Made by a program: the position numbers and the translations under genes
Assembly: GCA_036768485.1 (NCBI GenBank)
Contig: JAVLUZ010000583.1
Span: 420,501 to 484,500 of the forward strand
Length of the DNA stretch: 64,000 bases
Origin: Mermis nigrescens
Lineage: Eukaryota > Nematoda > Enoplea > Mermithida > Mermithidae
Direction: 5' to 3'
In this document: positions 1 through 64,000 of the stretch, in pieces
How the letters are laid out: each line of letters opens with the position of its first letter
Numbering within the stretch: position 1 is the first letter of the stretch
The notes under the pieces: model-generated
Seen by the model: the letters and a program-made list of their open reading frames with translations, nothing else
Databases searched by the model: none
Told to the model about the DNA's origin: nothing

Positions 1-1434
1 AAAATTCTCCAGAATTTTCTACGAAAAACTCGAAAAATTGATGCAAAAATCGACGCAAAACGTTGGAGAATAATCGAGAAATCATTGTGAGAACTATAAA
101 ATCTTTGTTCTGTACAAAAGCTAATCTTGCGTTGTGGCATGAAAGAAATTTTCTGGAGCGCCAAGAAAGGCAGCATACGTCATTAATGAGTTTTAACTCG
201 ACGCGAAGCGCCGGAAATGTTGAAAAAATCGTGATAAAAATAGGTAAAATCATCAAAAAATATAATTCTATTCTTCGTTGCGCCCAAAAATTTTTTCAGG
301 ATAAGATAGGCGGCCGCTCCCCTCTCTAAATACACGCTTGGTGATTAAATGGTTTTAGAATCGTTTTCGTGTTTAGTTGTGTCCATACCTGGGCAATGGC
401 TGACGGTTCGCCCCGTCCAACTTCCAGCCAAAAGGGTGGGTGGGTCCCTAGACCCTGAAAATGAAGGGTCTCTCCCTGAAAAAAGGTGGGTCGTTCAGCT
501 TAATCAGTGGGTCAGTCACTGAAAAAGGTGGACACATCCGTGGAAAAGGTGTCAAACAGTGTAATAAGATGGTTCCTGTGCATTTTTCCAAACTGATCAT
601 GATATACTGTATCTAGCATTTCCTTAAGTTATCTCCAAAAATTTTCTCCATGTATAAAACATAGCCCCGTCCAAGTTACCCCTTCGCCCCGTCCAACTTT
701 TGGTTCGGCCCGTCCTGGTGATGGGCAGATATGGGGCATTGCCCAGCTGTGGTTGTGTGACTGAAACATGGTCTGAAAACGGCCCTAGGACGAGCTTTAC
801 ATCAAATTTACACTACGGCCTTTCGTTCTGGCTTTAGTTTATGCAACCATACCAATATTCATAAGCATTTACATTGCTTCACTGCGAAATTACTATTCTT
901 TGCCTTTTAGCATTATTTTGTTCGTACATTCTGTCCGTTTTTAAAGAATTTTTCTTTACACAACTACTCTTTACAACAACTTAACTTTACAATACACTTT
1001 CCCACACATTTTTGATCGTAATGAGCACGTCTATTAATACTGAATCGAACGGTCGAAATACACTTGCTGTTTGACCCGACAATACCGCATAATTTGCGAA
1101 TAACTAATTTTCCTCGAGAATTTATTAAAAATCGTTCACTGGAGATCCTATCGAGTTCTAATTATCCGTCAAAACTATATTTGACCTCATATTTTGACAA
1201 GGAAACTAATTTTTATCTCCGAACGAGTGAGTAAAATCGGAAAATTTAGTACATCTTAGTCTGTCTATGTATAAAGAGCCTAAAAATTCGTCATCAACAT
1301 ACAATTTGTTCAATTAAATTACTTTACATTCGGCAGTTCAAACAACTAAACACTTCTAAGGAGATTTCATCTATTACTATAGATTTTAGGTTTAAATTTT
1401 ATAGCTTCGAAATACAACGCTTTTTCTTACATAC
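1..1434. other. Non-coding stretch, no gene resolved
   Basis: About 1.4 kb with no convincing exon. It holds a C/G-rich low-complexity patch at 380-740 with repeated CCCGTCCAA-like words and a copy of the GC palindrome near 197-212. If the G-patch gene at 1435-2444 continues, its next minus-strand exon must begin with two bases completing a split codon; I looked for a segment like the KSLD/ISLD exon of the neighbouring gene and did not find one. Confidence 0.5.
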
Positions 1435-1543
1435 TTCTGGGGGCTACTTTGGTCTCGACAATACTGACGCGGCCATCTTTATTTCGTCCCAACCCACGAC
1501 CGGCTACGTAGCCCATTTTTAGCATTATTTTCGAACCGATGCC
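1435..1543 (-). CDS. G-patch exon of a second ZGPAT-like copy
   Basis: On the minus strand an acceptor (TTTTTAG) is followed by 36 codons plus one base, then a strong donor (GTATGTAAG). The translation starts GIGSKIMLKMGYVAGRGLG and has the glycine spacing of a G-patch, the RNA-processing domain that binds and activates DEAH-box helicases. It is 109 nt, exactly the length of the G-patch exon at 16725-16833, with the same phase at both ends, so the two exons are homologous. Identity is partial (KIML for KLMA, ARG for VGS), so this is a diverged copy and not an assembly duplicate. What lies downstream is outside the window or unrecognised. Confidence 0.75.
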
Positions 1544-2267
1544 CTAAAAATGACTTACGCTCTTAAATGCCCGATTTTAGATTGAAAATATTCTAAAAAT
1601 TCATGAAGCTCATTTTAAATTTTGGATTAATGCATTAAATCCGAAGAACGACTGAACTGAACGTACAAAATGACCAATCATATACTAATTGATGAATGAA
1701 GCACAAAATTTACGGATTATTAGCCCTAAAAGATTAAACTAGAGAGCAAGCGATGATCAGTAATGCAAAGAGTCTGTATCGACTTGAACTTGCGTTTATT
1801 TATAGAATGCTAATCATTTTATTAAAAATAACACAAGTTCTTAAATTTTATTTCAATTACAAAATACTCTATTCACTATATCGGAATTACTATTTCAAAA
1901 TAGGTACGTTTGCTGACAATATAAAGCAATGAAAAGCGTAAATGTGTATACGGACAGCGCCAAAGCTATGGGGGTCTGGAAATCCTGAAAATTTCAGTGG
2001 TAGAAAAGTGTCGAAAAAATTACAAATATAATAGAAAGAAAATCCGGTGCGAGGCGCCGGAAAATTCTCAGAGTAAAAGCTAAAACCTTTTAAAAAATCA
2101 TTTTGGGCTGCCTTTCCAGTAGACTTCGAGCGATTTTGATTTTTTTCTTCGTTGGAGTCTTGTGAAAAATATATTTTTCGATTTCGGGGTGAGAGGGAGA
2201 GGAGGACCCCCTCGTGAGCATGTATGGCGTGAAGATCTCGGACCCACCAGGCAACGCATGCACTCAC

Positions 2268-2444
2268 CTTGGTGTATTCCTCCCAAGCAGCCAAAGGTTT
2301 GGCAATTGATGGCTCCGAGGAAGACGGTGAACATGATCTAGCTTTTGATTGCATTTCCATATCCGGCTCAATGACATCATTTAATTTTCGACTACTTTCA
2401 CCACCGGACGTATCGCTATCGCATCTTACAGCGTATTCACTCAT
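2268..2444 (-). CDS. Pre-G-patch exon of the second ZGPAT-like copy
   Basis: An open stretch of 59 codons runs from an ATG at 2444 to a good donor (AAG|GTGAGTG) at 2268. It ends AAWEEYTK in phase 0, matching GTWESHTK at the end of the equivalent exon of the full-length gene (17456-17613) and joining in frame to the G-patch exon at 1543. The rest is Ser/Glu/Pro-rich and probably disordered. The true 5' end is uncertain. An in-frame stop lies four codons before the ATG, and no acceptor with the phase used by the sister gene is visible, so this ATG may start a short G-patch protein or the exon may start at an unusual acceptor. The intron to the next exon contains a GC-palindrome repeat. Confidence 0.6.
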
Positions 2445-3332
2445 TCTTATTCGTCAATTTAAAGCTAATCTATACTGGTATTAAAAAATGAAAACTACGC
2501 GGCTCTGGGAAAGGATGAATTTATAGGGATTCCGATAGGGCGCAAAGTATAGTCAAAATTTTAGAACTTCGAATTTTGAAAAGAATCGAAAATTTTGGTC
2601 AAAATGACTCGAAATTTTGGATAGAGAGAGGAAAGCCGATCATTTTAAGAGTGAGATGAAAGCTTATAATTTTCTTTAAAAAATCAGTAAAAAGGCATAA
2701 AAGGCGCGTTTGATTCGAAATTTGGAATAAAATGAAGGAAAAAATCGTATCTTCAGCGGAATAGAACGACTTTGCCATGCATTTATTGCACTTTCGCAAA
2801 AAGTAATATTTTACCATTCCCTATTTATATCTTTTAAATTATGAAGATGATTTCGGTATAATTTTTCTTTTATTCCAATAATTTTTATTCGGTTTATTAA
2901 AAGCTGCAGGAAGCGCTGCCGTAGGAGCCGAAGTCCAAAAAAATTGCGGATTTTACAACGTCAATTTTGAACCGTAAGAGACGGAATTAAGAATACTTAC
3001 GATCGGAGAGAAGTTTTTCAACATCCTATCTTATTCATATTTTTGACGTTTCTTTAGCAATAAAGATTTTAAAATCCCATCATTTCACCTTTCAGTATAC
3101 CTAATATAAATGAGCTAAATTTCGTTGTATTTGTGTAGGCACGAGTATGATCTAAACAGGGGAAATCACGACTTCTATTACTTTTTGAACCACAATATTT
3201 CGGCGTTCTTCAGTGAGAAGCTTGATTGTTTATTTCGCGAAATCGAGGACAATAAATTTTTCGGAGGAAAATGACAAAAAATGGAAATGACTAAACGTTA
3301 GTACAGCGACCGAATGGCAACGCATACATATA
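2445..3332. other. Non-coding, one weak exon-like patch
   Basis: No gene is resolved. Around 2902-2972 the plus strand reads open for about 23 codons (AAGSAAVGAEVQKNCGFYNV) between AAAAG and a GTAAGAG donor. The minus strand of the same patch is also partly open and is preceded by a GTAAGTATT donor near 3004-3012. Neither could be connected to anything, so I leave it as a note. Confidence 0.3.
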
Positions 3333-3340
3333 TGTGGAGG

Positions 3341-4404
3341 CAGTGGGCGTAACCAGGGGGGGCGGGGGGGGCCCGGCCCCCTCCCGAAAATGGAAAAATA
3401 ATTTTTTAAAAGCAAAGGGGGACCCTTTGCTTTTTTCTTCCAGTGAAGTGGAAACGGATTGTGGACAGCCATAATGCGTTTTCAGCACACTTTTTAGCTT
3501 CTAAACTCAAAATTTTCCGGCGCTTCGCGCCGGATTTCTCATGTTCTGTTTTTTCTTACTTTAGAAGCCCAGATTTTACTTAAAAATAACGAATTCGTCA
3601 AAATTTTCGGCGCTTCGCGCCGAATTTCTTGTGTTCTATCTTTTTTCTTACTTTAGAAGCCCAGATTTTACATAAAAATAACGAATTTGTCAAAAATTTT
3701 CGGCGCTTCGCGCCGAATTTCTTATGTTCTATGTTTTTCCTTACCTTAGAAGACTAAAATAAAAAATTTGTCAAAAATTTTCGGCGCTTCGCGCCGGATT
3801 TCTTATGTTCTATGTTTTTTCTTACCTTAGAAGCCCAGATTTTGCTTAAAAATAACGAATTTGTCAAAATTTTCGGCGCTTCGCGCCGAATTTCTCATGT
3901 TCTATCTTTTTTCTAACCTTAAAGCCCAGATTTTACTTAAAAATAACGAATTTGTCAAAAATTTTCGGCGCTTCGCGCCGGATTTCTTATGTTCTATGTT
4001 TTTTCTTACCTTAGAAGCCCAGATTTTACTTAAAAATAGCGAATTAGTCAAAATTTTCGGCGCTTCGCGCCGATTTATTATGTTCTGAATTAGTTTTCTT
4101 AACAAAACTGCAAATTTAAATGCAAAGAAAAGAATTTCGAAATGTTTTGTAGTCAAGCTTTAATTTGATATTGAGAAATTAGTCATACCGATAGGTTAAA
4201 AGATAGATTTTTTATATCCAAATTTGAAATAAAGCAAGAAAATTTTTGAATTTTTTTTAAATTTTTTACTTCACCATAATATAGATCTTGTCGAGAATCG
4301 CTCAAAAATGCCATTATTTTCGCGTATCTCCTAATGGTTCCCGAGATATAGGACTTCAAAAATTTTGGGCCCCCCCCCGAAATAAAATCCTGGTTACGCC
4401 CCTG
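3341..4404. mobile_element. hAT-like MITE, CAGTGGGCGTAACC family, with internal tandem array
   Basis: The left end CAGTGGGCGTAACCAGG and right end CCTGGTTACGCCCCTG are inverted. The element is flanked by a perfect 8-bp target duplication TGTGGAGG (3333-3340 and 4405-4412). CAG...CTG ends and an 8-bp duplication are the hAT superfamily signature. No transposase is encoded. Its interior holds a seven-copy tandem array (separate entry). A second, shorter copy is at 21563-22144 and a right-end fragment is near 29910-29935. Confidence 0.85.
3490..4090 (+). repeat. About 92-bp tandem array with a GC palindrome in each unit
   Basis: Seven units each contain GGCGCTTCGCGCC inside an AT-rich spacer with the words AGAAGCCCAGATTTTA and AATAACGAATTTGTCA. 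Palindrome starts fall at about 3519, 3608, 3701, 3782, 3874, 3966 and 4059, spacings of 81-93 bp. Units differ by point changes and small indels, so the array has diverged since expansion. Short open frames across it are products of the repeat. Confidence 0.9.
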
Positions 4405-4426
4405 TGTGGAGGAATGGGCCTAGGAG

Positions 4427-4864
4427 CAGTGTTTTTTGTATTCGGCAAAGATTTCTCCCGATGTACAAAGACTCTTGGGGACCGTCTTCGTACATGTACA
4501 AAAATTTGTGGAAGACAAACACCGCAAAAAAGGTTCAAAGTTCGCAAACATTTTCGGCGCTTCGCGCCGAAATGAGCTAATTGTGTTCTATATACTACAT
4601 ATATCTTTATAATGTCAAAAATTGCATTTTGAAAGGAAAAATGTCAAATCGCCGTTTTGAGACGATTATTAGTGATTTTTGCCCTCAGAAACCCGGAAAT
4701 GAGCTGAAATACACTACCAAAGGTCGAACAACTCTGTTTTTGCCACACTAAAATCGCTACTGTGCCATATTATAGTGCCCAAAATTTGTGTGTACAAAAT
4801 GTAGAAAGATGTTCAGGAACCATCTTTGTATATGTACAAACGGACCTTGTACAAAAAAACACTG
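4427..4864. mobile_element. hAT-like MITE, CAGTGTTTTTTGTA family
   Basis: Ends CAGTGTTTTTTGTA and TACAAAAAAACACTG are inverted, with a perfect 8-bp target duplication CCTAGGAG (4419-4426 and 4865-4872). The interior is built from repeated TGTACAAAGA/TCTTTGTACA words and one GC palindrome. It lies 14 bp beyond the duplication of the preceding element. Other copies are at 22949-23400 (opposite orientation) and about 21120-21551. Confidence 0.88.
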
Positions 4865-4872
4865 CCTAGGAG

Positions 4873-6586
4873 GCACTTCAGAATGGAAAACATGGAAATT
4901 CTAAGGTGAAAATGAAGCAAACTGAAGGCCAGCAAAACAATTGAAAATCGAAAATTTTCTTTATAAGTGCTTGCAATTGAAATCATTTGTCATTATGGCC
5001 CAAAAACTCTCAAGTGAATCCCTTATAGATCGGCTGGCCCGCCCCCCCCCAGATCGGCCATGCTGCGCATCTATTGAAAACAATTCCATGGATAAAATCT
5101 TTAAAATATTTTAAATTCAGGATTTCTTTATTTAATTTTCTTATTTTTCAGCCATAATTTTACCTTTTTTTCTAGCCTACATTCTCATTAATTCTTCATG
5201 AAATAGACAATCATAATGGATAAGAGAATTGTGCAAAAGTAAAATTGCAGATAAAAAGGAGACGAAAATGCAGAAGATATCAAAACGTCACAAATTGAGT
5301 TAAAACTATTAGGTAAGTAAGCATATTAAAAATATGTAGGCTACTAATACCACACGAGAATAAGTTTAAAAAATTTAGTGCTAGACTCAAAAACAGCAAC
5401 GTTATCAGATTTTCAAAATGACACTGAAGAAAAATGCGTAGATAGGAAACGTTTCTTGGTTTTTTTAGCAACTTTTCAAAAATATATAACTGTTTTATTG
5501 CTTAAGTGCTACAAACGAACCCGTGGCACATGAAGATGCAAAAACATAGAAGGCAAAAATTATACAATACAAAACAACATATTTCGAATAAAGATAAAAT
5601 TTCATCGTAAAAAAATATACTTAAAAATTTTTTCTGTAAATTCGAATAAACGTAGGAAGCCAGATTTTTGAGAGCACAAGTTCACTTGCGTTCCAAAGAC
5701 CGTTTATATAAGCATTACGGAGAACCGCGCCAAATACCCTACGAAGCTGTATGCTGAAAAATCGGGTTTACTGTAGCAAGTGAGTACGCAAACAACTTCA
5801 CCTCTAAAAATTTTTCGCTGTTTAAGACAACAATAGCAACGGTAGGTGTGCTTCGCAAGCGCATCAGTGTAAAATATAAAATGTAAACAAGTTCTACATA
5901 TATTTTATTACGAAAGAATAAAGCGGATAAGAATCCATAGCAATTATATTATGATATAGAAATAGACAAAGCTGACCGAAATTTTTAGTGAAAACAACAA
6001 TTGAAATGGCATGGGAAGGAATTCTGATACTGGATGAGTATATTATTCTTCATCTGGCCTTTTCGTTCACACATAAAAAAGAACTATATGGAGAAATTTC
6101 ATCAGTTTCACTACACTTTCTAGCTTTCATGATCGCGACTGTTTCAAAAACTTCAATGCTTACAACTTTTAGAAATTAAATTCAAAATTGAAGCAGCTTC
6201 AACAATTAAATTTAAATTCGCGAAATAGCATGTCATGCAAATTACTTTACACTTGTTGTTCCAACCTCTACATTAAAGATACGAACTTAGCCAGAATGTT
6301 TAGTACGAATTACATATTTACATTTCCGCTCTTCTCCGTTTAAATCAAAGTACATATCTTCAAGGGTTTGTCTTACATCTAAACAAGCAGATATCTGAAG
6401 TGGATAATTTTCCGAATAATTAATTATTCGAAATTTCGGTAAAATTTGAAATTTTTATGCATTCAAAATATTTAATCCGAAGATCATTAACATGGTGCAT
6501 TTAAGCATGGTGTAAACCATTCTTAGTAAAAATCTCAAAACTTTGCGACTAGGTAGTGGGCCATTTTTATGAGGGAGAAGGTAATC
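4873..6586. other. Non-coding stretch
   Basis: No gene is supported. A C-rich fragment near 5036-5062 resembles the ends of the CA...TG MITEs. Short open frames (for example 5988-6179) have no recognisable motif, splice context or family resemblance. Confidence 0.5.
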
Positions 6587-6809
6587 CATACATGTAACGG
6601 CTCAAAATTGGAGGGAGGGGGTTCCGGCCATTTCTAGAGGGGGGCGTACGTGACTCCAAGTTTTTGCCAAAACGGCCAACAAACGCCTAAAAACGGCCAA
6701 AAAATTCAATTTTCCAAATTTCGGGGGGGTCAAATTCTTCTGGCTTTTGGGGGATGGGATGGATGCTCGACTTTGGGTGGGGGATCCCCCACCCCCTGTT
6801 ACATGGATG
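6587..6809. mobile_element. hAT-like MITE, CATACATGTAACGG family
   Basis: The left end CATACATGTAACGGCTC and right end CCTGTTACATGGATG are approximately inverted. Flanks AGGTAATC and GGGTAACC match at 6 of 8 positions, so the 8-bp duplication is degraded. The interior is G/C-homopolymer rich with CGGCCATTT and GCCAAAAACG words shared with the copy at 18789-19010. Confidence 0.65.
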
Positions 6810-6968
6810 GGGTAACCTACCTTCTAGCTTTGACCAAGAATAGCAAAAAACACATAAAACTGACCAAAAAACGCGATTTTTTTCGCCAGAAAAATGGGGC
6901 TTAACTCATCTCAGTCTTCAGGAACGAAGAAACGATCCACTTAACGAGAACAATGCAAAGTAATATAA

Positions 6969-7145
6969 TTAAAAGTTCATCAATTCTTTGCGGCTTTGCC
7001 TATTTTTCACTTCGGCTGTCATCAACTTCTCTTCACGCTTCATCTTTTGAAGCGAATCAGTTGAACAGGGCCGATTTTTGAAATTTTCCGACTTATTCAA
7101 TGTCGATCCTTCGTGTACTTTAATTTTATCTTGTAAGAGCACGAG
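6969..7145 (-). CDS. ZGPAT: ZGPAT exon 11 (C-terminus)
   Basis: Acceptor TTCTTTTAG, 58 codons and stop TAA. LVLLQDKIKVHEG and LQKMKREEKLMTAEVKNRQ form a charged amphipathic tail that ends LMNF-stop, like the MTEF-stop end of vertebrate ZGPAT. Confidence 0.88.
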   Translation of the reverse strand, partial: LVLLQDKIKVHEGSTLNKSENFKNRPCSTDSLQKMKREEKLMTAEVKNRQSRKELMNF

Positions 7146-10100
7146 CTAAAAGAATCAACTGTGCTTTAAACTGCTCAGATTTTTACTCTCTTTACACCAG
7201 GCACGTAGCTCCGAGGGGAATGGGGGGTCCAGATTTCCCAAAATTCACAGAAAAAATCGGAAAAACATACTTTTTTCTTGACCTTTTTTGGGCTTAGTCC
7301 CCCGAAATGGTGTTGGTCTCCCCCAAAATAGGACGGCCAGCTACGTGCCTGCTTTACACTACCCAAATCTCGCTTTTTTAAATAAGCTTTACAATTCTCT
7401 ATACGCCCATTTACACTCAATTTTCGCTCAAATTTTAAATTTCGAAAATCAGTACGCGAGGTTCAAAAAATTTCTTTGAATTAATATATAACTTACCAAT
7501 TTTAATCCGGAAAATCATAAAAATTAGAATTCAAAATTCGAAACAATGTAAGAAAATGCAGGTACGAAAAGTAAGCGCGTAAATAACTGGCAAATTTGGC
7601 CCGAAGATGCGATAGCCATTCTTTTTTAGGAAGATTTAAAATAAACTTTTAGTTAAAACAGCTAAAAAATGTGCAAAAAGGGCTTTTATTAAACAGATTT
7701 CTGCCGAAAAAAATTCGAGACGGATTAAGGTGTTTTAACTTCTGGGACGAATAGGCTGACTTTAGCAAAGTGAAGACCCTTAAATTCAATTTTTTTCGTT
7801 TTTCCGCGATTTCTGGATATTAATGCATAGAGCTCAATACGAAACGTCGAAAAGTAGAGTTTTATACCCTGATCATCGATTCTTTGGCACCTTTTTGACA
7901 TTTGAAATTTTTCGAGCCCCGAAATAAAATAGAAAATAAAATAAATGTATACAATTTACCCCCAGCGTTTTTTAGCCGATCCATATAAGCTACAGTAAGC
8001 AAACTTTACAAGGAGATAGCTATAAGCCTATTGTACTAATCTGGTAAAATTGATTAACTTACGGTGTAAACTTACTGCTTTAAAAAAATTTTAAAAAACT
8101 TACTTTACTTTTTTGAACTTACTTTTTTTAATGTAGGATGTTGATTGAGTTACAAAAAAACTGCTCTGTTTGAAACCCACCGAATTGTTTACAATTTTTA
8201 GATGCCGTTAGTACGTTGTAAACTGTGAGTGTAAAGCAGTAAGTTTACAACGTAAGTTAATCAATTTTAACAGATTAGTACAATAGGCTTATAGCTATCT
8301 CCTTGTAAAATTTGGTTACTGTAGCTTATATGGATCGGCTTGAAAACGCTGGGAGTAAATTGTATACTAGATCCTTAAAATAAACTAAAATAAACTCCCT
8401 GGCCCAAAACCCCAAATAAGGCAATATAAAACAACAAGATCAGTGGAGGAAAATCAAAGCTTTTATACCAAAATGCCTAAAATCAATCATAAATTGCGAA
8501 TTAAGGTAGCTTCCGAATTTTTTGACGTTTATACTGATGACTAGGGCCATTTACACACAAAAAAATATACGAAAACTATGATCATAATGTAGGCACAGCT
8601 TACTTAGTAGAATATTGAAACATGAAATAATAAAATAAATAAGCCATACTAATTTAGGAAGTCAAAATTTTTCTCCTCAATTTCTTACCCTTGAAAAAAA
8701 CGCATTCAGCACAGTAAAGGTGGGTATATAATTGCTTTTTTCGATTTTTCCCCACGTCCAAATCAATAACTGTAAATACTATAGGTGATAAGCAAGAAAT
8801 ATACGTGGAAGAGGGGGGTTGACGGTCTAGACCACATGTGGGCCTGGGGGGTTGTATGCACCCCCAGAAGTTGAAATACCCCCCACCAGAATTCAAATTT
8901 TGAAAATTTTTTTTGCTTTTTCAGCGATTTTTTGATGCCATTGGATACTGCTCGATGAGAAACGTCGAAAAATGATGTTTTTTTGCCATACGACCATTTT
9001 TAAGACCATTTTTTGACCTTTGAAAATTTTTTCACCCCTCCCCCCAGAATTTTGGTGCTGCCCACCTATGGTCTAGACCCCCAAGAATGGAAAAATGGGA
9101 TTGTGCCCCATTCGGGCAATGTGCCTAATTCAGGGAAATTAGGCACAATGAAGACCGAAAATGAATGAACATTAAAAATCTTCTTCAAAAGTACCTTACA
9201 TTGACCAGAAACTGTGTAATAACGTAGTTTTAACACTAATTTAGCGTATACACCAGTTTTCGAAATCATTCTGGCCCAAAAAGCTCAATCCCTGACCCCC
9301 CTAAAGACCCGCTGACCCCCCCCCAGAGAAAGGCTGACCCTCAGATTAGCCATGCTGTGCATCTATGGTGAACACACATGGGCGTGGTTTGGACCCCCAG
9401 AAACCCGTAGACCATATATGCACATAGGGGTGAGGGAGGTATTACCCCCAGAAGGGTCCGTCAAAATTTATCTGGTCCTTCGCGCCAGATTGGTACTTTT
9501 GAATTCTTTATACTCAAAAAGCGCTCAAACTTGATGACATTTTTGCATTTCTTAGTGTTAAAGAGTGATATAATGCAGTCAAAATGGACTAAAATGCTTT
9601 TAAAATGCGATATTACCACGAAAAAACGTTTTATGGGCTACTTTGAACATTTTAATCGGTAAAAGAGCGAACAATCGTGAACAACGTTAAATTAACTGTT
9701 TTGGATTTTTGGGATTTCACCATACATGATCTTGGCGGGATGTTTGGGAAGGGGTTTCAGCCCCCGCAGAATCATTTTTCACCCCCCCCCGCAAAAATTT
9801 TTCACCCCCCCAGAATTGGCGATTTTTCAAAAAGTTTCCTAAACTAACCTTAAAATTGGTAGAAAAAGTGTCTTTTTAAGGGTTTTTGGCTATCTATTTG
9901 CTCAAAATCGCCAAATTTTCGGCGCTTCGCGCCATATATTCATGTTTTAAGCGATATATTGGTCAATTTATTCGACTTTTTTCGAAATTTTTTCATGATT
10001 TCATGCTCTAGAAGGATAGAGTATCGTCAGAAACGCCAAAAAACGATGTTTTTAACGCGTACCGGCCATTTTTGGGCCCAAAAAAGGCACTTTAGTTTTT

Positions 10101-13100
10101 CACTCCCCCCCCCAGAATTTCCATACTGTGCATGTATGGATTTCACCCCCCCTCCCCCTCCTGCCGACCCTGACCTTGTGAACCTATGCCGTAAACCCCA
10201 AAAATCGATATTCCCCCTGAACTGAATTTTCGGTATATGTTTAGGATTTTGTTAGTTTACACCACTCAGACCCCCAGAATTCGGTCGCTGCCCATGTACG
10301 TATGGTTATGACCATACAAAATGACTTAAAATTTTGGGTGAGGAGCTTAAACATCTTTCAGGAGCGAATGATGATAAATTCTAAGCAAAAGCCACTTGTT
10401 ATCAATTTCTCTTGTCAAAAACTGCAAAAAACACTTGAAAATGGCTAAAAAAGCAAAAAATCGGAGATTCATAAAATCTTAATTCGAAAAGAAGGATCAA
10501 GAAATAAGCACGAGAACGCAATGTGCAGCTAATTTTAATACGTAAAACCGCATTTTCGCACATCTTAAATTACTAATTATTAAATAATTAAAAAATCGAA
10601 GGAATTCTATATGATTCGTCGTATTTTTTGTCATTTTTAAATTTTGAAAATTTTTAAATTTTTTGAATTTCTAAATGCTGCAATTTTGAAAAAACAGTAC
10701 AAAATTAAATCGTAAATCAGAGAATCTTACATACTAATTCACAATTTTTACTGATTTAAATAATCCGTTATTATTTATTCTTTTTATACACAATTAGCAT
10801 AATTAAAAAGAGAGAAAATTTATCCATTTCTTAATTACTTTCTAATTATATATTAATTAATTAAATAAGTTAATTAATTAATTTGGCCGGAAATCCCAAA
10901 ATATTTAGAGCCATTAATTGTACGATCGCCTTCAGCAACACTTGCGGTAATTCGATGTTTTTTTAACTCATACTTTGAAGAACATGTACAATAAACGAAA
11001 ATTAAAGCTAGTAAAAATTAGTGAACAATTTAAACTAAATTAAAAAATATTTAATATTCAAGCTTACCCTAACATTCAATTCTTTATCGCTCAAATCCTT
11101 TAATTTCATAACAAACTTTACACCAACGTCCGTTGATTGCTCTGAAAAATAATTTTAAATCTTAACATTATCAGAAAATTAGAAGAATACATATAACTCG
11201 TCCAATATGTAAAAAGGTATACAGATACCTAATAATTATTAATCATTATTAAATTATTAATTTTTCAAAGCATTAAACAAAGCCAATTCAGGGTGATAGT
11301 TTATCTGCTATTCACAAACATATCTCAAATAGCAATCATCCAATTACATCAGATTGCTTCAAGGTTATCAGTCGAGCATCCAACTCTTTTGATCTTTTAA
11401 TCAAAGGAGTCATTATACATAGCACGTGATCGTCCTATTCTCAATAATAATGTTTCATCATATCCTTTAAATTTGTTTTAATTTACCACATTTTCTTTTC
11501 TTAAAGCTTTAAATCTTTTATTATTATCTTTATAATTTAATGGTAGGTTTAAACTTTAAGCTCCTCTTAGTTTACAACTCTCGCTTAGCAAGCTCATTTT
11601 TCGAAACTATTCCTTCTTAATCAGTCGAAAATACATATCAACATTGAAATAAAGCAAGATTTAACGTTAACTCACTAAAATATGTAAAATCCGTGCTGAA
11701 AACTAAAAATTTAAAAACTTTAATGTGATAAGTTATTGTGAAAAATCTAAAAATAAATAAATTCTACAAATAAAACTAAATAAATATGTAACAAAAATAA
11801 ATGCGAAAATACGCCAATCTAAGGATAAAATACTAAACATAAGCAAAAAATATAATGAATACTTAATCGCTTAAGCGAGTTGGATAATATTAAATACTTA
11901 TTTTTTTGCTTTTATGTGATTAATAATAAACGATTAAAGTAAGATCAAACGAGTGCAAAGGGATTTTAAATAAGATATGTCTGAGATTACGCGAGAGTGA
12001 AAAAATTCAATAAATTTAATTATCTATTCCGTTTAACGCCAACAGCGTTTACGGCCGTCCATCCCCAAATTATCGATTCCGCATTATCCCAATTTTAATT
12101 TAAATCCATTACTATACACTGCCAGCCATTTTCTCATGTTTTCAATTAATAATTTTCAACCACAAGTGCGTACATACTGTACTACAGTTAGCTAAAAAAT
12201 TAATTAAAAAAGAGTTAGAACCGAACAACCTAACTAAAGGGAGTAAAACAACCGCCTACAATACAGACTTATACTTTAGGCACAGTTCTCGCCACGAAAT
12301 TTGGACAATAAAGAACGGATTGCCTTTATTTAGGAACGCTTTTTCAACACCTAATCGCCGGAGACCCAAAGAGTATTCTGACATGCTTTACTTTAAGAAA
12401 ACGCGACCCATTTACGACTCAGTGCGTATCAGCATATTAATGTTGATTATGCACGTGCAATTCATATGCATATGACATTGCGCACATAAGCGCGTATAGA
12501 GCTCATTAATGTTGATTATGCACGTGCAATTCATATGCATATGACAGTGCACATAAGCGTATAGAGCTCATTAATGTTGATTATGCACATGCGATTCATA
12601 TGCATATGCCATTACGCATAGCGTGTATAGAGCTTATTAATGTTGATTATGCGCGAGCAATTGATATGCATATGCCATTGCGCACATGAGCGCGCATAGA
12701 GCTTATTAATATTGATTATGCACGTGCAAATCATATGCATATGACATTGCGCAGATAATGCGCACACGCTTGCTATATCATCACGCGTCTATTTGAGAAA
12801 GCGCTCAAAGTCTTAAACAGTCCGACCTGAGCGTTTAGGATGCGTTTTCTTAAAGTAAAGCATGCCAGGATACTCTTTAGGTCTCCGGCGATTAGGTCGT
12901 GAAAAAGCGTTCATAAGTAAACTCGATCCGTTCTTTATTGTTCAAATTTCGTGGCGAGTACTGTAACGCCTATAGAAATGGCACTAAACTCAAAGTATAA
13001 AGATGACCGCATCAAGCGACTTAACATATAAAAATTAATTAATGAAAACAAATGGTTCGAATAAAAACTACCCGTGGCTAAAATTAAAAGTAATTTAAAG

Positions 13101-16100
13101 TTCATAACGATGACTGTAGCAGACATCAAATAGCAATATCGGGGAAGCAGAGACTCGACAGGTTCGCAATTTCACTTACTTTAACCTCAAATTGAATGTT
13201 GCGACCGTCATACAGTAAAGATACGAGCCCGAGGCTAGGGGCAAAATTAGAGGTGTAAAGAAAAATTGAGCCAGATAATAGGCGTGAACACACTACAGTC
13301 GGCTTATACCCAGATTACTGTAGCGTATCGTACGCCAAGAGTACAAAACGTCTATTCGCACAAAACGCGCGTTTTTTGTTTCACAAAGAGCACTGGAAGC
13401 CGTCCTAAATCGTAATCAATGGCGTGGTATAATACGAGACGCCCTGCCCTTGGCAACCACAACGTGGTTCTCATTGCCTTACAGAAGATGACATCATCGT
13501 TTATGGAGATTAAGTCAAGTAAGTCATTAAGTCAAGTGTAAAGGATACTGTAAAGGCATATTGATTTAGGGGAAAAACATTTTTGGCCGTATTAGTTTAC
13601 ACAACGATTCCTGTAGCATCCGTGTGCCGGCAATATACAATGATTAAGCAAAGAAAGGCTCGGATTTTATTTTACTTCCCCAGTCGCATTGTAGAGGAGA
13701 GTGTAATGTAAAGCAGTTATGATGAGTGACTTATTTTCGGAGCATACTGTAGGTGATGCACTGTACTTCTTCGTTTGAGCGATTCGTCACTAATTGAAAA
13801 GTAAAATACATGCTCGTACGAAATGCCCGCGTTTCGTCGTTTCAGACCGAACAGTGTAAAGTCCTGTATTTGTAAGGTAAAATATTTTTGGCCATATTAG
13901 TTTACACATCGCTTACTGTAACGTTCGTGCGTCAGCAATAGAGCATACTTCTTCGCAAAAACGCGCGGATTATACTTTCTCAGTCGAATTGTTAGCGACG
14001 GTGTAAAGCCGTGTATTTCGAAGAAAAAATATTGTTGACTGTCTCAGTTTACACTACGATTACTGTAGCGTCCGTGCGCTAGTAACAGAGGCTGCTTATT
14101 TGCAGAAACGCTCAAATTTCACCTCTCCAGTTAGCATTGTAAAGAGCAGTGTAAGGTACAGAGTTATGATGAGTCATTTATTTACGGAGCATACTGTAGG
14201 CGGTGTACTGTACTTTTTCGCTTGAGCAATTCGTCATTGATAAAATCGAATACGCCCGAACTCGACGCTTTGCTGGCCGATAATCGAGACGAAACGAGTC
14301 GTTTCAATTTCAAATTTTCCCGCCGCTTTTTATTTTTGGCCGATTTTAACGGGTCCTTTACACTACTCGCTGTTTCTACTGTAGCGCAATGATCCAGGGA
14401 TATTTCTGGAAGGCGAAAAATTACGCAAAATTATCGATCAAAAGGCGGATTTTAAAAACGTTTAAACATATTTAAAAACATTGAATTATCTCAAAAGCAA
14501 ATTAATTAGAATGGTAATTAAATATTATTTAAAATTTACAAATTACAGCAGATTTCGATGACAATTAGTCAATTTCGGAGAAATCCAAATTTAATGAAAA
14601 ATATGAAAGTTTCAAAAGGTTTCTCGGTTTCGCCTAAATGCAAAAGATTCTAACGTAGCAGTCAATTTAGGTAAAAATTGCAGGAATCTGCTTGACAATT
14701 ATTCAGATTTGCAAAAAAAATTTAGAAGAAATATTGAAGTTTATGAACCAAATTTTTATTTACGCCGAAAATTTTTTGGAAGTGATTAATAAAAATTTAA
14801 TTACATACTTTTGACCAAAATTTGCATTTTAGACCATTTTTAGGTGCTTTTTGCTATTTTTCACTAAAAATTGAAGATCATACAGTGGTTGCCATGAAAG
14901 ATGACGCGCTGTCACCCTCACAATAATAATAGGTGGTGCGTCGCGAGCGCCGCGTTTCATCCGTCATGCGCTATTATCTCGTTTTTATTATTATACGCCA
15001 TCAATCTGTATCATCCCCTTAATCTAGAGATGCGGACGGCGCAATTTAGCTATTAATAGCGCCAACAAGGAAGCGCGCTAAGCGGAAGCGCGCATGTGAA
15101 TGTCGTTCTATATTTAGGGGCGAGCCAACATTAAAATCAATATTTTTGCAAGCCGAGCACTGTCTATTAATGATTATTTATGTATTGAAGTCATCTAAAA
15201 AACTTCAATAGCATTTTTAGAGGTTTTTATAAATCGATTCGAAATGTTTAAAAACTCCTCAATCAGTGCTGCGTACATCGCTCTGTATTGTGTACCTTCC
15301 TGCAAAATTCTTCATCGTCCGTCGCTAGCTTTCAAAAATATTGATTTTAATGTTGGCTCGCCTGAATATAGAACGACATTCACGTGCGCGCTTCCAGCAT
15401 TCACGTGCGCGCTTCCAGCATTCACGTGCGCGCTTCCAGCATTCACGTGCGCGCTTCCAGCATTCACTTGCGTGCTTCCTTCTTGTTGGCACTATTAATA
15501 GCTATATTGCGCCGTCCGCATCGCCAGATTAACGGGATGATACAGATTAATGGTGTATAATAATTAAAAAGAGATAATAGCGCATGATAGACGAAACGCG
15601 GCGCTCGCGACGCATCATCTATTATAATTCTGAGGGTGATAGTGCGTCATCTTTCATGGCAACAACTGTCTATCCCCCTTTTCGAATTTTATATGTTATG
15701 CAATGTCTGCAAAGAAGTAAAGAGCAGAAGTTCTAATAAGACTGATTTCAGTGAAAATTTTTGTATTAAAGAAAAGCTAAAATTTCATAAAGCGTTCCTA
15801 AATTTCCACATGATTTCTGAGTTTCATCCGAAATTTGAGAAGTTTTTTTAAGAAAAATAAGTAGAGATCAACAGCCAAAATCTTGGGGTCTTGCCAAATT
15901 TTTTTGGCAATTCAGACAAAAATTTGAAGCGAGAATTCGATTAAAAATTTAAGGAATTTCGGCTAAAATATCCTAAAAATTTTAAGAATTAATTCATCAA
16001 TTATTGACGAATTCGGGCGAGAATTACGAAGTTTGTTTTAAGCCAAATTCTTCAGGAGTTGCACCTCTCAGAAATTATGAAAATTTGCCAAAATTTTGAT

Positions 16101-19100
16101 CGGGGTAGAAATAATTAATTTTCATGAACGTTGGCTAAAATTTTAGCATTTTTTTACCATTTTGACAATTTTGGCAAAAAATTTTATAATTCTAAGCAAA
16201 CATTTTGAGTGTAAAGTAAAATTCGAGAGTTGTGATAAAAATATTCGGGTTTCTGGTCAAATTAGCCAGCGGAGCTTTATTTTTTTAAATTTACATAGAA
16301 GCTATTGGAATTGCGTCAAAACACAGATTTAAGCTTCTTCTGACAAAATCTTTAGGCTTTTTACACAAATTTGAAATTTTAACATGAACTCTAACTTTTA
16401 ACCAAAACTTTGGGAGGTTCTGGCAGGAAATTTTGATTTTCGCAGAAAAAAGTTGCATTTTTAGCCAAAATTTTTGAATTTCAGATGAAAATTTTGGAGA
16501 TTGTAGATCGAATTACGGCGGATTTTATAAATATTTTTCAAACTATGTAGGGCCAAACTTTCGAAGTTGAAAATTTTTGAAGATTTTTCTAAAAGCTTGG
16601 AGAATACTGACTAAAATGTCTATGATTTCAACAAATTGACATAGATTAAAAAGCAGAAATAAAATATTATACACATAGGCAAGTAAATTGGAGGAATTAA
16701 TAGAAAAACCGCCAAAAAATTTACTTTTCGGCAAAACTCTAGCCTTGACCGGCTCAACCTGGCCGGCGGAATCTTTTCCCAAACCGCTTCCAACCACGTA
16801 GCCCATTTTGGCCATTAATTTGGACCCAATGCCCTTAAAAATAGATTAAAAACAATAGAAAAATAAGAAAATGAAAACAAAAATGAAATATTGTAGGTAT
16901 ATTATATATATATATATATGTAATATGACAGAAAAAATATAATTAAAAAGAATAAAATATACCTAAAAATTGAGTAAAAAATAAAAATGGAAAATAAATT
17001 ATAAAATATAATAAAATAAAAAATGATAATATAAAAATATCAAAAAATAAAACTAAACACATTATGGTAATAATAGACTAGCATACTGTGGATACATATA
17101 GTATACTGTAGATTTGCTATTCATGCGGTCACCTAACGAGGATACTGTAAGTCATAAATACGTGTCATTTTTAATACAGTATAGTAATATGGACGAAACT
17201 AATATTAGACGGGGAGCAATAAAGCGCAAACCTTACTGATTTTTAATCGATCAATTTCTCTTTTTATTAAACGGTTTATAATTCCATTTTAGACCTTTTT
17301 ACCTTTAATCATTTTTTCAAGATTTTTTAACTTTTACAATTTTCTTATTTTTTTAGGAATTTATTGCTTTTAATTAAATTTTGATTTTTTTCTTACCTTT
17401 TAGAACTTATTTATTCATTTTGTTTTGTTATTATTTTTTGACTTTTTATTCGTACTTTCGTATGACTTTCCCAAGTGCCCAAATCATTATGAACCCAGGC
17501 CCTCTGATGCACTTGACTAAATTCGCCATCGGCTAAACTGGTTGAGGGACCTGCTGAGCCGAATTGAACTTGGCACGATGACTCACCCGATTCACCGACT
17601 AAGTCCGTTTCGACTGAAAAGAGGACACATATGTATATATGAATTAAAATCTACAGTAATAACATAAAATAAATAAATAAATAAATATAATGAATAAAAA
17701 TACATAATAAATGGATAATAAATAAATAATAAATAAATGATAAATAAAAATGTATAATAAATAAATATTGAATATTGATTAAATAGATAAATAAAGTAAT
17801 AAATAAATAAATAAATATGATAAATATAAATACATAATTAATAAATAATGAATTAATAAATAATGAATTAATAAATAATGAATAAATGAATAAATGAATA
17901 AATAAATAAACAAATAAATAAATAAATAAAATAAGGGAATAAATAAAAAATAAACAAATAAAAAAATACATAAATGAATGAATAAAAAATTAATTAATTA
18001 ATCAAATCGACCGGTATATATAACTCTACAAACATGAATCATGCAAAAAATTAAACGACAGACTCAAATTTAGTCCAATAAATCAAAAGAACCAATGTAT
18101 CCCACCATACTTGGCATGACCCAAATTCTGAAAGGGCAAATGGGTAAAGGAATTAGGGGTTCAAAAAATTTTAAAGGTATAAAAGTATCGAAAAATTAAT
18201 CATCATGAGCAAAAAATCGCAAGAAAATTTTTCAAAAAAATCCAATTTTAAGGAGCTTTCACGGATTTTGGAGTTTTTGTGGATTGTGAGAGGATTCCAG
18301 ACCCTCAAACCCCAAAGCTCGCGTACAATCAGGTTTTCGAGCAGGAAATTTTTGAAATTTTCGATGCAAAAATTTTTTGAAATTTTTTAAGTAAAAAACA
18401 ATGCGGAATTTCAAGAAAAAGAGACATTTATTGAATATTCATAAATAAAAAAATAAATACCCAAATATCAATTTTGTGTAAAAAAACTTCCATTCAAAAG
18501 AATTAGGTAATGAATCGTGTACAATATTTCGTTTGCTTTCGACATGGGAAATTCTACAAATTTGAATTCTTTATTGATTGCGCCTTGAAAAAGCAGAGTC
18601 TTACACATGTACATAAGTATCTTTACAGAAATTCTTTATAAATTTCATTTAAGAAAATTTCATTTGAACAAATTCCAAATTTGTCACTCGAATCAAATAA
18701 AACTTGAATTTATATGAGATTTTCAAAATTAAATTACATAATTTCAAACGAAGGATAAAAGTAACAAAATATAAATAACTATACAATCCATGCATATAAC
18801 AGGGGGTGGGGGTCCCCACCCCACCCAAGGGCGGACGTCCCCCCTTCCCCAAAGCCGGAAAATTTTCGACCTCCCCCCATTTTTGGAAAAAGTGAATTTT
18901 TTGCCGTTTTTAGGCGTTTTTTGGCCAAAAATTAGAGGTCATGTACCCCCTCCCAAAAGAAAATGACCGAGACCCCTCCTTTCCACAAAGTTCAAGCTGT
19001 TACATGTATGATACAATCAGTCAACCCAGAGGAACAGGTTTAATCAACTTGCCTCAGATTTCAACGCCAGGTCACAAATCGCAATTTTATGTATTTGAAT

Positions 19101-22100
19101 TAAAATACGAAATATGGCATTTTTGAAGTATTTAATAAAAATACAAAAAAAACTTGTAGTTGACCCTCCAATTCCAATTTTATACTAAATATGCATAGAG
19201 GGCTAAAAATTAGTAAGGGAGGAGTCGGCCTTTTTATTTTTTTGGATTAGTTGAATTAAAATGACTTTATACTTCCGGCCAAAAATGGCAAAAAGGAATA
19301 AAAAAATGACCTAAAAATGGAGGCTTTTCAAAAAAAGGGGATGGTAGCTAATCTCAAACTCTAGGGGATGGAAGACCTTCGACTTTGGGTGGAGGACGTA
19401 CATCGGCGTGGGGTCTGGGGGTCTGGAGCCCGGACACCCCAGAATCCGATGACCTCCCCCCAAAATCGATAGACCCCAAGAATTTAATTTTTGGTGCTGA
19501 TTTTGGCAATTTAGCCCCATAGGGCCCCCTAGATTTCGTAGCTGCTGCCCATATATGTTAGAAGGATCCCTGTCAATATCGCTGCTATATATGTACTTGC
19601 TTAACAGGAAAAAATTCAAAAAACCAAAAGATCTAATTATACGAAAAATAATTTTTTTCCTTGTTAAATATTTATTTACATATTTGGTATTATTACCCAT
19701 TTTTTGATTATTATATTAAATTTTCAGATAGTCGTTTTCTTTTAAATATTTTTTGTAATGATTACAATTAAGCAAAATTTTAATAAATTTTGATTTTATT
19801 AATTTTATTCATAATTTTATTTTATTAAATAATTGTAAGACACAAATTCGACCAATTGACTGAATAATAATTTTCAAAGTAAGCTATAATTCGACAATCG
19901 GAAGGTTTTATACCCAATGGGTAAATATTTTCGAACGGACAAGCGATTTGTTCCTGAGTTTCGAACAACGAAACGGCTATTTTTTGCTCATTCGAGCAAA
20001 TGCTAAAAATTTTGGCAAATTGCCAAAGATCGTCGCTGCCAGATTCGCGCTTGGCTAAGCACCATTGACCCTCGGCTATTTTTCTACAAAAAAACGGAGT
20101 TTAAATAAATATTTTTTAGCGCCCTGGACCAAATTTAGCGAGTATTGCCGAAAATTTGTAAATTCCCGAGTGAAAACATTCAAAGTTTCGATGGCAATTT
20201 TCAATTTTGGCACTGAGCCAAATTTTCTTACTTACAAGATTTCATTTTCATACGACAAGATTCGTTTTCATTCCAAGCATACATTTCGATGGGATAATCG
20301 ATAAATTTCAAGGAGTGTAAAAATCGAGCAACTGGATGAATTAGAGTCCGATCTATGTAATGCAGGGGTGAAACATTCCGAAGTCAGAAATTTTTTACCC
20401 CCACATTTTTAACAAAATCCTGCGTTTTTTAACCATATTTAGGGGACTTTTTTGCTATTTTTGGCTGAAAACTGAAGGTCATTTAAAACCACTCAAAAGT
20501 GCCCGACTACTCCATACAAAATTTTCAGCTATTACATACATTCTTAAACGTATGACTGAGTGTCAAAAGTAACAGCTGATTTAAGGGGATAAATGAATTT
20601 TATTCATTCAACATACGAAGCAAATTTCACACATTTTGATTGAATTTAATCATTTTCCAGAAATGGCCTACAGAAGTAAATGGAATAGAAGCTCTTCTTT
20701 AAAATAAGCTCTTTAAAACGTGAACATTATGGCTAGTGAATTACGATATGTATAACGAATTACTCGAAATCGGGCTGGTCATATTCTACCAAATCGCTAT
20801 AACCCATGATTTCGCCATGCGAATATCTGCAAGTAATATTGCGCGTAATCGATACGAATCGCGTGTGCAATAATTAAGCGTAGGGGTCATACGTGTAACA
20901 GGGAGGATTGGGGGATCCCTCCAGCCGAAGTCGGACGTTGTCTGCCACCCGAAGCGAAAACGTTTTTGCCTTCTCCCGATTTTTGGAACAAATCGAATTT
21001 TTCGGCCGTTTTTAGGCGTTTTTGGCCATTCTTAGCCAAAAATCCGAGGTCATTTACCCCCCCCCTTAAAATGGCCAGGAACCCCCCCCCAATTTCGAAC
21101 CGTTTTATGTATGATGGGGTACTGATTTTTGTGTCGGGCAACAAAAACTTTAGAAGACCATCTTTGTACACGTACAATGATTTTTGGGAAGATAAAACTG
21201 TAAAAAGGTTTAAAATTCCCAAAAATTTTCCGCCCTGCGCGCCGAAATAATTGTCACTTCGATATATTCTTTATCATGGCATAATCCGCAATAAGAAAGG
21301 ATAAATACCATGTTTTTCGGCGCTCCGCACCATTTTGAAACAATTTTTAGCAATTTTTGTTGTTAAAAACCCGAAAATTGGCTAAAATGCACTATCCAAG
21401 GTCGAAAAACCCTGTTTTATCACGCTGAAAGCGCTATTTTACCATATTATAGTATTATAGTAGTACCCAAAAATTTGCATGTACAAATGTACAAAGACTT
21501 TTGGGGACCATCTTTGTACATGTTTTAAGGGACCTTGTACAAAAAACACTGCATTGGGGCATCAGGGGCGTAACCAGGATGTTATTTCGGGGGGAAGCAA
21601 AATTTTTGAAGTCCTATATCTCGAGAATTATTAGGAGATACGCGAGATTATTCGCATTTTTAAACGTTTCTCGACAAGATCAGTGACATTGTAAAGAAAA
21701 GACTTTGAAAAAACCGTAAATATTCTTATTTGATTTCGACTTTGGAAATGTAAATCTATCGTTCAATCTATCAGCGTGACCAATTCTTTAATATACACTT
21801 CAAATCGACTCCAACACATTTAGAAATTCTTGTCTTTGCATTTAATTTTGGAGCCTTTCAAAAGAAAAATAATATTAAAAACAAGAAATCGGCGCTAAGC
21901 GCCGGAAAAATTTGACATATATACCAATTTCAAGTCACAATCTGGGCTTCTAAGATAACAAATATTATAGAAAAGAAGGTGTCTGGCCTTAAAAGTGTTC
22001 TAGAAACCTTTCTTGAATGCCTTTCAGTAGACATCGAAAAGCTTTATTAATTTTTTCTATCGAGGAACCCTTGTACGAAATTCAAAATTTGTGCATTTCG

Positions 22101-25100
22101 GGGTGGGCGGCCCTCCCCCATCCAACCCCGGCTTATTAAGCCTGTGGGGAACATTACATCATAAGATGCTCGGTAGGTGGGGGAGGTACTATGAAATCTC
22201 TGAAATCGAGATCAGTAAATTTGATGTTCACGTTTTTTGCTGGTCAAATGACTAAAACGCTCAAACAAATAACCAATGTGAATACATTTTTTATAGTAAG
22301 ACTGTGATTCTGATCATTTTTAGTCCATTTTAACTGCATTACGAGCATTAACGATAAGAAATATATAATTGACTATTATGGCCTAACACTTTTTATATTT
22401 TAGACCACTTTTTGACGCAATTTCAGGGGTTTTCCTGAGTTAGCACGACGAACAATTATTAATCTAAAGCGAAGCGCAGGATAAATTTTGACCTAATTAC
22501 TGCTTTTGTCGTCAAAAATGATGATGAAAATGTATCGTAAGCTCAAAATCGGCTGGCATCATAACTTTCCGTATGACACTTCCGGGAGGCAAAATCCACC
22601 TCACCCCCCCCCTCTTTCCTACTCGTATATGCACGTAAAGCGTATAAGGTTTGGGTTTCACTCTCCGCAAACAAATTTTTCACCCTCCCCACTCAATTTT
22701 TAGATCTTTCATTGAAAAATCATAGAATACGTTCATTTTAAGCGTTTTTTGCGATGTTTTAAGTTAAAGACACTATTTTCCGGCACATTAAACCATTTTT
22801 GACTATATTTTCTTGAATTTCAATGAATTTTTCTTGACATTTATGTTTCATTATATAACAAGAGGACCCGTCAGAAACTTACGAAAAATATTTTAGTTTC
22901 AGTCCTCCTCCCCCAGAATCACATGCTCTGCTTGTATATATGCAAGAGCAGTGTTTTTTTTGTACAAGGTCCGTTTGTACATGTACAAAGATGGTCCCTA
23001 AAAGTCTTTGTACATTTGGTACACACAAATTTTTGGGTACTGTAATATGGTACAGTAGCGATTTTAGTGTGGCAAAAACAGAGACGTTCGACCTTTGGTT
23101 ACGTATTTTAGCAGTTTCTAGGTTTCTGAGGGCAAAAATCAGTAATAATCGTCTCAAAACGGCGCGAAGCGCAAACAATTTGGCATTTTTCACTTACATA
23201 AATGCAATTTCTGAAACTTATAAAGATATATAGAACACACAATTGCTCATGTTCGGCGCGGAGCGCCAGGAATAGTTTGCGAGTTTCGAACGTTTTTTGC
23301 AGTTTTTGTCTTCCAAAAAATCTTTGTACATGTACAAAGATGGTCTCCAAGAAAGTCTTTGTACATCGCGAAAAATCTTTGCCGAATACAAAAAACCGTG
23401 TGCAAGAGCATAAAAAAAGTTATGGGAGACGCAGCATTCCACATCAGCAGCGAAGGATTTCTTAGGTCTTTTAATGCATCTTATGTTATATTCATTTAGC
23501 TAATCCGCCGGCAAAATTTTGGACCGTTGCGTCACCTCCCTCATTCGAAATATTGAGATAAATTAAGGAAATCAACAATAAACGTGGGCAAACGATTTTT
23601 CAACTCAGTTTGATTTTATTTTCAATCGTTCTTTGCTTTCTTATTTATTTTTCATTTATTTTCCGCTCCTTATTCGTTTACCTTTTTCTTTTCTGTTTGG
23701 CTTAATTGATCATTTTTTGGATCTAGTATACAATTTACCCCCCAGCGTTTTTTAGCCGATCTATATAAGCTACAGTAACCAAACTTTACAAGGAGATAGC
23801 TAAAAGCCTATTGTACTAATCTGGCAAAATTGATTAACTTACGGTGTGAACTTACTGCTTTTAAAAATTTAAAAAACTTACTTTACTTTACTTTAAACTT
23901 ACTTTAAACTTACTTTTTTCAAACTTACTTTTTTTATGTAGGATGTTGATTGAGTTACAAAAAACTGCTTTGTTTGAAACCCACCGAATCGTTTACAATT
24001 TTTAGATGCCGTTAGTACGTTGTAAACTGTGAGTGTAAAGCAGTAAGTTTACACCGTGAGTTAATCAATTTTGCCAGATTAGTACAATAGGCTTATAGCT
24101 ATCTCCTTGTAAAGTTTGGTTACTGTAGCTTATATGGATCGGATAAAAAACGCTGGGGGTAAATTGTATACTAGATCCCGTTTTTCATTTATTTCTGAAA
24201 AAAGTAGCAACAATGATATGATCTGAACATAAGTTATTTGTTCCAGAATCTGACACAGAGCGAGAATAATGAGGTCAAATTTATTTTGTCCGAATTATGT
24301 TCGAAGTCGCGTTAAATAAAAGGCATCGTATAAAATGAATAATGATAAATTTACGATGATAATACGCGAAAAAAAATTCGACGTAAACAACAAAGAGCAG
24401 AATATATGTAATAAAATATAAGACAAGAGAAACATAATATAGCAAAAATAATTTCTAAGCTAAAATACGATGGGTATAGTGTTGGCCTCTAAAAAACACC
24501 AGTCGATTTGTAACCTAAAAAAACCACCCCTTTTTCATAACCAAAAGGAGATGACTGATATTATACTAGCGAACAAGCTATGCCGTTAGGATTACAACTG
24601 ACCCCTGATCTCTCTCCGGATCATTCAGAAACTTGAGATATAAATTTGTCGAAAAGTTCCTAAGAATTGCCATTTTTATGATTTTTTTAAAGCATTTTGA
24701 GGGTCAGTATTTCTACCCGTATTCATATTTGCTGGAATCTTTCATGTTTTCACATTAGGCTCCCTTGCAGACTAATGTCAGAAAAAAATTTAGTTGTCCT
24801 ATGTCATCCACATAGCTACAGTATACCTTCAAAGTCAAACCTAAAAAAACCAGTTGTAACCTAAAGAAATCAGCGCCAATTTTTACAAAACTTAGCCGGA
24901 ATGTGCCTCGTAGCACTTTACATGATGCCTGATATTTATTTTTCACAAAAAATGGGAATCACCCTAATAACTTCCAAAAAAACCTTCGATTGTAACCTAA
25001 AAAACCACTTATTCTAAAAAAGATCAATGCTAAGTATGTATATATACGTTGCCATGGCAACGAAATTACTGTTCATCAAGTTGTATAATTTTGCACTGAT

Positions 25101-28100
25101 TTCTTGCAGAGGATGTAGAAGAGACTTACCTAGAGTTATTTTTGAAGACTTTATTTGTGAAATTTATAGAACTTTTAATAAAATTCAGAAAAATTATCGA
25201 TTTTTATATAAATGTGATAAAATGAACGGAAATATCGTAAAAAATTAATTTTTTTTCCAAAAAATATGATCATATAAGGTCAACTAACTATTTTACGCTG
25301 CAAACCACGCACTTCGCATAACATTTTGGGGGAAGTTTTTTTTATTTCCGATAGTTTTTTCTACTTCCCAAACGGAATTTGCTGGGTTTTTTTTAGTTTT
25401 GACTTTGATCGATTTTTTCTCCAAGATTAAAAGGATCTATGAAATCAACTAAGTGGCGAAAGATGGAGCATCGATGGGGCATTGCTCTGAATATGTAAGT
25501 TTCTAGACTAAGTTGCTCGCACAATTAATATATGCAAAAAACATGAAACGTGGTTTTTTTAGAGGCCATGACTATACGCGTCAAAACGTCGTTTTTCGGC
25601 GTTTCTGACGATGCTCTATCTTTCTAAAGTATAAAAATATGAAAAAATTCCGATAAAATATCAATAAAATTGGATTAATCTGAATAAAATGTAGTCAAAA
25701 AAGAGTTATATAGCGCTAAGCGCCGAAAATTTTACACATTTGAGCAAACAAATAGCTAAGAGTGCTCAAAACAGCACCTTTCATACAATTTTTGGAATTC
25801 TTGAAAAGTCGCGAATTCTGGGGGAGGGGTGAAAAAAATTTCTGGCGAGAAGGGTCGAAGTTTTTTGGTACATAGGATGAAACCCCTCCCACAAGATCAT
25901 GTATAGGCTTGCATGTAACGAGTAAAATTTTGGGAGGAGGTAGTCAGTCGGCCATTTTCAGTTGAGGAGTAAATGAAGTTCTATTCTTGACCAAAGGGAC
26001 AAAAACAGGCACGTATCTCTGGGGCGATGGGGGGGCTTCGGACCCCCAAAATTCAGAAAAATCGGAAAAATATGACTTTTCGTTATTTGTGCTATTTTTG
26101 GCCTTTTGGGGTTTAGTCCCCCCCCCAAAATTGGTGTTGTTCCCCCCAAATTGGCCGGCCAGCTAATTGTCAGGACAAAAAATGCCTAAAATAGCCCAAA
26201 ACGACAATGCTGCTTAAAAATCTGGTAAAGTTGAAAACGGTCGAACGGGTGGATGGTCAAGCACAAATTTGTGTGCACGAGCACTTCGAATAGGAAAGAG
26301 AAGCGAAGTGATTTCTCTCGATCAATCCTATCACCAAGCCCCACCATACATGGGCAACGCCAAAATTCTGGGGAGGCAGGGGGGAATGCAAGATTTTTCA
26401 AACGTCAGAAAATGGTCTCTAAAGTCGTGGTATGGCTAAAAAACACCATTTTTTAACATTTCTTATCGAGCATTGACATCAAAAAAATTGCGAAAAAAAA
26501 ACCAAAAAAAATTCAAAAATTGAATTCTGGGGAAAGATATTTTGGTTTCTGGGGGAGGGGTTTATTCGGCCTTCTGGGGGTGCATACCCCCATGCCCGTG
26601 TGTGAGCCCCACCCTTGTATATGAGGAAATTAAAAGAAATACATAAAAAATAACAAATAATAAAATCCACTCGATCATCCACAACCGACCTGCATTTATC
26701 GGCAAAATTGCATCGCTCCTTTGTAAAGTGCGGACACGGTTTCATGAATTTAGCCATCGGATTACTGTAGAGCACTTTAACCTAAGAAACCCGAGTTAAA
26801 CGCATACTATATAGGCAACAAAAATAATTCATAAAAAGCGTGTGATTTAAAAAAGCACTGAAGATATGAGAAAATGACAGAATTAGAATAAAAATGTAAA
26901 GTAACAAAACCAGCGTGACTCAGCTCAACTTGAACGTAAAACACGTTTTCTTTCAGACTGAGATTAAATCATAATATGCGTACATATAAATTTACACGGG
27001 CAACATAGGCATAAAAATCTTCAATTCCGAAATTCCTGAAAATTTCCGATTTCAGGATTGGTTTAAATTCCCATTTCCCACCCCACAGTATTAGTTCAAA
27101 GTACTTTACACCTTTCTGCCTTTTGTTACTTCGAACGCGTTTTAAAATTTCACACTGCCACCTACCTTTACAGTGCTAAAACCGTCAATTTCGTCCGAGA
27201 ATGCATCGGTTATTACGGCGTTGTGTAAAGCCAATTTCGACTTAAACCGGTGACAAGGCGCTTTACACGGCAGACCTACTAAATCGTCCAAATCGAACTT
27301 AGGAGAACTCGAGGGGCCGGGCGAATCAATATCCTCATCGTCGACTGGAACGAATGATTAATTAATAACGACGGAAAAGGCGATTTGCAAAGAATGTAAA
27401 GTAAATAAAGGATAGTGATAGTAACGCATCAAAAACAATAAAATTGCTTTACTTTCAGGTAAGCAATGCCTTGCCAACGGACATGTAACGGCTCGAAATT
27501 TTGGGAGGGGGCCCCGGCCTTTTTAGGGGGGTGGGGTTAATGACCCCCAATTTCTTGGGTAAGAACGGCCAAAAAATGCGAAAAAATGCCAAAATAACTC
27601 GATTTTTTTCAAATCGGGAGCGGGGTCAAGAAGTTTCTGGCTTTGGGGATGGGGGGCGGCCGACTTTGAGTAGGTGGGGGAGGGGGGTTGCCGTATATTT
27701 TCGATAAGAGAACATCTCGATGTGAAGCAGCATTACTGTAGTGCAATGAAAGTCTACCCTATAAACATCCGAGAGTTGTGTGAGGCATGAATAACTAAAG
27801 GATTTCTAGTTGGCTTTATGAGTACAACGTACATAAATCAGGAGAGTAATTTGAAATATATAAAAAATTAAAAAATCAAAATAAATTTTATAAAAAATTT
27901 TAAAAAGTACAACATTGGTGTAAACTAATTAATTAGCTGAAGGAGTAGCTAGGTATGTGTATAATTCGATTCTAGCGGATTACCTTCTATCACTTCAGGC
28001 TCGTCCTGATCTTCAAAATTATTTAAAATCGAACGCTTTTGATTATTAGCGTCATTCTCACTGGTTAGTATTTCAATGAGCTCTAATAGATCGCGCTGCA

Positions 28101-29405
28101 ATGTTTGAAGCTGTTGGCGATCCGGACACGCTGGATCGGATAATGCTTTGGTAACTTCTTCGAGCTAAGAATGGCATTTACTTTACTTAAATTGGATTTG
28201 CGAGATTTATTTATGAAAATTTGACTGCATTTAATACGTACTTCAGCTATCTTTATATGCATGCGGCCCTAAAAAATTTGAGCTCCTACCTAGAATTCTG
28301 CAAAAAATGTGGGCCCCCAAAAATTCCTCTGTATTGTTCACCTATGTAATCAGCTTTCTCTGTTTCTCAATTTTTCAGTCACAAATGTTATATAAGCCAA
28401 AAATGACGGGAGAAAAACTTACAGAATTTTCTTGATAGTTTCAAATTTTACAAAATTTATCGTTTAATGCTCTTCTGTCTAAAAACCATGAATTATCTAA
28501 CTAAATTTTTTACTTAAGAGATATACTAACAGTATAAAAATGAAATGTTAACGTTTTTGAATAACAAACCCAATGTGAACTGAGGAAAATCAACAAGTGG
28601 GACTTCTTCGCCAGCATCAATCTTACATGATCTTGGGAGTTGAAGGTCTCACACTCCCGAAAAATTTTCACCCCCCTCCCTTAGTATTCGCGATTTTTCG
28701 AAAGTTTCCAAGCATTTCCTAAAAATTCGTAGAAAAGATGATTTTTGTGATCGTTTTTAGCTATCCACTTGCTCGAAAGTGTCAAATTTTCGGCGCGTAT
28801 ACTCATGTTTTGACTAAATTTTGTTCAATTTATTGGACTTTTTGATTATTTTCGAAATTTTTCATGGTTTATAACTCTAGAAAGGTAGAGCACCGTCAGA
28901 AACACTGGAAAACAATGTTTTTGACGCGCACCCAACATTTTTTAGCTCGAAAAAGGCATCTTAAAATTTCACCCCCTCCCTAGAATTCCCATGCCGTGCA
29001 TGTCTAGTATCAATGCTACATAAATAAAGATCGCATGAAGTCTGATTAATAATTTATGCATGGATCATAATCTTGAAATTGACATATTCGGATAAGAAAG
29101 GAAACGGAAATCAAAAACATCATTTTTGTTGTGCGATGTCAGGCTTTCATTACAAAATGTTCCCCACCAAGAGTCGGCCATCCCTATCCCCCAGTCAAAA
29201 AAGTAAGACCCTTCTTCATGGTGGAGATTTGCATTTTTGGCCATTTTTAGGTTTTTTTGCTACTTCTTGGCCAAACACTGGAGGTCAATCACTGACCCCT
29301 TCCCTGAAAATGGCCGAGCACTCCTTATAACATTTTGCACCCCTGCATGTACATATGCTTAAATGAACCGCTTTGCTTATGTACCTGTTTAAAATACTCT
29401 TCCAT
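6969..29405 (-). CDS. ZGPAT: ZGPAT-type CCCH zinc finger, Tudor and G-patch protein (11 exons)
   Basis: Minus-strand exons: 29405-29385, 28164-27984, 27344-27166, 26781-26690, 20826-20764, 20083-19914, 17613-17456, 16833-16725, 14405-14214, 11141-11068, 7145-6969. They sum to 1416 nt (471 residues plus stop) and every junction is in phase with GT-AG ends. Domain order matches vertebrate ZGPAT: N-terminal helical segment with many Leu/Gln (8-50), CCCH finger C143-x7-C151-x5-C157-x3-H161 split by an intron, Tudor-like domain (about 180-235), G-patch starting GIGSKLMAKMGYVVGSGLG (289 on), VFDFIN motif (375-380) and a charged helical tail ending LMNF. Human ZGPAT is slightly longer (about 530 residues). 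ZGPAT is known as a nuclear transcriptional repressor and splicing-linked factor; that role is inferred here from homology. Introns are crowded with MITEs. Confidence 0.9.
7198..7351. mobile_element. hAT-like MITE, CAGGCACGTAGCT family
   Basis: A 154-bp element with a perfect 13-bp inverted repeat (CAGGCACGTAGCT / AGCTACGTGCCTG) and a perfect 8-bp target duplication CTTTACAC (7190-7197, 7352-7359). It sits in the last ZGPAT intron, about 50 bp upstream of exon 11. Other copies: 26006-26173 and 53366-53520. Confidence 0.92.
7947..8374. mobile_element. Long-TIR palindromic MITE (GTATACAATTTACCCCC family), copy 1
   Basis: The arms are inverted over about 130 bp, from GTATACAATTTACCCCCAG inward past TAGCTATAAGCCTATTGTAC. 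The right end extends to CTAGATCC but the left arm lacks its GGATCTA cap, so this copy is slightly truncated. A complete copy is at 23719-24178. Coding capacity is nil; it lies in a ZGPAT intron. Confidence 0.85.
8833..9070 (+). mobile_element. hAT-like MITE, CAYRNGTGGGC family
   Basis: Left end CACATGTGGGC and right end GCCCACCTATG are inverted, with a perfect 8-bp duplication GTCTAGAC on both sides. The interior carries ATGCACCCCC, GATGCCATTGGATA and CCATACGACCATTTTTAAG words shared by all copies (26345-26604, 41820-42063, 51239-51509, 52549-52823, 57974-58219). Confidence 0.9.
9721..10138 (+). mobile_element. hAT-like MITE, CATACATGATC family
   Basis: Element of 418 bp with left end CATACATGATC, right end GTGCATGTATG and a perfect 8-bp duplication GATTTCAC. 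It carries one GC palindrome and the words TTTATTCGACTTTTTTCGAAA and GAGTATCGTCAGAAACG. Copies at 28622-29006 and 46849-47204; a truncated inverted copy runs from about 25577 to 25904. Confidence 0.88.
11068..11141 (-). CDS. ZGPAT: ZGPAT exon 10
   Basis: Acceptor ATTTTTCAG, two bases plus 24 codons, donor AGG|GTAAGC. Only one frame is open over its length; it contains MKLKDLSDKELNVR, part of the C-terminal helix. Phase links exons 9 and 11 exactly. Confidence 0.82.
12277..12973. mobile_element. Foldback element with tandem-repeat core
   Basis: Left arm (about 12277-12415) and right arm (about 12836-12973) are inverted copies: CAGTTCTCGCCACGAAATTT at the left, its complement at the right, running inward through CTAATCGCCGGAGACC. 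The core is a tandem array (separate entry). No coding capacity; lies in the ZGPAT intron between exons 9 and 10. I saw no clear target duplication, so the ends are approximate. Confidence 0.78.
12437..12775 (+). repeat. Five-copy tandem repeat, 64-70 bp, with palindromic core
   Basis: Units begin TTAATGTTGATTATGCACG at about 12437, 12507, 12571, 12637 and 12706. Each contains the self-complementary CATATGCATATG and ends with a variant of GCGCGTATAGAGCTCA. They sit between the arms of the foldback element. Confidence 0.9.
13550..14270. repeat. Tandem segmental duplication including part of ZGPAT exon 9
   Basis: Two blocks about 435 bp apart share long stretches: TTATGATGAGT, GGAGCATACTGTAGG, CTGTACTT and GAGC.ATTCGTCA, covering the intron side of exon 9 and its last 60-80 bases. 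A third partial block begins near 13890. Repeated words GTTTACAC and ACTGTAGCGTCCGTGCG mark each unit. Confidence 0.7.
13767..13846 (-). pseudogene. Diverged duplicate of the 3' half of ZGPAT exon 9
   Basis: Minus-strand reading VFYFSISDESLKRR aligns with VFDFINDELLKRK of exon 9, with one extra codon and the same A|GTACAG donor. It stays open upstream for about 12 more codons but lacks the ISLD start. It may be a dead exon copy or an alternative exon; I favour a dead copy because the VFDFIN signature is lost. Confidence 0.5.
14214..14405 (-). CDS. ZGPAT: ZGPAT exon 9 (ISLD / VFDFIN segment)
   Basis: Acceptor CGCCTTCCAG, two bases, 63 codons, one base, donor A|GTACAG. Encodes ISLDHCATVETA (compare KSLD in vertebrates), a Lys/Arg-rich nuclear-localisation-like stretch (KNKKRREN) and VFDFINDELLK, a family signature. 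Its 3' half recurs as a diverged pseudo-exon at about 13767-13846. Confidence 0.86.
14883..15668. mobile_element. Long foldback element with a 21-bp minisatellite at its turn
   Basis: Arms of about 330 bp are inverted: CAGTGGTTGCCATGAAAGA at the left and TCTTTCATGGCAACAACTG at the right, continuing through GATGACGC, GAGCGCCGCGTTTC and GCGGACGGCGCAA. The CAG...CTG ends suggest a hAT-like origin, but no convincing 8-bp duplication was found. Located in the intron between ZGPAT exons 8 and 9. Confidence 0.82.
15377..15480 (+). repeat. 21-bp minisatellite, five units
   Basis: Units read CATTCACGTGCGCGCTTCC plus AG; four are identical and the fifth is diverged. The left arm of the host foldback has only one equivalent unit, so the array expanded after insertion. 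Repeat-encoded frames (AFTCALP in one, HSRARFQ in another) are not genes. Confidence 0.9.
16725..16833 (-). CDS. ZGPAT: ZGPAT exon 8 (G-patch)
   Basis: Acceptor TTTTTAAG, 36 codons plus one base, donor A|GTAAA. Encodes GIGSKLMAKMGYVVGSGLG, then QVEPVKARVLPK, the diagnostic ZGPAT G-patch and its following segment. Duplicated at 1435-1543. Confidence 0.93.
17456..17613 (-). CDS. ZGPAT: ZGPAT exon 7 (linker before G-patch)
   Basis: Acceptor CTTTTCAG, two bases plus 52 codons, donor AAA|GTACG in phase 0. Low-complexity Ser/Gly/Glu, ending DLGTWESHTK, the conserved tryptophan motif immediately before the G-patch. Confidence 0.88.
17651..17995. repeat. TAAA/ATAA-rich simple repeat
   Basis: About 345 bp made almost entirely of AATAAATAAATA-type words in the ZGPAT intron upstream of exon 7. 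The 106-codon minus-strand frame across it (Ile/Phe/Leu/Tyr only) is a composition artefact. Confidence 0.9.
18789..19010. mobile_element. hAT-like MITE, CATGTAACGG family, intact duplication
   Basis: 222 bp, left end CATGCATATAACAGG and right end CTGTTACATGTATG, with a perfect 8-bp duplication ATACAATC (18781-18788 and 19011-19018). Interior homopolymer-rich, sharing GCCGTTTTTAGGCGTTTTTGG with copies at 6587-6809 and 20888-21111. Confidence 0.9.
19914..20083 (-). CDS. ZGPAT: ZGPAT exon 6 (Tudor-like domain)
   Basis: Acceptor TTTTGTAG, 170 nt, donor G|GTATAA. Begins EKIAEGQWCLAKRESG and runs through LWQFAKIFSI and ACPFENIYPL, matching the Tudor/SMN-like region of ZGPAT (GxxCLAKxxDGLWxxARI pattern). 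Confidence 0.9.
20764..20826 (-). CDS. ZGPAT: ZGPAT exon 5 (end of CCCH finger)
   Basis: Acceptor CTTGCAG, one base completing Arg, then YSHGEIMGYSDLVEYDQPDF and a donor GA|GTAATT. The His closes the C-x7-C-x5-C-x3-H finger. Only 63 nt, but phase and motif fit uniquely. Confidence 0.88.
20888..21111. mobile_element. hAT-like MITE, CATGTAACGG family, degraded
   Basis: Left end CATACGTGTAACAGGG; right end GTTTTATGTATG. Interior words match the 18789-19010 copy. Flanking octamers agree at only about 6 of 8 positions. Lies 60 bp from ZGPAT exon 5 and abuts the next MITE. Confidence 0.55.
21120..21551. mobile_element. hAT-like MITE, CAGTGTTTTTTGTA family, diverged
   Basis: Right end TACAAAAAACACTG is intact; the left end TACTGATTTTTGTGTCGGGC is a mutated CAGTG end. 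Interior TGTACAAAGA words and a GC palindrome match 4427-4864. Flanking octamers agree at 5 of 8 positions, so the duplication is not certain. Confidence 0.6.
21563..22144. mobile_element. hAT-like MITE, CAGGGGCGTAACCAGG family
   Basis: Left end CAGGGGCGTAACCAGG matches the inverted right end of 3341-4404; right end GGCTTATTAAGCCTG is eroded. Flanks TGGGGCAT and TGGGGAAC agree at 6 of 8. It has a single palindrome unit (GGCGCTAAGCGCC) where the 3341 copy has seven. Confidence 0.68.
22949..23400. mobile_element. hAT-like MITE, CAGTGTTTTTTGTA family, inverted copy
   Basis: 452 bp with ends CAGTGTTTTTTTTGTACAAGG and ATACAAAAAACCGTG and a perfect 8-bp duplication TGCAAGAG on both sides. Opposite orientation to 4427-4864. 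Contains two palindrome variants. Confidence 0.88.
23719..24178. mobile_element. Long-TIR palindromic MITE, complete copy 2
   Basis: 460 bp, both ends capped GGATCTAGTATACAATTTAC and its complement, arms near-identical over about 130 bp. Very similar to 7947-8374 across the arms, with the centre differing by TTACTTTA repeats, so the family moved fairly recently. No clear target duplication. Confidence 0.88.
24477..25574. mobile_element. TA-flanked inverted-repeat element (TAGTGTTGGCCTCTAAAAAA)
   Basis: Left end TAGTGTTGGCCTCTAAAAAA and right end TTTTTTAGAGGCCATGACTA are inverted and flanked by TA on both sides, as in Tc1/mariner-type insertions. Internal copies of GTAACCTAAAAAAACCA at about 24512, 24857 and 24993 resemble terminal binding repeats. 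It abuts a truncated CATACATGATC-family MITE at about 25577-25904, as if inserted into it. The 73-codon frame at 25027-25248 has no recognisable transposase motif. Confidence 0.65.
26006..26173. mobile_element. hAT-like MITE, CAGGCACGTAGCT family
   Basis: 168 bp, left end CAGGCACGTATCTC, right end CCAGCTAATTGTCAG, perfect 8-bp duplication GACAAAAA. Right terminal repeat is more mutated than that of 7198-7351. Confidence 0.88.
26345..26604 (-). mobile_element. hAT-like MITE, CAYRNGTGGGC family, inverted
   Basis: 260 bp in the opposite orientation to 8833-9070, ends CATACATGGGC and GCCCGTGTGTG, perfect 8-bp duplication AGCCCCAC. Lies 85 bp from ZGPAT exon 4. Confidence 0.9.
26690..26781 (-). 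CDS. ZGPAT: ZGPAT exon 4 (first part of CCCH finger)
   Basis: Acceptor TTTCTTAG, 30 codons plus AG, donor AG|GTCGG. Encodes VKVLYSNPM then KPCPHFTKERCNFADKC, the first three cysteines of the CCCH finger. The fourth ligand is in the next exon, almost 6 kb away. Confidence 0.92.
27166..27344 (-). CDS. ZGPAT: ZGPAT exon 3 (pre-finger region)
   Basis: Acceptor TTCCAG, two bases completing a Val codon, 59 codons, donor AAG|GTAGG. Contains LVGLPCKAPCHRF and LALHNAVI, aligning with the conserved block before the CCCH finger in ZGPAT proteins; the first part is acidic and Ser/Pro-rich. Confidence 0.88.
27984..28164 (-). CDS. ZGPAT: ZGPAT exon 2 (N-terminal helical region)
   Basis: Acceptor TTCTTAG, 60 codons plus one base, donor G|GTAATCC. 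LQRDLLELIEIL in its centre corresponds to the Leu-rich helix at the N-terminus of vertebrate ZGPAT; the end is acidic. Confidence 0.88.
28622..29006 (+). mobile_element. hAT-like MITE, CATACATGATC family
   Basis: 385 bp, ends CTTACATGATC and GTGCATGTCTA; flanking octamers GCATCAAT and GTATCAAT match at 7 of 8. It lies in the first ZGPAT intron. Confidence 0.78.
29385..29405 (-). CDS. ZGPAT: ZGPAT exon 1 (start codon)
   Basis: ATG followed by six codons (MEEYFKQ) and a donor CAG|GTACAT; phase 0. It is short, but it joins exactly to LEEVTKALSD of exon 2, giving the charged N-terminus expected of the family. No in-frame alternative start was seen nearby. Confidence 0.75.
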
Positions 29406-30430
29406 CAGTTTAGTTGCGAAATGGGGTACCGAACTCTTGGGCAGGTCGATTTTAAGACGAAATCGACATAGCTGATTAAGACATACACTGAAAGCGATCA
29501 AGACGTAAAACGTGGAGATTACCCAATGAATAGCTCTAAATAGAAAGTATATCTAAATGACGAGAATTTAACGTGAGCTTGATAAATAAGGCTATTGATG
29601 TGCTCCTCACGACGTATAATTCCAAAACAAATTTCTGCGACGTAAAATCAAAAGCTTCGGCGCTTCGCGCCGATTTCTTCTATCTTTTGGCAGTTTCTAT
29701 CGTTTAATTGCAGGAAAAGTCAGAAGATCAGCGCTTCGCGCGCATTATAAGCATCTTTTTCGTCAAAAACGTGAAAAATTTCGAAATAAATTAAGGTTTT
29801 TATTGCTTTAATTGTGCAGGACGATGTGAAAAGCACAAAAAACAATTTATTTAAGGGCTTTCATGGGTTTTTGAGATAAAAAAATTTTGTCGGATTGCTA
29901 TCTGGCGAAAATCCTGGTTATGCCAATGATTCATGTACAGAAGGTATGTGTCAACTAGACACAGGAGTACCAAAATCCTTTGTTCTGTTTTTGTTTGACA
30001 ATAAGTTTTTTTCGTAGTATTATTTAAGATGGTTAGGAAGCTTATTTTAAGGCTTTTCGATACTCTTAAGGATTCTTTTTTTAGACAAATAAATGTTTCA
30101 GGTTTTTACCCGCTTAGAGTCATACATGGAGGAACGCCAAAATGTTTTAAAAAAGCGCCCGCCATCGCTTGATAAAACGACGTGGAGCGCTAATTTTTTG
30201 GAATAGGTAGACGAATGACTTGACTTTTTTCGAAATATTAAACACTTGGTAGTAAAATTTGTTCCATGTTATTGTGATTCATGTTGAAGAATGACTTGAG
30301 CGAGTAAAACACAAGAGCTGTTAACGTATATTCTTGTCATGCAATGCAGCTTTTAAATAATGCAATCTGCACGAAGGTCGCAACACAAGGCAATCCGAAT
30401 TTATTCGTTGTTTGGGTGAAAAATGAAGCG
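29406..30430. other. Upstream flank of ZGPAT, repeat fragments
   Basis: The region 5' of the ZGPAT start codon. I see no certain promoter element. It contains two GC palindromes (about 29655 and 29728), and a right-end fragment of the GGCGTAACC MITE family at about 29910-29935. Confidence 0.45.
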
Positions 30431-30438
30431 CTCCGACT

Positions 30439-31283
30439 CACCGTCTTTTTTCCCAGCAACTTGGTTGACATTATAGACCAAACCCAAAATTTTTTCCACT
30501 TTTTCCAACCTTTTTCCACGTTTTTTGGGAGGTCTAAAAACGTTGAAAATAGAGCTGTGTTGAAAAATCAGTGTTTTTTAAAGTAGGAAATTTTATGTAC
30601 ATATGCAATAGCGGTGTTTGAGGCACTTTTTGTATAAAAATTTCGCGCTCTACAAGAAATATCACGATCAGTATACGTTATTTTTGTTTAAACTTGAATT
30701 TCCTCCCTTCAGTAAAGCGTTTTAGCCAATTCTGAAGTCGTTTTTGACAATTGAAACTATAATTTATCAATTCTGAAATTTTAGCTCTCTAAATCATTTT
30801 GCATTACAAAAACTGTGCAGAATGTAAGGATTTTCAATCGTAATGGAGTTCTAGGACCAGATTATCGATAAAAATGCTGCAATTGGCGCCGCGCGGCCTA
30901 AGCATTAATAACAAGTAAGAATTAAATCAATTCGGCGCGAAGCGCCGAAAACTTTTCTAGTTTTGCCTCCCTAGAACGCATTTTTGCATTACAAAAACTA
31001 ACTGAATCCGTGCAGAAGATAAGGATTTTCAATCGTAGTGAAGTTCCAGGCCAGATTATCGATAAAAATGCTGCAATTGGCAGCGGCGCGGCTTGAAGAT
31101 TAATAATAAACAAGAATTAAATCAATTCGGCGCGAAGCGCCGAAAAATTTTTGAAGTTTAAACTCCCTAAAACGCATTTTTAAGATAGCAAAAATTTTCC
31201 ACAAATGCCAACCAAGCCCAAAAATTTTTTCCATTTCCCAAAATTTTGGTTGACAAATAGACCAAGAAGTGGAAAAAACGGTG
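30439..31283. mobile_element. hAT-like MITE, CACCGT family, copy A
   Basis: 845 bp with ends CACCGTCTTTTTTCCC and GGAAAAAACGGTG and a perfect 8-bp duplication CTCCGACT (30431-30438, 31284-31291). The interior contains roughly 200-bp subrepeats with GTGCAGAA.ATAAGGATTTTC, TCGATAAAAATGCTGCAA and GC palindromes. Confidence 0.93.
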
Positions 31284-31999
31284 CTCCGACTTAAGAACTT
31301 CTTTTTTTTGTCTTTCTCAGTGTTGCCAGGTCCCAAAATTCAGATTCTCCTGCACAGAGGTAAAATTGGGGAAAAATTCTCCTGCAATTCTCCTGAAAAT
31401 ATTTTGATTCTCCTAAAAATTCTCCTGGCTCATATTTTGCAGGAAAGGTTGTACAGCAGATCTACAATTGTATGTACACATACATATCAAGCATGCTCAG
31501 GCCAAATTACCTTGGTTCACCCAACTATTTTATTCTGATCTCTTGCCTGTTAATCCTAAGGACACTCAAGGCTAAATAATGAACATTAATTCTCTCACAA
31601 AAAGCTCATGGAGCATATCTGCATTATACAGGCAGATGCAAAAATAATGTTAGACTAATGCTGCAACACAAAGTATAACATTTTATTCAACATCAACAGC
31701 TGACAAACATACAATAACAGATTCCTGATCTTTATCAGGATATACTGCTCAAGGGCCTAAGCTAAAGAGGTCGCGTTGTTTACAATACACATTATTCGAA
31801 AAAACAGTTTCTGTGCTTAAAACAGTGACCGCCAATTTTCAATTGCACTTACATCATCAAAAATTTCTGAAAAGAGCCCTGTTTGCAATGTCTTTTGAAA
31901 AAATAAATAATACTTTATTACTAATTGGATGTACTTCAGCAGCAAGCAAATCCTTACGTTTTGAAATATATAAAAAAATGTTTATAGGCGCTTTGCAAA

Positions 32000-33210
32000 C
32001 ACCATTTTTTTCCCAGCGATTTGGTTGACATTATAGACCAAACCCAAAATTTTTTTCCACTTTTTCCGACTTTTTTCCACAGGTCTAAAAACGTTCAAAA
32101 TAGAGCGCCTGTGTTGAAAAATCAGTGTATTTAAGTGGAAAATTTCATGTATGTACACGTGCAATAGCGGTGTTTGATGCACTTTTTCTATAAAAATTTC
32201 GCGCTCTACAAGAATATCACGATCAGTAACGTTATTTATGTTGAAACTTGAATTTCCTTCCTTCAGTAAAGCATTTTAGCCAATTCTGAAGTCGTTTTTG
32301 ACAATTAAAACTATAATTTATCAAATGGCGCGAAGCGCTAGTAAATTTTGAAATTTTAGCTCTCTAAATCATTTTTGCATTTCAAAAACTGTGCAGAAGG
32401 TAAGGATTTTCAATCGTAGTGGAGTTCTAGGACCAGATTATCGATAAAAAATGCTGCAATTGGCGCCAGCGGCTTAAACATAAATAACAAGTAAGAATTA
32501 AATCAAGCGCCGAAAATTTTTTGTAGTTTCACGTCTCTGAAACGCATTTTTGCATTACAAAAACTAACCGAATCCGTGCAGAAGATAAGGATTTTCAATC
32601 GTAGTAAAGTTCTAGATCAAATTTTCGATAAAAATGCTGCAGCTGACGCGGCACGGCTCAAATATTAATAACAAGAATTAAATCAATTCCGCGCGAAGCG
32701 CGAAAAATGTTTGTAGTTTCACTTCTCTAAAATGCACTTTTTGCATTAAAAACTAACTGAATCCGTGCAGAAAATAAGGATTTTCAATCGTAGTAAAGTT
32801 CTAGATCAAATTGTCGATAAAAATGCTGCAGTTGACGCAGCGCGGCTCAAATATTAATAACAAAAAGAATTAAATCAATTCGAAAAATTTTTGTAGTTTC
32901 ACTCCTCTAAAACGCATTTTTGCATTACAAAAACTAACTGAATCCGTGCAGAAGATAAGGATTTTCAATCGTAGTGAAGTTCTAGACCAGATTGTCGATA
33001 AAAATGCTGCAATTGATGCGGCGCGGCTTAAGGATTACTAAAGAGTAAGAATTTAATCAATTGCGCCGAAAAATTTTTGAAGTTTTAACTCTCTAAAACG
33101 CATTTTTAACATTACAAAAAGTTTCCACAAATGCCAACCAAGCCCAAAAATTTTTTTCCATTTCCCAAAATTTTGGTTGACTAATAGACCAAAAAGTGGA
33201 AAAAACGGTG
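32000..33210. mobile_element. hAT-like MITE, CACCGT family, copy B
   Basis: 1211 bp, ends CACCATTTTTTTCCC and GGAAAAAACGGTG, perfect 8-bp duplication TTTGCAAA (31992-31999, 33211-33218). It has more of the roughly 200-bp internal subrepeats than copy A (about four versus two), so internal copy number varies between family members. Confidence 0.93.
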
Positions 33211-33708
33211 TTTGCAAACGTCTATGAAACTGATAAAAACAATAAGACGGTGTGTAAAGCTATGTATTTCTGCACTTTGTGATATTAAGTGAATAAATAA
33301 ATGAATGAATGAATGATTTACTACCAGGGTTGGCAAGGCTGGGTTTTTTGAACTTGGGTTTTTTTGGTTTTTTGTGGGTTTTTTGGGTGCAAGAAATCGT
33401 TGGGTTTTGGGCTTTTTGGGTTTTTTATCCACAGGTTAAGAATTTATTTGTATAATGGAATTAAATACTGTGTATTGTCAATGTTTTTTGTATCATGGTT
33501 GTTCCTTTTACAATTGCTTGCGATGCACGAGGTTAAGTGTCCATCCATTCTCATCCTCTCCTCCTTCCTGTTGCTGTTTTTCTCCTATAGTATATACTTT
33601 TCAAATGAGAAAAACCGCCCAATAAAGGCTATGTGGCAATGTGGCATGGATTTTTCTACTAATATGGCAAATTTTTTTGTTTTTTTTTCTTGAAGCAGAG
33701 CAGAATTT

Positions 33709-34983
33709 ATGAAGAAATTTCAATATTATGCATTTAAAAAATTGCTCTGCCCAATTTTTCATTCTGTTCACACAGCATGGATTGTGCTTGTGAATGTTTA
33801 TTACCCAAGTTATCAAGGTACGACGAAACCGTTGAAGTGGTTCAGAAGATTTATAATTTTTGCGGTTCTTCCTATAATTTGGCAGTCAACGACGAAAATG
33901 CTGATGTTCGGCGGCATGCAATTGATCGTCTTTGTATTACTAATTGGATCGATGCAAGTTGACGTCATACTACCGGACGAACTGTGCTCAAAATTTTGCC
34001 GTTTATACAGCATCCATTGCGGAAGATGTTCGATGCGAAACGACTTTAGCCCCAACGAATTTTTTTCGCATATGGTTGCGAACTTTCGTTTATTATTGCT
34101 AAGTGGCGACGTCGAAACGAACCCTGGTCCTAAACGTCAGACAAAAGATTCGACTAGTTCGCAGTCGAAAGACATTGACAAGAGTCAACTCATTACAGCA
34201 CCCTGCGTTTGTTGTCGTTCGAATGTCGGCGACGGCGACTTGGCTTTTCAGTGCGGTTATTGTGGTTCGTGGGAGCACGCTGCATGTGCTTCCATCTCGG
34301 ACAACTTTCATAACGAATTCGCCGCCTTGTCGTCTGATGCCTCTAAACTATTCATTTATTCTTGCACGCAATGCTACGTTCGCAGCGTTCCTACACTCGC
34401 TTTAAACTCCTATCGATTGCTGCAGAAGCCGAACTTTGCCCCTTTGCCCGCTGAGCCTGTGGATTTTGCTCAATCATCAAACATTTCTGCAGCCGCCCCT
34501 CATCGTCCTACGTTCGCAGGTGGACCTCCTTTTCGCGGCGGGCCTGTTTGTGGCCCATCGGTGTTGGACTCGGTTCGTATAGCCGTTGACCTTCAAGAAC
34601 GTTCTACCAGGGCTGTTGGTTTTAACATCAATGAAGTAAAAACCGGCACCGCTTCTGATCAAAAAAAGTTTGATCTAGCCGAAGTTCGTCGCTTGGCGGA
34701 TGACCATGATTTTGATCCCGACGACATTACCGATTGCTATTGTTTGGGACGGGGCGATATACCTAATCGAAAATACGAACGCTTGCTCAAAATACAATTT
34801 TCCTCAGCACACGCCCGCAACTTGTGGTTGCGAGCTTTCCAGTCGCCTAAACCTGCGGCGGGCGACAGATGGGATCCTACACGAATCTGGTTTCGACGCG
34901 ATTTGTCCGATCAGGAGCGTCAGGACGCTTACGAGGAGCGTCAGTTGCGTCGAACGTCCGGCGCTGATGCTAACGAGCGTTGA
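33709..34983 (+). CDS. CR1-like ORF1: hydrophobic N-terminus, 2A motif, PHD-like finger
   Basis: An intact 424-codon frame from ATG. Residues about 45-85 are strongly hydrophobic (two potential membrane or signal segments, including MQLIVFVLLIGSM). Residues 132-141 read SGDVETNPGP, a complete 2A ribosome-skipping signature preceded by RLLLL. After it comes a P/S/K-rich linker, then a C4HC3 PHD-like finger (about 166-223; CVCC, CGYC, WEHAAC, CTQC) and a basic C-terminal half that could bind nucleic acid. By established knowledge, 2A sites make the ribosome release the upstream chain and continue, giving two proteins. That this copy is translated is inference; it is intact although ORF2 is broken. 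Confidence 0.85.
   Translation: MKKFQYYAFKKLLCPIFHSVHTAWIVLVNVYYPSYQGTTKPLKWFRRFIIFAVLPIIWQSTTKMLMFGGMQLIVFVLLIGSMQVDVILPDELCSKFCRLYSIHCGRCSMRNDFSPNEFFSHMVANFRLLLLSGDVETNPGPKRQTKDSTSSQSKDIDKSQLITAPCVCCRSNVGDGDLAFQCGYCGSWEHAACASISDNFHNEFAALSSDASKLFIYSCTQCYVRSVPTLALNSYRLLQKPNFAPLPAEPVDFAQSSNISAAAPHRPTFAGGPPFRGGPVCGPSVLDSVRIAVDLQERSTRAVGFNINEVKTGTASDQKKFDLAEVRRLADDHDFDPDDITDCYCLGRGDIPNRKYERLLKIQFSSAHARNLWLRAFQSPKPAAGDRWDPTRIWFRRDLSDQERQDAYEERQLRRTSGADANER
34072..34131 (+). other. 2A-like translational recoding signal
   Basis: Encodes ANFRLLLLSGDVETNPGP, matching the D-V/I-E-x-N-P-G-P core and the usual hydrophobic lead-in of 2A sequences. The predicted break is between Gly140 and Pro141 of ORF1. 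2A sequences have been reported in CR1-type and trypanosome L1Tc elements as well as in viruses. Confidence 0.88.
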
Positions 34984-35049
34984 TCGTCGTGGAGGAATAA
35001 TTCGCGCATAATTTGAGGATGCGGGCCCCCTGGCGGACGGCAGTCAGTT

Positions 35050-37816
35050 TTGCGTTGTTGTTTATTTAATGCATGTAGTATACTAAATAAACTAAATGAG
35101 TTTGATGCATTTTTAACAGCAAATGATTTCGATATCGTGTGTGTGTGTGAATCCTGGTTAACTCCTAGTGTATCTAATGGCTTACTTTGCAATTTAAACC
35201 GTTTTAATGTGTATCGTTCCGATAGGATCAATCGAAAAGGTGGAGGTGTTTTTATTCCTTCAAAAAGTACTTTAAAATCCTACTTGCCGAAAGTACCGGA
35301 AAATCTTTTCAGTGAAGAAATAGTTATTGTTGATTTCATTGGCGTAAGCTCCAAGATTCGTGTGCTACTTTTTTACAGGGCGCCGGATTATGATTTCTCC
35401 CACATGAGAATGCTTTGCCGTGTTATAGAATGGGCCTCTTAGATACAGTATCCTTTTGTCATATTAGGTGATTTAAATTTTCCTAATGTAGACTGGTCTA
35501 GTTTTATTCTACCTTCGAGTCCTATTAACTGATCTTTTTGCGAGTGTATGCTTTCTCTATCTTTTAGTCAAAAAGTTTCTGAACCAACACAGGGTATGCA
35601 TATTTTAGATGTTATTTTTGATGCCCATTCTACCGAAAACGTTGAAGTCAACCCACCTTTTTCTACTAGTGATCACTCGGTTGTTACTTTTTCTCTTAAA
35701 TGTTCTATCTTGGAAGAAAAAAGTTCAGCTAAACTTAATTTTCGCAGAGCAAACTATGATCAGATTGAATTATTTTTGTCCGCAATTTTGTGGCCTGACA
35801 TTTTTTCGGATTGCGTTACTTGTGATGATTTCTACAACAAATTTTTGTCTGTTATAAATCCTTTAATTTCCCAGCATGTTCCAAAAATTGAAGCTAAACC
35901 TGCAACTGTGAAAAGATACCCAATGAACATAAGAAAGCTGGTTGCTAAAAAACTGAGGCTGTGGCATGTTTATAAACAGAGAAAAACGCCTGAATCTAAA
36001 GCTGTTTATAATAACTGTGCAAAGTTATTAAAGGCCGAAACCTATAAATTTAACTCTTCCAAAGAGGATAAACTTATTAAATCTGGAAATTTGAATTCTT
36101 GTTATAATTTTGTTAATTCTCGTATTAGTGGTGAAAGAACTATTCCAATTTTAACTGATGGCGATCGTGTGATTGCTTCTACTGACAAAGATAAGGCAAA
36201 CGTTTTTAGCACACTTTTTGCTTCAGTCTTTAGTGTTCCTACGCAAACGAATTTTGGTCTTATTAATGCTTGTGCACAGCCAAAGTTATCAAACATTCGT
36301 TTTTCTGATGATGTCGTTTTTTCTGCTATACGAAGATTAAACCATCATTATCGATTGGCCCTGACGGACTTTGCGCATTTTTTGTGAAAAAACTTGCTTT
36401 TGTACTTACCCAGCCCTTAACCACTATTTTTGAAATATCTTTCAAAACCCATTGTATTCCTGCACTGTGGCGCACCGCTAATGTTGTTCCTGTGTATAAA
36501 AAGGGCGACCGGAGTGATGCTAAAAATTACAGGCCGATATCGTTATGTTGTATTACGTGTAAGATCATGGAATCTATAATTAACAGTACGATGCAAGCAC
36601 ATTTACGTGAGAATAATTTGATCTCCTCCGGTCAGTTTGGTTTCCAAAAGGGTAAATCGTGTGAATTGCAATTACTAAAGTGCAAAAATGAATGGACTAA
36701 ATTAATTGATGAAAAACACTGTTGATGTTATCTACATTGATTTTTCTAAAGCTTTCGACACTGTAGTTCACCGTAAATTAATTTATAAACTGGAAACTTT
36801 TGGATTTTCTGGAGATTTATTGAGTTGGTTAACTTGTTTTTTGAGCGATAGGACTCAAAGGGTTGTTATTAACGGTCAGTTTTTGAGCGAAAAATCTGTC
36901 ACTAGCGGTGTTCCTCAGGGCAGTATACTTGGCCCGATTCTTTTTGTTTTATTCATAAATGACATTAGCGACCGCTTAAATAGCAAAGTTTGCCTTTTTG
37001 CCGATGACGTCAAGCTTTATAATTTATCTAGCAATCACACCCAACTTCAAGATGATATCGCTAAACTCGTAGTCTGGTCCAAGGATTGGCAGTTAAAAAT
37101 TGCTACTGAAAAATGCTACGTGTTATATCTAGGTTTTGGAAATCCCAAGCATTCTTATAGAATTTCTGACCTGACTGTAGAACAGAGTGTAAATTCTGTA
37201 AAGGATTTGGGTGTTTACGTATCAAGTAAGCTTGATTTTAATTTCCACTATAATGATATAACGCGTAGAGCTTATGCTAGGGCTATGCTAATATCGAAAT
37301 CATTTGCTTCTAAAAATAAACTAAATATGTCTAGGGCTTTTACTGTTTACGTCAGACCACTTCTTGAGTATTGTAGCACTGTTTGGAATCCATACCGTAA
37401 GACCCATGTTTCAATGATCGAAAATGTTCAAAGGAAATTTACACGTAAAATTATTGGATTTCGGGGACTTTCTTATGCTGAAAGACTCAGTTCCTTAGAA
37501 TTGGATAGCCTGGAGATTCGCAGATTGCGTAGTGATCTGTGTATGATGTATCAAATATTGAGTGGTACATAGATGCGTTTTGCAGCAAGCCGGCTTTTTT
37601 ACTTTTTGTGAAAACAGCACGCGTGCTCAAAATTCAATGAAATGTGAATGCACTCCTTTTCGGCTAGATGTTCGTGGGTATGATTTATCCAATAGGTGGA
37701 TTCACGTATGGAATTCTCTCCCTGAAGCTGTTGTAAGATCTCCTAGTGTTGCTTCCCTCCGTGAAAAGTTGAAAAAAGTTGATCCAACGGGGTATTTGCT
37801 AGGGGGCGTGTTCTAA
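35050..37816 (+). pseudogene. CR1-like ORF2 (APE endonuclease and reverse transcriptase), broken
   Basis: The endonuclease part shows VCESWL, GDLNFPNVDW and STSDHSVV; the RT part shows YRPISLCC, VPQGSILGPILF and the catalytic FADD box near 37005. It is broken by an in-frame TAG at 35440-35442, a TGA at 35530-35532, and frameshifts near 36350, 36715 and 37565. No ATG is seen at its start; the frame opens just after ORF1 with no long spacer. The damage makes this copy incapable of autonomous retrotransposition. Confidence 0.88.
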
Positions 37817-38269
37817 GTGCATAATTTATTTAGCCTGCGCGCCTACTTTCGTCTTTTGCACTAATCTCGTATAAATGTACTTTAATTAATAATTTCTTGC
37901 TTTTAGAATATGTGATTTTGTATGATGATTCATGTCGAATGTTTATTTATAATTGTATTTCATTGTATATTAATGTTTCTTTTCTTATTGTGTTCTTTTT
38001 TTGTGCGACGAAAATAAAATATTTGTATTATGACCAATTTTGTTGTTGAATTTTGTGTATTAGCTGAATAAAGTTGTTGTTTACTTGTTTTGTTTTGTGT
38101 CTTGAAGCTGTTGAAATATTCTCAGCTACTATCTATAGCTCGAGCTAGAATTTTTATAAAAAAAACCCATAAAAAACCCTTAAAAACCCAAAAAAACCCA
38201 AAAAACCCAAAAACCTAAAATTCGAAATTTTCAAATCTGGGTTTTTTCCATCCCTGTTTACTACGGAAG

Positions 38270-41250
38270 CACGAAACTTATTTGGATATAGTTATAACTT
38301 AACACTTAGGTCTTAACTATGAACGAAATAAATTCCTAATGTGAAAGATCTCTATGTATAAAATTATATACAACTAACTCGTAGTACTGTGAATAAGTTA
38401 GGGGAACTTCACTTTCTGTTAAATACTGCAAAATTCGATATATTATTTTTTTGTGAAACCTGGTTAAATGAATCTATTTCCGACAGTCTATTATGTCCGT
38501 TAAAAAATTATATTATTCTCCGATCAGATCGTAAGAATAAGCGGGGAGGTGGAGTTTTAATTTTTGCTAAACCTCATCTTTATGCTCGATGCGTTAAAGT
38601 TCCTGCTTCTCTGTTTGTGTCTGATACTTTAGTAGTTGAAATTTTAAAAGGTGGAGATGTTATAAGATGTTTGTTAGTTTATAGACCTCCTCAGTATGAT
38701 TTTGATACTGCACTTCGGATATGTAATTTAATTGAATGGGCTACTAATAGTTGTCATCCCGTTATTATAGTAGGGGATCTAAATTTGCCTAAAATTGATT
38801 GGTTTCATGGTACTTTTACATTTAATCCATTAAACGAATTATTTTTTGATTACTTATCAGCTAGTGGTCTGCAACAGTTAGTTAAAGAAAATACTCACGA
38901 TAATACTTTGATTGATGTAGTATTTGCTGCATATAACGTTTTTAATATCCAGGTTCTTCCTCCTTTTTCAACAAGCGACCATAATTCGATTTCTTTTGAA
39001 ATTTTAACTAGAACTTTTCAAGATGGAGATAAACCTAGCTTAAATTTCAATAAAGCGGACTACGAGAGTATAGCTACTTTTTTATCCTGTTTCTTGGCCT
39101 GACATTTTTTCTACATGCTCAACAGTTAATGACATGTATAATGTTTTTTTAAGTATATTAAATCCTCTTATTTTTAGTTTTGTACCTACTTTTAGGACTA
39201 AATTAAAATTTAAATACCCTAAAAGCTTACATAAATTATTTCTTAAAAAACGTTCTCTATGGGATAAGTATAAAAGGTGTAAAACTCCAGGAACTAAAGT
39301 TAAATATCGAAATCATTGTAAGGCTCTACGTAGAACTATTCATAATTATTTCTCTTCTCAAGAAAACAAATTGCTCAAGAATAATAATCCTAAAGCTTTC
39401 TATACTTTTGTAAATAATAGGTTAAAAAGTCGCAGTGAAATTCCTCCTCTAACATTTTCTGATAATAATGTTATAACCGATTCATTACGCAAGGCTAACA
39501 TTTTTAATGATTATTTCGCTTCAGTGTTTTCTAGTGACATTACTAACGCGAATTTTCTTTTTCAGAAGCGCTGTGATTTTTCGCTTTCTGACATTATTTT
39601 TAGTGAGGATCGCGTATTGGAAGCCATTAACCATCTAAATACGTCTATTGCAGTTGGCCCCGATGGCATATGTAATCTTTTTATTAAAAAATTGTCGTTT
39701 CAAATGATAAAGCCGTTAGTTAGTATTTTCACTGTATCTTTTCTGTCTGGAAATATTCCCGAGCTTTGGAGCATGGCACATGTTATTCCAATATTAAAAA
39801 AGGGGGATCCAGCATTAGTGGATAATTACAGGCCCGTTTCTCTTTGTTGTTCTATTGCCAAAATTATGGAAAGAATTATTAATAGTCAATTGTTAGACTT
39901 TCTTAAGGTTAATAAACTAATATCTCCTTTTCAATTTGGTTTTCAAAAGAATAAATCTTGTGAAACACAATTGTTAAAGTGTAAATTTTCATGGATTCAG
40001 TCGTTAGCTAAAAAAGAAACTGTTGATATAATATATTTAGATTTCTCTAAAGCTTTTGATAAAGTAAATATGGAAAAACTTCTTATTAAGTTAAACGGAT
40101 ATGGAATAAACGGTAATTTGTATGCATGGTTAAAGGCCTATTTGTTTAATCGTTCCCAATGTGTTCGCGTTAATCAGTCTTTTTCAGATTATGTGCCTGT
40201 TACCAGCGGTGTCGTCCAAGGAAGTGTCCTTGGACCTACGCTCTTTTCGATTTTTATAAATGATATATGTGATAATATTTGTAGTACGGTTTATATGTTC
40301 GCAGATGATATCAAAATTTTCAATATTAGTCGTAACTGTAAATTATTACAGTCTGATTTAGATAAGATTATTGACTGGGCAATTGCATGGGATTTACCTA
40401 TTTCTCGAACCAAAAGTCAAGTTCTATATTTGGGTAATAATAATCAAAAAGCTGTTTATAGACTAAATGGGGAAATTATTTCTAGTGATCCGTTTGTCCG
40501 TGATTTAGGAGTTTTGATTCCTCGAAATTTAAAATTTAAGGAACATTATAATTCTTTGATTAAAAAAGCTTTCTTTAGATGTATTTTAATACGCAAATCA
40601 TTTTTTTCGCGTGATAAAGGTAATCTTGTTAAAGCTTATAGTTGTTATGTTAGACCTTTATTAGAGTATTGTTGCAGTGTATGGAACCCCTCTTATCTTA
40701 AGGATATAGATAGATTGGAAGCTGTTCAACGTAGATTCACTAAATATATTTTTGGCTATAATAATATTTTTTCTTACGAGGATCGTTTAACACAACTTAA
40801 ATTGTGCAGACTTGAATTAAGACGCTTGCAGATTTGTCTGTGTATGATGTATCAAATTATTTGTCATAAATCATGTTTGGAAGCTGATGATTTTTTTGTA
40901 TTTAATCATAATATTACCCGTAGCATTAATAGATTTAAATTAGTCATACCTACTGTACATTCTAATTTAGAAAAGTTTGATTTCTTTTACAAATACATCG
41001 CAGTTTGGAACGATCTTCCTGACTTCATTGTTTCTTCCCCTAACCTAAACATATTTAAATCTAGATTAGCAAACTTTGATTTATCTAGATATCTTGTGGG
41101 AGCGCGCGTAAAACTTGTCATTCCATTGACTCGCATGTCCCTTTACTAATTCGTAATTGCATTTATTATATATCTTGTCATTTCGTATTTTAACTGTTGG
41201 TATTAGTAATAAAATTTTCTTTCTTACAGTAAGTACAGTAAGAAGCTTAA
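38270..41250 (+). mobile_element. CR1-like retrotransposon, 5'-truncated copy
   Basis: Begins inside the endonuclease domain with no ORF1, the usual result of incomplete reverse transcription. About 14 bp separate it from the duplication of the preceding hAT-like element. The 3' end lies somewhere after 41150, before the TTCTCCTG words of the outer element. Confidence 0.75.
38389..41149 (+). pseudogene. CR1-like ORF2, second subfamily, one frameshift
   Basis: Endonuclease frame 38389-39102 (FFCETWL, GDLNLPKIDW, STSDHNSISF) and RT frame 39134-41149 (NYRPVSLCC, FQFGFQKNKSCE, IYLDFSKAFDKV, VVQGSVLGPTLF, MFADDIKIF). They are separated by a one-base deletion near 39095 where the related copy reads LWPDIF. 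The 671-codon RT frame ends with a long C-terminal domain. Sequence identity to the first copy is only moderate, so this is another subfamily. Codon usage is more AT-rich than the first copy. Confidence 0.88.
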
Positions 41251-41517
41251 TGTATGATAATCATTATAACTTGCTGTTTAAGTTTTGAAAATTCTCCTGA
41301 ATTCTCCTAGATTTTCAGGATTCCACTGAATTCTCCTGACATTTTAAAATTCTCCTGCATTCTCCTGCATGTTTACAACTTCTCCTGAAATTTCTCCTGA
41401 AAAGCCCATTCTCCTGCTCCTGCTCCCACACCTGGCAACCCTGTTTCTTTTCCTTCAGTTTCGCAGCATACAGTAACTGACATAAGTGGTTTAATGAAGA
41501 CGAACTTTGTGACTTAC

Positions 41518-41764
41518 CCTATGGCCTTTCTTTCATTGAGAGCAGCGAAAAGCCTCGAAGCTGTCGCCAGTCACCTCTCGCTGAAATCATTTATATGCTT
41601 GTGAATCATATTACTGTAAAAAGTCCGAAGAATTCTAAAACATATTATACTTACTTTCCATTAGCTTTCTCTCTATGCGCTGGATTTTGCAAAGTGATGC
41701 CCAACAGGTTCTTCTCGTCCACCTCCCAAAAGATGCAAATTTGTGTGTTCCTTTCGTATCGGTG
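41518..41764 (-). CDS. Two exon-like segments of an unrecognised minus-strand gene
   Basis: Segment 41764-41655 has an acceptor (TTGTTTAG) and a strong donor (GAAA|GTAAGTATAA). Two frames are open throughout, one reading QICIFWEVDEKNLLGITL, the other SLCKIQRIERKLME. Segment 41580-41518 has an excellent acceptor (ATTTCAG) and donor (GG|GTAAGTC), 74 bp away, a short intron typical of nematodes. From that acceptor each frame meets a stop before the donor; a later AG would allow SRLFAALNERKAIG in phase with the second frame. The splice sites look real but I cannot name the protein or fix the frame. It lies just outside the transposon nest, so flanking exons may be far away. Confidence 0.4.
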
Positions 41765-41819
41765 CTAAACAAGTGCCTATTCGAATTTGAGGGCGGTAGG
41801 GGCTACCACCGTGGACGTA

Positions 41820-42063
41820 TGTAGACTGGGGTTAGTATGCAACCCCAGAAGGCTAAGTATCCCCCTCCCTAGAAACCAAACTCCCAAGAATTCAATTTCT
41901 AAATTTTTTTGTTTTCTTGCAATTTTTGATGCCAATAGATAGTGCTCGACGGGAAACACAGAAAAACGGTGTTGTTTTCGCTATACCACCATTTTTAAGA
42001 CCTTTTTTGGCTTTTGAAAAATCTTGCACCCCTCCGCCATAATTTTGGTGCTACGCATGTATG
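41820..42063 (+). mobile_element. hAT-like MITE, CAYRNGTGGGC family
   Basis: 244 bp, left end eroded (CGTGGACGTATG), right end CTACGCATGTATG; flanks GCTACCAC and GCTACCAT match at 7 of 8. Interior matches 8833-9070. Confidence 0.8.
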
Positions 42064-42207
42064 GCTACCATACCACTAGCGTTGGCACACTTAGTAAAAA
42101 AAGTATGAAGTTATTTGTTATACATACATTGTACATATCTGATAAAATAAACTGACAATAAACAAGCAATTGTATCTAAAAGATATAGTCAACTATGTGT
42201 TAGCAAT

Positions 42208-42435
42208 TAGTCTGTTTCATTAAACTTTGAGGTTTTTGAAAAAGTTTGAAGCGACTACAAAAGTGTTGTTAAGTAATACTATAAATTTGATATTCTACAG
42301 TATGTCGACTTATATATGTAGAGACGTATGCTTGTGTTAAGCCGCATTACTGCATCAAAAGTTTAAACCGCTCTTGTAGCCTGATTCTTGTGGAAAAATT
42401 CAGGAGAAAACCGCAAAGTTAAATGAAACAGACTA
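42208..42435. mobile_element. Inverted-repeat element TAGTCTGTTTCATT, copy 1
   Basis: Left end TAGTCTGTTTCATTAAACTT and right end AAGTTAAATGAAACAGACTA are inverted. A TA follows on the right but AT precedes on the left, so the target site is imperfect. Directly adjacent to a second element with the same outer ends. Confidence 0.65.
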
Positions 42436-42441
42436 TAGTTA

Positions 42442-42988
42442 TAGTCTGTTTCATTTATTCGAGAGCTTTATAGTTAATTCTTTTAAGGGCTACAGTAAGC
42501 GAAGCAAGACGAATTACTGTACGTCGGCAGATCAGCTCAGTGAGGGTGAGTGGCTGGAATTCTTCCATTTTTAATGCACTAATCCGCCCATATAAATTTA
42601 ATTTAGGCATTTAATCACCGCTGGGACACACAACAGTAAGTGCGCTAAACAAAAAGTTGTCGGCTGGAATCGAAGCCGGGTTGCTTCGACTACAGGCAGA
42701 GGTTTTACCACTGAGCTATGTGCGGGAGTTGGCGTTGTTTTTTAACATCTTAGTCAATTGTGTTTAAAGTATCGACTCAGGATAAGCTGAATGCGCGATT
42801 TTTATCAATAAGTTAATTGATCTGCTAGAAGACGAGAATAAATTATGCCGGAAAAGTTATATTGAAAACCCCTTCTTTGCACGTAGCTAAAGTGAGATCT
42901 AGCGACTTACAGTAAATAAGAAGGAAGGGGTTACTGTAAGCTCCGAAAACATTTACTGTAAAAGCTCTCGGATAAATGAAACAGACTA
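42442..42988. mobile_element. TA-flanked inverted-repeat element TAGTCTGTTTCATTTAT carrying a tRNA-like segment
   Basis: Ends TAGTCTGTTTCATTTATTCG and CGGATAAATGAAACAGACTA, flanked by TA on both sides, extended inward by GAGAGCTTT / AAAGCTCTC. Contains the tRNA-like sequence at 42659-42729. Tc1/mariner-type target choice is inferred from the TA. Confidence 0.75.
42659..42729 (-). tRNA. tRNA-like sequence or tRNA-derived relic
   Basis: Minus strand shows TAGCTCAGTGGT, a perfect A-box, and 40-odd bases later GCTTCGATTCC, a near-consensus B-box. The acceptor and T-stems do not pair well in canonical register, although CGGCT and AGCCG can pair around the B-box. I think it is a tRNA-derived polymerase III promoter relic, not a functional tRNA, and give no anticodon. 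Confidence 0.5.
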
Positions 42989-42990
42989 TA

Positions 42991-45900
42991 GTTAAGCATA
43001 TTATAAACTTGTTTGATCATTTAGTTAACTGTGTTAGTTCATTTAATTTTCGAACTCTAAACGCGCATAGGGCATAGCTAAAATTGTGAAAAGAGTTCCT
43101 TCAGAAAGAACTGGAATTTTAGCTTTTCAGAACTAGTTGGAAACTGCTCTATAGCTTATTCCGCTTGTATTCATTGTTTTGAATTAAAAATCGCAATTTC
43201 GAAGAGTTTCAATTTTTTCTTCACGCAAAAAATTGAATGTGTTGAAATTTTTCCTTTCCCTTTATATGATTCAAGATGGAAGCATCAATAAATAATGCTT
43301 TGTTGCTGTACAAGCAGTTTGTAAGTCAACTACATAACTTCTCATTAGGCCTAGACATATTTTTATTGCAATGCTTCCACATAATTGTAAACGTAGGGGC
43401 GAACCTACGTTCACTTGTCTTACTTATGCCCGAAACTTAAGCTCACGCGCTCGCACAAACGGCGACTCGGGGGTAAGTGGCCCAGCCTATCAAGATAGCC
43501 CGGCCCTCTAATGCACGCACCTAGTGAAACTTACTTACTTAACCCCTTTTGAGATTAAGTACCTAAATAATGTAAGTTCCCCAGAAACCTAATTGAGGGC
43601 TCAAGAATGATTATTATTTAACTTGTTTTGGGACCGAATTCCGGTGCTTGAAAATATTGAGGGTTCCTAATGTAGTGTAGCACAAGGACAGAAAACAACA
43701 GCACGGAAATTCGAACCGAGCCCAATCATCGTTCATTAAATAATTAATAATTTTATAATATTTTTGGACAGAAAATTATGAAGCAATTAAAAACGCGACA
43801 GCATGAAGGATGCATGCTGCCGACTGTCGTGTTACACTAATCGGGTAAAATAAACAATGTAATTACGAGGGCACATAGCCCGCCAACGGCATACAACAAA
43901 TGCCGTTATGGCACACAAAAATATAAGAAAGGCGCACGGGCGAAAAGAACCTGCCCAATGCACGACGAAAACACGACGGGAATTTCTGCAGCCACGCAGG
44001 AAAAAAGGGGGCACAGCACAGATGGGCTGGCGAAAAAGCTGAGTCAAAAGGGGCACAGCACAGATGGGCTGGCGAAAAAGCTGAGTCTAGGAAGACTTTT
44101 GGAAATCGAACGAACTCGTAAGTCGTAATATATAATGCCGAAAAGACTGCGCTCGCACGCAGTTTTAAACGAGACACAAAAAGAGGCGTGGACAGACGAA
44201 ACAAAGAAACGCGGAATGGATCTACGAGAATAACAATAGGTTCATGGGCAAAGCTTACGGTAAAGAATGTACAAATGGAATAGGCACAAATATAAGACAT
44301 ACACATATGACTTTAGGTACACGTAAAATATGGTAGCACACGTACCAATTTGTACTCAAGTCGCATTAAGCCCGAGTGCCCATTTTCCTATCCCGGATTT
44401 TTATTGAAAATATGTATGGGAAAGGAAATAAAAATAGGATAATTTTTGGAGGGAAGGTGGTCCCGGGCGACACACTATATGCGTTGCGCTTAGTGGTCGC
44501 GTACGTGCAAATGGAAATTAAGCACGAAATTGAGCATCTGGGACAAACAGTCATCGGAATGTATGTACAACGTAGCACAAAACAAATGGAATTTCGCGTT
44601 GAACCAACGCGGCGAAACAGGGTGTAGAGCCATCTCTACATAATTTAGGTCGACGTATACATATGTACATCTGATCAGGGTAATTTTTCATGCATGTCTA
44701 ACAAATATTTGCATAAATTTTTACTTAAATCTGGAATGTTTTTCGGCAAAATTATTTGCATCTCCTGGTCAACGTAAAAAATAGTCTAACAAACAATTTT
44801 TATACTGATTGATGTGGCCTGCCTCTATAGCTGCTCTTAATTTCATTTCTAAAATTCTTGATCGTGTTTTTTCGCAGATATGTAGTAGGTACCTACTGAA
44901 AAGGAGACATTCTAAAAAAGCTTGAATTTTTGAAGAAATAATGGCACAATTGGCAGTCTCAAACTAGGTACATAAGTGAAGAATACCGATTTTGTCAAAA
45001 ATGAGCTAAATGGATTTAGAAATTTCGGATTTTTAATAGAAGGATAGAAGACAAGAAAAGAAGGCGCAGAAAACAAGTTTGATCGCAGGCCATCTAATAT
45101 TTTCGGCAATATTTAGAGTTTTGTAAATACAACGGCCGCACTGTGTCTACTGAATCAACACAGGTACGGACACGGCTGTATTTGCCTTCGGGAATTACTT
45201 AAGTACCTACGCTGCTCTCAGCGCTGGTCAGGTTCCTTGAGTGCGTACTGCGTATAGCGACTATGAAAATGATTTAATGATTATTTGATATTTAATAATT
45301 ATTATTTAATAATTAACAATGACTTACGGCCTTAACTCCCTCGGTCCTAATATTGCTGACCGCTTCTCGTCGGGAGTCTTGGCAGCTACGCCCTAAATCC
45401 TAGGTGTAGTACCTACCTAGTCCCAGAATGCTCGCAAGGCCAGATGGCCTATCTCAATCCAGCTCAAGTTGATTATTTAACTTATTTTCGAAGGTTAGGC
45501 TGTCTTGAAATGTTTTTGGTTCCTAATTCGCATAGCACTCTAAAATTTGAAAACAACATCAACGAGCTCTTAACTGGACAGTCATCATATAGATTTCTTA
45601 ATCCGGACAGTCATCATATAGATTGAGTAATATCTTAGCTAGTTTTTGGGTTGAAGAAATGATAAGAGAATTTCCGAAAATAAATAGGAGATAAGACCGA
45701 ACAATGTTTACCTTTCCAAATCGGTCGAAATAAAAATGATATTTTTATCGTCGTGGCGGGCCGACCTTCCCTCGATTTACTCTATCACCGGGAGGTAAAT
45801 TTCTCCAATTATAATTACACGAAATAAACAAAGGCACGGCTACAAGCCGGCTAACAACAAATAAAGTAAAAGGCGCTCCAACTCGGAAATGCACGCCATC

Positions 45901-46480
45901 GCCAACAAAACCGACCAACTAACTCCTTACATACGAATAGTTACAGTAGATGATGATTTATTCATCACCCTAAACAAGTAAACAAAGAGTAAGATTACTT
46001 TTTACCGAGTCATATGATCAAGGTTATTACAGCGGTAATTCAAATAAGTAAATTACTGATGTTAACATATACGTAACTCTGTTTTACCGGACAAGTACCT
46101 AAAAGAATTTTGAATTGAAAAATGGGATAAAATGAGAACTGAAGGCATAACCTCGAGCTAGTATGTACATCGCTAGGTGTCTACTCGAATAGTTATGAGT
46201 ATCCAAAGTGGTAAAACACTGTAGTCGACTGGCTCCGACGATATAAATGATAAAATGTTCGAATAGAGTTCGTACCGTGTAACAGTCGTAGTTACAGTTT
46301 TATTATAAAATTCGTGTTTTTCGCGATTAAACACAAACATATGTATAAAATCCAGGCTTTTTTAGTTTTTCGACATGAAATTACCTTTTGTGTTATTTCT
46401 AATTTGATATTGATGGCAAATTTACATTATTAATTTCGCTTAAACATCGTTTTCTAAACGTGATATGCAAATGTACTTAC
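42991..46480. other. Unresolved single-copy-looking region
   Basis: No gene could be supported. It includes a short tandem duplication (44002-44087). An open frame at 45444-45626 (starts MAYLNPAQVDYLTYFRRLG) lacks family resemblance and splice context. The words GGTTCCTAAT with TTGAAA recur near 43655 and 45515, weak evidence for a decayed repeat pair. Confidence 0.35.
44002..44087 (+). repeat. About 42-bp tandem duplication
   Basis: Two adjacent copies of a unit containing GCACAGCACAGATGGGCTGG and CGAAAAAGCTGAGTC, differing by one G. Confidence 0.85.
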
Positions 46481-46680
46481 CATACAAAGTCTTGTTGAAA
46501 CATCTAATAGGCGCGTATAAACATATGCTGCCCAGAAGATTTTCGGAAAAAAGCTTTTGGAGAAGCGGCTCCCATCCCCTCTTGGATTCCCGCCTGAGTA
46601 AATGTCAAAGAAACCAAAACTAACTGACCTCTGCAGCACGTTCTCAATTTTATACAAATCAGTACATTTAGCCAAGAACA
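46481..46680 (-). CDS. Exon-like minus-strand segment with possible 35-bp intron
   Basis: A strong donor TATG|GTAAGTAC lies at 46481/46480. Upstream, the minus strand is open without an intron (SFGFFDIYSGGNP, FFPKIFWAAYVYTRLLD). It is also open if a 35-bp intron (46628-46594, GTCAGT...TTTACTCAG) is removed, when it reads GWEPLLQKLFSENLLGSICL. No start codon is visible on this strand. I cannot choose a frame or family; the donor is the best evidence. Confidence 0.3.
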
Positions 46681-46718
46681 ATGGCGACCGAATTGAATAA
46701 AAAAATTTTTCAAATATG
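46681..46718 (+). CDS. Possible first coding exon, plus strand
   Basis: ACAATGGCG context, reading MATELNKKIFQI plus two bases to a good donor (TG|GTGAGTG). Lies head-to-head with the minus-strand segment above. No following plus-strand exon was found, so confidence is low. Confidence 0.25.
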
Positions 46719-46848
46719 GTGAGTGTTTCGACTATGGTAATTCAATAAAATCAGTATTTTTCTAATGACGAACTTCAGTATCAGTCAATATTCTGCAAAA
46801 AAAGTCACTGAATTTGGACAAGTGAAGAATTCACAATACAGTTAGCAA

Positions 46849-47204
46849 CATACATCATCTTAACGGTCCCCCCCGCAAAAACTTTTCACCTCACCCCCAT
46901 TCCAGAATTAGCACTTTTTCAAGAAATCGGTGGAAATGTTCTGATTTAAGTCTTTCAGCAATTCATTGCAGCTCAAAAGTCATATTTTTGGCGCCTCGCG
47001 CCATATAGTCATTTTTAATCGTATTTAGTTCAATTTATACGTTATTTTTTGAAATCCTTCTATTTATTTCTATGATTCCAGGAAAGTCTAAAAAATGACA
47101 TTTTTAATGCATACGTACCAGTCGTTTTAAAGCCTCAAAAGTTATATTGGGAAAATTTTTTGGCTTCACCCACCCCAAAGAATCTTCATGCTGATGCATA
47201 TCTG
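46849..47204 (+). mobile_element. hAT-like MITE, CATACATGATC family
   Basis: 356 bp, left end CATACATCATC, right end GATGCATATCTG, perfect 8-bp duplication GTTAGCAA. Contains a GC palindrome variant (GGCGCCTCGCGCC). Confidence 0.88.
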
Positions 47205-47212
47205 GTTAGCAA

Positions 47213-50194
47213 TGACGAAAATCCGGATACTTTTTTTGGAAAGGTGACCAACACCTGAACTTTGGATGCCTCGAGGGGCGAAGCTCTGGCCTCTCTAAAA
47301 AAACTGGAAGAAAAATTCAGCAACGCCCGATGAAAGAGAGCGGAGAATTAATGATTGAAATAAATAGTATAGTAAAAAACAAAAAAAAACTTTCTATTTT
47401 TATTCGAGATAACTATAGTCTGTTTCACACAAGTTCGGTCATAAATTTTGAATCTATCCCCGACAATAAGCTGAAATTCTTAAAATTTACGCACGAAGTA
47501 AGTTATGTGAATGACTATAAGTAAATATATAGTAACTCAGGTACAATTAAATGTGACATAAAAGGGCGTAATCAACTGTATTTCAGTTGTACTTAAGTGT
47601 GCCAACGTTAGCTACCACCCGCCCCTTCCCCCGATCTCCCCCCACCCGATGGCCTTAAGCGTATTTAAGCAGCATTCAGCGAATCATAAAGCCATTTCCT
47701 ACGGATAATTAGCCGTTGTTTGTCAAATTTTAAAATTCGTTTTGGCGTTTAGACTAATTAATAACATTTATTGAGTTTTTGATAGTCCAGAAGCCTCTTT
47801 ATAGTGCTTTCCTTCACAACGAATTATCGAGTAAAGCGATAGTTTTTTGATTTATAGCATTTTATGTACATGTATACATACGTTATGCAAGTAAGTAACT
47901 AGCCGCATATTTCATCTAGCTATGGACGGACAGATAGCTGCAGGTATGTATCTCTAATCACAAGAATTTTCTAATTATTTTGGCTCTTTACCACGAAGTT
48001 GAGCGTGTGAAAAGTATCCGCCTTTCTTGTGAGAAATAAGAGACAAGCTAGTCTGCGCCTGAAAATCAAATTTCTTGTAGGTATCTGAGGGAAAAGTTGA
48101 GGCACCGTTGCTCCCTCACCTTTTAGAAAATCGTGGATCTTCCAATGACACTGAAGCTAATTAGAAAATTCACGTAATTAGTATGGTAGGTAGGTAAAGA
48201 TTACACGCATTTGTCAACCTCTCCCTGCAGAAATCTGCGGAATTTAAATAGTTACATAGGTACCTATATATAAATAAATGATGCCTGTCTTATGTATAAC
48301 TGTTTCAACTTTGAATCACGATTCAATAATTTAATTTTTCCAAAATTTAAGAATTTGAAAAATAATCAAAAATTCAACAAAGTCAAAATTTCGAGGAAAA
48401 TTAGAGTCAAAATCCCAATTTCGGACTCTAATTTAAACGCGAAGAAAGGCATTCAACGAAAGCAGCCAAAAAATCTATTTTGATTGCATGTTTGAACCTA
48501 TTGACTTTATTTCCAAAATTCAAACTTCAGCAGTTTAAGTACACGTCGCGACCAACAACAATAAAAAGTAGCATAATTAACTAATAAAATCTCAAACCGA
48601 TTACACGCAATCGAACTAAGCAAGCAAATTCGTTGATGTTAGCAAGAAAACGCGATAATGACGCATCCTCGAATGAACAAAAAATTTCATCAGCAGCAAT
48701 AAGCACATATAGTAAAATGTTTGTATTATGTAAAGAATGTGCATCGCGTTCATCATATAAACGGGCCTTAAATTTTTTTCATTAACGAGCTATGACATGC
48801 GCGACTTAACGCTATTTTTAAAATCCATTAAGCTACGTAACTATATCGATATAAGCATCAGTGTACTGTAATTATGTTTGATTGCATTGCTTGCTTGCTT
48901 ATACGTTTTTTATAAACAAACGGAAAACGTATAAGCGAGCAAAAAATTTCCGAAAAACTTCAAATAATCAAAAAATGACTGTTCGGCGCAAAGCGTTCTA
49001 CTCTTAAGCCAGACTTGATAAAAACGCTCAAAACAACACACTTTCCAAGGTTTTTTCTATAAAATTGTGAATAATGAATTGAACCATGGTCTTTTTAATT
49101 GATTATTTGAATCATATAATGAATCGATAATTCGAAATCTAATTTCTAACTGAAAATTTGCTTTTAATAATGCAAAAAAAGTAAAATGTTTTCAATAAAG
49201 TTTCCTTTGAGATCAATTAATTTTAGCGCTTTCTAGACATGCACCACATTTTGAAATTATCCTCAAATATATATTCAGTAATAGAATTCACCCGATCGAC
49301 CGAAGATTAAAAACAATGTATATATATAATTAATAATGAGACATACACGAAAGAAAGAAAAACAACACTCCTCGTCAGTAAATTATCCATTTTCATCAGT
49401 CCATTTGGACAATTCGCTCCGCAACACATCAGTTTTTGTGATTTAATAGCTAAATTAATTTGAAGTAATCAGATCAAACAATTAAAAAGCATGAGAAAAA
49501 TAATCGGTTTAAAAATAAATTCAAACTTTCAATAATACAAATGATAGGTGACGTTTTATTAAGAAGCGAAAAATTAGTAAGAAGAATTATCCAAAGGTCA
49601 AGCAAGAGCCAAAAATTTTAGCTTCGTACCATCACCTTTCAACATTCACGATCTCTCTCATTGAGTGACGTAGAAAAATGCACAAAAAGATAACACTTTC
49701 TTAAAAACAAATTCTTGGGGCTAGCTAATTATACGGGCGTATTTCTATTTATTCCATCTCTTAACGCTTTTAGGTGCTTTTCCGCCATTTTCAGCCAAAA
49801 ACTTCGTTTTTTCGAGCTCTACCCCAGCACATATGCCGTGTAGACCGCTAAAATTTAAGACTGGGAAAAATAAGCACTAGACCAGCTAGGGCGGATTCCA
49901 GTACAAAGACAATTTTTATCCATCGAGCTTAGGGTATTGACCCCAGGATTAAAAGTGCGGATGGCGTTTTTCATGGTTTTCATTTGTGACCGCGTCAATA
50001 AAAGCACCGCCATACGGATGATTTTCAATGGCAAAATAATGTGTTCCCCGATAAAGAGTCTTGAAATTCGAGAAAAAATCTAGAAAACATGTCGCATACA
50101 TACTTCATTAATTAAAGGAGCGAATCATTCAGACAGCTCGTCCAAAAATATAGCAAATAGAGCGAATTCAGAGCGAATTCAACTATCGTATCGA
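47213..50194. other. Downstream flank of the hsp-25-like gene, mostly non-coding
   Basis: No supported gene. Contains a TATAGTCTGTTTCA fragment at about 47414, a 20-bp-arm hairpin at 48889-48942 (TTGCTTATACGTTTT and complement) and AT-rich sequence. Short open frames at 47330 and 48292 have no motif. Confidence 0.45.
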
Positions 50195-50200
50195 TTTATT
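50195..50200 (-). terminator. Poly(A) signal overlapping the stop codon
   Basis: The last codons read CAA TAA ATC, so AATAAA spans the stop codon itself. No second AATAAA is visible in the next tens of bases, so either this signal gives a very short 3' UTR or another variant is used. Confidence 0.45.
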
Positions 50201-50823
50201 GTCCAATCGGGTGGCGATAAGCGCCGCCGTTCTCCAACGTCGGCAACGGACTCTCGACGGTGAGCACGCCGTCCACCGACAGCGTGCTCGTGATCGCCTC
50301 GGGGTTCGTGCCCCGAGGCAACATGAACTCTTGGTTGTACTCCCGGTAGACGGTGCGCTGCGGTGACTTTTCCTCGTGCCGGGCATGCACCAGCAGGCGA
50401 TTGTCGACCGTTTTGACGGTGACCTCCTCCGGCTGATACTGCGACACGTCGAAGCGCAGACGCAGCGTTTTGCCGTCGCTCTCCTCGCGAATCAACGGCG
50501 ATTTGATGTTCTCCAAATACGGGTCGTAGTGCTTGACGCCGACGGTTGCCGTCGGCAACGTTGTCGTCAACGGCGGCGGCAAGCCGCCGCCGCTGCCGCC
50601 CAGCGTCGACGACCGAGTCGTCGTCGAATGGCTGCTCGACGACGTCGACATGGACGTTTGGCCGACGCCCGTCGAGCTGATGCCGCCGACGCCGACGCTC
50701 GGAAACGTCGGATGGATCGTCGACGCCGTCGTCGAGTCGAAACGATCGTCGAACGGCGATGCGCGCTGCTTGGGCGTGTAGGTTTCGAATTCGCGACGCA
50801 AGCGGCTCATCTCTTCTTCGACC
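50196..50823 (-). CDS. hsp-25: hsp-25-like exon 2 (linker and alpha-crystallin domain)
   Basis: Acceptor AAATTTTAG at 50824, first base completes an Arg codon, then VEEEMSRLRREFE. The ATG at 50810 is internal, because the four residues before it and the upstream exon give a continuous charged helix. Confidence 0.93.
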
Positions 50824-53800
50824 CTAAAATTTTAAAAGGATGCCTCAGAAAAGGGGATGATAATTGCTTAGAAAATTTTTAATTAAAAAGTTTGTAATTT
50901 TTATAATGCCGGAGTAGTAATATTCATAATGAGCACCAGCCGAATTCTAGAGAGGTCGAGTGGGGCGAAATAGCCAAAAACAGCACCAAAACTTAATTCT
51001 GGGGGTGAATCAATTTTTTGGGAGGGGGGCTGCCGAATTCTCGAGGGTCCGGTCCGGACCCCAACGCCCACGTATGGTAATATTTCATTTAATAAATTCT
51101 CATAAATTTATTTATTATCAAATGTTTCTCCGGATATTTTTGACTTATTTCCGAGCAGTAGAAATCGACAGTCAACCCGACCTGGACGGTAGCGAGAGGA
51201 TGGGGTGGGATTTGGTCGGGCGATAAATGGACACTGACTACATGTGGTCGTGGGAGGGGGGTTAAGGGAGTATGCACCCCCCAGAAGTTGGAATACCCCC
51301 CAGAATTCAATTTTTAGAATTTTTTTGCTTTTTTAGCGATTTTCTGATGCCATTGGATAGTGCTCAATGAGAAACGTCGAAAAATGGTGTTTTTCTCACC
51401 ATACGACCACTTTTAAGACCTTTTTTACCTTTATAAATTTTTTCACCCCCCCCCCCGAAATTTTCTCACCCCCCCCCCACCCCCAGAATCTCGGTGCTGC
51501 CCACCTGTGACAGCGAACTGATTATGCGGATCCGAACGTTTTCAAAGATAAAAAGTAAAAAAATTTAATTTATAGGCAAAAAACGCCATTTTCGACGATT
51601 ATCATCAAGCAATATCCACTGCCAATAAAAAATTGCGAAAAAAAGACAGAAAATTGAAATTCAAATGCAGGGATCAGGTAAATTGAATAGCATTCTCGAT
51701 TTTCATCCATTTTGGGCCTTATCACTTTGCCCCACAGGCTTCCAGAACCGAATTTTCGAAAATCTTGCCTTTTTTCGCGATTATTAGGTAGAGCTCGAAA
51801 ATTGATATGTAGATCGAAATAGAAGTATAAACAAAAATAATCAAAATATAAATCTCGATAGAAAAGCATTTGAAAAATTGTGTTTTTTCACGCGCTTCAA
51901 CTACTCGTTTAATGTATTTTGGATCTTAGAAAAAAATTTAATATGCCTTCATAACTCGGGTCACTCACAAAGCTTGATAATTGAATTAATTCAGAGAAAA
52001 ATTAACGACACAAAATACTAAAAAGGAATTCAAGAATATGAATAATAATACAATGCAATGAAGAAAGGTTTCAAGTATGAGGATTCGTTTAAATTCATTA
52101 ACTCTATATAGTTATACATGCACTCAAGATAAAACTTTGTTCAATAAGTCAAATAAAATAAGTGCCTCTGGAAAAATATGATGTAATATAATAAAATGGA
52201 TTGAAAACTGGTGAAAACAACGCAGAATAGAATCGATACAATTGCGTTATTCATCAATAAGTAACGTAAATAATAGTTCGATGACACTAATTAGCTTCAA
52301 TTTTTTGTTCATATATTCTAATCGCCGCTTGGGTGCTTTGCTAATTCACCTCTGCTACATGGATGACGGGAATTTTTTACTTAATTTATTATTTGACATA
52401 TATGACTAAAATAATAATTAAGAAACAATAATATTCTATGTTCAATTTATCGAAATAAAATTATTTATTCCCGGTAAAAAGTAAAATTATTCTCAGAAAT
52501 TATCAAACGAATCTCCGATTAAGACTAAAAATAGAAATGCCGGACGAGCACACGTGGACGTTGGGGGAGGGGATCGGAGGTATGCACCCCCCAGAAGGCC
52601 GAATACTTCTCTTCTCCAGAAACCAGAATACCCTTCTCCAGAAACTAAAATACCCCCAGAAATCAATTTTTGGAATTTTTTGTTTCTTTCGCAATTTTTT
52701 GATGCCAATGGATAGTGTCTCGATGAGAAATGTTGAAAAATGGCATATTTCGCCATACCACCATTTTTAATACTATTTTTTTGACCTTCGAAGCCCCCGG
52801 AATTTTATTGCTGCCCACGTGCGGGGACGAGATAATCCTGATAAAATTCGAAAATTCAAATTAAGAAATTCAAAAATTCGAGAAAATTTGAAAATTTGCA
52901 AGAAAAACGGAATCGCTATAACAAGGATTGTAAAATCGTAACATTATAGATTTCAGAAGCAACGTTAAATAAACCGAAAAGAACTTTGTTAAAACCCTTG
53001 CACTTTTGAAATAAAATTTTTGATCAATTCACTTCTTCCAGCACTCTATATTTTACGCAATTGTTTTTCATTTGGATGCATTTCAATGCGTCCTATTTCA
53101 AATTCTATTCATTTTTAGTTATTTGTAATTACTTTTTTTACTCGCAAACGAGTAAGTACGCTTACGGCAATTGACGCAGAAAACAAAACAAAATATATAA
53201 GACAAGCGTTCATAAAAGCCATTGCTCGATTGCGTCGTAGCGTAAAAAACAACTCAAGCTTACAAAATCTAACAGTTTAATTTTCGATTTGAAAATTGGA
53301 TATTTTTCCGTTTTCTTCATTTAAGTTTATCGTGATTCCAAGTCAATTCGTTCATCACGTAAAAACAGGCACGTGGGGGTTTGGAACCCCCAAAATTCAA
53401 AAAAATCGGGAAAATAGGACTTTTCAGACGTTATTTCGTAGCTATTTTTGGCCTTTTTGGGCTTGGTCCCCCCCAAATTGGTGTTGGTCCCCCAAAATAG
53501 GACGGCCAGCTACGTGCCTGCGTTAAAATTGTTAGGCTGTGCACAAATTTAGTTAATTCTCCCAACTTTTTCGACGGACGTGTGCTTGTCTGCATGCAAA
53601 CGTAGATGCAATTTATCTTCATCACTGAAAAAACGCGAATGAAGGTCTTCTAGCACTATTAACCGCTAATTTTAGTCACACATTTTGAGGCTTTTCTAAT
53701 ATTTTTTCGATCAGCCACAGTTGAGAAGAAAAAGGCTAATCAAAATTAATTAAATATACAAAACTGACTGATTAATTGCCTTTTAAATTCTTCCCGATTC

Positions 53801-54853
53801 TTCCATCAAAGTATACAATTTAATATACGGATTTATAGCAACAAGATATTCGATAAGTAAAATTGCGCAGTGCGCAATTTATAATTTCGAATAGGAAAGC
53901 ACAAGTAAGTAAACCTATAAATTACAACACACATTATAAAACCATGGCTTAGCTATTCCTGATGAATTTTTGACTTTTTATAAAAATTTCAACTACACCC
54001 GTCAGATTTCCACCCTCCCAAAGTTTCGGGTCGTTTAACCATATTGTATAATTTACTGATAGTAGAATAGTTGAAAATCAGAGAGAATTAGCTAGAAATA
54101 ATTTTAAACAAAGAAGAATTAAAAATTACTTAAAAACGACAATTTTGAATTGTTTTCATGATTTTTATTTCGACTTTATAATACGTTTATTACTCACATA
54201 GCGAATTCTTGCTTTTACAAAAACAAAATCCAGTCAAATATCGTACGAAATTTCGAATCGCCTATTACTCCGACTAACTTGCGCGTACAAACTTAGTTAA
54301 AATGAACCGACTAAAGAGAAATTACTCATCACATCGTCGCCTACAAATAAAAATTTTATTCGTACATTGGACGATCCTACATTGTGACACAAAAATGTGG
54401 TTGGTTCCGCAAAACCGCACAAATTTTCACAGTAATGATAAGTCTATTTTATACCGGTTATTCAATAACTTACGCATAATAAACGCGTCTATGGAAATAA
54501 CTAGGCGTATACAAAACGCGAAAGTTTATAAAACATCGATAATACAGTTTTCACCTAGAAATATGCTGGCGTTAGTATTGGTGGTACCCAAGGGATACGT
54601 AACTTAGTTTATAAGAAAATTTTAGAACATCGTACGCGCGGTTTTACGGTTGTACGCTTTAAAGCTCGTCGTGTTAGCGCCGGTTAAACAAAACGACTTA
54701 TATAGTCCGCGCGAAACATCAAGATTAAGGTTTCAGATTATACTATCTATACCTTTTCATTTCGCTGTCGAATTTCGAACGCATACTGTCGAATTCGTGA
54801 TCGACGACGTGGTAGTCGCTTCGTTGTACGTTGATTCGTTGCTCCCGAGGCAT
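50196..54853 (-). CDS. hsp-25: HSP-25-like small heat-shock protein (2 exons)
   Basis: Exon 1 54853-54753 (33 codons plus AG) joins in phase to exon 2 50823-50196 (one base plus 209 codons including stop), 242 residues. N-terminus MPREQRINVQRSDYHVVD, then a coiled, charged segment through the junction (EMKRVEEEMSRLRREFE), a Ser/Thr/Gly/Pro-rich linker (about 60-125), the HYDPYLENIKSPL block, and an alpha-crystallin domain (about 152-228; LRLRFDVSQY, EEVTVKTVDNRLLVHA, GVLTVESPLP). ATP-independent holdase chaperones of this type bind unfolding proteins; nematode HSP-25 is muscle-associated. The C-terminal tail RHPIGQ lacks a clear I-x-I motif. Exon 2 is GC-rich against AT-rich surroundings. I found no convincing heat-shock element upstream. 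Confidence 0.94.
50925..51076. mobile_element. Short hAT-like MITE, CATAATGAGC...GCCCACGTATG
   Basis: 152 bp with a perfect 8-bp duplication GTAATATT (50917-50924, 51077-51084). Right end matches the CAYRNGTGGGC family; the left end GAGCACC resembles the family of 57065-57303. It starts 100 bp inside the hsp-25-like intron. Confidence 0.85.
51239..51509 (+). mobile_element. hAT-like MITE, CAYRNGTGGGC family
   Basis: Left end TACATGTGGTCG, right end GCCCACCTGTG; interior closely matches 8833-9070. Flanking octamers agree at only 5 of 8, so exact ends are uncertain. Located in the hsp-25-like intron. Confidence 0.75.
52549..52823 (+). mobile_element. hAT-like MITE, CAYRNGTGGGC family
   Basis: 275 bp, ends CACACGTGGAC and GCCCACGTGCG; flanks CGGACGAG and GGGACGAG match at 7 of 8. 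In the hsp-25-like intron. Confidence 0.83.
53366..53520. mobile_element. hAT-like MITE, CAGGCACGTAGCT family
   Basis: 155 bp, ends CAGGCACGTG and CCAGCTACGTGCCTG; flanks CGTAAAAA and CGTTAAAA match at 7 of 8. In the hsp-25-like intron. Confidence 0.87.
54753..54853 (-). CDS. hsp-25: hsp-25-like exon 1
   Basis: ATG at 54853, 33 codons plus AG, donor AG|GTATAG. Ends HEFDSMRSKFDSEMK, which continues as RVEEEM in exon 2. A pyrimidine-rich TTTTTTTCTGATATACAG at about 54950-54933 could be a trans- or cis-splice acceptor in the 5' leader. Confidence 0.85.
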
Positions 54854-55586
54854 GTTGTTTACTACTTTTGTTTGTTTTTTCGTAACAATGGTGCCCAATA
54901 GACGGAGGCTCGGTGAGGATTACTGTATATCAGAAAAAAATCGTCGACGTTTTTTTTGGCCGACGACCGATCGATAAAGTAACGCGTGCCAACGATTATC
55001 GAAATTTGACCTTTTTTCGTGGATTTCGCTTCGATATTGCTCCCTGTCGCGGAGTGTACGTATAATATCCGGAATCGACGAATTGTATTACGGCTAAAGA
55101 GCTCGTTATTGAGCGGAGCAGATAATACGGAAATACGAAAAAAGTGTCTGAAAAGACGGTAGATTAATTTTTTTAAAAAAACGAGTTGGAGAAGGGTGTT
55201 TTATAAAGGAGGGGATCTCGGCAGCAACAACAAGCACTAGTCTTTTTTGAAGAGAGGAAGTCAATAATGCGGGGATAGCTTAAACTGCACTAGCTGCACA
55301 CTCAGCAGCGTGTTTGATGCAAAATGTCATGATTGTGGAATTGAGCTGCGAATTCGTGATACTTTGGCACAATGATAACCCATATGTTGGAAATGAGGAA
55401 AATGTTCACAAACGTATGCGGGCAAAGTCTGAATTTCGGGGGTCTGCGATTAGTAGAAGAATTAATGGACAAAAGGTAGTTGCTCCTTAGAATTTAAACC
55501 CTCAAGCCATTCACGCCCACGTGCAATTAAGAACTTAAATACGTCAACAAAAGAATCGGGCGTTCAGTGATGGTAATCGTAGAAAA
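54854..55586. other. Upstream flank of hsp-25-like gene
   Basis: Contains the 5' leader and presumably the promoter. I saw no nGAAnnTTCnnGAAn array and no certain TATA box. The sequence has several CGA/TCG-rich stretches (54945-55085) and looks single-copy. Confidence 0.45.
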
Positions 55587-56217
55587 CAGAGACGGATTTA
55601 AGGGAAGGCGGGGAGGGGGCGCCCCCAGCTCCCAATCGGCCAAAAATATTTTGGCGAGATAAAGAATGGATATGTAATTTGCAATGATTCTTGGCCGTCA
55701 GTGACAATATTTTCTTATATTTTCCTACCTATTAATGACATTTGATTACTTTATTGGCGATCTGGAAGCCATTTTCTGCTCCTGGAATATGGTTTAGAAC
55801 AATTTCAACAGCAGGAACAGCTATTTCAGCATAGTTTTCTTCTATTTTCAATCAAAAATTTTCGACGTTCCGCATCAAATGCTACGAAAACAGAAAATCA
55901 AGCGGTAAGTCTAGCTTCTAAGCGTCTATCCAAATAAAACATAACGAATTTTCCTAAACTTCACGAATTTTCCGATGCTTCGCGACGGATTTTCGCTAAA
56001 GTCAAAGAAATTTAATGATTTTTCGCACAAATTTGTCGAAAATTTCGAAATTTCTCGAAAATGTATTGCGTCAAAAGATTTTAAGTGAAAAATATAATGC
56101 AAAACGCCGAAAAAACGCCATTTCGCGCTTAAAGGGCAAATTTTTGGACCTATTTATGACTGTTTTTGCAAAAGTTCGGGTACCGTTCCCCTAAGAAAAA
56201 TTCTAAATCCGCCACTA
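55587..56217. mobile_element. hAT-like MITE, CAGAGACGGATTTA family
   Basis: 631 bp, left end CAGAGACGGATTTA and right end TAAATCCGCCACTA inverted, perfect 8-bp duplication GTAGAAAA (55579-55586, 56218-56225). No coding capacity seen; single copy in this window. Confidence 0.85.
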
Positions 56218-56696
56218 GTAGAAAAATTCCACCTGAACGTACGAGTATGATTACTTGTGTTCTTTTAAAAGATATGAGTGCTAATAATTTAATTCTGTGA
56301 TGTGCAGCTCGGAAAATTTTTCAAAAAGTGTCTTTGGACTATAAAACAATGGGTACCCGTCAGAGACAATTTTTTATGTTCCAGACAATGCTCGTTAACA
56401 TAAAAGCATAAAAAAGATTTTAAAAATTTGGAAAACAATTGAGCACATTGAAAAAGATATAATCGAAAAATGAGGTACCCTTTCTACGATTTTTTGGAAG
56501 TCGGCAATTTCGGGGGATCGCAGCGCAGCTACACATGGGTGTGAGGGATCTGGAACCTCTGAACCCCCCCCCCATAAAAAATCTCAGAAAACGTACGGAC
56601 GTGACTGCAGCAGTTTTCAAGATGTGAACACATGCTGCACACAATCGTTCTAACAGGACTGCATGTAGGATTTTTTTATCGTGTCCTAACACTGTC

Positions 56697-56990
56697 ACCG
56701 TCTCAACACTGCCACCAGTCCCAACACTGCCACCAGTCCCAACACTGCCACCGCGAGTCCCAACACTGCCACCGCGAGTCCCAACATTGCCGCCGCGACT
56801 CCCAGCACTGCCACCGCGAGTTCCAACATTGCCACCAGTCCCAACACTTCCACCATGAGTCCCAACATTGCCACCTCGAATCCCAACACTGCCACCAGTC
56901 CCAACACTGACACCGTGAGTCCCAGTACTGCCAACGCGAGTCCCAACATTCCCACCACGAGTCCCAACACTGCCAGCACGTTGTGTACTG
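56697..56990 (+). repeat. Minisatellite of CAACACTGCCACC units, left arm
   Basis: About fourteen units of 18 or 24 bp, built from CCAACACTGCCACC followed by AGTC or GCGAGTC. Long minus-strand frames (SVGTRGG- or QCWDSRW-type repeats) arise because unit length is a multiple of three; they are not genes. Confidence 0.9.
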
Positions 56991-57064
56991 GCATGCACAT
57001 GCACGGAAATTTTGTTGCAAAAACGCTCAACATTTGGGGCATGCAAGGGGGAGAGGATTGTAAA

Positions 57065-57303
57065 CATACGTGAGCAGCAAGAAAATTCTGGGGAAGGATG
57101 GGTAAAATCGCCAAAAATGTTACTAAAAATAGAATTCTGGGGGAGGGGGTTTCAACTTTTCTGATGGGAACAAACCCCATCAGAAAACCCTTAACATTTA
57201 AACTCCCCAAAATCAGGCGGATCTCCCACAATTGCGTTTTTGACTTTTTCCTCAATGTTTGTCCCATAAGATCCACTCCCAGAATTTAGTCGCTGCTCAC
57301 ATG
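57065..57303. mobile_element. MITE-like element, CATACGTGAGCAGC ends
   Basis: Left CATACGTGAGCAGC and right GCTGCTCACATG are inverted; flanking octamers agree at only 5 of 8. Lies between the two inverted minisatellite arms. Confidence 0.6.
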
Positions 57304-57687
57304 AAATTAAAAGCATTAAGTACATTATGTTTATGGATTATAATGGTGGGGTCGCCAGTGAAGGGTAGAATCAAGAGCTTGTTAGATGCTAAATCTTAAA
57401 ATTTTTTGTGTAGTAATTCTATGTTGCATTTATGATGTACTGCCATGTCGAAGTTGCCTAGAAATAAGCTAATTTGTAATTAAAGTAATCTTTGATACTT
57501 AACTTCTGAACATCTCAGTGGAGGTAATGCCCCCTCTCACCCCTCACTATATGCATGTTCAATTCCGCGTCACCTTCCGCATGATTTCAACATATCAAAT
57601 ACGTACATACCATACCATGCATGCCCCAAATGTTAAGCGTTTTTGCAACAAAATTTCCGTGCATGTGCATGCCAACACACAACCTGT

Positions 57688-57895
57688 TGGCAGTGTTGGG
57701 ACTCGCGGTGCCATTGTTGGGACTCGCGGTGACAGTGTTGGGACGGTGGCAGTGTTGGGACTCGCGGTGGCAATGTTGGGACTCGCGGTGGCAGTGTTGG
57801 GACGGTGGCAGTGTTGTGACGGTGGCAGTGTTGTGACGGTGGCAGTGTTAGGGCTGGTGGCAGTGTTGGGACGGTGGCAGTGTTGGGACTACATC
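57688..57895 (-). repeat. Minisatellite of CAACACTGCCACC units, right arm (inverted)
   Basis: Same unit as the left arm but on the opposite strand. The flanks at 56990-57052 and 57615-57688 (GGAAATTTTGTTGCAAAAACG and complement) are also inverted copies, so the two arrays form a large inverted repeat with a spacer of about 560 bp. Confidence 0.88.
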
Positions 57896-57973
57896 GGAAT
57901 TTTAAAGAAGTTGTCGTTTTAAGATTTTTTGCTCACGGCCAGACGCCTCAGTCCTGAGCTTCAGAGGTCCGAC

Positions 57974-58219
57974 CCTGGGCGTGGGGGTCTGGGGGTATGT
58001 ATGCCCACCCTCGAGAAAGCAAAATACCCCCAGAAACCAAAATACCCCAGAAACCAAAATACCCCCGAATTCAATTTTTGAAATTGTTGCCAATAGATAG
58101 TGCTTGATGAGAAACGTTAAAACAGATGTTTTTCCGCCATACCACCATTTTTAAGGCCATTTTTTGACCTTTAAAAAATCTTGCACCCCTCCCCAGAATT
58201 TTGGTGCGGCCCACGTATG
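57974..58219 (+). mobile_element. hAT-like MITE, CAYRNGTGGGC family
   Basis: 246 bp, left end CCTGGGCGTGG, right end GCCCACGTATG, perfect 8-bp duplication GGTCCGAC (57966-57973, 58220-58227). Confidence 0.88.
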
Positions 58220-58239
58220 GGTCCGACTCATGTATATAG

Positions 58240-58393
58240 AGGATCATTTAAACGATACGACCCTGTTATAAACAAGAAACTAGAAAAAACGAAGCATGTA
58301 CCTATCGAATGGAAAAGCTTATCCGTAATACAAAGACAATATTTAATTAACATAGGCAAAATAATCGATTTTTTGGGACCAATCAAAGCCTAA
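58240..58393 (+). CDS. Exon-like plus-strand segment, unrecognised
   Basis: After an AG (GTATATAG) the plus strand is open for 50 codons to TAA, reading SFKRYDPVINKKLEKTKHVP then IEWKSLSVIQRQYLINIGK. The Lys-rich, non-repetitive composition looks like protein, but I cannot identify a family or find other exons. Confidence 0.3.
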
Positions 58394-58591
58394 TCTCAGT
58401 GCGCAGTGGAGCCGGTGCGTCTGAATAGACAGTGTTCTATTCTGACACGGTTGAATTTGTCTGTTAGACAGTATAAAGGACAGGTGTCGATAAGTTTGTC
58501 TTAAAATGCCTGTATTACACAATTTACATTGAAAGATAAGGTACTCAAAGTTATTATCGTTCAGCAGAGGGCCCGCACAGCATTCCACCAT
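58343..58591 (-). CDS. Unrecognised 82-codon minus-strand frame
   Basis: ATG at 58591, reading MVECCAGPLLNDNN, YLIFQCKLCN and ending before an in-frame TAA. Partly overlaps the preceding segment on the other strand, so at most one is likely real. No motif recognised. Confidence 0.22.
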   Translation of the reverse strand: MVECCAGPLLNDNNFEYLIFQCKLCNTGILRQTYRHLSFILSNRQIQPCQNRTLSIQTHRLHCALRLGFDWSQKIDYFAYVN

Positions 58592-61500
58592 CTTACCATA
58601 ACAAACTAGATATAAACCAGATAAAGGCGAGGCGGGCGACCCTTTCCTTCGTCTAACCGTCAGTACTCCATAAAATTTCGTCTGTATAAAATGAGCGCAA
58701 TATAACGGGAGAAATAAGACTGTGTTTTATTACTTAACATCAAAATTTTCAGAACTTGGTCGCGTAGCAATCCTAAAATGTACCACTAAGCTTAATACAC
58801 GATTAGCTAAAGTCCGTTCGGAGGCTCGTTCCGTAAAGTCTCGTTAGCTTATTGGAGAAATTTCGACTTTAGAACTACATTGCATAGACTTAAAAATAAT
58901 CTACTAGGAAAAAAGTTTGACGGATAGCGTGTTCAACGAAAACTCGTTTCTTAACTAATATTCTTACGCTGATGATTCAGAACGAATGACAATGGTACGA
59001 TTTGTTAGCGTACTTTCGTTTCGGCGCTAAAAAGAGCGTAAGGAAAGTGCAGAAAAACATGTTTGAATGCATAATCTTAAACGTAATAGTGGAATAGTTT
59101 TATAGCTCTTGGCGATGAAGCGTTTTTAGCATTTTTTCCAATTACTTTGAACTGTCGCTGATGAAGCCATCAAAATAGTCCGAAAAATACTGTTTTGACC
59201 ATAGGCGATTAGCACGACCGGCTGGGGAAAAAGACTAGGTGGGATCAACAGCAGTATTTTCTCGAAAAAAGTGGCCTTAAAATTCGTGTAAGTCCAAAGT
59301 AATGTAAAATCTGTCTTCAACTAAAAGTCTGTGGTCAACTATGATATTTCTTATTCATTTCTGGCCAAAATTTTGTCCAATTTTTCCAGAAAAAGTTTCC
59401 TCTACGTCTTGAACTGACAAAAAACTAATTATTGCAAAAATACATCGAGCCACCGACTATTTACAACAATCTGTGTTTTTACATCGATTTCATCAGCTTT
59501 CATAAGAAAACCAATATTTTCGAATTAAATTGGTCTCCCACAGGTTTTAAATGAAATATTCGAATGCGATGCGTGACGCATTATTTTTCATAAAAAACAG
59601 ATGAAGAATCATAAGCTTACCGATTGGATTCCGTATGATGTCTGATAAGGTTAACTCTGAACGTGTAATTGCGATTGTGGTAACACGAAAAGATAGCACA
59701 ATCGGAAGTATCAAATAGGGTAAAAATCTAGAAAAACGTAACAAAATGCTCGTCTAATTGATTCGTAAAAAACACGTCCTACAGCTTAAATTGTTTTTCC
59801 TCCTATTCTAAATCGAGTTTAAATTCTAGGAGCAAAAAATACTCGGAAACTTCGACAAAAAAATAAATATTGAGTCATTAAAGTCAAGTCAGCTTATTTT
59901 AATTTTGTAGCCTTCCAAATATAAATCCCCGCGAGACCTGTTAGCGAAATCGGCAAAAATATTTTTGGTCGAATTTACGATCGTACAATGAAAAATCAAA
60001 AAGAATCCATCGGTCAGCCTCTCACACCTTTTAATAAGCATAACCGACGAACTGGGCCAAAAAACCGGTTGGCCCACGTCAACTCCTGCATGTTTGTGTC
60101 ATCGTTGGAAAATCGTGTCAGCAAGATAGCTTATTAAAAAGCTAAATTATTGTATCTAAATTTTTTGAGGAATCAAAACCGGATTTGAAAATTATCAAAA
60201 ACCGGGCGACGAGGAATGGATTTTAGAAAATTGGAACAAATTGGATTAAAAAAATTATTCATCCGACAATAAAAAATCTAAATTATCAACCACTCAATCA
60301 GCATCGGAGTTAATTGTAAAAAGAAGCCGATTTTTTTGGTAGCTTAATTGTCGAGGCCAAAAGCGGAATGAAAAAATCGAGTCGCTAATGAACACTTCTA
60401 GAGCAACTCAATTTTCTAAGCAAACAAAGCATCAAAAATTAGCCAAATGGGCCGAAATTTCAAAAACCGGATTTTCCCGTCCAACGTCACGCGACAACGC
60501 CGGGAAAAAAGTTTAGCAAAAGTTTGAAAGAATAATTAATGCTCAAAAGCTGATGCCGCACTCTTTACAATCTCATTGCCTATAACGCAAGCCTAACGGG
60601 TTGCTTTTTTACGAGCAATGACGTCATCGATGCTGCAACAAGACTAGAAAGAAACCCAATAGAATAGCGTTGCATAGAATGGTAAAAGCGAGAAAGGGGG
60701 CCACGCGTAGTATGGGCACTGAAAAATTTCTTATGTAATAAATGCATCCGGCCGGGCGATTTTAACACTGAGAAGAAACTAAAAACGAAAAAAGACAGTT
60801 GTTCCGAAATTTTTCCAGGACGGCGTCCCATCTTAAAAGCTACACAAATAAGCCCTTTGAATTAAAAAACGGCAAAATCGTACAACACATGAGCCAGCTT
60901 AAATAATATCGGCAACAAAAAGCTTCTGCAAACTCGATATCGTTTCTGGCGTCTTAGGCTCAAGAGTGATATTTTTCTCAGTTAGCGAGCTTAAATTGCA
61001 CAATGACGTCATCGTTCCGTATTTAAATAATGAGCAATGTTAGCTTTAGGAATCTACAATGCGATCGGAAAGTTGATTTTTTCGTCAAAAATGTCAATAC
61101 GAGAAATTTGGCCCGCAAATAATCCCATCAATCGTTAAGAGCGACGTGCAAAAGTTCAAAGGATGCGTTTAATCATTCGTAATTATAAAAAAATTAAAGC
61201 AGAAAAAAGTTTTTCAATTATAGAATGCGATCAATTTGAAAGAGATCATGCGCAAGCGCTTTCAAAAATACTATTCTATCGTTTTTCCTCGTATTTTGCT
61301 TTAATTTCAATATTTTTTGCAATAATTTATCATTCTATTCACCATTTTACTTATTAATTAACTTGGACTTCTTCATTTTCGGACATACAACATGGATATG
61401 GCGAATTTAGCAAAAATCCGTAAACGTGCCAAAATTTCAATACTGGGGGTCTATCGACTTTCGGAGGTCAATCAGATTCTTGAGGGGAGGTCTAGACCTA

Positions 61501-64000
61501 CAAACTCACGCCCACGTGTGGCCATGGCAAATATGTTGGATTATACCAAAATGACTGCTCTGTGCCTGAAAATCGTCTTAAAATTTTAGCCGCTGTTTTA
61601 TAGGAGACATCACGAAATGAATTGGGTGAATAAGTAAATAAAAACTCCCGAAGTCGGACCATTTGATTCGAATTAGGATAAAAATTTCCGTGAATGAAGT
61701 TCTTAAAAGCCGACAAATCGTCAATGAGGACTAAAAAAAGATGAGCATCGAGACGAAAAGAGCTTAATCTTTGGGACGATCACTGTATGACGATAAATCG
61801 CTTTCCGTTAATGAGGACGAAAAACGATGGAAATATTTCAGGATTTTATACCAAAAGTATTTAATGTTTGAAAATGTCAAAATTATCAATCCGCGAGCCA
61901 AATGCGTCGTCGTTTCGGATATAGAAACCTCGATACAATAACCACTTTGGTGAGAAAACGTGTCGTCAATGAGCTGAGCTGATTGAGTCAGCTCAAGATA
62001 GCTCCCTCAAAATCCCAGAGTCTTTATATCACGTAAGCTTCGTTGTGTACCTCGTAACTCAATGAATCATGTTTTGTATTGTGGTGTGGAAAAAGCGCGA
62101 AATTACTAGTTTTTACATTCTATTAAAAAGTAAATATGAGCGAGAGAGTGTGACTCATCCGGCAGAGAATGAGTGATGCGTAATATAATTAATTTTCACG
62201 ACACAATACGTTTTTCTTGGTCGAGTTTTAGTTGCTTGGGGAGGGAAATTGCGCGGTTGTCATGTCGACGTGAGTGAGTGATTAACGCATCGATAAATTT
62301 GAGCGAAATTAAATGTACACGTATTACGTCACATTTTTAGAAAGAAAAAACGTGAAAGGTAAATGTATAAAAATCCCAAATTTATTATAAACTTAAAAAA
62401 TTTTGAAAACTTGAAAGATTTGGGTGGTATTAATAAATAAATTTTCTCATTATGCGCGTTGTCGGCTTTGCAAAACTTTTATTCAATGATTTGAAAATAA
62501 ACGACATAATTCGCATTGAAAGAAACCCGTTTTTGTGCGTTTAAGGCGCATCAACGGCGAAAAAATAACTATCTCCTCAAAATTGTAATCGAAGGCGATA
62601 AAACTTTTTTAGCATGCCTTTAACTTTTTCTATGACTTATTGCCCGGAAAAAATCAAGACAAATGAACAAAATCAAGAAAATCGCTATTAAATGAATCAA
62701 CATTTAATTAGTAAAATATAAAAATTTTTGATTATAATATTTAAAATGAAATAAAACGATAAAACCTATCAAAAAAAAGTTAACCTTAAACAATTAGAAT
62801 TAAAAATGAAAGAAAATCTATAATGTAATAAATACACAACAAATATTCGAATAGAAAACAAATTAAAACAAATTTGAATACTGTTATTCCTGGTTATTTC
62901 AGATTTCTTGATTTGATTCATTTTACCTTGATTTTAAATCTATCATTTCAAATAAAGACAAAATATAAGAGATACGATAAAAACTATGGTAAATATAACG
63001 AAATTTGGCCACTGAAGTTTCCGTCCTGCTAAAGAGTGCATACGTGTACCGACCGCAAGAATTAGAAGATACAAGAAACACAATAAAAGCACAAAAAACC
63101 GAATTTCGCTAGGTCTTCCTACCTGCGCATTATTTGTTATTAGTCAAGCAAGAAGGTTAGCTACGTGCTAACATTGTTGTGTTAATTTCCGCTTTTATTC
63201 ATTACTTGCGGAAAAAAACGATAAAAATCGTATCTACGTGCGACCTAAAAACAGACCCCGTGCGCATGCGATATAAAGGGACGCATTTTCAATTTTGTTT
63301 TCGACGTACAATACGCGCTTGACGCATTCCTGAAATTCCAGAACAGCCCACGCTATTTCTGGAATTTTTCTTCACGGAAACGAATGTGTAGCACAGACTG
63401 GGCCAGACGACGAAATTAAATTTGCAAAAATAATCCTATTAAACCAATAGGAAGCATACGAGCGAATTTGTATCGTGTGTTTGCTGATAGCGTACACAAT
63501 AAAATGGGCTTAAACCGTAGTTCGTTTAAGCCATTAGTAAGCTAATGTTGTAGCATAAGCCGTCGGTGAGCTAAAAGCTTTCGCTGAAATGTCGGCCCTA
63601 TAAAGCGAATCAATTCGGGATTGAAGCCGTTTCGGTATATTATATTTTGTATTACCTTGTTAGAAATTTTTTTAGAAAGGTCGCGCAGTAAAACTAGACG
63701 CCCATACTGTCGTAAAATCGCATTGCATCCAATTTCTTGTTAGCACTAAAAAGATGATTTAGGTAGGAGGTATGTATGTGCATACCAACTAAATACAAAA
63801 GAGAGAACGGTATGAGGTTTGGTCAGTTTTTCAAACACACATATCGCTGTTGTTTGAACAGCCACACGGTTATTCGAAAAATGATGCTTCATCACATTAA
63901 AACATATACAACCTACATGAAGCAGCATAAGCTACGTACGACGACCCGATTGTATCGTTTTGTACAGAAAAATGTGCATTGAAAATCCTATAAAAGCTTC
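58592..64000. other. Largely unresolved region with several exon-like minus-strand patches
   Basis: Candidates on the minus strand: ATG at 60091 reading MQELTWANRFFGPVRRLCLL to a donor at 60028; 59727-59621 with TTTTTCTAG acceptor and CG|GTAAGC donor; 59320-59277 with acceptor CTTTTAG, reading EDRFYITLDLHEF-stop in phase with one frame of the previous segment; and 60830-60600 with two overlapping hydrophobic frames. The first does not join the second in phase, so no gene model is offered. From 61000 to 64000 I see no supported gene or repeat family. Confidence 0.35.

Follow-up and report, generated by a model that had tools for sequence, protein, structure and literature searches.

Sequences of the 2A type are reportedly found in APE-type non-LTR retrotransposons, with CR1 among the clades and with skipping in the examples tested (Odon et al. 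2013, Mol Biol Evol 30:1955). A 2A in the LINE reading frame is likewise reported for L1Tc of Trypanosoma cruzi. We know of no agreed answer as to why LINEs carry a 2A at the start of ORF1.

Several further systems come close to the locus described here. In SpNLR2A of sea-urchin NLR host genes, a 2A of 26 residues itself acts as a signal sequence (PMC4981915). CR1 elements of type III encode a PHD and an RRM in ORF1, followed by an ORF2 with endonuclease and reverse transcriptase (PMC4120745). The esterase-type ORF1 of ZfL2-1 is a LINE ORF1 protein proposed to act at membranes, which have been proposed to matter in non-LTR retrotransposition (PMC3905857). With regard to spliced leaders (SL), traces have been suggested at flatworm LTR/LINE loci (PMC12582326, PMC5832876), SL-bearing transcripts overlap a LINE/CR1 repeat in Heterodera glycines (PMC6362198), and dinoflagellates possess SL-tagged retrogenes (PMC12014239).

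The locus analysed here lies in a stretch of 64,000 nucleotides from the nematode Mermis nigrescens (the window, C536:420501-484500), and the genome searched comprised 524 Mb in 860 contigs. Like the elements of Odon et al. and L1Tc, it has a 2A inside a LINE reading frame; it differs from them in its nematode host, in its 5' SL and apparently in its leader, which has a signal-like segment of its own at the N-terminus. A 2A in CR1 elements is already known, and what appears new here is the leader design together with the SL 5' ends. With SpNLR2A the locus shares an N-terminal hydrophobic sequence before the 2A and the same DVETNPGP core type (PMC4981915). However, the SpNLR2A sequence has 26 residues and belongs to NLR genes, whereas the LINE ORF1 leader has about 80 residues and its signal-like part lies far from the skip site; neither the leader of the window nor that of copy L010 is a 2A of about 26 residues that is the signal itself. 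The order of a PHD and an RRM-like domain, with endonuclease and reverse transcriptase in ORF2, is that of type III CR1 elements, whose description makes no mention of a 2A, a leader or a signal peptide in the portion of text available (PMC4120745). ZfL2-1 offers a LINE ORF1 protein with a proposed membrane role; there, membrane contact is made via a protein domain, whereas in the window family it would be made via a co-translational leader (PMC3905857). Finally, the flatworm, H. glycines and dinoflagellate cases resemble ours as reverse-transcribed copies of trans-spliced RNA, but as far as the available accounts go ours differs from them in having several SL variants at one junction of one CR1 family, some of which exactly match SL RNA genes of the same genome.

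Anatomy of the element and of its ORF1

A sequence-only reading of the window had reported a complete 2A core, SGDVETNPGP, at residues 132-141, with a hydrophobic leader of about 140 residues before it and a PHD-like C4HC3 finger after it, in an ORF1 taken to be intact. The 424-codon ATG frame, at 33709-34983(+), places this core at 34102-34131, and the frame together with a six-frame scan confirmed it; the hydrophobic leader and the finger were also borne out. The length of the leader and the intactness of ORF1 had to be revised, as follows from the features below.

33709-33795 (+): host flank, open in frame by accident and outside the element (residues 1-29); upstream of the junction the copies diverge, the identical duplicate L009 excepted
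33796-33817 (+): captured SL exon (residues 30-36); exons of this type are found in SL RNA genes of the genome, and other SL variants stand at the same junction of other copies
33818-33897 (+): element 5' end and 5'UTR, free of ATG (about residues 37-63), from the common start of the copies and an ATG scan
33898-34128 (+): leader from M64 to the Gly of NPG, with a signal-peptide-like N-terminal segment and a second hydrophobic stretch that continues into the 2A, from alignment to Met1 of P0002 and hydropathy
34102-34131 (+): SGDVETNPGP, the core of the 2A/StopGo site, at which the skip is predicted to fall between 34128 and 34129; of the LLLLSG class in PMC12846837
34204-34374 (+): C4HC3 PHD-like finger, from Pfam, PDB profile and Foldseek
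34609-34899 (+): RRM-like domain, from the modelled beta-alpha-beta-beta-alpha-beta order and Foldseek
34981-34983 (+): early stop of the window copy; where the ORF1 end is complete, other copies have their stop at the position equivalent to 35014-35016
35019-38029 (+): ORF2 (endonuclease and reverse transcriptase, broken) and 3' end, from Pfam and the copy alignment

The genome was searched with the element (99 of 1071 candidates scored, 113 matching stretches listed), and 20 loci were fetched with their flanks for a comparison of borders. In the 19 loci other than the identical duplicate L009, the match begins at 33793-33860 in 12 and later in seven (L015, L018, L019, L023-L026), and the sequences upstream of the element start are unrelated to each other. 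The CR1 element begins at about 33818. L009 itself (C64:17875500-17883000) matches the window without a single difference over 6,031 bases that take in the flank; L013 and L014 form another identical pair and, like L009, are haplotigs or recent duplications.

Downstream of the SL, the ATG scan places the first AUG at 33898 (M64). Met1 of P0002, a metagenome protein with 39% identity over 67% of the query, aligned to M64. By inspection, P0002 has no 5-residue word in common with the query 2A, so the motif is not what brought this protein in. The leader thus measures 77 aa in the window, compared to 81 in P0002 and 83 in copy L010; the remainder of the roughly 140 residues consists of host flank (1-29), SL (30-36) and 5'UTR (about 37-63). 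The ORF1 of the window also lacks 18 nt just before the 2A, where the 18 other non-duplicate copies are longer by 18 or 19 nt (in one of them as two pieces), and ends early, as nine copies (L010, L011, L015, L018-L022 and L026) continue for 11 codons past its TGA at 34981; it can therefore not be called intact. In L010, the ORF2 ATG lies 2 nt past the ORF1 stop, and the window sequence has equal spacing.

As regards the surroundings, inverted GGGTTTTTT-type arms at 33345-33426 and 38160-38227, about 4.8 kb apart, flank the CR1 copy, which by its sequence context may sit within another repeat. Tandem-like repeats upstream of it (32000-33210) are also found near other copies (e.g. L013, L018, L023, L025) and reflect either a target preference or merely a common repeat. 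Directly downstream, two open frames (38389-41149) encode the endonuclease and reverse transcriptase of another CR1-like ORF2, distinct from the first; no ORF1 of at least 100 aa was found between the first element and this ORF2. By eye, a 204-aa frame at 50196-50810 (-) resembles a small heat-shock protein.

The 2A motif and its sequence class

Within the six frames of the window, SGDVETNPGP of the 33709-34983 frame is the sole match to D(V/I)ExNPGP, one further bare NPGP being present at 17492-17503. A degenerate nucleotide pattern of the motif gave 58 matches in the 524 Mb genome and none with the reversed control, which shows that the motif is not due to chance. Counted from the list, 48 of these have the spelling of the window's family (duplicates included) and ten have three other spellings (7, 2 and 1). 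The latter read GDVELNPGP (L076), GDVERNPGP (L077/L080) and GDVESNPGP (L078/L079), and a PHD-like finger after the 2A is also seen in L076 and L078/L079.

The ORF1 of the window contains in frame the core pattern (D/G/C/N)(V/I)ExNPGP, and LLLL directly before SGDVETNPGP gives it the upstream context of the LLLLSG class. A 2026 StopGo survey names this class, states that StopGo needs hydrophobic residues ahead of the core, and reports activity in vitro for a motif similar to the LLLLSG-type motif of the window (PMC12846837). The window copy is without six codons somewhat upstream of LLLLSG. Judged by its sequence, the 2A of the window belongs to a class with activity shown in other hosts and sits in a CR1-type ORF1. 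The family's 2A is likely to have StopGo activity, given that LLLLSG contexts form a named class and that the similar motif was active in vitro (PMC12846837).

Downstream domains and element class

The PHD-like finger matched Pfam at E=0.0076, which is under the curated cut-off, and a PDB profile of MLL1 PHD3 at E=4e-4, Pygopus matches being weaker; in Foldseek, a Pygopus PHD (E=9.5e-4) was the sole match under 0.001. The RRM-like domain was matched by Foldseek to RRMs from E=0.004 and to LINE-1 ORF1p from E=0.011, its strand-helix blocks having a pLDDT of 58-89 in a structure model of modest confidence (mean pLDDT of 55, replacing a first model at 40). For ORF2, Pfam yielded RVT_1 (E=6.5e-25) and Exo_endo_phos (E=0.0052, under the cut-off in this broken copy), and several copies extend 3' into TATTTG/TATTG-type repeats. 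The locus thus combines a PHD and an RRM-like domain in ORF1 with endonuclease and reverse transcriptase in ORF2, as in type III CR1 elements, the CR1 label resting on this layout and on the sequence-only reading.

An alignment of four families, in which two of the four rows are short and most other columns differ, retained 17 invariant columns, made up of all eight positions of GDVE-NPGP, seven of the eight in C4HC3 and a further two. GDVE-NPGP and C4HC3 features were likewise invariant in a five-row alignment. A search of a phage collection gave no match, and viral contigs searched with P0001 and with alignment A3 gave 3 and 32 pattern stretches, with no relative among them.

Captured spliced leaders at CR1 5' ends

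The junction in the window reads GTTTATTACCCAAGTTATCAAG followed immediately by GTACGACG, i.e. the SL at 33796-33817 and then the element start. Of the last 18 nt, 17 agree with an SL RNA exon (by eye, 20 of all 22), and similar yet differing stretches of about 22 bases occupy the same junction of other copies. The SL pattern with up to 2 mismatches was found at 25 places, window and duplicate included, against one in the control. A later search with 2 mismatches gave 11 matches against 71 in the control, and only its three exact matches were given weight.

SL RNA gene candidates of the same genome number nine, with four main exon types (L043, L045, L071-L075, L081 and L083). L043 and L045 resemble SL RNA genes in having an exon GGTTTTTACCCAAGTTATCAAG, a GTAA donor and an Sm-like AGTTTTTG. 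Five further loci were recovered by similarity (L071-L075), with the exon GGTTTTTACCCAAGTTATAAAG in four and GGTTTTTACCCATACGTTGAAG in one; L081 and L083 add the exon GGTTTTTACCCGAAATTTTAAAG and a one-base variant of it, and GGTTTTTACCCGAAATTTTAAAG is exactly the sequence at the L020 junction. Identification as SL RNA rests on exon, donor, Sm-like site and conservation; the folds of two candidates were not more stable than shuffled sequences (z of -1.56 and -0.76). Neither this genome nor the control genomes gave a match in an Rfam SL1 search. The close sequence GGTTTTTACCCAGTATCTCAAG stands in a published list of nematode SLs (PMC3795323), which by itself makes a nematode genome likely.

When 5' ends were scored against the three exons known by then, 10 of 21 reached the threshold of at least 13 of 18 positions and none of 21 did at a control offset; the other 11 scored under 13, L060 reaching 12. 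The 21 remained from 25 loci given, four of which had no usable 5' end; of 20 further places, 12 were fetched. L009, L014 (the twin of L013) and the seven truncated copies did not enter the test. The window is where the pattern was first seen, and L051 was found by its own SL, without which the figure becomes 9 of 20. Overall, SL exons are present at the CR1 5' ends of the window (33796-33817), L010, L017, L020, L051 and L054-L058, the match at the L017 junction being exact over 18 nt. The exons are cut at the donor and stand at the same junction in independent insertions, as in retrocopies of SL trans-spliced RNA. These sequences therefore point to SL capture at CR1 5' ends by retrocopying of trans-spliced RNA. 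A literature search specifically for genomic SL at CR1 insertions found none, which proves little given its open-access coverage.

Other CR1-like families of the same genome also bear SL exons at their 5' ends (L031/L037/L047, L033/L034/L035/L048, L039/L040, L041/L082 and L046). In L034 and L039, two SL-like stretches lie in tandem at the 5' end, at about base 1480-1560 of the SL-oriented strand. This arrangement reads as a second trans-splicing onto the transcript of an SL-tagged copy, and the DNA copy of an SL, ending in AAG, could by its sequence serve as the next trans-splice acceptor.

Leaders among relatives

Three protein searches yielded 101 relatives; with P0001 replaced by the M64 product, 102 proteins were scored. 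An expanded 2A core is present in 89 of the 102, a retention that is partly ascertainment because the later searches used alignments containing the core. Clustering of the leaders gave 62 representatives. We called signal-like segments by hydropathy as an N-terminal hydrophobic 11-mer, a proxy only, and the start codons of the relatives are predicted ones. In leaders of 60-130 residues, such an 11-mer occurred in 24 of 42 against 6.2 by shuffling. At the cut-off used, 32 of the 62 representatives had the segment and 30 did not; it is thus not universal among 2A leaders.

Among the 32 leaders bearing it, it ends 7-13 residues before the G/P junction in three and at least 52 residues before it in 29, with none between. 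Shuffling predicts 2.4 (up to 13 residues), 1.4 (14-45) and 6.6 (over 45), so that segments ending more than 45 residues before the junction are found in 29 of 62 leaders against 6.6, an excess seen at all 15 settings. The further idea that signal-to-2A distances avoid 14-51 residues was dropped, as none against 1.4 expected at 14-45 is not significant; with 9-residue hydropathy windows, one or two leaders fall within the gap. In the window, the signal-like segment ends 58 residues before the skip site, and in L010 64. In six relatives from the top of one search (P0002, P0003, P0004, P0008, P0009 and P0010), as well as in family 1, the junction falls at residue 71-88 and the segment is present throughout. 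L077, of another family in the same genome, has by our own count a Met 81 residues before the junction and a hydrophobic start, its frame being broken soon after the 2A.

Thirteen proteins are without the core. Seven of them (P0012-P0018) start 14-32 residues before the first PHD Cys, two have core variants (DVQLNPGP in P0029 and NPDP in P0007), and the PHD pattern was not found in the other four. Similarly, the SL-tagged families named above start ORF1 shortly before the PHD-like finger, no 2A being seen in the stretches read. By sequence, leader and 2A together look like a separable module. A skip would give ORF1p roughly the N-terminus of these 2A-less relatives with their 14-32 residues ahead of the PHD, and the gap from Pro to PHD is often short among relatives.

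Decay and divergence of the copies

ORF2 of the window differs in frame from the majority of the aligned copies at three places (36332, 36712 and 37566-37569) and by eye has two in-frame stops where other copies read through, in agreement with the two stops and three frameshifts reported before. The sequence-only reading had considered selection, chance and supply of ORF1 in trans as possible causes of the contrast to ORF1. We compared the window with 18 non-duplicate copies. Singletons in the leader comprised 15 nonsynonymous and 8 synonymous changes (5 and 2 among the shared changes), in the 2A block 6 and 1 (0 and 1), and in the ORF1 body 59 and 23 with 4 stops (23 and 12 with 1 stop). Changes among the copies are thus near the neutral expectation, with no purifying selection visible, and we rejected an ORF1 kept intact under selection on these grounds. 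As most copies are dead, the near-neutral pattern neither supports nor refutes function. Moreover, ORF1 holds one of six frame-breaking lesions against 1.7 expected from its length, by our own arithmetic. With neutral changes and such a share of lesions, the contrast between the two frames needs no special cause.

It had also been reasoned that NPGP residues drifting freely among related copies would speak against a functional 2A. By eye, 15 of 18 non-duplicate full-length loci retain an intact core, which L013, L015 and L023 have lost, but low divergence alone could yield this retention. The T run between M64 and the 2A has 7 Ts in the window and in 10 of 18 copies and 5, 6 or 8 in the others, in which the leader frame is consequently broken. 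Matches of 50-54% identity proved to belong to the family itself, as copies with a broken frame.

Discussion

Our best explanation, which we put at a probability of roughly 0.45, is that the window holds a dead CR1-type copy reaching the 5' end of its element, and that active members undergo SL trans-splicing, docking at the ER by means of the leader and then a 2A skip. The mRNA of such members would be trans-spliced to the host SL, and ORF1 would be translated from M64 as one frame comprising a leader of about 80 residues, the 2A/StopGo site and the PHD-RRM ORF1 protein (ORF1p). The N-terminus of the leader would leave the ribosome before the 2A is made and bring the ribosome and the LINE mRNA to the ER. 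The 2A would then release the leader, while the ribosome continues and makes an ORF1p that begins with proline and carries no targeting signal. ORF1p would thereby start beside the membrane and beside its own mRNA, which might be of use to the element in the assembly of the LINE RNP. The exit tunnel of the ribosome holds roughly 30-40 residues. A segment ending at least 52 residues before the skip site should therefore be outside the tunnel and visible to SRP at the time of skipping, and this favours docking before skipping. The sequences establish the anatomy, the start site, the recurrence of this architecture in many relatives and the capture of SLs, whereas StopGo activity, ER targeting, the sequence in which they occur and their benefit to the element are inferred.

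The sequence-only reading had instead suggested dual targeting, with skipped ORF1p being cytosolic, unskipped leader-ORF1p secretory and both products useful. Its premise of a hydrophobic leader before the 2A holds, and such targeting has been demonstrated for SpNLR2A in HeLa and plant cells (PMC4981915); three of the 62 leaders indeed have their sole N-terminal segment right beside the 2A, as in SpNLR2A. However, this model is drawn from a system in which the 2A itself is the signal, whereas a segment 58-64 residues before the junction implies for the window family that targeting should precede skipping, and the efficient skipping expected of this sequence class would leave little fused product. 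We thus regard dual targeting as unlikely. A leader devoid of any targeting role, with its hydrophobic stretch serving as tunnel context for the 2A and the 2A trimming the extension so that ORF1p starts near the PHD, would agree with the hydrophobic residues that StopGo requires before the core (PMC12846837), with the frequently short gap from Pro to PHD and with the 30 of 62 leaders that have no N-terminal segment. Yet the segment, where it occurs, lies apart from the region in contact with the tunnel and is in excess over shuffled leaders, which leaves this explanation with a real if rather doubtful standing.

Near-neutral changes, the 18-nt deletion, the early stop and the broken ORF2 would all suit a relic, with 2A and leader now idle here, possibly throughout the present-day family, and ORF1 mostly open by chance. 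This holds for the window copy but not for the wider group, given the three other 2A spellings in the genome (10 of 58 matches) and a core that is invariant between families, and as an account of the whole it appears improbable. The docking of the leader ahead of the skip remains our preferred reading. That it extends to a CR1-type LINE group of a 'dock, then skip' design, which would reach membranes by a way distinct from that of the esterase domain and whose 5' end is renewed in each round by the host SL in this genome, is a possibility that we advance tentatively.

Taken together, the first ATG of a LINE frame can sit in host flank ahead of a captured SL, and the length of a leader should thus be derived from a comparison of copies. 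An SL tag indicates that reverse transcription of the inserted copy got as far as the 5' end of the trans-spliced RNA. If true, docking followed by skipping would tie LINE protein synthesis to the secretory machinery.
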